A DNA stretch of 37,617 nt from Flavobacteriales bacterium BRH_c54 (GTDB lineage Bacteria; Bacteroidota; Bacteroidia; Flavobacteriales_E; Vicingaceae): positions 1 through 37,617 of the forward strand of contig LADZ01000033.1 of assembly GCA_000961845.1 (NCBI GenBank), given 5' to 3'. The notes under the pieces are model-generated. The model made no database searches, was not told the origin of the DNA, and saw nothing but the letters and a program-made list of their open reading frames with translations. Positions 1-37,617 of this stretch are shown here, in pieces; position 1 is the stretch's first letter, and each line of letters starts with the position of its first letter. The translations under genes and the position numbers were made by a program.

Positions 1-47
<47 letters not shown>

Positions 48-82
48 TAGTAAAATACCGATATAGAAAAAAACAAAAAAAG

Positions 83-156
83 AGCGGGAAACGGGATTCG
101 AACCCGCGACCCTCAGCTTGGAAGGCTGATGCTCTAGCCAGCTGAGCTACTCCCGC
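83..156 (-). tRNA. tRNA-Gly (TCC)
   Basis: The minus strand folds as a complete cloverleaf. The acceptor GCGGGAG pairs with TTCCCGC, with one G-T pair. The D-arm is GCTC/GAGC. The anticodon stem TCAGC/GCTGA has loop CTTCCAA (anticodon TCC), and the T-arm GCGGG/CCCGT encloses TTCGAAT. The discriminator base is T, and CCA is not encoded. It is the third tRNA in transcription order, between Tyr and Thr. Confidence 0.97.
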
Positions 157-170
157 TAATTTTTTATTCG

Positions 171-252
171 TGGGGAAAGCAGGATTCGAACCTACGAAGG
201 CGTAGCCAACAGATTTACAGTCTGTCCTCGTTGACCGCTTGAGTATTTCCCC
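171..252 (-). tRNA. tRNA-Tyr (GTA)
   Basis: This is a class II tRNA of 82 nt on the minus strand. The acceptor GGGGAAA pairs with TTTCCCC and the discriminator is A. The anticodon stem ACAGA/TCTGT encloses CTGTAAA (anticodon GTA). A long variable arm follows, then a T-arm with loop TTCGAAT. CCA is not encoded. The extended variable arm is expected for bacterial tRNA-Tyr. Confidence 0.97.
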
Positions 253-282
253 AACGTTTTTTTCATCGTTTTTAAAGAACTG

Positions 283-355
283 AGCCAGTAGAGGGACTCG
301 AACCTCCGACCGGCTGATTACAAATCAGCTGCTCTACCAACTGAGCTATACTGGC
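283..355 (-). tRNA. tRNA-Thr (TGT)
   Basis: This is a 73-nt cloverleaf on the minus strand. The acceptor GCCAGTA pairs with TACTGGC and the discriminator is T. The anticodon stem GCTGA/TCAGC encloses TTTGTAA (anticodon TGT). The T-loop is TTCGAGT. It is the first tRNA of the cluster, placed just after the strong promoter at 403-433. Confidence 0.97.
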
Positions 356-370
356 TTTTACCGTTTTTAC

Positions 371-402
371 AAAAAAAACAGACCTCTCCGTAAAAAGGTC
401 TG
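371..402 (-). terminator. intrinsic terminator after raiA, overlapping the tRNA operon start site
   Basis: On the minus strand CAGACCT (402-396) pairs with AGGTCTG (385-379) around a 10-nt loop, followed directly by eight T (378-371). This is a textbook Rho-independent terminator downstream of raiA. It lies immediately after the -7 box of a predicted promoter (403-433). A transcript started there would lack much of the left arm, so only read-through from raiA should be stopped. That last point is inference. Confidence 0.8.
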
Positions 403-433
403 CAAATGTATAAAAGATTTTATTTTAAACAAA
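403..433 (-). promoter_or_regulatory. Bacteroidota-type promoter for the tRNA(-tuf) operon
   Basis: On the minus strand TTTG (433-430) is followed by a 19-nt spacer and TACATTTG (410-403). This matches the primary sigma consensus known for Bacteroidota, TTTG-N19-TAnnTTTG, without mismatch. Transcription would start about 4-7 nt downstream, inside the hairpin at 379-402, and run into the four tRNAs. Confidence 0.75.
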
Positions 434-454
434 CAATAATTTAATTTTTTTTTA

Positions 455-760
455 TCACACTTTTTTTAGCTTCTCTTTATGCTTCTTTAATTGCCTTCTA
501 AGTGCCTCAACAGCAGCGTCAGTAGCCTCTTCAAAAGACTTACATTGTTTCTTTGCAAAAGCATCACTTCCGGGTATTAAAAGCTTAATTTCTGCTACTT
601 TGTTTTCTGCTTCGGGGGTATTTTCTAACTTTAATATCACTTCACTGTCTATTATCTTGTCATAAAACACACTTAATTTGTTTACTCTTTCTTGTATGAA
701 TTCAATTAACTTTTTATCTGCATCAAAATGTACTGATGTAATTTTAACATTTACTTTCAT
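455..760 (-). CDS. raiA: ribosome hibernation promoting factor, short HPF/RaiA family
   Basis: The 101-aa protein belongs to the ribosome-associated inhibitor / hibernation promoting family. These proteins bind the 30S subunit over the mRNA/tRNA channel and protect or dimerise idle ribosomes in stationary phase. The sequence has the typical short-form beta-alpha-beta-beta-beta-alpha layout. An N-terminal strand (MKVNVKITSVHFDAD) is followed by a helix ending near KLSVFYDKI, a VILKLEN strand, and a lysine-rich C-terminal helix (residues about 78-101). There is no long-form C-terminal dimerisation domain. Its ATG is preceded by a perfect AAGGAGG six bases upstream, which is unusual in this phylum. 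It starts 19 bp after the end of xerC, so the two are probably co-transcribed, and it is followed by a terminator. Confidence 0.93.
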   Translation of the reverse strand: MKVNVKITSVHFDADKKLIEFIQERVNKLSVFYDKIIDSEVILKLENTPEAENKVAEIKLLIPGSDAFAKKQCKSFEEATDAAVEALRRQLKKHKEKLKKV

Positions 761-773
761 TTTTTTCCTCCTT
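761..773 (-). promoter_or_regulatory. strong Shine-Dalgarno of raiA
   Basis: The minus strand reads AAGGAGG (773-767), then six A (766-761), then the ATG of raiA. I found no comparable site before the other genes in the window. In Flavobacterium the anti-Shine-Dalgarno of 16S rRNA is known to be sequestered on the ribosome by bS21 with bS18 and bS6, so a strong site suggests special translational control. Confidence 0.8.
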
Positions 774-779
774 TTTTAA

Positions 780-1664
780 TTATGCTCTCGGATGAGCTTG
801 TTTGTATATTGTTTTTAATTTTTCTATTGTATTATGTGTGTAAACTTGTGTGGCAGATAAACTAGCATGACCTAAAATTTCTTTTATCGTATTTAGCTCT
901 GCTCCTCTGTTTAACATGTGTGTGGCAAATGTATGTCTTATAACATGTGGACTTTTTTTACCTACTGTAGTTACAAGGCTAAGGTAGTTATTTACTATCC
1001 TATAAACAAGTTTTTCATAAATTTTCTTACCCCTTTCTGTTAAAAATACATAATTAGAATTGGTAGGGATTTCGGCTCTATATATAAGGTAATTTTGAAA
1101 TAATTTTATAAATTCACTTGTAATAGGAATAACTCTTTCTTTATTTCTTTTTCCTAACACTTTTATAGATAAATTATAGGTGTTAACATCACTTATTTTT
1201 AAGTTCATCAATTCACTTAAACGAATACCTGTTAAATAAAATAATTCCATTATTAGTTTATCTCTTTGTCCTTCAAATGTATCTTCAAATTCTATAGCAG
1301 AAAACAGTTGGCTGATTTCATTTTCATTAACAAATACTGGAAGCCGTTTAGATGTTTTAGGAACTACTACTTTTAATAAAGGATTAGTTATCACTAATTC
1401 ATTTTTCATCAAATACTTATAGATTGACTTTAATGATGAAATTTTTCTATTAATAGTTGTTGATGTGTTTCCTTCCTCTATTAAAGAAACTATCCATGAG
1501 CGAATAATGGATGTGTTGATTTCTGACCACTCGTTTACAGCAAAAGCATGTAGGGCGTATTGTATAAATTGTTCTAAATCGTTTTTATAGGCAGTAACAG
1601 TATGGTGGGAATATCGTTTTTGATGCTGAATGTAATCGCAAAACTGCTGTGCCTGATTTATCAT
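780..1664 (-). CDS. xerC: tyrosine recombinase XerC (chromosome dimer resolution)
   Basis: The 294-aa tyrosine recombinase has the usual XerC/XerD length and layout. A SAM-like core-binding domain spans roughly residues 1-90 and a catalytic domain roughly 110-290. The full catalytic set is visible: R148 in TGIRLSEL, K172 in GKRNKERVIPI, H240 and R243 in HVIRHTFATHM, H266 in LGHASL, and nucleophile Y275 in QVYTHNTI. Such enzymes resolve chromosome dimers at dif with a XerD partner. The gene lies between aroE and raiA beside a tRNA cluster. Despite the tRNA proximity it looks like the housekeeping enzyme, since no element ends or cargo are seen. Assignment to XerC rather than XerD rests on family resemblance and locus. 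Confidence 0.9.
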   Translation of the reverse strand: MINQAQQFCDYIQHQKRYSHHTVTAYKNDLEQFIQYALHAFAVNEWSEINTSIIRSWIVSLIEEGNTSTTINRKISSLKSIYKYLMKNELVITNPLLKVVVPKTSKRLPVFVNENEISQLFSAIEFEDTFEGQRDKLIMELFYLTGIRLSELMNLKISDVNTYNLSIKVLGKRNKERVIPITSEFIKLFQNYLIYRAEIPTNSNYVFLTERGKKIYEKLVYRIVNNYLSLVTTVGKKSPHVIRHTFATHMLNRGAELNTIKEILGHASLSATQVYTHNTIEKLKTIYKQAHPRA

Positions 1665-1742
1665 AATTGTAAAACTGTTTAGGACTTATTGAACGAGTTT
1701 ATTTCTAAAATGTTATCTAAAACAGACTAAAATTAATGATTT

Positions 1743-2480
1743 TTAACTACCCCATACCTCCCATGCTTTTTCAGCTTGTAGTTTGAGCATTTGTTCTCCA
1801 TTAATGGTTAATGCTCCTCTTTTTTTTCCTTCTTTCAAAAAAGCAGTTTCCGTAGGATTATAAACCAAATCGTACAGTAAATGATTGGATGTTATGGCAC
1901 CATAATTTAGTGGTGGTTTTTCTTCCACATTTGGGAAAGTCCCCAATGGCGTAGTGTTTACTATTAATAAAAAAGAAGCTAATATGTTTTCGTTCAGCTC
2001 ATCATAACTCAACTGATTTTCTGCGTGTAGAGTTCTGGATACAAAAGCAGTAATTATTCCTAATTCATTTAACACATATGCTACTGCTTTTGATGCTCCA
2101 CCTGTTCCTAAAATTAATGCTCGTTGGTGCTTGTTTTCCAAAAATGGTTTTAACGATTGCTTAAATCCATATACATCGGTATTGTATCCTTTCTTTTTTC
2201 CAGTTTTCTTATCTATATATATAGTATTAACTGCTCCTATTTTTTGAGCTTGTTCATCTATCTCATCTAAATAAGGTATAATTTGTTCTTTATAAGGTAT
2301 GGTTACATTTAGTCCGCAAAGGTTGGGGTGTGCTAAAAAAAGGTCTTCTATTTCACTAATATCATTCAGTTCAAAATTTTCATACACTGCATCGATCTTT
2401 TCTCTTTTAAACTTTTCTTCAAAATAATTTTTAGAAAATGAATGTGAAAGCGTTTTTCCTATTAGTCCGTATTGTTTCAT
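1743..2480 (-). CDS. aroE: shikimate dehydrogenase (NADP+)
   Basis: The 245-aa enzyme reduces 3-dehydroshikimate to shikimate with NADPH in aromatic amino acid and chorismate synthesis. The substrate domain begins with GLIGKTLSHSFSKNYF, carrying the shikimate-binding SHS motif. NVTIPYK places the catalytic lysine at K64, and YNTDVYGF places the paired aspartate at D102. The Rossmann domain follows with GTGGAS (125-130) and VSRT for cofactor binding. The length is slightly below the roughly 270 aa common in E. coli but normal for Bacteroidota. Its start codon lies 11 bp from a 63-bp tandem repeat, so promoter spacing or the leader may vary with repeat number. xerC follows after 78 bp. Confidence 0.95.
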   Translation of the reverse strand: MKQYGLIGKTLSHSFSKNYFEEKFKREKIDAVYENFELNDISEIEDLFLAHPNLCGLNVTIPYKEQIIPYLDEIDEQAQKIGAVNTIYIDKKTGKKKGYNTDVYGFKQSLKPFLENKHQRALILGTGGASKAVAYVLNELGIITAFVSRTLHAENQLSYDELNENILASFLLIVNTTPLGTFPNVEEKPPLNYGAITSNHLLYDLVYNPTETAFLKEGKKRGALTINGEQMLKLQAEKAWEVWGS

Positions 2481-2491
2481 TAAAAGTTACA

Positions 2492-2554
2492 GGTTTGAGG
2501 TTTGAGGTTTGAGGTTTGAGGTTTGAGGTTTGAGGTTTGAGGTTTGAGGTTTGA
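2492..2554. repeat. tandem repeat, 9 perfect copies of GGTTTGA
   Basis: Sixty-three bases consist of exactly nine uninterrupted copies of the heptamer GGTTTGA (TCAAACC in the aroE sense direction). They lie between the PorE-like gene and aroE, ending 11 bp before the aroE ATG. The adjoining 2560-2610 stretch is a looser series of CACAT/CACACAT motifs. Perfect repeats of this length are prone to slipped-strand copy-number change. Confidence 0.95.
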
Positions 2555-2608
2555 AATTTTCGCACATTAAAATTCACACATTTACACATCTATTAATCCA
2601 CACATTAA

Positions 2609-4612
2609 TCACTTTTCTACAACAATAAATTCTGTTCTTCTATTTTTAGCTCGTCCTTCTTCGGTATCGTTGGAAGCAATTGGTTGGGTTGAACCAAAAC
2701 CTTTTGAAGACAATCTTGATGGGTCAATATCTTCTAACAGCAAATAGTCATACACAGCTTTGGCTCTTCTTTCTGATAGCTCTAAGTTATCTTGCGGATT
2801 ACCGACATTATCGGTATGTCCGTTAATAGCAATTTTAACTGTTGGATTAGTTTTTAGGAAATCAATAAATTCATTCAGCACCAACATAATTTTAGGTGTA
2901 ATTTCATATGAATTAGTTGCAAAATTAATATCGTTAATGGTATGAGCTGAACCAACTTCTATAGGTTTCACTTCCATTTTTTTGGTTTGAATAGGTTTTC
3001 CTACCACAATTTCATTAGAAGAAATTAGCTGCGAAGTAAACGCATATCCTTTCTTTTTAGCGGTAAGCATAATATCTTCGTCCTTATCTACCCTAACAAC
3101 TCCAACATAAGAGCCTGTTTCTTTGTCAATAACAGCCTCTACTTCTTGGTTGGTTTTAGTATTTTTTAGCATTACTTGGGCTCCTTCAGGGACTTTTCCG
3201 GTATTGTCTAAAATTTCACCATTTATAAAAAGTACTTCTTCCGGTCGAGCTTCTTCATATAATTCAAAAGAAAAAATGTCAAGCTGTTTATCTTCACTCA
3301 TAGAACTATAATAAGCATAGTCTCCATCTTTACTTACCACAAATCCATGTTCATCTTTTTCTGTGTTAATAGGGTAACCAATATTTTTCGGTTTATTGAA
3401 TTGCCCAGTAGTAGGATCCATTTTTGAATAGAAAATATCGTAACCACCTAACCCAATATGTTCGTTAGAAGAAAAATACAAGGTATAACTATCGGAATGC
3501 ATAAATGGTGATTTTTCATCTCCGGGCGTATTTATAGGATAACCTAAATTAATAGGTTCTCCCCAAGAACCATCAGGTTGACGCTCACATTTGTAAATGT
3601 CCATGTCACCACCGAAAGGATCTACCACTCTGGTAAAGTAAAGTGTTTTATTATCGGATGAAATGGATGGCTGAGCCTCCCAAGTTGTTGGAGTGTTAAT
3701 GTGACTTCCAATAGATTCTAATTTTGACCATTCTCCATCTTTAAATTCTGTAAAATAAATATCCGCATTATCAAACATTTGCCCTAAACCTGCTCTGTTT
3801 TCTCCTCTATATGGAATTACCTCAACCAAGGTAATAAAAAGCAACTTATTATCTACAGCAACACTCACACCTCCCTGATATTGTCCTAAATTAAATGGTG
3901 ACGGCATAGGCATTCCGCTAGTAAATTTATTTACACCCATTTTTCTACTTTGCACAAACACCTCTTTACTTCCCCCATCAAAAGAATTCTTATCTTCATG
4001 TGGCATGTTTCGAGTGTAAAACAAGAACCTATTATCTGGCGACAACATGGGTAAATATTCATTGTGTTTACTTGAAGGTCCTTCTAACTTAACCGGATCA
4101 AAAGGAACGGTATCTTTAATTAATTTAAAATAAGTTGCTATATCTTCCAACCTCTCGTAAGCATAACGCTCGTCTTTTTTATACGCATTTGGTGAAGCTA
4201 TTATTTTTTGGAAATAAGGTTTGGCTTCTGCATATTTTCGTTGACCGAAATAATAATTTCCCAACTCCATAGCATGGAAAAAATTTCGATATTCCGGACA
4301 AATTTCAACAATCTTGTTCCAGTAATCTATCTTAATTTTAGTGTATTGTTGAATTCCGCTTGCATTTCCGCTATTATAAGCTCGTTCAACACTTTTATCA
4401 GCAAGGTTTGCCAACTCATCATAAGCCTCTAAATAATTGGGGTCAATTTTAATAGCTTCTATTAGTAAGGTCTTTTTATCATTAAATGAAGCTGTTCTGG
4501 CATTCTCGAAATATTTTACCGCTTTTTTCTTGGGTTCAGGGCAATTTTCTTCCTGAGCATATACACCCGAAAAACATAAAATTACAATTGCTAAAAATAT
4601 ATAGTTACTCAC
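2609..4612 (-). CDS. PorE-like TPR/PD40/CRD/OmpA envelope protein
   Basis: The 667-aa exported protein has the domain order of the type IX secretion component PorE, although many paralogues of this type exist. A signal peptide ends near GVYAQ. TPR-like helices occupy about 25-160. A PD40 beta-propeller occupies about 175-450, with repeated units such as LYFSSN and GGYDIF. A carboxypeptidase-regulatory-like domain occupies about 458-540. An OmpA C-terminal peptidoglycan-binding domain occupies about 559-667, with GHTDNVG and LSERRAKAVYDYL. The domain is intact, so binding to peptidoglycan at the inner face of the outer membrane is expected. The apparent start is GTG. Three lysines that would make a better signal-peptide n-region lie just upstream in the same frame, so the true start is uncertain. 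It follows the AsmA gene's terminator. Confidence 0.85.
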   Translation of the reverse strand: MSNYIFLAIVILCFSGVYAQEENCPEPKKKAVKYFENARTASFNDKKTLLIEAIKIDPNYLEAYDELANLADKSVERAYNSGNASGIQQYTKIKIDYWNKIVEICPEYRNFFHAMELGNYYFGQRKYAEAKPYFQKIIASPNAYKKDERYAYERLEDIATYFKLIKDTVPFDPVKLEGPSSKHNEYLPMLSPDNRFLFYTRNMPHEDKNSFDGGSKEVFVQSRKMGVNKFTSGMPMPSPFNLGQYQGGVSVAVDNKLLFITLVEVIPYRGENRAGLGQMFDNADIYFTEFKDGEWSKLESIGSHINTPTTWEAQPSISSDNKTLYFTRVVDPFGGDMDIYKCERQPDGSWGEPINLGYPINTPGDEKSPFMHSDSYTLYFSSNEHIGLGGYDIFYSKMDPTTGQFNKPKNIGYPINTEKDEHGFVVSKDGDYAYYSSMSEDKQLDIFSFELYEEARPEEVLFINGEILDNTGKVPEGAQVMLKNTKTNQEVEAVIDKETGSYVGVVRVDKDEDIMLTAKKKGYAFTSQLISSNEIVVGKPIQTKKMEVKPIEVGSAHTINDINFATNSYEITPKIMLVLNEFIDFLKTNPTVKIAINGHTDNVGNPQDNLELSERRAKAVYDYLLLEDIDPSRLSSKGFGSTQPIASNDTEEGRAKNRRTEFIVVEK

Positions 4613-4639
4613 CTTTTTCTTATTTAAAAACCTAATAGA

Positions 4640-4672
4640 AAACCTGACAAACTGCTGAAGCCTGTCAGGTTT
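4640..4672 (-). terminator. hairpin after the AsmA gene, probable terminator
   Basis: A 10-bp perfect stem, AAACCTGACA (4640-4649) with TGTCAGGTTT (4663-4672), encloses a 13-nt loop. It lies 33 bp downstream of the AsmA stop and just upstream of the next gene. Only a short T-rich tail follows on the minus strand, so termination strength is uncertain. Confidence 0.6.
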
Positions 4673-4705
4673 AAATTATTTCAATAATTAAACCAAAATG
4701 GCAAA

Positions 4706-7522
4706 TTATTTTTCTTCCACTTTTTGCATCATGTCATCCGCTTCTTGTTTTGCTTTAGAAACTAGTGCATCTGCTCTTTTATTGCCTTCATTTTCTATTC
4801 CTACTGCTTTTTTCTCTGCTTCATCTTTAATTTTTTGAGCGGCTTTTTCTGCGGCAATTTTCTTAAGCGGATTACCTCCTGCTTTAGCTATTAAATCATT
4901 CGCTTGTTTATCGGCTTCAGCTCTTACTTTATCAGCAGCAACTTTTGCCTCATCTCTAATTTTTTGAGCATTCTTCTCTGCTTCAGCAATTAATTTATCA
5001 GCTTGTTCTCTAGCTTTTTTCTTCGCCTCTTCTTTAGCTTTATCTACCTCTTCGGTAATTTTTTCTTTTACCTGCTCTTTAATTTCATCTTTAATATTTC
5101 CTACCGCATCTTTTAAACTAACACTTACTTTAGGATTATCAAATGTTCCTTTTATCAATACATCTACACTAACTGTCTCAGCAGATTTCAAAGTCATTCC
5201 TAATCCGGCAGCCTGACTGTTTAACTTATTTAAAGCATCCCCGGCTCCTAATTCTTTAGTCGGTGTTTTTAAAGTCATTTTATAATCTATGGTTTGATCG
5301 AACCCATTAGAACCTGACATTGTTCCTGTGGTTTTACCCAATTTAACATCAAACGGTTCAATGGTTACTCTACCATCTTTAAAAGCATATTTAATGTTAG
5401 CATCATTCACTTCTAATACTCTTAAATTATCATTTTTAAGAGCATCAGCTAATTGATTCATTGCTTTTACATCTTCCACTTTTATATTTTTGGTAAGCAT
5501 ATCCCCATTTCCAGTAAGTGAGTTCATATCCGGCATCATTTCTTTATCCAAAACCCCTGAAACAATCATACTTGTATTAAATCTACCTTTAGCATTTTTA
5601 GCATAAGGAGCCATTGTTTCAATTGTATTAAATGTACTTACTACTGTTGCTACATCAAAATCTTGAATTGCCATATCGAAATTAAATCCTGGTGCAACAG
5701 GATTGGTAGTTTCATAAAATCCGCTCATCATCATTTTTCCTCCCAATAAATTCATTGCAACATCTTTCATGCTCACTTTTTGATCTTTTACAGTGATTAA
5801 TCCTTTCATATCGGTAATTTCCATATTATCATAAATCACTTTGTTTAGGGTAGATGTTAAGCTAAAATCGATATTTTTAGGAACTTCAACAACAGATAAC
5901 GGTTCTTCAGTAGCTTCTGTACCTTCTGTTGCGGCTACTTCTTCTTCGGACATAAATTCATTTAAGTCCATTACAGTAGAATTAAACATAAAATTCCCTG
6001 TTAACACATTAGTACTATCATCTAACACATAAGCAATGAAATTTTCAATTTTTCCATTGGCATGCATGTCCGATTTTCCTATTTGAGCATCAAAATTAGC
6101 TAACTCAACAAATTGTGGAGAGAAATTTAACGTCATTCTTTGCAACAACACATCATATGGAAGTGAATCGCTTTTGTATAACATATCGGTAATTCCAAAA
6201 CTACCTTTAGCTTCAAACTCTTCGTATCTCTCATTATCTATAGAAGACATTTTTCCTTTTAAGGTTACATCTGCATTAATTTTACCGTTCATTTCGTCAC
6301 CCGCTTCCATTGGCATCACATCTTTAACAGAAGCCAAATCTAACTTAGCCATTAAATTAGCATCAATGTTAGGATCGGAAATTGGTGTGCTTAATTTCAT
6401 CTTCATTTCTACAGGATTTCCTGCCATTTCCATGTAAAAACGTTTTAAGTTAATCAAGGTATTATCTTCACTTCCACCCGGATTTGAAATAGCTAAATCT
6501 ATATGAATGTTATTTACTGCTTTAGGTAAATCAGGATATTTAAACATGGCTTTTTCTACCAATAAATCTAAGCCGAAAGCAGGTAAAGCAGTTTCTGTCA
6601 TTTTTCCTTTAGCAAATCCATTCAAAGCTAATTTTCCCTCTGTTTTTACGGATGCAAAATCGGTCATAAATACCGCAGGAACCAGCGATAAAATATTTTT
6701 GAAATCGGTTTTTTGAGCATTAAAAGTAATGTCCATATCTATATCGTCATTGTCTTCAAAAATGGCTACCCAACCATCAAAACCTAAAAATAATTCGTTT
6801 AATCTAAATTGATTATCGGTAAAAGTAAATTTACTATTAGCCAAATCTGCTTTAATGATGGCATCAGCTTCTACATTCGCTTTTTTGAAATACGCTACAT
6901 TATCCATAGTCAGATTTAACTCTTCTATCACTGTTTTAGTAACTAAATCGGTTACATCCTGAGTCATATCTCCCGAAAGATTGAAATTTAGCCCAATAAT
7001 AGATGTGGTTAAATTCATAGTAGCATCTTCATAAATTACTTTTGCATTTTTAATGGTTAAATCTTGTAAATTCAATTTGAAAGGACTCGCTTCTTCCTCC
7101 ACTACTTCTTCTTCAACTTGTTCAGTTGCTTTAGCAATATCCCAATTAGCCGAAGTATCTGCCAATACAATTGCGTTAATTACCGGTTCTTCAATATAAA
7201 TAGATTTAACTTTAATTTCATCACCACTAATTACACTCATTAAATCTACCCTTAATGATAGGTTTTTGATATTTGCCAACTGCGTTCCTTCAAATTTATC
7301 AACACCATCAACAGTAACATCATTAATAGAAAAATTGAAATTGGGAAAAGTGCTGATTAAGCCCATATCGAACTCACCAAAATCTACTTTTGCATTAAGG
7401 TTAGCATTGGCTTGTTCTTTTACTATAGTTATTATTTTACCTTTAAACATAAAAGGCAACGAAATAATTAAAATCAATAAAACTAATAAGGTTATTCCTG
7501 TAATTTTCAGTACTTTTTTCAT
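4706..7522 (-). CDS. AsmA-family envelope protein with alanine/lysine-rich coiled-coil tail
   Basis: The 938-aa protein has an N-terminal membrane anchor (residues about 6-27, rich in L and I) followed by KGKIITIVKEQANANLNAKVDFG. That is the typical start of AsmA/TamB-like proteins, which form long beta-groove structures thought to carry lipid across the envelope. Repeated AsmA features include LSLRVDLMSVISGDEIKVKSI and a C-terminal AsmA-2-like block with LKTPTKELGAGDALNKLNSQAAGLG. From about residue 805 the chain changes to a long charged coiled coil with AKEEAKKKAREQADKL-type repeats and almost no beta structure. This tail is unusual for the family. The exact substrate is unknown. It is transcribed away from the small gene at 7751. 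Confidence 0.82.
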   Translation of the reverse strand: MKKVLKITGITLLVLLILIISLPFMFKGKIITIVKEQANANLNAKVDFGEFDMGLISTFPNFNFSINDVTVDGVDKFEGTQLANIKNLSLRVDLMSVISGDEIKVKSIYIEEPVINAIVLADTSANWDIAKATEQVEEEVVEEEASPFKLNLQDLTIKNAKVIYEDATMNLTTSIIGLNFNLSGDMTQDVTDLVTKTVIEELNLTMDNVAYFKKANVEADAIIKADLANSKFTFTDNQFRLNELFLGFDGWVAIFEDNDDIDMDITFNAQKTDFKNILSLVPAVFMTDFASVKTEGKLALNGFAKGKMTETALPAFGLDLLVEKAMFKYPDLPKAVNNIHIDLAISNPGGSEDNTLINLKRFYMEMAGNPVEMKMKLSTPISDPNIDANLMAKLDLASVKDVMPMEAGDEMNGKINADVTLKGKMSSIDNERYEEFEAKGSFGITDMLYKSDSLPYDVLLQRMTLNFSPQFVELANFDAQIGKSDMHANGKIENFIAYVLDDSTNVLTGNFMFNSTVMDLNEFMSEEEVAATEGTEATEEPLSVVEVPKNIDFSLTSTLNKVIYDNMEITDMKGLITVKDQKVSMKDVAMNLLGGKMMMSGFYETTNPVAPGFNFDMAIQDFDVATVVSTFNTIETMAPYAKNAKGRFNTSMIVSGVLDKEMMPDMNSLTGNGDMLTKNIKVEDVKAMNQLADALKNDNLRVLEVNDANIKYAFKDGRVTIEPFDVKLGKTTGTMSGSNGFDQTIDYKMTLKTPTKELGAGDALNKLNSQAAGLGMTLKSAETVSVDVLIKGTFDNPKVSVSLKDAVGNIKDEIKEQVKEKITEEVDKAKEEAKKKAREQADKLIAEAEKNAQKIRDEAKVAADKVRAEADKQANDLIAKAGGNPLKKIAAEKAAQKIKDEAEKKAVGIENEGNKRADALVSKAKQEADDMMQKVEEK

Positions 7523-7750
7523 AGTTGTTCTTGTTATTTGGGTGTATATTATTTTGTTAAATAATGAATTGCTAAATTAATTAAAGTTTTGTCATAATAA
7601 AACAACACAACAAAAGAGTTTTTATAGCCGACAAAAAATCACATAGATTCATATAATTTTATTCTAAAATCTAATGCGTTAATAAAAATTTAAAATTGAT
7701 AGCTCAGAAATAAATAAAGATTTCTAATTTCGTAAAAAAATAAATTTACA

Positions 7751-8134
7751 ATGGAAAATATAGAAGCAAATAAATTAATAGAGAAAATTCAGAAAGACAT
7801 TAATAAATCAGGAATTGACGCAAAAAAAACAGTTGAAGCCTTAACACAACTTAGAACTTACGCTCTTGAAGAACAAGACCCTACTGCTACAAAAGTATTA
7901 CGTTTAGCTTACGAACACATTCAAGAACACGGAACATTTAATATTCCTATTCCTGCTGATGAATTGGTTGCTGACAATGATGATGACGAACCGGAGTTAA
8001 TTGAAAACTCTATTGAAACAGATGAAGAAAGAACCGAGAGTTTAGCTTACATGCTTTCTTTATTACTAGACAGACACAATCCAAACAACAGACAAGAATT
8101 GTTTGAATATAGAGATGCACTAAAAAATTATTAA
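7751..8134 (+). CDS. small acidic protein of unknown function
   Basis: The 127-aa soluble protein has no signal peptide or membrane segment, and I do not recognise a named family. The N-terminal two thirds look helical (IEANKLIEKIQKDI, then AKKTVEALTQLRTYALEEQDP). A very acidic linker around residues 73-97 (DNDDDEPELIENSIETDEE) follows, and a short helical C-terminus ends in YRDALKNY. It stands alone between the divergent AsmA gene and the convergent helicase, with its own perfect bidirectional terminator. The regular codon use and good start context (ATG, AT-rich leader) argue for a real gene. It resembles conserved hypothetical proteins of Flavobacteriales, but that is an impression only. 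Confidence 0.8.
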   Translation: MENIEANKLIEKIQKDINKSGIDAKKTVEALTQLRTYALEEQDPTATKVLRLAYEHIQEHGTFNIPIPADELVADNDDDEPELIENSIETDEERTESLAYMLSLLLDRHNPNNRQELFEYRDALKNY

Positions 8135-8150
8135 TTCAATTTATTATATT

Positions 8151-8188
8151 AAAAAAGAAAAGCAGCCAATTGGCTGCTTTTCTTTTTT
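8151..8188. terminator. bidirectional intrinsic terminator, 38-nt perfect palindrome
   Basis: The sequence is perfectly self-complementary over 38 nt. Its core AGCAGCCAATTGGCTGCT is flanked by an A-rich left arm and a T-rich right arm. It sits between convergent genes ending at 8134 and 8211, giving a GC-rich stem plus a U-tract in both directions. Confidence 0.93.
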
Positions 8189-8210
8189 AATAATTTTCTA
8201 TAGCTAAATA

Positions 8211-9467
8211 CTAAGAACTACTCTTAGATTTATTTCTTCTCCAATTATTTCTATTGCCGTTGTTTTTCGGTTTAGCTTTTTGTCCGTTATTGCTTTGTGG
8301 TTGTTTAGTTGGAACTAACTCCACTTTACTTTCATCTACATAAGGGTGAGTAGAAACTATAGGGATTTGTTGCTTAATTAATTTTTCAATGTCTTTTAAA
8401 TAAGGTCTTTCTTCTACATCGCAAAAAGAAATGGAAATTCCACTGGCACTTGCTCTTCCTGTTCTACCAATTCGGTGTACATACGTTTCTGGTACGTTGG
8501 GCAAATCATAATTAATTACCAATGCCAATTCCGAAATATCAATACCTCGAGCGGCAATATCGGTAGCTATTAACACTTTTGTTTTTCCTTCTTTAAAATT
8601 ACTTAATGCTCGTTGTCTTGCATTTTGAGATTTATTTCCATGTATGGCTTCAGCTGTAATGTTAGCTTTTGATAGTACCTTAACTACTTTATCGGCTCCG
8701 TGTTTGGTCCTTGCAAATACCAATGTTGAAACCGCATTTTCTTCTTTTAACACATGTACCAATAACTTAGTTTTGTCTGCTTTACTTACAAAATAAACGG
8801 CTTGACCTACTCTTTCGGCAGTGGCTTGCTCTGGTTTTACAGTAACGCTTTCATAATTTCCTAAAATTTTACTCGATAGCTCCACTATGGTTCTAGGCAT
8901 AGTTGCAGAGAAAAACAACGACTGACGTTTTACAGGAAGCTTGGTAATTAATTTTTTAATATCGTGTACAAACCCCATGTCTAGCATTTGGTCAGCTTCA
9001 TCTAATACAAAATATTCTACATTTTTAAGCGAAATAAATCCTTGGTTCATTAAATCTAATAAACGTCCCGGTGTTGCCACCAACACATCAACACCTCTTC
9101 TTAAGGCATTGGTTTGCGAACCTTGTTTTATCCCTCCAAAAATTACAGTATTGCGAATATCTGTATGTTCACCATATTCAGTAAAATTATCGGCTATTTG
9201 TATGGCTAATTCTCTTGTTGGGGTTACTATCAGTGCTTTTATCTGACGTTGATTTCTGTTTCGGGTTTTATCTAAATACAACTGTTGTAAAATAGGAATA
9301 GCAAAAGCAGCTGTTTTTCCTGTTCCTGTTTGAGCACAGCCTAATAAATCTTTACCTTTTAATAAAATAGGAATGGCTTGTTCTTGAATTGGTGTTGGAT
9401 GAGTGTATCCTTTTTGTTGTAATGCCTTTAGAATAGGCTCTATTACTTCTAGTTCTTTAAATGTCAT
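8211..9467 (-). CDS. DEAD-box ATP-dependent RNA helicase
   Basis: The 418-aa helicase (from ATG at 9467; a longer TTG start at 9476 is less likely) carries the full DEAD-box set. The Q-motif region is [14 protein letters not shown]...TPIQEQAIP, motif I is AQTGTGKT (45-52), motif II is DEAD (156-159) and motif III is SAT (187-189). Conserved late motifs include [19 protein letters not shown] and [10 protein letters not shown] short basic, Asn/Gln-rich tail ([10 protein letters not shown] end) probably adds RNA affinity, as in RhlE-type proteins. The likely role is RNA remodelling in ribosome assembly or cold growth. The Q-motif phenylalanine is residue 3, so the start cannot be further downstream. 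A TAnnTTTG box lies only six bases before the ATG, suggesting a leaderless mRNA. Confidence 0.95.
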
Positions 9468-9473
9468 ATACTG

Positions 9474-9481
9474 CAAAAGTA
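9474..9481 (-). promoter_or_regulatory. -7 box of the DEAD-box helicase gene, near-leaderless
   Basis: The minus strand reads TACTTTTG, a full match to TAnnTTTG, followed by six bases and the ATG. No TTTG -33 element is visible at 19-20 nt. If used, transcription would begin at or near the A of the ATG. Confidence 0.4.
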
Positions 9482-9608
9482 GGTTATTTAGTTGAATAAT
9501 TTTTTCCCCACCCTAAACAAACAATTTTTTGTTAAAAACACGTTATACTCATAAGGAATTGGCTCAATTTTAGCCTTAATTTTATAGCACATCAATTAAT
9601 TGTATTTC

Positions 9609-12572
9609 ATGAAGCGTTTCATAAGTTTTTCTTTTTTGTTATTTCTTGCCTCAAGTGCTTTTGTTGAGCCAACTATGGAAGTTCCCAAACCTAAAAATAC
9701 GCTACCTGAATTTATCATTAATGAAACTCCTTGGGCAGATTCGCTTATCCAAACGCTAACGTTAGATGAAAAAATTGGTCAGCTGTTAATGGTGGCTGCT
9801 TATTCTAACAAAGATGATAAACATATTGCAGAAATTGAAAAACTAATAACAGAAAACCACATTGGTGGATTAATCTTTATGCAGGGCGGTCCTGTCCGTG
9901 AGGTAACGCTTTACAACCATTACCAGCAAAAAAGCAAAATACCTTTATTAATTTCTATTGATGGCGAATGGGGCTTGGCAATGCGTTTAGATAGTACCAT
10001 AAAGTATCCTTGGCAAATGACCTTGGGAGCTATTCAAAACAATGATTTAATTTATCAGATGGGAGTGGATATTGGCGAACAATGTAAGCGACTAAGTATT
10101 CAGGTAAATTTTGCTCCTGTGGTAGATATTAATGTAAACCCTAAAAATCCGATTATTAATGCTCGTTCCTTTGGCGAACAAAAAGAAAATGTTGCCCTAA
10201 AAGGAATTGCCTACATGCAAGGAATGCAAGCTGTAAAGGTAATGGCTAATGCCAAACATTTTCCCGGTCACGGAGATACAGACAAAGATTCTCATAAAGC
10301 CCTTCCTGTTATTAATCACTCTAAAAACAGAATGGACAGCATAGAACTTTATCCATTTAAAGAATTAATCAACAAGCAATTAGCGAGTATGATGGTGGCT
10401 CACTTAGATATTCCCGCTTACGCAGAAGAAGCAGGAACTGCCACTACCTTATCAAAAAATGTGGTAACGCATTTACTAAAAGATACCTTGGGTTTTAAAG
10501 GATTAATTTTTACTGATGCACTAAATATGAAAGGCGTTAGCAATTTATTTCCTCCGGGAGTGGTGGATGTAAAAGCCTTATTAGCAGGAAATGATGTCTT
10601 GCTTTTTTCAGGCGATGTACCAACAGCCATTACTGAAATAAAAAAAGCTATTGAAAATGGAGAGATTTCCGAAGAAGAAATTACTACTCGTTGTCTAAAA
10701 ATATTAAAAGCCAAAGAATGGACTGGGGTTCATAAAAACAAGCAAATAGCTACTGAAAATCTGTATAACGACTTAAACAAAAAAACCTATGAAGTGCATA
10801 ACAAAAAGCTATTTCATGCTGCTTTAACGGTACTTAAAAACGATGCTGACATTTTACCCATAAAAACCTTAGATACGCTTAATATTGCTAGTTTAAGTAT
10901 TGGTAATGAAGGTGAAAATCATTTTCAGCAAACCTTAGATTTATACACCAACATTACACATTATTCTACCGAAGATATCTCTAAAGAGGATACGCTTAAA
11001 CTCTTAAAAAACCTTAGCAAGCATAACTTGGTAATTATTGGGATTCATAAATCAGATAAACATCCTTGGAAAAAATATGATATTGATACTGCTACTAAAT
11101 CATTTATAACTCAACTGCAAGAAAAAACAAACATTATCCTTACCGTTTTTGCTAATCCGTATAGCTTAATAGATTTCCCTGAAGCAGAAAATACTGACGG
11201 ATTAATTATGGCTTATCAAAATAATCCTTACGCCCAAAGTGGAGCGGCTCAACTTATTTTTGGAGCTATTGGTGCCAACGGAAAATTGCCTGTAAGTGTT
11301 TCCGAAAACTTAATTGCAGGAACAGGAATTGACATTAACCCTATTGGCAGGTTGGCTTATGGCGAGCCTGAAGATGTTGGCTTACGTACCGAAGATTTGT
11401 ATCGCATAGATTCCATTGCTTTATCGGGAATTTTAGAACAAGCCTATCCCGGTTGTCAGGTTTTTGTAGCTAAAAACAACAAAGTAATTTACCACAAAGC
11501 TTTTGGACATCACACTTATGATAATAAAATTCCTACCACCATTAATTCTATTTACGATGTGGCTTCGGTAACAAAAATTTCTGCTTCTTTGTTGGGGTTA
11601 ATGCAATTGCAAGATAAAGGTAAATTAAGTTTAGACCTCAACTTATGTGATTATTTGTCGGATTTAATCCCTGATAGTTCTGAATATGGCAACCTTAATT
11701 TAAGAGAAATTTTGGCTCACCAATCGGGCCTACAAGCTTGGGTTCCATTTTATGTTAAAACCATGCGAAATGGTGTGTTAGATTCTGTAATTTACAGCAA
11801 AGATTCTACTGTTTATTATCCTTACAGAGTTGCCGAAAACCTTTATATTAACCAGGAATATCCCGATTTTATTTTTCAACGCATATTAAGAGGCCCTATA
11901 AAAACCAAGGAATATCGATACAGCGATTTAGGCTATTATTTTATGATGAAAATTATTGAAAAGCAATCGGGAAAATCCTTATCACAATATGTAGATGACG
12001 TTTATTCACAAATGGGAATGAGCACTGCGGGCTATATTCCGAGAAGAAAATTTCCATTAGACAGAATTGTACCAACGGAAAACGACAAAATTTTCAGAAA
12101 ACAACTTATTCATGGTGATGTTCATGATCCGGGTTCTGCTATGCTGGGCGGAGTTGGCGGACATGCAGGTGTATTTTCTAATGCCAACGACATGGGTAAA
12201 TTAATGCAAATGTATTTAAACAAAGGTTTTTATGGTGGCAAACGATACATTAGTGAGGAAACGCTAAATGAATACATTAAATGTCAGTTTTGTGATGAAA
12301 GTGACAACCGTAGAGCTGCTGGTTTCGACAAACCAATGATGGAAGGTGGCGGACCAACTTGTAATTGTGTTTCTTTTGATAGTTTTGGTCACTCAGGTTT
12401 TACGGGAACACTCGTTTGGGCTGACCCTGTAGAACAAGTAGTTTATGTATTTATGTCTAACCGAATACATCCTGATGCAGAAAACAAAAAGTTACTAAAA
12501 ATGAATATTAGAACAGATATTCAACAAGTAATTTATGATGCTATAAATAAGCAGAAACAGTTAGTGGATTAA
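9609..12572 (+). CDS. exported GH3 (NagZ-like) / serine beta-lactamase-like fusion
   Basis: The 987-aa fusion has a signal peptide at about 1-20. The N-terminal half is a glycoside hydrolase family 3 domain of the beta-N-acetylglucosaminidase type. It has KHFPGHGDTDKDSH, with the D227-H229 acid/base dyad known from bacterial NagZ, and IFTDALNMKG, with nucleophile D303. A GH3 C-terminal-like region follows to about 590. The C-terminal third is a class C beta-lactamase / penicillin-binding-like serine hydrolase: S653 and K656 in SVTK, the Y-S-D triad at 771-773, and HSGFTGT at about 928. All catalytic residues appear present. The likely role is combined trimming of peptidoglycan sugar and peptide in the periplasm. 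The ATG at 9609 is chosen because it starts the signal peptide (MKRFISFSF). Confidence 0.92.
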   Translation: MKRFISFSFLLFLASSAFVEPTMEVPKPKNTLPEFIINETPWADSLIQTLTLDEKIGQLLMVAAYSNKDDKHIAEIEKLITENHIGGLIFMQGGPVREVTLYNHYQQKSKIPLLISIDGEWGLAMRLDSTIKYPWQMTLGAIQNNDLIYQMGVDIGEQCKRLSIQVNFAPVVDINVNPKNPIINARSFGEQKENVALKGIAYMQGMQAVKVMANAKHFPGHGDTDKDSHKALPVINHSKNRMDSIELYPFKELINKQLASMMVAHLDIPAYAEEAGTATTLSKNVVTHLLKDTLGFKGLIFTDALNMKGVSNLFPPGVVDVKALLAGNDVLLFSGDVPTAITEIKKAIENGEISEEEITTRCLKILKAKEWTGVHKNKQIATENLYNDLNKKTYEVHNKKLFHAALTVLKNDADILPIKTLDTLNIASLSIGNEGENHFQQTLDLYTNITHYSTEDISKEDTLKLLKNLSKHNLVIIGIHKSDKHPWKKYDIDTATKSFITQLQEKTNIILTVFANPYSLIDFPEAENTDGLIMAYQNNPYAQSGAAQLIFGAIGANGKLPVSVSENLIAGTGIDINPIGRLAYGEPEDVGLRTEDLYRIDSIALSGILEQAYPGCQVFVAKNNKVIYHKAFGHHTYDNKIPTTINSIYDVASVTKISASLLGLMQLQDKGKLSLDLNLCDYLSDLIPDSSEYGNLNLREILAHQSGLQAWVPFYVKTMRNGVLDSVIYSKDSTVYYPYRVAENLYINQEYPDFIFQRILRGPIKTKEYRYSDLGYYFMMKIIEKQSGKSLSQYVDDVYSQMGMSTAGYIPRRKFPLDRIVPTENDKIFRKQLIHGDVHDPGSAMLGGVGGHAGVFSNANDMGKLMQMYLNKGFYGGKRYISEETLNEYIKCQFCDESDNRRAAGFDKPMMEGGGPTCNCVSFDSFGHSGFTGTLVWADPVEQVVYVFMSNRIHPDAENKKLLKMNIRTDIQQVIYDAINKQKQLVD

Positions 12573-12681
12573 AACACTACTAAAACATAAGTAATAGAAA
12601 TAATTATTACATTTGGGGTAAAGATACAGTACGGATAAAGAGTACTAGTGTTGTTTATCCACATGTTAACAAACATATAAT

Positions 12682-13665
12682 ATGAGTAAAATTATTTCAG
12701 TATTAACCCTATTACTTTTAACCATTTTTGCAAATGGGAACAATACCACTTCTTACTATATTGACTACAAACCAAAAGACTTTAATTTATTAAACAATGC
12801 ATATCTAGAATTATATCATTCTAAAGAAAAAATCGATGCATATCACGATAATTACACCGTTCCTCTTACTTATTCCGAACAAAAATTAATAAAAGGAGAT
12901 GATTCTAAACCTATCTCATTCAAAATGGATAGTAGTCTAAGATTTTGTTTCTTTTCAAAAGAAGGTTTAAATGAATTATTCTTTATTGGGTTTTCACCAA
13001 ACTTCATTATAGGCAACCAAAACAAAAGAATTGAACCTATTCTTGAAATACCTCTTTCAGAATACAAGAGAATTCTAAAGAAAGAAGATTATCTAAACTT
13101 ATTAAAAGAATTAAAATCTATTTTCCCTAATGTGCTATCCGATAGTATAATACATAATAAAGATTCACAAGACATACCTATACTCAAATATGATTTTACA
13201 GAACATTCTATTTTATTTCAATTTAATCTTTTTGGTTATTATTCTGGGTCTTGTGATTATAGATTAATGCAGGAAAAAGGAGTGAAATTCTATGAAAATC
13301 CGAATCTTAAAGATTCTCTTACTAGTTTTATAAAAATAAGCGATTTTTTTATAAAAAAAATAAAATGGGAAGACCAAATAATTGTGGATGAAAGCAACAA
13401 AATAAAAAGTATTTACTTCACTAATAATATTGAATTTATCGAAAAAGTAGACTCAATTTATTATAACTTAATTTCTGAAATAACTATTAGAATTTCATCT
13501 GATTTTATTGGAATTAGAATTGACAAGATAGATGCTTTGAATGATAAAAAAAATACTATTTGGTTATATTTTCCTGACTTTTTAAATTCAATTGAAGACT
13601 TCGAAGTAAGAAATGGACTTAATTTTACAAGATATTCAATGCTAAGAAATCAATTTAAAAAATAA
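12682..13665 (+). CDS. exported protein of unknown function
   Basis: The 327-aa protein begins with a clear Sec signal peptide (MSKIISVLTLLLLTIFANG, cleavage near residue 19), so it is periplasmic or surface-located. I do not recognise a domain. The body is rich in K, I, N, F and Y with several short beta-like segments, a single central GYYSGSCDYRLM segment, and no internal repeats or transmembrane stretches. It is more AT-rich than the neighbouring GH3 fusion and lies 109 bp after it, with a non-coding, repeat-like region behind it. It may be a lineage-specific or recently acquired gene. No terminator is obvious. Confidence 0.75.
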   Translation: MSKIISVLTLLLLTIFANGNNTTSYYIDYKPKDFNLLNNAYLELYHSKEKIDAYHDNYTVPLTYSEQKLIKGDDSKPISFKMDSSLRFCFFSKEGLNELFFIGFSPNFIIGNQNKRIEPILEIPLSEYKRILKKEDYLNLLKELKSIFPNVLSDSIIHNKDSQDIPILKYDFTEHSILFQFNLFGYYSGSCDYRLMQEKGVKFYENPNLKDSLTSFIKISDFFIKKIKWEDQIIVDESNKIKSIYFTNNIEFIEKVDSIYYNLISEITIRISSDFIGIRIDKIDALNDKKNTIWLYFPDFLNSIEDFEVRNGLNFTRYSMLRNQFKK

Positions 13666-13830
13666 CGATTTGCTGACACTCTGTATATTGCATTTTGCTT
13701 GTGAGTAGTTTAGCTATTTGAAACTTTTGTAAGTAGATGTTTTCCGCCCCCTCAATTTTAGCGAAGCATAACTCGCGAATTATAAGATTAAGTAATTTCT
13801 CGATAAGCGGATTTCTATTTCCTGATTAAC

Positions 13831-13894
13831 AAGATATCTCTGTATCATTTTACTAAGCTTCGTTCCTCAGCTTGTAAAATTTCAATCGATATGA
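13831..13894. repeat. REP-like extragenic palindrome (candidate)
   Basis: ATTTTAC-T-AAGCT (13847-13859) pairs with AGCTTGTAAAAT (13869-13880), a 12-bp stem with one bulged T and a 9-nt loop. It is nested inside ATATC (13834-13838) and GATAT (13888-13892). GTCATATCGA-like ends are typical of dispersed extragenic palindromes in Bacteroidota. No copy exists elsewhere in this window, so repeat status is unproven. The rest of 13666-13949 shows no gene. Confidence 0.4.
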
Positions 13895-13949
13895 CAATAC
13901 GATTGGCTTTGTACGGTAGAAAAGTTCTTCATCTAGGAATTTAGGGCTT

Positions 13950-16370
13950 TTACCCTCCTTCAAAATCACCATTAAAATCTCTCTGGTAATTTTCTTGTCT
14001 TTTCTTTTGCTGATTAATTCTATAGGAGAAACTTAAACGAGCCCAACGTGTTCTCCATTGTCTTTCATTTACAGAGATGAAATTATCTCCTTCTGCAGTG
14101 CCTCTCCATTTACGGGTATTAAAAATATCGTTCACATTAAACGTAATGGTTCCCTTGCCTTTTAGCAAATCGAACGAAAAACCAGCGTCTAAAGAATACA
14201 TTGCTTTATCACTCCCTTGTACCTCCTGACGAGGAGCTCTATAAAAAGCTGATGCCTGTAAATTCACTTTCTTTTTTATTGTCCATTTTGAGTTTAACCT
14301 CGTTGACCAAGTATAAGTATCTGCATCATAACGTTGGTTATTCAATTCACCTTCCTGAATTTCTCTAAAAAAATTAAAACTACCTCTTACACTCCACACT
14401 TTAAAAGGATCGTAAGAACCAGAAAACTCAACACCATAAGCATCTCTTGTTCCTAAGTTATAAGGCAATCTTATGGTATTTCCTTCATCATCTGGAACAA
14501 TAATTCTGGTAATTACATCAGTGGTATATCGGTAATAAACACTAGAAAGCAAAGAACCTTTTTTCCACATTTTTAAATAACCTGCTTCATAAGAATCTGA
14601 AAATTCAGGATTTAAATTGGGGTTCCCAGTAAAAACATTTCTAGCATCGCTAAAACTAAAAAATGGCAATAGATACCAATGTCTCGGTCGTTGAATTCTC
14701 TTACTATAACTCAATTGAACAGAAGTTTCTTTTTTTAATTCATACGAAAAATGTACACTCGGAAACAAGTTGAAATATTGTCTGTTATTTTCTTCATCCG
14801 TTAATTTTAACAACGTAGTTACATCGGAATATTCAGCCCTTACACCCAACTGATAAGAAAATTTCTTTTTTACTTTATTACCAAACATCATGTAGGCAGC
14901 ATAAATATTCTCATTATATTCCATATCGTTATAAAAACCTGGTAAGGCTTCAAATTGTTGAGAAGCATCATTAAAAGTCCCTACTCCATAAGGATTAGTA
15001 AGCGTTCTTAAGGTAGATTTTAAACCTGTTTCAAATTTTCCTTCCTTATACGGATGAACATAGTCTGCTTGAAACAACCAATCGTCAGATTTTTCATTAT
15101 TAAATACACTTTGAACAGAGTTTTGAGAGGCATCAGTAGATTTTTGGTAAATAAAAGAATCTTCAAAATCCATTGCTCCCGATTTTTGAGCGTCTATGGT
15201 AAACAATCTATTTTTTTGCTTAAAAGTCTTTCTGTAATTAAAAGAAACATCATAAGAAGATAAGTCTTTATCTTCCACCTCATCTCTATTTACCACTTGT
15301 ACAGGAATATCTAAACTATTATAATCAGAATATTGAAGTTCTACACTATTATCGGCATCTCCAGCATTAAAACTACCTGAAAGCGTTACAGAATTATGCT
15401 CATTAATATCATAACTTGTTCCAGCTCTAAAATTATGGTTAATGGTATTTCGCTCATTTTTCGATACACTTTCATAACTAAAAGATGTATCGGGATAGAA
15501 AAAACGTTGAGTAGAAATACTTGTTCCTGGAGATTCTCTATAATTTACACCGTAACCGAAAAAATAGTTTATCTTTTCTTTTTTGATGTTTAAGTTAAAC
15601 CCTCCACCATAATTACTTGGGTAGCCAACATCGACATTTACAGAACCATTTATACCTTCTCTTTTATCTTTTTTAAGAATAATATTGATAATTCCCACTT
15701 CACCTTCAGCATCGTATCTTGATGAAGGATTGGTAATTACCTCAATTTTTTCAATCTGATTTCCTTGCAATTGTTTTAATGCCTGAGAAGTACTCATACC
15801 AGTCATACCAGAAGGTTTACCATTTATTAAAATCCTTACATTTCCGCTTCCTCTTAAACTCACATTTCCATCAATATCAACATCTACAGAAGGAACACTA
15901 TTTAATACCTCAGTAGCATCTGCCCCTTGATTGGTAATGTCTTTATCTACATTAAAAACACGCTTATCCAAATCCATCTCCATCAGCTTTTTTTCTTCTA
16001 CCACCTCAAATTCATCTAAAGCTAATGAAGATGATTTCATCACAATTTTCTTCATTTCTACTGCTTTATTAGCAATTTCTATGTTAGGAATGATTTTACT
16101 CTCAAAACTTAAAAAAGATAACTTAGCGTAGTAATTTCCGTTAGGAAGTGGAATTTTAAATTTCCCATCCATATCGGTTGCAACACCTTTTACATAAGTA
16201 GAGTCAGCAGTTTTATAAATAGCCACCGCTACATAAGGCAGCACCTCTCCCTTAGCATCAGTAACTTTTCCTGAAAAATCGTATGTTTTTCCTCCACCTT
16301 GAGCCAACAAAGTAGTAGTAAAAACAAAAGCAATAAGTAGCTGAAGAAATATAATTTTTGCAAATTTCAT
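13950..16370 (-). CDS. TonB-dependent receptor-like outer membrane beta-barrel protein
   Basis: The 806-aa outer-membrane protein has a signal peptide at about 1-23 (LLIAFVFTTTLLAQ). A carboxypeptidase-regulatory-like domain follows at about 29-110 (SGKVTDAKGEVLPYVAVAIYK). The plug has NQGADATEVLNSVPSVDVDIDGNVSLRG and VRILINGKPSG at about 145-190, then EKIEVITNPSSRYDAEGEVGIINI. A long aromatic-rich beta-barrel runs to the C-terminus, as in the outer-membrane beta-barrel (OMP_b-brl_3) family. Substrate is unknown, and no SusD partner is nearby, which argues against a polysaccharide-utilisation locus. The barrel ends about 25 residues before the C-terminus, followed by an RQENYQRDFNG tail. A TAnnTTTG box seven bases before the ATG may give a near-leaderless mRNA. 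It is divergent from the metallophosphoesterase. Confidence 0.9.
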   Translation of the reverse strand: MKFAKIIFLQLLIAFVFTTTLLAQGGGKTYDFSGKVTDAKGEVLPYVAVAIYKTADSTYVKGVATDMDGKFKIPLPNGNYYAKLSFLSFESKIIPNIEIANKAVEMKKIVMKSSSLALDEFEVVEEKKLMEMDLDKRVFNVDKDITNQGADATEVLNSVPSVDVDIDGNVSLRGSGNVRILINGKPSGMTGMSTSQALKQLQGNQIEKIEVITNPSSRYDAEGEVGIINIILKKDKREGINGSVNVDVGYPSNYGGGFNLNIKKEKINYFFGYGVNYRESPGTSISTQRFFYPDTSFSYESVSKNERNTINHNFRAGTSYDINEHNSVTLSGSFNAGDADNSVELQYSDYNSLDIPVQVVNRDEVEDKDLSSYDVSFNYRKTFKQKNRLFTIDAQKSGAMDFEDSFIYQKSTDASQNSVQSVFNNEKSDDWLFQADYVHPYKEGKFETGLKSTLRTLTNPYGVGTFNDASQQFEALPGFYNDMEYNENIYAAYMMFGNKVKKKFSYQLGVRAEYSDVTTLLKLTDEENNRQYFNLFPSVHFSYELKKETSVQLSYSKRIQRPRHWYLLPFFSFSDARNVFTGNPNLNPEFSDSYEAGYLKMWKKGSLLSSVYYRYTTDVITRIIVPDDEGNTIRLPYNLGTRDAYGVEFSGSYDPFKVWSVRGSFNFFREIQEGELNNQRYDADTYTWSTRLNSKWTIKKKVNLQASAFYRAPRQEVQGSDKAMYSLDAGFSFDLLKGKGTITFNVNDIFNTRKWRGTAEGDNFISVNERQWRTRWARLSFSYRINQQKKRQENYQRDFNGDFEGG

Positions 16371-16377
16371 AAGCCAA

Positions 16378-16385
16378 CAAAACTA
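16378..16385 (-). promoter_or_regulatory. -7 box of the outer-membrane receptor gene, near-leaderless
   Basis: The minus strand reads TAGTTTTG, a full TAnnTTTG match, then seven bases and the ATG. No convincing TTTG lies 19-20 nt upstream. This is the same arrangement as before the helicase gene. Confidence 0.35.
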
Positions 16386-16507
16386 AGAATAAGCATTTTT
16401 AGATTAATATTTTTAGGAGATTTTAACATTAAAATAATCTGTTTAACTTAAGGGAAGTAAAGAATATCAAGGATTTTGCGTTCCTTTGTACTCCTATCTA
16501 AAAAAAC

Positions 16508-17758
16508 ATGTATTTTAAATTCATCATAACTGCCTCTTTTTTTGTTTTAGCGATAGATTGGTATTACTTCCGTTCAATTAAAAAGCTAACAGAACCATTA
16601 GCAAAAACTTGGCGAAAATCCATTATTATTGCTTACTGGGTGTTTACACTTATGGTTTTAGGCACACTTGCCTATACCTCTTCATTTTTTATTGAAAAAG
16701 CAGCTATTCCCAAAATTTTAAGAACTTATTTAATGGGATTTATTTTCGTTGTTTACGTCTCTAAAATTGTAGGTATTTTGTTTGTAATGATATATGATTT
16801 ACAATCCATTACCTTGTTTATTAAGAAAAATATTATTAAAAAATTTCGTCCAGAAAAAATACAACAAGACCTTGGTAGAAGAACTTTTTTGAAGAAAACA
16901 GCTATTGTAGCTTCTGCTATTCCCTTTGGTACATTGTTGTTTGGAATGATAAATTCTGCTTTTGATTATACGGTTAGAAAACAACAACTAAAAATCCCAA
17001 ACTTGCCAAAAGCTTTTAAAGGACTTAAAATCATACAAATTTCTGATATCCATACAGGTAGTTTTATGTCTAACACTCCTTTAGAAGAAGCTGTGCAACT
17101 AATAAACAAACAACAAGCTGATATTATTTTCTTTACAGGCGATTTAGTAAACGACATAAGTGAAGAAGCTCTGCCTTTTATTGACACACTCAAGAAAATA
17201 CAAGCTCCTCTAGGTGTTTATTCCGTATTGGGAAACCACGATTATGGCGATTATTTTTACCAACCGGAAGATATTGAAGGCAAACAACATAACCTGAAAT
17301 TGATGAAAGAAATTCATACAAAAATGGGGTGGAAATTACTTAACAACGAGCATCATATTCTTGAAAAAGACAACGAACGTTTAGCAATTATTGGTGTAGA
17401 AAATTGGGGACACGGAATGCGATTTCCGAAATATGGAGATATTGAAAAAGCAAAAAGTGGCTGTTTAAAAGAAGATGTAAAATTGCTTTTAAGTCACGAC
17501 CCATCGCATTGGGAAGCCCAAATATTAAAAGAACACCAAGATATTGCTGTTACCTTTTCGGGACATACCCACGGTATGCAATTTGGTATTGAAATTCCGG
17601 GCTTTAAATGGAGTCCTTCGGAATATATTTACCCTCAATGGGCAGGTTTATACCAACATAATAAACAACAAATTTATGTTAACAGAGGGTTAGGCTTTTT
17701 GGGTTACCCCGGAAGGGTAGGAATATTGCCTGAAATTACTGTTTTTGAACTAGGATAA
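16508..17758 (+). CDS. membrane-anchored calcineurin-like metallophosphoesterase (YkuE-like)
   Basis: The 416-aa protein has three hydrophobic segments (about 5-18, 38-60 and 72-97), then an internal GRRTFLKK twin-arginine motif at 124-125 with a hydrophobic stretch at 130-150. A calcineurin-like phosphoesterase domain occupies about 170-416. The metal-ligand motifs are all visible: ISDIHTG (D180, H182), FTGDLVND, GNHDYGD, LSHDPSHW and FSGHTHGMQFG. The family cleaves phosphoesters, and related YkuE and LpxH/LpxG proteins act on envelope lipids, but the substrate here is unknown. The catalytic domain should face the periplasm if the twin-arginine segment is used by the Tat system. It is divergent from the receptor gene. 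Confidence 0.9.
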   Translation: MYFKFIITASFFVLAIDWYYFRSIKKLTEPLAKTWRKSIIIAYWVFTLMVLGTLAYTSSFFIEKAAIPKILRTYLMGFIFVVYVSKIVGILFVMIYDLQSITLFIKKNIIKKFRPEKIQQDLGRRTFLKKTAIVASAIPFGTLLFGMINSAFDYTVRKQQLKIPNLPKAFKGLKIIQISDIHTGSFMSNTPLEEAVQLINKQQADIIFFTGDLVNDISEEALPFIDTLKKIQAPLGVYSVLGNHDYGDYFYQPEDIEGKQHNLKLMKEIHTKMGWKLLNNEHHILEKDNERLAIIGVENWGHGMRFPKYGDIEKAKSGCLKEDVKLLLSHDPSHWEAQILKEHQDIAVTFSGHTHGMQFGIEIPGFKWSPSEYIYPQWAGLYQHNKQQIYVNRGLGFLGYPGRVGILPEITVFELG

Positions 17759-17815
17759 GTTTTTCTGTAGAATATTTTGTCAATTTTTCTTTTTTTCATC
17801 CGAAAAAAAATTATG

Positions 17816-17823
17816 TAGTTTTG
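17816..17823 (+). promoter_or_regulatory. -7 promoter box before 17840 gene
   Basis: TAGTTTTG fully matches TAnnTTTG and lies 16 nt before the ATG. Nineteen nt upstream the sequence is TTTT rather than TTTG, a weak -33. Confidence 0.4.
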
Positions 17824-17839
17824 GACTTTAATCATCCAA

Positions 17840-18730
17840 ATGAAATCTAAACTTATTTTAATAGTTATGTTATTGAGTACAATAAGTACTTATTCTCAAG
17901 AATACATTGACTTAATTAAGTTTCATTACTCTCCTACTCCAAAAAATAGTTTTGTAGATACCACAGGAAAAGCTCCATTATCGGAAATGGGGTTAGATTT
18001 AACGCTTCCTTTAAAAATTAATGATTCGCTGGCTATTATTACCGGTGTTTTTTGGGAGAATATTACTACTCAATTAGCTCCTAAAACGGAAAACATAACT
18101 ATTTCTACATTTAACCTTAGAGTAGGAATTAACAAAAAACATAGTGAAAAATGGTCGGGAACATATTTGTTATTACCTAAAATCAGTTCCGACCTTAAAG
18201 ACGTTAATAAGAATCATTTTCAGCTGGGCTTGCTAGGTTTGCTTAAACGTAGCTATTCTGCTAAAAAGAGTTATAGCCTCGGGTTGTATTACAACCAAGA
18301 ATTGTTTGGTCCTTTTTTCGTTCCATTATTAGGGATTTATCGCAAAACTGAAAAATGGGAAATTAACTTTACCTTACCCATTTGGGCAGATGTTAATTAT
18401 AGCATCAATAACAAAATGAGTGCTGGAGCAACTTTTAGTGCTTTTGTAAGAAGCTATTATTTGGGAGAGTACGATAGTTACGTGGTAAAGAAAAACAACG
18501 AACTTTTTGGTTATGTGCAATATAAACTAACTAAAAATATTTTGTTACAAGCAAAAGTGGGACATTCTATTGGTAGAAGTTTTAGGGCTTATCCCGAAGA
18601 TGAAAAAGTTGACGTTGGCGTTTCTGCTTTCCGATTTGGTGATGACAGAGAGCAACTCAACCCAGATTTTAAAGATGGCTTAGTTTTTAATTTCAGAATG
18701 ATTTATCGTTTTGATTTAAGTGGAAGATAA
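17840..18730 (+). CDS. exported beta-barrel-like outer membrane protein (DUF6268-like)
   Basis: The 296-aa protein has a Sec signal peptide (MKSKLILIVMLLSTISTYSQ, cleavage after S-Q near residue 20). The mature part shows alternating hydrophobic and polar residues in successive strands (for example YSLGLYYNQELFG, WEINFTLPIWADVNY, ILLQAKVGHSIGRSF) and ends in an aromatic strand FNFRMIYRFDL, typical of outer-membrane barrels. From memory it resembles DUF6268, but a profile search is needed. No partner gene is linked. It has its own probable promoter box and is convergent with the small basic gene at 18791. A 7-bp stem (18729-18735 with 18758-18764) between them may be a weak terminator. Confidence 0.75.
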   Translation: MKSKLILIVMLLSTISTYSQEYIDLIKFHYSPTPKNSFVDTTGKAPLSEMGLDLTLPLKINDSLAIITGVFWENITTQLAPKTENITISTFNLRVGINKKHSEKWSGTYLLLPKISSDLKDVNKNHFQLGLLGLLKRSYSAKKSYSLGLYYNQELFGPFFVPLLGIYRKTEKWEINFTLPIWADVNYSINNKMSAGATFSAFVRSYYLGEYDSYVVKKNNELFGYVQYKLTKNILLQAKVGHSIGRSFRAYPEDEKVDVGVSAFRFGDDREQLNPDFKDGLVFNFRMIYRFDLSGR

Positions 18731-18790
18731 AGAATGTCGTGAAAATCAAAAACTAAAATTCTTTATTTTGCCCCCTAGGATTTTTATTGT

Positions 18791-19090
18791 CTAATTCTTC
18801 TTAAATATCCTAAATAAAAAGAAACCTTTCTTCTCTCCTCTTGCTTTAGCAGCTTTTTTAGCTGTTTTTTTCATTCTTTTTTTGGTTGCCTTAGTCTGAA
18901 TATTCATGTGTCTCTTCTTGCCTTCTTCTATGGATTTCTCTTGAGCTTTCTCTTTCTCCTCTTTTTGTTTTTCCAACATTTTCTCACGTTGCTTTACTTG
19001 TTTAGAAGCTTTTCCCTTTTGAGCACAAGCATCAACAGAAACAACCATAAAAATTGCAAACAGTAGATATGTCCATTTTTTCAACCTCAT
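18791..19090 (-). CDS. small exported highly basic protein
   Basis: The 99-aa protein has a hydrophobic N-terminus (LLFAIFMVVSVDACAQ) that is probably a signal peptide. A cysteine at about 22 could make it a lipoprotein, but the preceding V-D-A is a poor lipobox, so ordinary cleavage after C-A is as likely. The mature part is almost entirely K, E, A and R with a predicted helix or coiled coil, ending in a basic FFLFRIFKKN. It follows the subtilisin stop by 8 bp, so it is the third gene of a YfhO-subtilisin-small protein operon. It does not match a family I know. Confidence 0.72.
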   Translation of the reverse strand: MRLKKWTYLLFAIFMVVSVDACAQKGKASKQVKQREKMLEKQKEEKEKAQEKSIEEGKKRHMNIQTKATKKRMKKTAKKAAKARGEKKGFFLFRIFKKN

Positions 19091-19098
19091 CTTTTCCC

Positions 19099-21699
19099 TT
19101 AGTTTTTAATGAGCTTCAATACCTGTCGTCCATTATTATTAGTTACATTTAAAAAGTAAATACCTTGTTTTAACTCACTAATATCAATATTCATTTTAGA
19201 TTGTACTATTTGTTGAGACTTTAGTTGCTTTCCCAACATATCTATCAATTGATAAGCAGCATTATTCAGGTTATTTTCACCTATTTCTAAAGTTACTAAA
19301 CCATTAGTAGGGTTAGGATAAACTTTCACATTTGTGAGCATATTGTTTTCCTGAATAGTAACCGGCTCTACCCCTTGATACACCCATATATTATCCAAAA
19401 ACAAATTGTTTCCTTGTCTATTAACACTTTCAAACTTAACTAAAATATCACTTCCTCCATAAGCAGCAATGTCTATGTAGTCAGTTCTCCAATGAGAAGC
19501 ATATTGAGGTACAAAATTGTTGGTTAAGGTATCTTTTGTTTGTAAGTCTGTTCCTCCTTTTTTGTACACCTGAGTATATGTTGCTCCACAATCATCAGAA
19601 ACATAGACCACCAAAGTGTCGGCAATAACAGATAACCTCATTTGATAAGCAACATCAAATTTAATGAATAATGAATCTCTATTAGGTAATTTAATTTTAG
19701 GCGTAATTATCGCATCTTTCTGACTCTGACGAGGAGCATAATCATACAAATTAATATATGCTGAATAATTACTATTCGTCAGCCCCATAGTTGCTAGTGT
19801 ATCCCATGTAGTTTTTACATCAGGGTTTTCTATAAACCAATTAGAACTATCTAACTGTGTATTTTCAAAATTTTCGTAGAAAGGCAAAATGGATACTGTT
19901 TCTCTAATATTAAACCTCACCGCTCTTTGGTTATTTATAAAATCAATCTCATTAATACTACTGTCCAAAGACGCTTTTATAAGTAATTCATAATTTCCTA
20001 AAGCTTGTGCGGTAATAGTTGGCAAACTAACATGCGCTGTATCTCCAGGTACTAAAGTTCGTGTAAGCGTATCATAATGAAGTGCTTCATTATTTAAATG
20101 ATACGAAAAATAAACCTCAGAAATAGTACTATCACCTGTATTTTTAACTACTACAATTGGATTAAAATCTTGCTGACATTGAATGTTGTTCGTTGGACTT
20201 AGAATTTCAGTAATCATTAAATCATAAGGAATACTATTAGGAGGAGTTGGTGTATATGTTTGAGCCAAATAATTATAAGCTCCCAAAACATCTATCATTC
20301 CCATTCCGTAAGTATTATCTTCTCCTATATCTCCCAAATCAATTGCAGAATAATATAAGGCTAACAAAATATCTTCTCCACTAACATTAGGGAAGGCTTC
20401 TTTAAGTAATAAAACAGCACCTGTGGCATGTGGTCCTGCCATTGATGTTCCATTATAATTTGCATAATTATTTTGATCTATACAAGATCGTACATTCATT
20501 CCCGGAGCTACAACTTCAGGTTTTATTAAAAGTGAACCCGATAAGTTCGGACATGGAGATGGTCCTCTACTAGAAAAATTAGCTATAGGAAATGAAGCAT
20601 TTGCTCCGTTTACAGCTCCAACTGTAAATGTGTTTACCAAACCTGTAGTTACATATTGCGGTTGACCAATGGTAGTAGCTCCCGGTCCTTCATTTCCCGC
20701 TGAGAATACATTAGCAATTCCTGCTGCCTCAATGGCATCAAACATTTGGGTTACATAACCTGCACATATTGTAGTATCATCATGCGTATCAATTCCCCAA
20801 GAATTGTTTATGGCATCAGGCATATCATGTGTAGTAGATGTATCTCCATCCGGATTAAAAGCAAACTCAAAAACATCAATATAATCTGGAAGTGGTTTGA
20901 TTAATGCAATATTATCTACAATAGGATCTGCTGCCATAAAATAAGCATTAAAAGCAACACCAATAGTATCATTTGTTGCTTGCTCTAATCCCAGAACTGT
21001 TCCTGTTGTATGCGTTCCGTGGCTACTAGATTTATCCACCGGTGTTGGTGCATCTACAGCATACCACGCCTGATTAATAGGTTGATAATTTCCAAGCCAA
21101 GCATCGCTAATAGAAGGATGATTTGGCCAAACTCCTGTATCTATGCTATAAAACTTTCTTGCCTTACCTGTGTAACCCATTGCCCATAATGCAGGTGCAT
21201 TAATAGCTGATAACCCAGGCTCATTACCATTAATAGATTTTTGTGTTTCCGTACCTTTTTCTACTTCTATTGGTTTAGAATGAAAATAATCGTACTCTTC
21301 CACATATTCAATTAATGAATGATTTAAAAGTTGCATTAGCAAGGATTTCTCCAATTCAACAGTCATCATATTAATTAACCAAAACTGCTTAATAGATTTT
21401 ACTTTACTTGCATTTTGATTTAAAAGATTTACTATTTGACTTTGTTCATTTTCTGCCAACTGCATAGCGGTTTTCATTACTTTTTTAGACCTAACATCCA
21501 AAGGAATATTGTTTTCCTTAAACTGTTGATTTATCTGCTGAAAATCTACTTGATTTTTAAAAATTAAATTAACTTTTAAAACACTATTATTATCCACAAC
21601 CGCTAATTTCTCAGATAAAGTATTGGTAATATGTACCGATTGTGCTTTTAGTATTAAACTTAAAGCAGCAAAGGATATTAGGATTATTTTTTTCATCAT
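19099..21699 (-). CDS. T9SS-secreted S8 (subtilisin) peptidase
   Basis: The 866-aa precursor has a signal peptide to about residue 20, a propeptide-like region (about 20-150) and a subtilase domain (about 180-480) with the complete triad. The aspartate is D187 in SIDTGVWP, the histidine H227 in SSHGTHTTG, and the serine S419 in NGTSMAGPHATG; the oxyanion N336 is in SAGNEGPG. Beta-sandwich domains follow (CARDB-like about 490-600, then a MAM/jelly-roll-like region to about 775). The C-terminal 80 residues form a type A T9SS sorting domain: VKVYPNPTNGLVTLE, LIDMLGKQL, then ELKQGIYFLNV and a lysine-containing end. It should be exported through the outer membrane by type IX secretion and anchored or released. 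It lies 23 bp after yfhO-like and 8 bp before the small basic gene. Confidence 0.95.
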   Translation of the reverse strand: MMKKIILISFAALSLILKAQSVHITNTLSEKLAVVDNNSVLKVNLIFKNQVDFQQINQQFKENNIPLDVRSKKVMKTAMQLAENEQSQIVNLLNQNASKVKSIKQFWLINMMTVELEKSLLMQLLNHSLIEYVEEYDYFHSKPIEVEKGTETQKSINGNEPGLSAINAPALWAMGYTGKARKFYSIDTGVWPNHPSISDAWLGNYQPINQAWYAVDAPTPVDKSSSHGTHTTGTVLGLEQATNDTIGVAFNAYFMAADPIVDNIALIKPLPDYIDVFEFAFNPDGDTSTTHDMPDAINNSWGIDTHDDTTICAGYVTQMFDAIEAAGIANVFSAGNEGPGATTIGQPQYVTTGLVNTFTVGAVNGANASFPIANFSSRGPSPCPNLSGSLLIKPEVVAPGMNVRSCIDQNNYANYNGTSMAGPHATGAVLLLKEAFPNVSGEDILLALYYSAIDLGDIGEDNTYGMGMIDVLGAYNYLAQTYTPTPPNSIPYDLMITEILSPTNNIQCQQDFNPIVVVKNTGDSTISEVYFSYHLNNEALHYDTLTRTLVPGDTAHVSLPTITAQALGNYELLIKASLDSSINEIDFINNQRAVRFNIRETVSILPFYENFENTQLDSSNWFIENPDVKTTWDTLATMGLTNSNYSAYINLYDYAPRQSQKDAIITPKIKLPNRDSLFIKFDVAYQMRLSVIADTLVVYVSDDCGATYTQVYKKGGTDLQTKDTLTNNFVPQYASHWRTDYIDIAAYGGSDILVKFESVNRQGNNLFLDNIWVYQGVEPVTIQENNMLTNVKVYPNPTNGLVTLEIGENNLNNAAYQLIDMLGKQLKSQQIVQSKMNIDISELKQGIYFLNVTNNNGRQVLKLIKN

Positions 21700-21722
21700 C
21701 TTTTATATTTGTTAACTGTTTT

Positions 21723-24170
21723 TTAATTTTCTATTACTTTATCCCCTTCTTCTTCCATTCCAGGTAATTTTTTACCCATTTTTGATAAAACAACTACTGC
21801 CAAAAAGCCCACTATACAAATTAATGAAAATATAAAAGTGATATAGCTTCCTGTATAATGTGTTTTAGGGTAAAACTTGAATTCAACTTTGTGCGTTCCT
21901 TCAGGAATTAACAACCCTCTCAATAAATAATTTACACGAATAAATTCAACTTCTTTTCCGTCAATATAAGCTTTCCAATCTTCATTACCTTTGTACCAAA
22001 TTTCTGAGAAAACAGCCAAATTAGTAGTATTTGCAGTAGCTTCATACACCATATTATCCGGATGAAAAGAAGTTAGTTTTACTGTATTTTGAGCTGAATT
22101 ATTAGGTGTGAAATCTTTTAAGTAATCTTTAAAACGTTCATCAACAACTACTGTAGCTTTTGGTAAAAAATCAATTAAAGCCGCCATCTCTTCATCTGCA
22201 TTTTTTACCCATTTAATATTGTCTATAAACCAAGCTGGTCCGCATGCATCAGGATTGGTTCTCGCCATTTCTTGTCCGGGCTGACCAACAATAAAATACT
22301 TTGTATTTAGCATATTAAATACATTCATATTGTTTTTAGCCAACTGGTTTTCAATTATATCTTGATAACGGATAAGTTTTACCGCACTATACCCTCCAAC
22401 ACTATTGTGAAAGTAAGAAGTTTTAACATCATTAAAAGAACTCACAGTTGTATTAAAAACTCTAAAGTATGCAGGGTCGTTTTGTATTTGCAAGTCTGCT
22501 TGCGTTGGTCTAATCGATTTTTCAAATGAAGTTGCTTTGGTAAAGTCGCTATCATTCAAATATCTTTTTCCAACCATCCACATATCTCCAACAATAATTA
22601 CTGCTAAAATTCCAAAAACCACTTTTGAATCTTTTAGCTTTTCGGTAACAAACATCCATAATAAACCAAAAGTTAAGGCAATAATTACAAGAGTTCTTAA
22701 CGCATCAGACTTAAGTAAAGCAATTCTATCTTCAATGAGTACATTTATATCAATACCAGATTCTGCAATTTGTCCGTCATAGGCTCCTTCAAAATCTGAA
22801 AAAGAACCTCCAAACAACCAAGTAAATAAAGATACCCCTCCTAAAACAGCTCCAGAATACATTAAACCTTTTTTAATTTTTTTAGTGCTTGCTTTTTTGT
22901 TTATTATAATATTTAAAGCAGTTATTGCTCCCAACACAACCGCTATGATTGCTATAGAAAGCCACATAGATGGCGTTCTAAATTTATTGTATAATGGAAA
23001 ATTATTGAAGAAAAACTCATTTACAATCAAGAAGTTTTTTCCCCAAGAAAATACAATAGCCATTACAACAACCACTAAATACACCCACCTCAACCTATCT
23101 GAAGAAATGAAAAACAACAATAAAAATAAAAAGATAATTGCAGCTCCCATATAAGAAGGACCTGTGGTAAATGGTTGGTCGCCATAGTACAGTGGCAGTC
23201 CTTTAACATAATCTAACGCTTGTTTTTTCGGTACACCTTTTTCCACCAACATTTCGTAAGTAGCCGAATTTTCATCTAAGGAAGCTCCTCCTGCAAAAGC
23301 TCCAGGTATTAGTAAATTAATGGTTTCTACTTTACCATAACTCCATTGCATGGCATAATCTAAATCTAAGCCTGTTCCTTGTTTTGCGTCCTCTTTGGTT
23401 AATTCAGACTTTCCACCCCTAATGGTTTCTTTACTATAATCAAAAGTTGTCCATAAAGCTGCGGTATTGGCTAACACTCCGATTATTCCAAAAGCTAATA
23501 AAATAAATGAACGTTTAAAAAATACAGGCAACGTTTTCTTTTTTATTGCCTGAACAAACATTACGATAACTATAGCCATTATCATAAAAAAGGCATAATA
23601 CACAATTTGAGGGTGATTTGCCATAATTGCTAAGCCTGTAAATAAACCAGCCAATGCTCCACCAATAAGCCATCTACCTCTGTATGTTATTAATATTGAT
23701 GCTATTAATGGTGGTACAAATGCAAGTGTTGTCATTTTACTGGAGTGACCTGCTTCTATAGATAAAAACAACCAAGTGAATAACCCAAAAGCTACAGCCC
23801 CCAGCACACTCATTTTAGTATCATATCCAAGTATGGAAAGAGCAGTATAAAACCCTAACAGTAAATAAAACCATAACCACATACTTTTAGGCATAAAGTT
23901 TCTTGGAAAAAGTGCTGTATTTAATAAATTAGAATCTGTTTGATATGCTACCTGAAATAACGGCATTCCAGAAAATATTCGTGATGTCCATAAAATCGTT
24001 TCTCCTTTTTCTTTATACTCATTACGTTGAGCTCCTGATGCTGCCGCACTCACTTGATCATGACTTAAAATTTTCTTTCCTTGTAATTCCGGATAAAAAT
24101 AAGCTGCTGCTACCACAAATAAAATTAATACTGCTAAAAGATGTCTTAAAATAGGGTTACTTTTCTCCAT
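21723..24170 (-). CDS. YfhO-family multispan membrane protein
   Basis: The 815-aa integral membrane protein belongs to the YfhO family, which has a GT-C-like architecture. The N-terminus spans the membrane (LLAVLILFVVAAAYFYP), followed by an extracytoplasmic loop with SHDQVSAAASGAQRNEYKEKGE and a FSGMPLFQ motif typical of the family. About a dozen membrane helices follow. A soluble extracytoplasmic domain occupies about residues 560-770 (IWYKGNEDWKAYIDGKEVEFIRVNYLLRG...HKVEFKFYP), and a last helix is near the C-terminus. Gram-positive YfhO takes part in glycosylation of teichoic acids. In Bacteroidota the family's role is unclear, although transfer of a sugar onto an envelope glycan or protein is plausible. 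It heads an operon with a T9SS protease, and its promoter candidate is at 24193-24222. Confidence 0.88.
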   Translation of the reverse strand: MEKSNPILRHLLAVLILFVVAAAYFYPELQGKKILSHDQVSAAASGAQRNEYKEKGETILWTSRIFSGMPLFQVAYQTDSNLLNTALFPRNFMPKSMWLWFYLLLGFYTALSILGYDTKMSVLGAVAFGLFTWLFLSIEAGHSSKMTTLAFVPPLIASILITYRGRWLIGGALAGLFTGLAIMANHPQIVYYAFFMIMAIVIVMFVQAIKKKTLPVFFKRSFILLAFGIIGVLANTAALWTTFDYSKETIRGGKSELTKEDAKQGTGLDLDYAMQWSYGKVETINLLIPGAFAGGASLDENSATYEMLVEKGVPKKQALDYVKGLPLYYGDQPFTTGPSYMGAAIIFLFLLLFFISSDRLRWVYLVVVVMAIVFSWGKNFLIVNEFFFNNFPLYNKFRTPSMWLSIAIIAVVLGAITALNIIINKKASTKKIKKGLMYSGAVLGGVSLFTWLFGGSFSDFEGAYDGQIAESGIDINVLIEDRIALLKSDALRTLVIIALTFGLLWMFVTEKLKDSKVVFGILAVIIVGDMWMVGKRYLNDSDFTKATSFEKSIRPTQADLQIQNDPAYFRVFNTTVSSFNDVKTSYFHNSVGGYSAVKLIRYQDIIENQLAKNNMNVFNMLNTKYFIVGQPGQEMARTNPDACGPAWFIDNIKWVKNADEEMAALIDFLPKATVVVDERFKDYLKDFTPNNSAQNTVKLTSFHPDNMVYEATANTTNLAVFSEIWYKGNEDWKAYIDGKEVEFIRVNYLLRGLLIPEGTHKVEFKFYPKTHYTGSYITFIFSLICIVGFLAVVVLSKMGKKLPGMEEEGDKVIEN

Positions 24171-24192
24171 GAAATGATTTTTAAATATTGGC

Positions 24193-24222
24193 TAAAATTA
24201 ATCACTTTGAACAAAAGACAAA
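24193..24222 (-). promoter_or_regulatory. probable promoter of the YfhO operon
   Basis: On the minus strand TTTG is separated by 18 nt from TAATTTTA, one mismatch from TAnnTTTG. It lies about 22 bp before the ATG of the YfhO-family gene, in the intergenic region behind clpB's terminator. Confidence 0.4.
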
Positions 24223-24234
24223 ATAAATCACAAA

Positions 24235-24272
24235 AAAAATCCTGAAAGGTTATTAACCAATCAGGATTTTTT
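24235..24272 (-). terminator. intrinsic terminator after clpB
   Basis: On the minus strand AATCCTGA pairs with TCAGGATT, with a smaller GGTTA/TAACC helix inside the loop and a run of about eight T after it. It begins about 20 bp after the clpB stop and precedes the YfhO promoter. Confidence 0.85.
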
Positions 24273-24293
24273 AAATGCTAAACATTAATGAAC

Positions 24294-26903
24294 TTACTTA
24301 TCTTTTCCTTCTATTTTGTTTCTAAATACAAACTTACCATCAAATTCATCAAGCACTATTTCTGATGCCGGAGTTACTTTCCCTGCTAAAATTTCTTTAG
24401 AAAGTTCATTCAATACATTTTTCTGTATCACTCTTTTTACAGGTCGTGCTCCAAATTGAGGATCATACCCCAATAGTGCTATTTTATGTATTGCTTCATC
24501 TGTAGCTGTAAGTTTTATGTCATTTTTAGCGACCATTTTAGCCAATATATCCAACTGCAATTTTACCACTTGATAAATATCTGCTTCACTTAGCGGAGTA
24601 AACATGATGGTTTCATCAATTCTGTTTAACAACTCTGGTCTGATAGTTTTTCTAAGTAAACCCATTACTTCTAACTTGGTTTTTTCTATCACGCTTTCTC
24701 GATCTATTTTTCCCATGTTTTCAAAACTTTCTTGTATAATGTGCGAACCTAAATTAGAAGTCATGATGATAATGGTATTTTTAAAATTCACCACTCTACC
24801 TTTGTTATCGGTCAATCTTCCATCATCCAACACCTGTAATAAAATGTTATACACATCTGGATGAGCTTTTTCAATCTCGTCTAACAAAATTACAGAGTAA
24901 GGTTTTCTTCTAACCGCTTCTGTAAGCTGACCACCTTCATCATAACCCACATATCCCGGAGGAGCACCAATCAATCTCGAAACGGAATGTTTCTCTTGGT
25001 ATTCACTCATATCTATTCGGGTCATGGCATTTTCATCGTTGAATAAAAATTCGCTCAATGCTTTTGCCAACTCTGTTTTTCCAACCCCTGTTGTTCCTAA
25101 GAAAATGAAAGAACCTATAGGTCGTTTTTCATCTTGCAAGCCTGCTCTACTTCTTCTTACGGCATCAGCAACAGCTGTAATTGCTTCTTCCTGACCAACC
25201 ACTCTTTTATGTAGTTCATCTTCCAAACGAAGTAATTTTTCTCTTTCCGTTTCTAGCATTTTAGTTACCGGAATACCAGTCCATTTAGAAACTACCTCTG
25301 CAATTTCTTCAATCGTTACTTCTTCTTTAATCATTTTTGAGCCCGATTGCATCTTAGCTAAATCTGCTTTAAAAGCTTCCAACCTTTCTTCCGCTTCTTT
25401 GGTTTTTCCGTAACGTATTTCGGCTACTTTTCCGTAATCTCCACTTCTTTCTGCTTGTTCGGCTTCGTATTTTAAATTTTCTAATTCTTCTTTGGCTTTT
25501 TGAATGCCTTCCACCACTTCTTTTTCAGCTATCCATTTCGCATTTAAACTATTTTTTTCTTCATTTAAATTCGCTAATTCCTCTTGGATTTTAGCCAATT
25601 TCTTGTCATCTTTTTCTCTTTTAATAGCTTCACGCTCAATTTCTAACTGCATAATTTTACGTTCAATCTCATCCAATACTTCCGGCTTAGAATTAATTTC
25701 CATACGCAATTTTGAAGCCGCTTCATCAATTAAATCAATGGCTTTGTCGGGCAAAAATCTATCAGTAATATAACGTTGAGAAAGCTCTACAGCCGAAATA
25801 ATGGCTGCATCTTTAATCTGCACTTTATGGTGATTTTCGTATTTTTCTTTAATCCCTCTCAAAATAGAAATAGCATCCTCTGTAGTTGGTTCGTCTATCA
25901 TCACTTTTTGAAAACGTCTTTCCAAGGCTTTGTCTTTCTCAAAATATTTTTGATATTCATTTAAAGTGGTTGCTCCAATCGCTTTTAATTCACCTCTTGC
26001 CAAAGCAGGTTTTAAAATATTGGCAGCATCCATTGCTCCTTCTCCTCCTCCGGCTCCCACCAACGTATGAATTTCATCAATAAATAATACGATATCACCT
26101 TCTGCACCAATTACTTCTTTTACTACTGCTTTTAAACGTTCTTCAAATTCTCCTTTATATTTTGCTCCAGCTATTAATGCTCCCATATCTAAAGCAAAAA
26201 TTTGCTTGTTTTTCAGATTTTCAGGAACATCTCCCGAAATTATTCTGTGTGCCAATCCTTCTGCAATAGCAGTTTTACCAACTCCTGGCTCTCCAACTAA
26301 AATAGGATTGTTTTTAGTTCTTCTGGACAAAATTTGAAGTACTCTTCTGATCTCTTCATCTCGACCAATAACCGGGTCTAACTTGTTTTCTTTAGCTAAT
26401 TCATTTAAGTTTTTAGCATATTTTTTCAATGAATTATATTGCTCTTCCTGACTTTGAGAAGTGACCTTTTCGCCTTTTCTCAACTCCTGAATAGCTGCTT
26501 TCATTTCTTTTTCTTTAATGCCGTTGTCCTTCATAAACTGAGCAACAGTATCTCCAGCATCCAGCAACGCCAATAATAAGTGTTCTATGGTTACATATTC
26601 ATCTTTAAATTCTTTTAAATAGGAGGTAGCTTTTTGTAATGCTTTATTTGCATTTTGCGATAAATATTGATTTCCTCCGGAAACTTTTGGGTAAGATTCT
26701 ACAATTTTATCTAAAGTCTGTTTGAATGCATTGGTATTAATGCCCAATTTACTCAGAATAAAAGGAGCAACATTCTCGTCCACCTCTAAAATTCCTTTTA
26801 GAATATGTCCTGTTTCTATAGCCTGTTGCCCTAAACCTGTAGCAATTTGCTGAGCTTGTTGAATGGCTTCTTGCGATTTGATAGTAAAATTATTAAAGTT
26901 CAT
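24294..26903 (-). CDS. clpB: ClpB disaggregase (Hsp100, class I AAA+)
   Basis: The 869-aa ATP-driven chaperone extracts polypeptides from aggregates with DnaK. The N-terminal Clp-N domain occupies about 1-145. The first AAA+ module has Walker A GEPGVGKT (about 205) and Walker B VLFIDE. A coiled-coil M-domain lies at about 405-525, rich in E and K with repeated leucines. The second AAA+ module has Walker A GTTGVGKT (about 610), VILLDEIEKAHPD and a sensor R in the GARPVKR motif. The length is normal for ClpB. No IGF/L tripeptide loop typical of ClpA/C is evident, and the ClpB-specific M-domain is present, so this is the disaggregase and not a ClpP partner. It is a single-gene unit with a candidate promoter at 26927-26955 and a strong terminator. 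I see no CIRCE element. Confidence 0.97.
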   Translation of the reverse strand: MNFNNFTIKSQEAIQQAQQIATGLGQQAIETGHILKGILEVDENVAPFILSKLGINTNAFKQTLDKIVESYPKVSGGNQYLSQNANKALQKATSYLKEFKDEYVTIEHLLLALLDAGDTVAQFMKDNGIKEKEMKAAIQELRKGEKVTSQSQEEQYNSLKKYAKNLNELAKENKLDPVIGRDEEIRRVLQILSRRTKNNPILVGEPGVGKTAIAEGLAHRIISGDVPENLKNKQIFALDMGALIAGAKYKGEFEERLKAVVKEVIGAEGDIVLFIDEIHTLVGAGGGEGAMDAANILKPALARGELKAIGATTLNEYQKYFEKDKALERRFQKVMIDEPTTEDAISILRGIKEKYENHHKVQIKDAAIISAVELSQRYITDRFLPDKAIDLIDEAASKLRMEINSKPEVLDEIERKIMQLEIEREAIKREKDDKKLAKIQEELANLNEEKNSLNAKWIAEKEVVEGIQKAKEELENLKYEAEQAERSGDYGKVAEIRYGKTKEAEERLEAFKADLAKMQSGSKMIKEEVTIEEIAEVVSKWTGIPVTKMLETEREKLLRLEDELHKRVVGQEEAITAVADAVRRSRAGLQDEKRPIGSFIFLGTTGVGKTELAKALSEFLFNDENAMTRIDMSEYQEKHSVSRLIGAPPGYVGYDEGGQLTEAVRRKPYSVILLDEIEKAHPDVYNILLQVLDDGRLTDNKGRVVNFKNTIIIMTSNLGSHIIQESFENMGKIDRESVIEKTKLEVMGLLRKTIRPELLNRIDETIMFTPLSEADIYQVVKLQLDILAKMVAKNDIKLTATDEAIHKIALLGYDPQFGARPVKRVIQKNVLNELSKEILAGKVTPASEIVLDEFDGKFVFRNKIEGKDK

Positions 26904-26926
26904 AGTACTTGTATTAATAAGGTTTT

Positions 26927-26955
26927 TAAATTTACAATTGGGGCATCAAAATCAA
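26927..26955 (-). promoter_or_regulatory. probable clpB promoter
   Basis: On the minus strand TTG (26955-26953) is followed by 18 nt and TAAATTTA, one mismatch from TAnnTTTG, located 23 bp before the ATG. No heat-shock operator is recognised. Confidence 0.38.
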
Positions 26956-27172
26956 CTCCAACTACAAAAATGCATAAAAAACCTGAAATTTTGACTGTAC
27001 AACAAGCTATCAACCTGAAATAATGTCGCTTTCAGCAGTTTTTACTGACAAAAGAATTACTCTACTTTCTATCAGTCGCTGTGTTTAAATTGGAATTTGT
27101 GAAAAAACTTAGCGTCTTTGTAATAAAACCAAGAACAAAGTACTATCAACCAATATTCTTACAAAATAATAG

Positions 27173-27180
27173 TAAGTTTG
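27173..27180 (+). promoter_or_regulatory. -7 promoter box before the prohibitin gene
   Basis: TAAGTTTG fully matches TAnnTTTG and lies 27 nt before the ATG. No TTTG is at the expected -33 position. Confidence 0.4.
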
Positions 27181-27207
27181 CATAAATTATAAATTAAACA
27201 AAAAAAC

Positions 27208-28053
27208 ATGAGTGAATATCAACAAATGGATATGCCCGAATTTCCGGCAAATGGTAAAAAAATAATTTTAAGCGTAGTAATAGGAATTATTGTAATTGTA
27301 GCTTTATGGAAAAGCTCTGTAACAATTGGAGCAGGTGAAGCTGGTGTGCTTTTCAAAACTTTTGGAGAAGGAGTTGAAAAAGACAGAACATATACTGAAG
27401 GTTTCCATCTAATAGCTCCTTGGAACAAAATGATAACCATGGAAGTTCGTCAGCAACAAGTAATGGAAAAAATGGCTGTATTATCTTCTAACGGGTTAGA
27501 AATCTCTGTAGATGTTTCTGTGTGGCATCAACCTGATTTTGTTAAACTGCCTTTATTATACCAAGAAAAAGGAATTGACTATGTAGAAAGAGTAGTTCGT
27601 CCTGCTATACGTTCTGCAACAAGAAGTGTAATTGGTAGATATACGCCTGAAGAAATTTATTCTTCTAAAAGAGATATTATTCAGGAAGAAATCAACATCG
27701 AAACTAAAAAAGTATTGGATAAACAACATATTCAATTAAATGAAGTATTAGTTAGAGACATTATGTTACCTCCAACTATTAAAGCTGCTATTGAAAACAA
27801 ATTGAAGCAAGAGCAAGAATCGTTGGAATATGAGTTTAAATTAGAGAAAGCAAAAAAAGAAGCCGAACGTCAAAGAATTGATGCTGAAGGTAAGGCAAAA
27901 GCTAACGAAATTTTAAGTGCTTCATTAACAGATAAAATTCTTACAGAAAAAGGTATTGAAGCTACCTTAGAATTAGCAAAATCTCCTAATGCAAAAGTTG
28001 TAGTTGTAGGAAGCGGTAAAGACGGTTTGCCAATAATTTTAGGGAATAACTAG
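27208..28053 (+). CDS. prohibitin / SPFH-domain membrane protein
   Basis: The 281-aa protein has one N-terminal transmembrane helix (about 17-37, KIILSVVIGIIVIVALW) and an SPFH (band 7) domain at about 42-230. The domain includes AGVLFKTFGEGVEKDRTYTEGFHLIAPW and VVRPAIRSATRSVIGRYTPEEIYSSKRD. A charged coiled coil follows (about 200-250, KLKQEQESLEYEFKLEKAKKEAERQRIDAEGKA shape) and a short tail. Prohibitin-like proteins form membrane ring assemblies that scaffold proteases such as FtsH and stabilise membrane complexes. The HflK/C relatives are longer and usually paired; here one prohibitin-like gene stands alone. It starts a rightward run with rsmE 24 bp downstream. Confidence 0.9.
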   Translation: MSEYQQMDMPEFPANGKKIILSVVIGIIVIVALWKSSVTIGAGEAGVLFKTFGEGVEKDRTYTEGFHLIAPWNKMITMEVRQQQVMEKMAVLSSNGLEISVDVSVWHQPDFVKLPLLYQEKGIDYVERVVRPAIRSATRSVIGRYTPEEIYSSKRDIIQEEINIETKKVLDKQHIQLNEVLVRDIMLPPTIKAAIENKLKQEQESLEYEFKLEKAKKEAERQRIDAEGKAKANEILSASLTDKILTEKGIEATLELAKSPNAKVVVVGSGKDGLPIILGNN

Positions 28054-28077
28054 TTTCGAGTTTAAACATCACGAGCC

Positions 28078-28782
28078 TTGAACTACTTCTACTGTCCTGA
28101 TATTGATGAGCAGCAAGTTTCTTTTACCTTAGATGAAACTGAATCAAAGCATATTTCGCGTGTATTACGATTAGCTGTTGGCAACGAAATAATACTACTT
28201 AATGGTAAAGGCTTGGTTTTTCAATGTGAGCTTACTTCCGTTGGCAAACAATGTACTGTTAATGTTATTCATTATACAAAAGAAGAAAAGGAACAACCCA
28301 ATATTCATATTGCAATTGCTCCCACCAAAAACAACGACAGACTAGAATGGTTCATTGAAAAGACCACAGAAATTGGCATTAATGAAATCACGCCAATTAT
28401 CTGCTCTAATTCCGAGCGGAAAGTAGTAAAACAAGAACGTTTGCTAAAAACCGCAATTGCAGCCATGAAACAGTCGAGAAGAGCTTTTTTACCTCAAATT
28501 AATGAGGCAGTTAAACTAAAATATTTTCTGAATCAATGTAATGCTGAGCAAAAATTTGTAGCTCATTGTTATGAAGAAAATCAACAACACCTAAAGGAAC
28601 TTTATACCTTGAGTAAAGATGTTGTCGTTTTAATTGGTCCGGAAGGAGATTTTAGTTTAGAAGAAGTAGAAATTGCCATAAAAAAACATAATTTTATCCC
28701 TATAAGTTTGGGTAAAAACAGACTCCGAACAGAAACTGCCGGAGTTTATGCTTGTACCACAATAAAACTATTGAATGAATAA
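28078..28782 (+). CDS. rsmE: 16S rRNA (uracil1498-N3)-methyltransferase
   Basis: The 234-aa SPOUT-family enzyme methylates U1498 of 16S rRNA with S-adenosylmethionine. The N-terminal PUA-like domain starts MNYFYCPDI and contains the SKHISRVLRL family signature. The C-terminal knot domain carries LIGPEGDFS (about 182-190) and LGKNRLRTETAG (about 209-220), which form the SAM-binding trefoil knot. A TTG start codon at 28078 is chosen because the family normally begins with an FY motif a few residues in, and no ATG lies nearby in frame. It overlaps the following DUF4159 gene by 8 bp, suggesting translational coupling. Confidence 0.93.
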   Translation: MNYFYCPDIDEQQVSFTLDETESKHISRVLRLAVGNEIILLNGKGLVFQCELTSVGKQCTVNVIHYTKEEKEQPNIHIAIAPTKNNDRLEWFIEKTTEIGINEITPIICSNSERKVVKQERLLKTAIAAMKQSRRAFLPQINEAVKLKYFLNQCNAEQKFVAHCYEENQQHLKELYTLSKDVVVLIGPEGDFSLEEVEIAIKKHNFIPISLGKNRLRTETAGVYACTTIKLLNE

Positions 28783-29440
28783 AATGCGTTTTTATATCTT
28801 ATTTGTATTGGCAGCTATTTTTTCTTTTTCTGGAAAAGCCCAACCTTACTCCTACCAAATTGCATTGGCAAAATACAATGGTGGTGGCGATTGGTACGCT
28901 AATTTAGAAACCTCACTACCGAACTTGGTAAAATTTTGCAACAAAAACTTAAAAACCAACATCAATCCTGAACAAGCCATTGTTGAAGTGGGCAGTAAAG
29001 AAATTTTCAATTATCCTTTTGTACACCTTACCGGACATGGAAATATTATTTTTTCTAATGATGAAGCCCAAAACATTAGAAACTATCTTATTGGTGGTGG
29101 ATTTTTACATATTTCAGATAATTATGGCTTAGATCAATTTATCCGACCTCAATTAAAAAAGGTTTTTCCTGAATTGGAATTAGTAGAATTACCTTATAAC
29201 CACCCTATTTACCATCAAAAATATAATTTTAACGGATTGCCAAAAATTCACGAACACGACAACAAACCAGCAAAAGGTTTTGGGTTAATTTACGAAGGTA
29301 AATTAGTTTGCTTTTATGATGTTGAATGCGATTTGGGTGATGGTTGGGAAGATGCTGTAATTCATAACAATTCAGAAGAAAACAGATTAAAAGCACTGCA
29401 AATGGGTGCCAATATTATTCAATATGCACTAACTCAATAA
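28775..29440 (+). CDS. exported DUF4159-family protein
   Basis: The 221-aa exported protein has a signal peptide (about 1-22, ending FSGKAQ) and a DUF4159 domain for the remainder. Visible features are FVHLTGHGNIIFSNDEAQNIRNYL, GGFLHISDNYG and PIYHQKYNFNGLPKIHEHD. Histidine, aspartate and glycine positions are well spaced for a Rossmann-like or glutamine amidotransferase-like fold, as suggested for this family, but no catalytic activity is established. DUF4159 proteins are often found with gliding or aerotolerance (Bat) genes; none are seen here. A second possible start is 28784, just past the rsmE stop, which keeps the signal peptide intact. Confidence 0.85.
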   Translation: MNKMRFYILFVLAAIFSFSGKAQPYSYQIALAKYNGGGDWYANLETSLPNLVKFCNKNLKTNINPEQAIVEVGSKEIFNYPFVHLTGHGNIIFSNDEAQNIRNYLIGGGFLHISDNYGLDQFIRPQLKKVFPELELVELPYNHPIYHQKYNFNGLPKIHEHDNKPAKGFGLIYEGKLVCFYDVECDLGDGWEDAVIHNNSEENRLKALQMGANIIQYALTQ

Positions 29441-29540
29441 ATTTATTATCGATGAAATAAACCATGAGCAAAATGCTCACCGACAACGATGAATATTCAA
29501 CATGGCAATTCCCTATAACCAATTTAATAAAAATACACAT

Positions 29541-30443
29541 ATGAAAAAAAAACTACCTTTTTTATTATTGTTAGCATTAATAACTTCAGGAGCTTACGCT
29601 CAAAAAGTCTATTTTAAATTAAATCCATCTTACAATTTCGGAATGAAAGACCAGGTATTAAGTTATGATTATTCTCTTCGATATTCTGCAGCTGCAAATA
29701 CTATTGTGGAAGAATATTCTAATGTAAGAACCTCTTTGGGAAAAGGATATATGGGAAGTTTTGCCATTGGTTTTAAACACAATGAAAATGTAAGTTCAGA
29801 ATATACTTTTTCTTATTTGAAAGGAAAACCATCCTCATTTAGTGATATTATTCACTACTATAATGGAGACGAAAAATATACAACAACTTTAGAAGCTAAT
29901 GTAATGTCTTTTACACCAACATTGGTTTTTTCTGCAACAGAAAAAGATTGGACACCATACTTAGCAGCAGGACTTTCCATAAATTTTATTACTGTAAAAG
30001 AAAATACTGAATTTTCTAGCTTTTTTATAAACGGAAATACAGTTATTGATGCTGAATACAAAGGCTCCCCTACTATTGGCTTCACTACCAAAATTGGTGT
30101 CATTAATAAAATTAGTGATGTATTTTCTGTATTTGGTGAGTTCACTTATGCTCACTTAAATTTTTCTCCAAATACCAAAGAAGTTACAGGCTATACCATT
30201 AATAAACAAGATTCTCTCTCTACATTAAAAGAATATGATATCCACACAGAGTACGAAAATGAAATTTCTATAATGTATGAAGACAATGGAAATGGTTTTG
30301 AGGAAAAACGCAACATGAACAAGCCAAGAGAGGCAAGGAAGTTTAGTATGCCATTATCTTATTTCTCTTTTTCAATTGGTGTTAGAATAAACATTGTTCG
30401 TAGAGAAAAACCTAATAATGATGTTATTAAAATAGAAAATTAA
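29541..30443 (+). CDS. outer membrane beta-barrel protein
   Basis: The 300-aa protein from the ATG at 29541 has a signal peptide (MKKKLPFLLLLALITSGAYAQ). A longer frame from 29502 would put MAIPYNQFNKNTH in front of it and is less likely. The mature protein has successive amphipathic strands: VYFKLNPSYNFG, YMGSFAIGFKHN, EYTFSYLKG, WTPYLAAGLSINFI, TIGFTTKIGVI and VFSVFGEFTYAHLNF. It ends with a strand, FSFSIGVRINIV. This pattern fits the outer-membrane beta-barrel (PF13505-type) family. A Crp/Fnr-type regulator starts 4 bp after its stop, suggesting an operon. A TGAGCA-AAA-TGCTCA inverted repeat at 29465-29479 precedes it. The function is unknown. Confidence 0.85.
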   Translation: MKKKLPFLLLLALITSGAYAQKVYFKLNPSYNFGMKDQVLSYDYSLRYSAAANTIVEEYSNVRTSLGKGYMGSFAIGFKHNENVSSEYTFSYLKGKPSSFSDIIHYYNGDEKYTTTLEANVMSFTPTLVFSATEKDWTPYLAAGLSINFITVKENTEFSSFFINGNTVIDAEYKGSPTIGFTTKIGVINKISDVFSVFGEFTYAHLNFSPNTKEVTGYTINKQDSLSTLKEYDIHTEYENEISIMYEDNGNGFEEKRNMNKPREARKFSMPLSYFSFSIGVRINIVRREKPNNDVIKIEN

Positions 30444-30447
30444 GTCC

Positions 30448-31068
30448 ATGGAATTATCGAACAACATATCAATGAAAACTACCTCTAAAATGTATGAGAA
30501 GCTTTCTGAAATTGGTTTTTCTAAAATTTTTAAGGAAGGGGAAGTTATTATAAACGACCATAGTTATATAAAGTCTATTCCCATTGTAATTACTGGAAGT
30601 ATAAAAGTAATGCGAACAGATGATGATGGTAGAGAAATTTTGTTGTATTACATTAAATCTGGAGAAAGTTGTATCATGTCATTTTTAGGCGGTTTACACC
30701 AAGATACTAGCAAAATTAAGGCTATTGCAGAAGAAAATACCGAGATACTTTTTATTCCAACTGAAAAGTTGAGCGAATTAATGAGGGAATATCCGGAATG
30801 GTTAGATTACATGTTTAGACTTTATCACAAACGATTTGAAGAACTGTTGGATGTGGTAAATGAAATTGCATTTAAAAAAATGGACGAACGCTTGTTGAAC
30901 TACCTCGAAAATAAAGCTGCCTTATCAAAAAGCAATATTATTTCTATTACTCACGAACAGATGGCAAACGAATTAGGTACAGCTCGAGTTGTAATTTCTA
31001 GGTTACTAAAACAACTAGAAACTGAAGGTGTGGTTGAGTTAGGAAGAAATAAGATTACTTTGTTGTAA
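30448..31068 (+). CDS. Crp/Fnr-family transcriptional regulator
   Basis: The 206-aa regulator has a cyclic-nucleotide-binding-like beta-barrel domain (about 15-130, GEVIINDHSYIKSIPIVITGSIKV...ESCIMSFLGG). A long dimer helix follows, then a winged helix-turn-helix (about 150-206, ITHEQMANELGTARVVISRLLKQLE). Only one cysteine (ESCIMS) is present, so it lacks the FNR iron-sulphur cysteine set. The canonical CRP cAMP-contact arginine is not obvious, so it probably senses another ligand or none. It starts 4 bp after the beta-barrel gene and is followed 40 bp later by a GNAT enzyme. The internal ATG at 30472 is an alternative start. Confidence 0.88.
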   Translation: MELSNNISMKTTSKMYEKLSEIGFSKIFKEGEVIINDHSYIKSIPIVITGSIKVMRTDDDGREILLYYIKSGESCIMSFLGGLHQDTSKIKAIAEENTEILFIPTEKLSELMREYPEWLDYMFRLYHKRFEELLDVVNEIAFKKMDERLLNYLENKAALSKSNIISITHEQMANELGTARVVISRLLKQLETEGVVELGRNKITLL

Positions 31069-31108
31069 TACTAAACAGTTTTTAAAAACTCTTAAAGAAA
31101 CACAACCC

Positions 31109-31657
31109 ATGCTAATAGAAACAAGTAGACTCATCATCAAACCAATTTCTATTGAAGATAAAAATGCAGTTTTTGAATACCGTTCTGATACTAAAACAAA
31201 TAAATATCAGGGGTGGATACCAAAAACTATTGATGACGTAATAACTTTTATTAATAAAACAGCAAAAAAAAATAACCTGCCAGAAACTTGGTTTCAACTG
31301 GTTATTCAAGAAAAAGAAACTCAAAAAATAATTGGTGATATCGGCATTCATTTCTTCGGAAAAGAAAATAAACAAGTCGAAATTGGATGCACCTTACATA
31401 AAAAATTTCAACATAAAGGCTATGCAACCGAATCTCTAAAAAGAGTGATTGAATATTTGTTTAATGAATTAGACAAACACCGAATTATCACATCTATTGA
31501 TCCCGAAAATATAAGCTCTATAGAACTCGTTAAAAGAATTGGTTTTAGAAAAGAAGCCCACTTTGTAGAAAGTTTATATATTAATGGCAAATGGGTTGAT
31601 GATGTGATTTTTGCATTATTAAAAAAAGATTATTTTAACACCAACAAACCTTCCTAA
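31109..31657 (+). CDS. GNAT N-acetyltransferase, RimJ/RimL type
   Basis: The 182-aa enzyme has the GNAT fold: an N-terminal strand (TSRLIIKPIS), a central IIGDIGIHFF with GCTLHKKFQHKGYATESLKRVIEYLF as the acetyl-CoA-binding region, and ENISSIELVKRIGFRKEAHF near the C-terminus. It acetylates a small molecule or protein N-terminus; the substrate cannot be read from sequence. It lies behind a Crp/Fnr regulator and shares its last bases with the opposite-strand gene at 31654. Confidence 0.9.
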   Translation: MLIETSRLIIKPISIEDKNAVFEYRSDTKTNKYQGWIPKTIDDVITFINKTAKKNNLPETWFQLVIQEKETQKIIGDIGIHFFGKENKQVEIGCTLHKKFQHKGYATESLKRVIEYLFNELDKHRIITSIDPENISSIELVKRIGFRKEAHFVESLYINGKWVDDVIFALLKKDYFNTNKPS

Positions 31658-32256
31658 TCTGAACTAACCAAACATTTGTTATTTTCCCATTTTCCAATTA
31701 AAGTTTCTTTTGGAATAATTTCTCCCTCACAAGTTAAGAAAGTGCCTTGTTTGTTCATTTTTATAACCTTACATTCCCCATTTAAAACAGCATTTATCAC
31801 AGCCTCTTTAGTTACTTCTACCGAGGAGTTTTTACCAATTTCTATTCCTACTTCATTATTAAAAAAATCCATATCAGAACTAATTTTATCCGGTACATCA
31901 CCGTCTTCCTCCTTACCTTTTTTAAAAGCTTTATAATTACCTTTTTCGTGAGCAGTTCCTAATCTTTTAGCTCTTTTGTGTCCTATTTCTTGTGTTAAAC
32001 GTGCCATCCAATAGGCATGTCTAAAAGCATCAATTTGACCTCCATTCCCATTGCCTCTCAAAATAGTGTCTTTTTTTAATTGATTTACTATTTTTTTAGT
32101 TTCTATAGTTACTTTTTTTGCTTTTTTTAATGCAAAAGGATGTTTAACTGCCCACCACTTTTCAGGACAACTCACTTCCTTAGTACTTATTTTATCATTT
32201 TGAGCAACTGAAAATGAAGTAAATAAATAAATTATTGAAAAAATTAAAATTTTCAT
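31654..32256 (-). CDS. exported unknown protein with DAFRHAYW motif
   Basis: The 200-aa exported protein has a signal peptide (about 1-18, FTSFSVAQ). The mature part centres on a helical segment with GGQIDAFRHAYWMARLTQEIG followed by LGTAHEKGN, whose spaced D, H, H and E residues could bind metal. This resembles DUF6973-type proteins, but that is recalled and not tested. A lysine-rich N-terminal helix (ALKKAKKVTIETKKI) and a C-terminal segment with two cysteines (GECKVIK, FLTCEGEI) complete the protein. It is convergent with the GNAT gene, and the two stop codons overlap (31654-31657). No enzymatic role is claimed. Confidence 0.7.
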   Translation of the reverse strand: MKILIFSIIYLFTSFSVAQNDKISTKEVSCPEKWWAVKHPFALKKAKKVTIETKKIVNQLKKDTILRGNGNGGQIDAFRHAYWMARLTQEIGHKRAKRLGTAHEKGNYKAFKKGKEEDGDVPDKISSDMDFFNNEVGIEIGKNSSVEVTKEAVINAVLNGECKVIKMNKQGTFLTCEGEIIPKETLIGKWENNKCLVSSD

Positions 32257-32336
32257 ACTACTAAAACTAACAAATTGTGTAAAAGTTTAGAGCCAAAATA
32301 CTTAAAATTTAGCTTAAAAAAATAGAAATTTTACGC

Positions 32337-32344
32337 TACATTTG
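32337..32344 (+). promoter_or_regulatory. -7 promoter box before the E2 gene
   Basis: TACATTTG fully matches TAnnTTTG and lies 30 nt before the ATG of the E2 gene. No TTTG is found 19 nt upstream, where the sequence is TTAA. Confidence 0.45.
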
Positions 32345-32374
32345 TGCTTCATTAAATTTAAACAGTTAATAAAA

Positions 32375-33721
32375 ATGGCTCAAGTTGAATTGATTATGCC
32401 TAAAATGGGCGAAAGTGTTGCAGAAGCAACCATTACAAATTGGTTAAAAGAAGAAGGTGACACCATAGAATTGGATGAAGCAGTTGTTGAAATTGCAACA
32501 GACAAAGTAGATTCAGAAGTTCCTTCAACCACTGAAGGTGTATTGATAAAAAAACTTTTTAATGAAGGCGATGTAGTTCAGGTTGGTCAGGCAATAGCCA
32601 TTATTGGCAGCGAAGGAGAAGCTGCTGCTCCGACTCCTGCGGCAGCACCCGAAACAAAAACAGCTGAACCAGCAGTTGCAGCTCCGGTAGCTTCTGCACC
32701 TGTAAATTCTACATCAGAAAAAATTGGAAAAACTTCTGATTCAGGAAGATTTTACTCTCCATTAGTTAGAAGCATTGCCGAAACCGAAGGAATTGCTCTT
32801 AATGAATTAGAACAAATTGAAGGAACAGGCAATGGCGGTAGAGTTACTAAAACCGATATTTTAAATTATATTCCTAACAGAGGACAACAAACAGCAGCAG
32901 CTGTTAAAGCTGAACCTGCAAAAGCAACAAACGGTACTGAAAGACCAAAACAAACTCCTCCTACAACATCTACTCCTGCACCTGCTAAAAAACCAGTAAT
33001 GCTTATGGAAGGTGATGAGATTGTAGAAATGGACAGAATGAGAAAGATTATTGCTCACCATATGGTTGAGTCTAAACATACTTCACCTCACGTTACTTCT
33101 TATGTAGAAGCAGACGTTACCAATATTGTAATGTGGAGAAATAAAGTAAAGAATGAATTTGAGAAAAAAGAGAATGAAAAAATTACCTTCACTCCTATTT
33201 TTATCGAAGCCATTGTAAAAGCTATAAAAGACTTTCCAGATATTAATATCAGTGTTGATGGTGAAAACATCATTAAAAGAAAACACATTAATATTGGAAT
33301 GGCAGCAGCACTTCCTTCAGGTAACTTAATTGTTCCTGTTATTAAAGATGCCGATAGATATAACTTAGTAGGGTTAACAAAAGCTGTAAATGATTTAGCT
33401 AACAGAGCTAGAAACAATCAACTTAAACCAGATGAAATTTCGGGAGGAACATACACATTAACCAATGTTGGTTCTTTTGGAAATGTAATGGGAACGCCTA
33501 TTATTAGTCAACCACAAGTAGCTATTATGGCTGTTGGAGCAATACAAAAGAAACCAGCTGTTATTGAAACTCCTAATGGAGATGCAATTGCGATAAGACA
33601 CAAAATGTTTTTATCTCATGCATACGACCATAGAGTAGTTGATGGTGCTTTAGGTGGTAGATTTGTAAGACGTGTTGCCGATTATTTAGAACAATTTGAC
33701 GTTAACAGAAGTTTATATTAA
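32375..33721 (+). CDS. 2-oxoacid dehydrogenase E2 (dihydrolipoyl acyltransferase)
   Basis: The 448-aa E2 component starts at the ATG at 32375 (a TTG 33 bp earlier adds eleven unlikely residues). An N-terminal lipoyl domain (about 2-75) has IATDKVDSE with the lipoylated K44. An alanine/proline linker follows, then a peripheral subunit-binding domain (about 125-165, SPLVRSIAETEGI...GRVTKTDIL). The catalytic acyltransferase domain (about 215-448) has DHRVVDGALGG, giving H419 and D423. The single lipoyl domain and PKMGESV start resemble branched-chain or general 2-oxoacid E2s rather than the two-domain flavobacterial pyruvate E2, but the substrate is uncertain. E1 and E3 genes are not linked here. 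The gene appears to be a single-gene unit. Confidence 0.9.
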   Translation: MAQVELIMPKMGESVAEATITNWLKEEGDTIELDEAVVEIATDKVDSEVPSTTEGVLIKKLFNEGDVVQVGQAIAIIGSEGEAAAPTPAAAPETKTAEPAVAAPVASAPVNSTSEKIGKTSDSGRFYSPLVRSIAETEGIALNELEQIEGTGNGGRVTKTDILNYIPNRGQQTAAAVKAEPAKATNGTERPKQTPPTTSTPAPAKKPVMLMEGDEIVEMDRMRKIIAHHMVESKHTSPHVTSYVEADVTNIVMWRNKVKNEFEKKENEKITFTPIFIEAIVKAIKDFPDINISVDGENIIKRKHINIGMAAALPSGNLIVPVIKDADRYNLVGLTKAVNDLANRARNNQLKPDEISGGTYTLTNVGSFGNVMGTPIISQPQVAIMAVGAIQKKPAVIETPNGDAIAIRHKMFLSHAYDHRVVDGALGGRFVRRVADYLEQFDVNRSLY

Positions 33722-33756
33722 TTCTGTTACTATCAATAATTTAAACGATTATATAT

Positions 33757-33787
33757 TTTGTATGTTAAAACAAATGAAATATATTTG
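33757..33787 (+). promoter_or_regulatory. strong Bacteroidota-type promoter of the tandem TPR/PD40 genes
   Basis: TTTG (33757-33760), a 19-nt spacer and TATATTTG (33780-33787) match the Bacteroidota consensus without mismatch. It is oriented toward the gene at 33922 and predicts an AT-rich leader of about 130 nt. Confidence 0.7.
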
Positions 33788-33921
33788 CATCTTATCAAAT
33801 GCTACTTTTTTGATTTAAAGTAATAAAGTTTAAAAAAAAATCAGACAAAAACTTAGCATTTATAAATGTAAAATTTGTCAAAAATATACATAAAACGTTT
33901 TTATAAAGATATACTATACAT

Positions 33922-36198
33922 ATGAAAAAAATAGCTTTATTATCTGTCTTAATTAGTATTGCCACTTTAAGTTTTTCTCAAGATAATTTCAGACAAAAAT
34001 TTTTAGAAGCCAATACGCTTATGGAAGAAAACTCTTACAATGTTGCCCTTCCTATTTGGTTAAAATTAAGTATTGAAGAGCCTGATAACTTCAATATCAA
34101 TTATAAGATTGGTATTTGTTATATGAATTCTGCAAACGAAAAAGCAAAAGCATTAGACTATTTAATTAAAGCCTCACAAAATACCACATCTAATTACGAT
34201 CCTTTTTCTCACTCAGAAAAAAGTGCTCCATTAGAAGCTTTATTCTACGTTGCTAGAGCTTATCATTTAAATTATGAGTTTGATGCGGCAATAATGAACT
34301 ACAATACCTTTAAAGATAAAATCACTAAAAAACATTATTTATTCAACGAGATAGATCGTTATTTAACTCAAGCTCAATTTGCCAAACAAGCTGTTGCTAA
34401 TCCGGTAAATATTCTTCTTAAAAATATTGGTTCCGAAATCAATTCTGAATATGCAGATTACAGTCCTGTAATTTCTATTGATGAATCAAGCATCTATTTT
34501 ACTTCTAGAAGGTTAAGACCTGACAGCTCTAACTATTACATCACTGATGATTTTGATGGTAAACATTTTGAAGACATTTATGTTTCTCATAGTTATGATG
34601 GTGTTTGGACAGCTCCTGAATTGCTAACGATTAATACTGATGGACATTTAGCTACTGTAAATATTTCTGCCGATGGGCAAACACTTTTTGTTTATCGTGA
34701 TGATAATGGTGATGGAAACATCTATACCACAACTAAAAACCAAGATGACCAATGGGGAGAATTAGTAAAATTAGGTTCCGATATTAATACAGAATACAAA
34801 GAATCTCATGCTCATGTTACTCCTGATGGAAATGTATTGTACTTTATCAGCGATAGAAAAAAAGGCGGACTAGGCGGTCAAGATATTTATTTCTGTAAAA
34901 AATTACCTACTGGTGATTGGGGTTTAGCTCAAAATGCAGGAAATATATTAAACACTCCTTATGACGAAGATGGTATTTTCTTGCACCCTGACGGAAAAAC
35001 AATTTATTTTTCCTCTAAAGGACACAGCAGTATGGGTGGTTTTGATATTTTTTATTCAGAATTAGATGAAACAGGAAACTGGGGAGCTCCAATAAATATG
35101 GGATATCCGGTAAACTCTACCGATGATGATGTGTTCTTTGTTACTTCTACAGATGGAAAAAGAGCGTATTATTCTTCTTTTAAACAAGATGGTTTTGGGG
35201 AGAAAGACATTTATGTAATTACGCTTGTTGATGCTCAAGAAAAACCACTTACCTTATTAACAGGTTTCTTAAAAGTAGCAGGTTTTGATGAAACTCCCGA
35301 AAGTGCTATTATTACTGTTACAGATAACGAAACAGGAAATTTAATTGGAAGGTATGTGCCTAGAAAAAAAGATGGTAAATTCAGTATTATCCTAAACCCG
35401 GGAGGCGATTACCACATTGAATATGCTGCCGAAAGCTACACTATGGAAGAAGATATTTATATTCCACCGGTTTCTGCTTATAATGAAATTAACAGAGGTA
35501 TTGATTTAAAAGATGTGATTTTTGGTGATGTACAAAATACAGATACTAAAACCGATACTAAAACAGACACTAAAACTGATACAAAAGTAGACAACAAAGA
35601 GGATGTTGTTGCCTTAAAAAATGAAATCAAAAACTTAAAGAAACAAATTAAAGACTTAGAAAATGAACTGGCTAAAAAACCTGCTACAACTAACACTACA
35701 GGTAATGACAGTGAAAAAGTTAAAAACCTTCAAAATGAAGTGAATGCTTTAAAAAATCAAATTGCTGAGTTGAAAAAACAAGGTAATAACAACGATTTTA
35801 CTCCTACTCCAACGGAAGTTAAAGATGCTGTTGCTCATTATCAAGAATTTTTCAACTACAATGTTTCTAAAGTAAATACTTCTAATGCAAAATACGTAGA
35901 GATGATTAACAAAGCTGTAGCCCACGCAAAATCTAATGGAAAAGTAACTATTGATGTTGAATCAAGTGCTTCTAAAGTACCTACAAAAACTCATGGCTCC
36001 AATGCAAAATTAGCATACAAAAGAGCTATAGCTGCTCAGGAGGTTGTTGTTAATTCATTGGTAAGCAAAGGTATTGCAAGAGAGAATATTCTTATCAATA
36101 ATGTAACCACAGGTGTACAAGGTCCTAATTATAATGGAGATTTTGCTAATAAAAAAATGTATGAGCAATATCAATTTGTAATTATAAAAATTAAATAA
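33922..36198 (+). CDS. TPR/PD40/CRD/OmpA-like exported protein with degenerate OmpA domain
   Basis: The 758-aa protein has a signal peptide (about 1-19, ATLSFSQ), TPR-like helices (about 20-160) and a PD40 propeller (about 175-445, with SIYFTSRR, LYFISDRKKGGLGGQDIYF and IYFSSKGHSSMGGFDIFYSE). A carboxypeptidase-regulatory-like domain spans about 448-530. A TKTDTKTD-type linker (about 538-555) and a coiled coil (about 560-630) follow. The C-terminal region (about 640-758) follows an OmpA C-terminal pattern, with NAKLAYKRAIAAQEVVVNSLVSKGI, but the usual GHTD block is replaced by VESSASKVPTK. The peptidoglycan-contact aspartate is therefore missing. It probably acts in the periplasm as a scaffold. 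The next gene starts 13 bp downstream with a similar architecture. Confidence 0.85.
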   Translation: MKKIALLSVLISIATLSFSQDNFRQKFLEANTLMEENSYNVALPIWLKLSIEEPDNFNINYKIGICYMNSANEKAKALDYLIKASQNTTSNYDPFSHSEKSAPLEALFYVARAYHLNYEFDAAIMNYNTFKDKITKKHYLFNEIDRYLTQAQFAKQAVANPVNILLKNIGSEINSEYADYSPVISIDESSIYFTSRRLRPDSSNYYITDDFDGKHFEDIYVSHSYDGVWTAPELLTINTDGHLATVNISADGQTLFVYRDDNGDGNIYTTTKNQDDQWGELVKLGSDINTEYKESHAHVTPDGNVLYFISDRKKGGLGGQDIYFCKKLPTGDWGLAQNAGNILNTPYDEDGIFLHPDGKTIYFSSKGHSSMGGFDIFYSELDETGNWGAPINMGYPVNSTDDDVFFVTSTDGKRAYYSSFKQDGFGEKDIYVITLVDAQEKPLTLLTGFLKVAGFDETPESAIITVTDNETGNLIGRYVPRKKDGKFSIILNPGGDYHIEYAAESYTMEEDIYIPPVSAYNEINRGIDLKDVIFGDVQNTDTKTDTKTDTKTDTKVDNKEDVVALKNEIKNLKKQIKDLENELAKKPATTNTTGNDSEKVKNLQNEVNALKNQIAELKKQGNNNDFTPTPTEVKDAVAHYQEFFNYNVSKVNTSNAKYVEMINKAVAHAKSNGKVTIDVESSASKVPTKTHGSNAKLAYKRAIAAQEVVVNSLVSKGIARENILINNVTTGVQGPNYNGDFANKKMYEQYQFVIIKIK
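35543..35588 (+). repeat. coding 12-bp repeat (Thr-Lys-Thr-Asp linker)
   Basis: About four imperfect 12-bp units encode alternating TKTD. Codon third positions differ between copies (ACC, ACA, ACT; GAT, GAC), so the protein repeat seems maintained by selection rather than by recent slippage. It forms a flexible linker between the CRD-like domain and the coiled coil. Confidence 0.7.
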
Positions 36199-36211
36199 TC
36201 ATTAATTTATA

Positions 36212-37617
36212 ATGAAAAATAATAGACCTATTTCCCCTCATATCACTTTTGTTTTTACTTTATTATTTTTTATTGGTATAAATAGTTTTGCTCAATCTGA
36301 GAAAAGAACTTTAAAACAAGCTAGAAAGTACCTAGATGACGAAAAATTTGAATTAGCTCAAGCAAAGTATGAAAAACTACTTGCTATAAATCCAACTAAC
36401 GATGTCTATAATTTTGAAGCCGGAATTGCTTACTTTTTTCCTTTTCAGCAAAGAACCAAATCTATTCCTTACTTTGAAAATGCTTTAAAAAATAGTACCA
36501 AAGATACTATTCCTGAATTGTATTATTATTTGGCAAGAGCTTACCATTATAATAATGAATATGAAAAGTCGTATAAAGCTTTTCAAAATTTCAAACCTTT
36601 TGTCAATGAAAAATCTACTGCCGGAAGAAACCTCATAAAAGAAACCGATTATTTTATTGAAAGAAATCAAAATGGCGAATTTTTCTTAACCAATATTAAT
36701 GAAGGCGTTGAGATTACGAACCTCGGAAATGTTATTAATTCAGAATATGGTGAATACGCTCCTGTTTTCAAACCTAATGAAAATGTATTAATTTTTACTT
36801 CAAGAAGAAAAACCGATGACAATAAAATTGCTCCTGATACAAAGCCTTACGAAAATATTTATGCTGCCAAGCTAAACAACAATAATTGGGAAATAATTAC
36901 CGATAAAAATGAACTTCTAAAGCATTTACCTGAGAATTATAACTCTAAGAAACACAATGCGGGCATTATCTATTCTTCTGACGGAAAACGTTTATACCTC
37001 TATAAAGAAGATAAAATTTGGCAATCTAACCTAAAAGATAATAATTGGACAGAACTTAAAAAGCTAGAAAAATCTATTAACTCAAGTATTTATAATATAC
37101 CAAGTATTAGTATTTCTGCCGACAATAAACAATTATTCTTTGTAGCATTAAGAAGTGATGGTTTTGGAGGTAAGGATATTTATAAAGCCACCCTTAATGA
37201 TCAAGGTGAATGGAGCAATGTAGTTAATTTGGGAGATAAAATAAACACTAAATATGACGAAGATTCTCCTTACCTATCTGAAGATGGAAAAACCCTTTAT
37301 TTCTCTTCTCGCGGACATAAAGGTATGGGAGGTTTTGATATTTTTAAATGTGAGTTAGTTAATGGAGAATGGTCTGAACCAAAAAACTTAGGTATTCCCT
37401 ATAACTCTCCCGCTGATGATATTTTCTTTATACCACAAAGTGAAACAGAAGGCTTTTTTGCTTCCTCTCGTAAACATGGTTTTGGCGAAATGGACATTTA
37501 CGGTTATGCTCCTAAAAAAAACGAGCAAGAGTTTATTGTTGAAGGTAACTTAACCGATAACAACAACTCTCCTATTAATAAAGGTACTTTATCATTAACC
37601 AACTCAGGTGAAACTAT
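36212..37617 (+). CDS. TPR/PD40 exported protein, PorE-like, partial (C-terminus outside window)
   Basis: The open frame from the ATG at 36212 runs to the window end without a stop (468 complete codons). A signal peptide (LLFFIGINSFAQ, about 1-27) is followed by TPR-like helices (KQARKYLDDEKFELAQAKYEKLL, then LYYYLARAYHYNNEYEKSYKAFQ). PD40 propeller units follow: VLIFTSRRK, RLYLYKED, LFFVALRSDGFGGKDIYKA, LYFSSRGHKGMGGFDIF and GFFASSRKHGFGEMDIYGY. The last visible residues (EFIVEGNLTDNNNSPINKGTL) begin a carboxypeptidase-regulatory-like domain, so an OmpA-type C-terminus probably lies outside. It follows the 758-aa paralogue by 13 bp, so the pair is an operon. Whether it keeps an intact OmpA domain cannot be seen. 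Confidence 0.87.
   Translation, partial: MKNNRPISPHITFVFTLLFFIGINSFAQSEKRTLKQARKYLDDEKFELAQAKYEKLLAINPTNDVYNFEAGIAYFFPFQQRTKSIPYFENALKNSTKDTIPELYYYLARAYHYNNEYEKSYKAFQNFKPFVNEKSTAGRNLIKETDYFIERNQNGEFFLTNINEGVEITNLGNVINSEYGEYAPVFKPNENVLIFTSRRKTDDNKIAPDTKPYENIYAAKLNNNNWEIITDKNELLKHLPENYNSKKHNAGIIYSSDGKRLYLYKEDKIWQSNLKDNNWTELKKLEKSINSSIYNIPSISISADNKQLFFVALRSDGFGGKDIYKATLNDQGEWSNVVNLGDKINTKYDEDSPYLSEDGKTLYFSSRGHKGMGGFDIFKCELVNGEWSEPKNLGIPYNSPADDIFFIPQSETEGFFASSRKHGFGEMDIYGYAPKKNEQEFIVEGNLTDNNNSPINKGTLSLTNSGET

Follow-up and report, generated by a model that had tools for sequence, protein, structure and literature searches.

A predicted transcription start inside a terminator stem between raiA and the tRNA-tuf operon of Bacteroidota

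In Flavobacteriales bacterium BRH_c54, raiA encodes a short ribosome hibernation factor and is followed, after a spacer of 99 nt, by tRNA-Thr(TGT), the first gene of a downstream transcription unit. How can the two units be kept apart when the terminator of one and the promoter of the other occupy the same bases? The window, i.e., the whole stretch of DNA analyzed here (contig LADZ01000033.1, 37,617 nucleotides), had received a first-pass annotation, which described a consensus promoter directly adjoining the left arm of a strong hairpin and offered two readings. Either the hairpin stops transcripts arriving from raiA and is passed by those that start at the promoter, or it is part of the leader of the promoter's own transcript and attenuates it. 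The relevant features are listed in the direction of transcription:

2480-1743, minus strand: shikimate dehydrogenase gene
1664-780, minus strand: gene for an XerC/D-type recombinase (xerC)
455-760, minus strand: raiA, short ribosome hibernation factor (open reading frame and Pfam Ribosomal_S30AE, 76.5 bits)
430-433, minus strand: TTTG, -33 element of the tRNA-tuf promoter, assigned by sequence
429-411, minus strand: 19-nt promoter spacer
403-410, minus strand: TACATTTG, -7 element, assigned by sequence; TAnnTTTG in 160 of 160 related spacers
397-402, minus strand: CAGACC, promoter discriminator and outer left arm of the terminator, with conserved C and CC, corresponding to the CNNNCC pattern of the genome
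398-400, minus strand: predicted transcription start, placed by the spacing rules described in PMC9723704 and PMC7366714
378-403, minus strand: terminator stem-loop with 11 pairs and a 4-nt loop
371-378, minus strand: T run (U-tract) of eight unbroken T, the first of which pairs with G403 in the fold
282-355, minus strand: tRNA-Thr(TGT), which opens the downstream unit
170-252, minus strand: tRNA-Tyr
82-156, minus strand: tRNA-Gly
1-47, minus strand: beginning of a fourth tRNA, truncated by the window edge; tRNA-Thr(GGT) by comparison with relatives

The upstream unit is xerC-raiA, with raiA as its last gene (stop codon 457-455, minus strand). When positions 1-1000 of the window were searched for known RNA families, the gathering score was reached by four tRNA matches only. 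The gene tuf resides on another contig, C43, which has 43 bases in common with the start of the window. In a relative whose raiA is 98% identical (L039), xerC, raiA, four tRNA genes, tuf, tRNA-Trp and nusG (the latter recognized by eye) are contiguous. The earlier suggestion named four tRNAs and probably tuf downstream of the promoter; in the window, three tRNA genes are complete and one is partial. The same order, tRNA-Thr-Tyr-Gly-Thr-tuf, is present in the enterobacterial tufB operon. Further upstream, at 2491-2554, the window carries a perfect 7-bp tandem repeat of AGGTTTG in 9.1 copies, situated just behind an OmpA-like gene and ahead of the shikimate dehydrogenase gene.

Promoter and hairpin meet as had been described. 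On the minus strand, an exact match to the Bacteroidota primary-sigma promoter, TTTG-N19-TACATTTG at 433-403, runs into the hairpin and its T run at 403-371. The stem starts either at G403, the last base of the -7 element, as a G-U pair, or at C402, so that promoter and stem share one base or abut. Terminator and promoter have the bases 403-397 in common, and the site thus qualifies as an inter-operon terminator-promoter overlap. The site has the sequence features of an intrinsic terminator, a GC-containing stable stem-loop with a U-tract directly behind the stem. RNA corresponding to 403-365 folds with -14.1 kcal/mol (z -3.9), and one of 200 shuffled sequences folded equally well. The raiA-tRNA spacer of the window contains one TAnnTTTG box and one terminator-like site, and a scan of positions 1-3000 yielded two further terminator-like sites on the minus strand, both within tRNA-Thr. 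The tRNA-tuf promoter was not listed in a sigma-70 scan, as expected given its different consensus. The possibility of a bidirectional terminator was rejected, as the hairpin has no U-tract when read on the plus strand.

The position of the transcription start decides how much of the hairpin is present in the tRNA-tuf transcript. For Flavobacterium psychrophilum, the TAnnTTTG box is described at -12 to -5 (PMC9723704), while in Bacteroides thetaiotaomicron it is described as centered on -7, with A and G as the commonest first bases of transcripts (PMC7366714). Applied to the present promoter, the former spacing predicts a start at 398 and the latter at 399 or 400. By analogy, the purine preference favors a start at 399-401 over C398. 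The earlier prediction of a start inside the left arm agrees with the published spacing, and the purine preference leaves A401 in the running. For starts at 403, 401, 400, 399 and 398, the predicted energy of the hairpin is -14.0, -10.1, -9.0, -5.0 and -3.8 kcal/mol, respectively, and 0, 2, 3, 4 and 5 unpaired bases precede the U-tract. According to these predicted folds for the window, the leader would not contain the complete hairpin if transcription started at 398-400 and would contain a nearly complete one with a start at 401-402. Terminator hairpins work when they are closed right against the U-tract, and on account of this requirement the loss of the outer pairs would hurt twice.

We consider it probable that the terminator is blind to its own promoter and thereby insulates the raiA unit from the tRNA-tuf unit. 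RNA polymerase coming from xerC-raiA would copy the whole stem (403-378), and the raiA RNA would form the 11-pair hairpin directly against the U-tract, whereupon transcription would stop. RNA polymerase at the tRNA-tuf promoter would start within the left arm (at about 400-398) and produce an RNA without the three to five outermost left-arm bases. The hairpin in this RNA would be weaker (between -9 and -4 instead of -14 kcal/mol) and separated from the U-tract by 3-5 nt, and transcription would continue into tRNA-Thr-Tyr-Gly-Thr-tuf. The outer left arm would be held in place by a second duty, that of the GC-rich discriminator (CAGWCC, generally CNNNCC) found at rRNA, tRNA and ribosomal-protein promoters of this genome, which would leave evolution to supply just the matching right arm and the T run. 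In this scheme, the anatomy, its conservation, the alternation with separate terminators, the energies and the gene classes are shown, whereas we infer the start site, the stopping of raiA RNA, the escape of RNA that starts at the promoter and any growth-dependent or stringent control by way of the discriminator.

The comparison with related genomes that had been proposed along with the two readings was carried out on 236 raiA loci. Of these, 30 came from the genome itself and its family, 80 were named loci (out of 527 relatives in GTDB contigs, the best 80) and 126 were drawn class-wide, including nine further members of the same family. Many of the genomes are fragmentary assemblies. An order-level search led to the same 46 genomes as the family-level search. 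tRNA-Thr(TGT) lies at most 600 nt behind raiA in 172 of the 236 loci, i.e., the gene order raiA-tRNA-Thr is kept. The 64 loci left out either had no tRNA in the fetched stretch (56), tRNA-Thr at a distance of more than 600 nt (six), another tRNA (one) or no raiA stop codon (one). Removal of 12 duplicates resulted in 160 distinct raiA-tRNA spacers. The promoter box TAnnTTTG is present in every one of them. Among the 158 spacers that were classed as upstream, fused or neither, 128 also have TTG at a distance of 18-20 nt ahead of the box.

A terminator was scored strictly as a hairpin plus T tract and was termed fused when its left arm begins where the -7 box ends. A weak 49-nt hairpin in L050 was not counted as fused, which changes the tally for both, upstream, fused and neither from 3/53/67/37 to 2/54/67/37. 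By this strict rule, 54 of the 160 spacers have an upstream terminator only, 67 a fused one only, two have both and 37 have neither (Fisher p 2e-15, ignoring relatedness); these 37 loci are left unexplained. A lenient rule gives 48 upstream only, 79 fused only, 13 both and 20 neither (p 2e-13). One locus per coded family was also drawn 500 times from 111 loci in 35 families. In these draws, the median p was 0.004 for the strict and 0.012 for the lenient rule, with the 90th percentile of the latter at 0.08, such that the alternation is significant, though not overwhelming, at the family level. By the strict rule, 17 of the 35 families contain the fused form, and the raiA protein tree requires at least 16 changes between upstream and fused states. 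Independent pairs on this tree gave no significant result; the supported branches provide only 7 (or 5) of them. Taken together, the spacer sequences suggest that fused and separate upstream raiA terminators tend to replace each other. The 67 fused spacers, with a median of 118 nt, are also shorter than the 56 with an upstream terminator, for which the median is 189.5 nt (p 2e-16 when relatedness is ignored), which fits the earlier notion that the arrangement needs no extra DNA.

Six of the loci with an upstream terminator (L050, L051, L052, L055, L060 and L195) have tandem promoters. Here, the separate terminator is strong and has a fusion of its own, to an additional TAnnTTTG box on the upstream side; the downstream box is not fused. 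In four loci from one GC-rich family (L238, L249, L260 and L269), the T-rich tail of the upstream hairpin seems to overlap the -33 TTTG, an assignment made partly by eye.

Fused hairpins were found in 72 of 160 spacers, compared with a mean of 1.75 (maximum 4) in 20 shuffles of the sequence behind the discriminator. Of 100 further consensus promoters located in these loci, a single one carries a fused hairpin (L109), and this one also precedes tRNA-Thr. For 68 of 69 fused loci, the stem starts with the last T or G of the -7 box or with one of the two bases that come next. These stems reach upstream of the predicted start, and the outer pairs should therefore exist only in RNA reading through from raiA. 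Over the 69 fused loci, the median energy is -14.2 kcal/mol for the whole stem and -10.1, -9.0, -5.0 and -4.1 kcal/mol for starts 2, 3, 4 and 5 bases past the box, respectively. When the inner hairpin is used to set the register, bases 3, 2 and 1 past the box have a complementarity of 0.79, 0.83 and 0.62 in 66 fused loci, of 0.30, 0.30 and 0.17 in 46 of the 56 upstream-terminator loci and of 0.58, 0.38 and 0.38 in 26 of the 37 loci with neither terminator. The third base in the 66 fused loci forms G-C pairs in 43 cases, G-T in four, C-G in two, T-A in two and A-T in one and is unpaired in 14, as counted by a script with a register rule that may be off by one base within runs of G. For the T of the -7 box, complementarity is lower in fused than in upstream-terminator loci (0.18 versus 0.61).

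If transcription started at 401-403 instead, most of the hairpin would remain in the tRNA-tuf leader, part of the transcripts from the promoter would stop at about 371-378 and read-through would be regulated. Such an attenuator can draw on the A that is found at the place equivalent to 401 in 95% of the 160 spacers, on the preference for purines as first bases in B. thetaiotaomicron (PMC7366714) and on the frd terminator, which is reported to act as an attenuator of ampC (PMC11838884). Our expectation for an attenuator is that it occurs independently of any other terminator, but the hairpin is mostly missing where raiA has one: two spacers with both face 54 with the upstream terminator only, and both occur together in just 2 of 160 spacers by the strict and 13 of 160 by the lenient rule. 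In addition, right arms extend past the published start position, and the approximately 15 nt between the end of the T run and tRNA-Thr offer little room for an antiterminator or a leader peptide. Together, these observations lead us to prefer insulation and to regard attenuation as improbable. Note that a start at A401 would still leave a hairpin of -10.1 kcal/mol and with it some attenuation. With respect to the two alternatives raised originally, insulation is thus supported by the comparative evidence, including the alternation of terminators, 68 of 69 stem starts and the shorter fused spacers, and attenuation is disfavored; neither is proven.

A further explanation assumes a leaky overlap, by which part of the transcription from raiA feeds the tRNA-tuf unit, and would amount to co-regulation more than to insulation. 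The conserved order of raiA and tRNA-Thr in 172 of 236 loci would be in line with it, as would the overlap between tufB and secE in Salmonella, for which a significant role in expression regulation and fitness is reported (PMC7055797). The strong hairpins, the T runs and the alternation with separate terminators nevertheless point to efficient stopping, and we find leakage of this kind unlikely. That the hairpin serves mainly as a 5' leader structure of the tRNA-tuf RNA, acting in stability, processing or boxA presentation with its terminator likeness being secondary, is very improbable, since a 5' hairpin of merely -4 to -9 kcal/mol is predicted from the expected start, with the outer right arm unpartnered, and the fused hairpin is mostly absent from upstream-terminator loci in which the tRNA operon is still there, even though the right arm runs directly into a boxA-like GTTCTTT in the distant relatives L255, L256, L265, L267 and L270.

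In these same five loci, the T-rich tail may double as boxA. Of 54 upstream-terminator loci, 39 have the motif GTTC[AT]TT in the leader and 20 have it in the stretch between tRNA-Thr and tRNA-Tyr; for the 67 fused loci, the numbers are 16 and 36, respectively. The window itself has a boxA-like GTTCTTTAAAAA between tRNA-Thr and tRNA-Tyr (269-280, minus strand); 0.17 occurrences are expected in the window by chance, and the string was present in 15 of 100 shuffles.

The proposed insulation also assigns a role to the left arm in the promoter. As our promoter-picking rule prefers boxes that are followed by C and CC, discriminator counts were taken from the 141 spacers with a single box. C is the next base in all 141, CC occupies bases 5-6 in 133 and CAGNCC is present in 97. 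As a background, among 582 TAnnTTTG strings found elsewhere on both strands of L009-L118, the next base is C in 42% and the fifth base is C in 29%. CNNNCC is kept in 52 of the 54 loci with an upstream terminator only, where the right arm is gone. Since the left arm stays without its partner, it appears to have a separate promoter duty. The stringent rRNA-type promoters of Proteobacteria have a GC-rich discriminator between the -10/-7 box and the start. CNNNCC may well be its counterpart in Bacteroidota, as it likewise forms a GC-rich stretch between box and start at promoters for stable RNA and ribosomal proteins; unlike the proteobacterial element it has the specific form C-N-N-N-C-C and accompanies a different sigma consensus, and the two are likened here by sequence alone. 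A full-text search of part of the open-licence literature found no description of a CNNNCC discriminator in Bacteroidota.

Is this element confined to the raiA-tRNA spacer? In the genome of strain BRH_c54 (G000), the pattern TTG-N18-20-TAnnTTTG-CNNNCC has 18 matches (L305-L322), compared with one for the same pattern written backwards. When the base after the box is not C, the -33/-7 consensus is near chance in this genome, with 275 matches versus 245 backwards, and among 30 of these 275 control sites inspected by eye none was recognizable as preceding a tRNA or ribosomal-protein unit. Seventeen of the 18 CNNNCC sites precede genes of the translation apparatus, i.e., eight tRNA units, the 16S rRNA (assigned by its position), a gene for an rpsA-like S1-domain protein and those for ribosomal proteins L31, S12, L19, L34, S21, S16 and S6, while the eighteenth precedes a gene for an MgtE-type transporter. 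The discriminator and these sites lend sequence-based support to the earlier description of the tRNA-tuf promoter as growth-linked. Genome G157, the second one examined, has eight sites, five of which belong to tRNA, ribosomal-protein or S1-domain genes; one further site probably belongs to rRNA (judged from a short string only), and two have no tRNA or open reading frame called. In a third (G185), one of seven sites is translation-related (rpmH, by eye), and the backwards control gave two matches; other sites in this genome precede genes for a DEAD-box helicase, a DUF2851 protein and a membrane-protein-like product without Pfam match, and the three others received no assignment. The signature is not clean in every genome, as it is reproduced partly in G157 and hardly in G185. 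The exact string TANNTTTGCAGWCC has 38 matches in nine genomes of the family versus one backwards, several of the inspected matches being situated within coding sequence or beside unrelated genes. Among 23 rRNA loci scanned, a 16S anchor string was found in 13 (two of them from one genome), and in each of the 13 readable rRNA leaders a TAnnTTTG box occurs at least once with a hexamer behind it that begins with C and includes CC, such as CAGCCC, CACTCC or CGTCCC. These patterns are compatible with promoter plus CNNNCC as a possible genome-wide signature of growth-linked promoters.

In several rRNA leaders of the family (L151-L174), TAnnTTTG boxes with C-rich discriminators stand in tandem, two to four per leader, and in L165 they come as three near-identical copies of about 95 nt. 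In most of these leaders, a boxA-like GTTCTTTGA follows the tandem boxes. The window has a second match to TAnnTTTGCNNNCC at 36060-36073 on the minus strand, TACCTTTGCTTACC, with 0.45 matches expected by chance.

Overlap of terminators and promoters as such is already known. Concatenated translation operons of Salmonella, e.g., tufB-secE, are described as having inter-operon terminator-promoter overlaps (Brandis, Cao and Hughes 2019, via PMC7055797), and interruption of the overlap is reported to change expression or fitness (PMC7055797). The present locus resembles tufB-secE in that the terminator of one unit overlaps the next promoter in the neighborhood of tuf. It differs in that the overlap is in front of the tRNA-tuf unit, with raiA upstream, and in that the predicted start falls inside the left arm and the arm equals the discriminator, where the Salmonella overlaps are compared through the citing description alone. 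In E. coli, the frd terminator hairpin (+17 to +37) is described as lying wholly in the ampC leader and attenuating ampC (PMC11838884). There, too, one hairpin ends the upstream operon just behind the start of the downstream one; unlike this hairpin, the stem studied here would contain the start. A full-text search of open-licence papers found no description of a start inside the terminator arm at raiA-tRNA-tuf. What is new, judged from the sequences compared, would be the predicted start in the arm and a discriminator arm kept across the class.

On balance, we lean towards the view that Bacteroidota have a recurring design in which the discriminator of a growth-regulated promoter is at the same time the outer left arm of the preceding terminator, with repeated gain and loss at raiA/tRNA-tuf, and that CNNNCC marks promoters of the translation apparatus in at least part of the phylum. 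If the start indeed lies within the arm, one and the same sequence stops incoming polymerase and is invisible to polymerase starting there. This suggests a compact rule by which a start site inside a terminator stem insulates neighboring units with no extra DNA. Where annotation takes it for granted that a hairpin acts on all transcripts running through it, sites of this kind could be mistaken for attenuators. The promoter plus CNNNCC signature, with 17 of 18 sites at translation-apparatus genes in the genome of strain BRH_c54, makes growth-rate control in Bacteroidota directly testable. For the organism, the arrangement would separate the hibernation factor gene raiA from the growth-linked tRNA-tuf unit, between which leakage could be costly.
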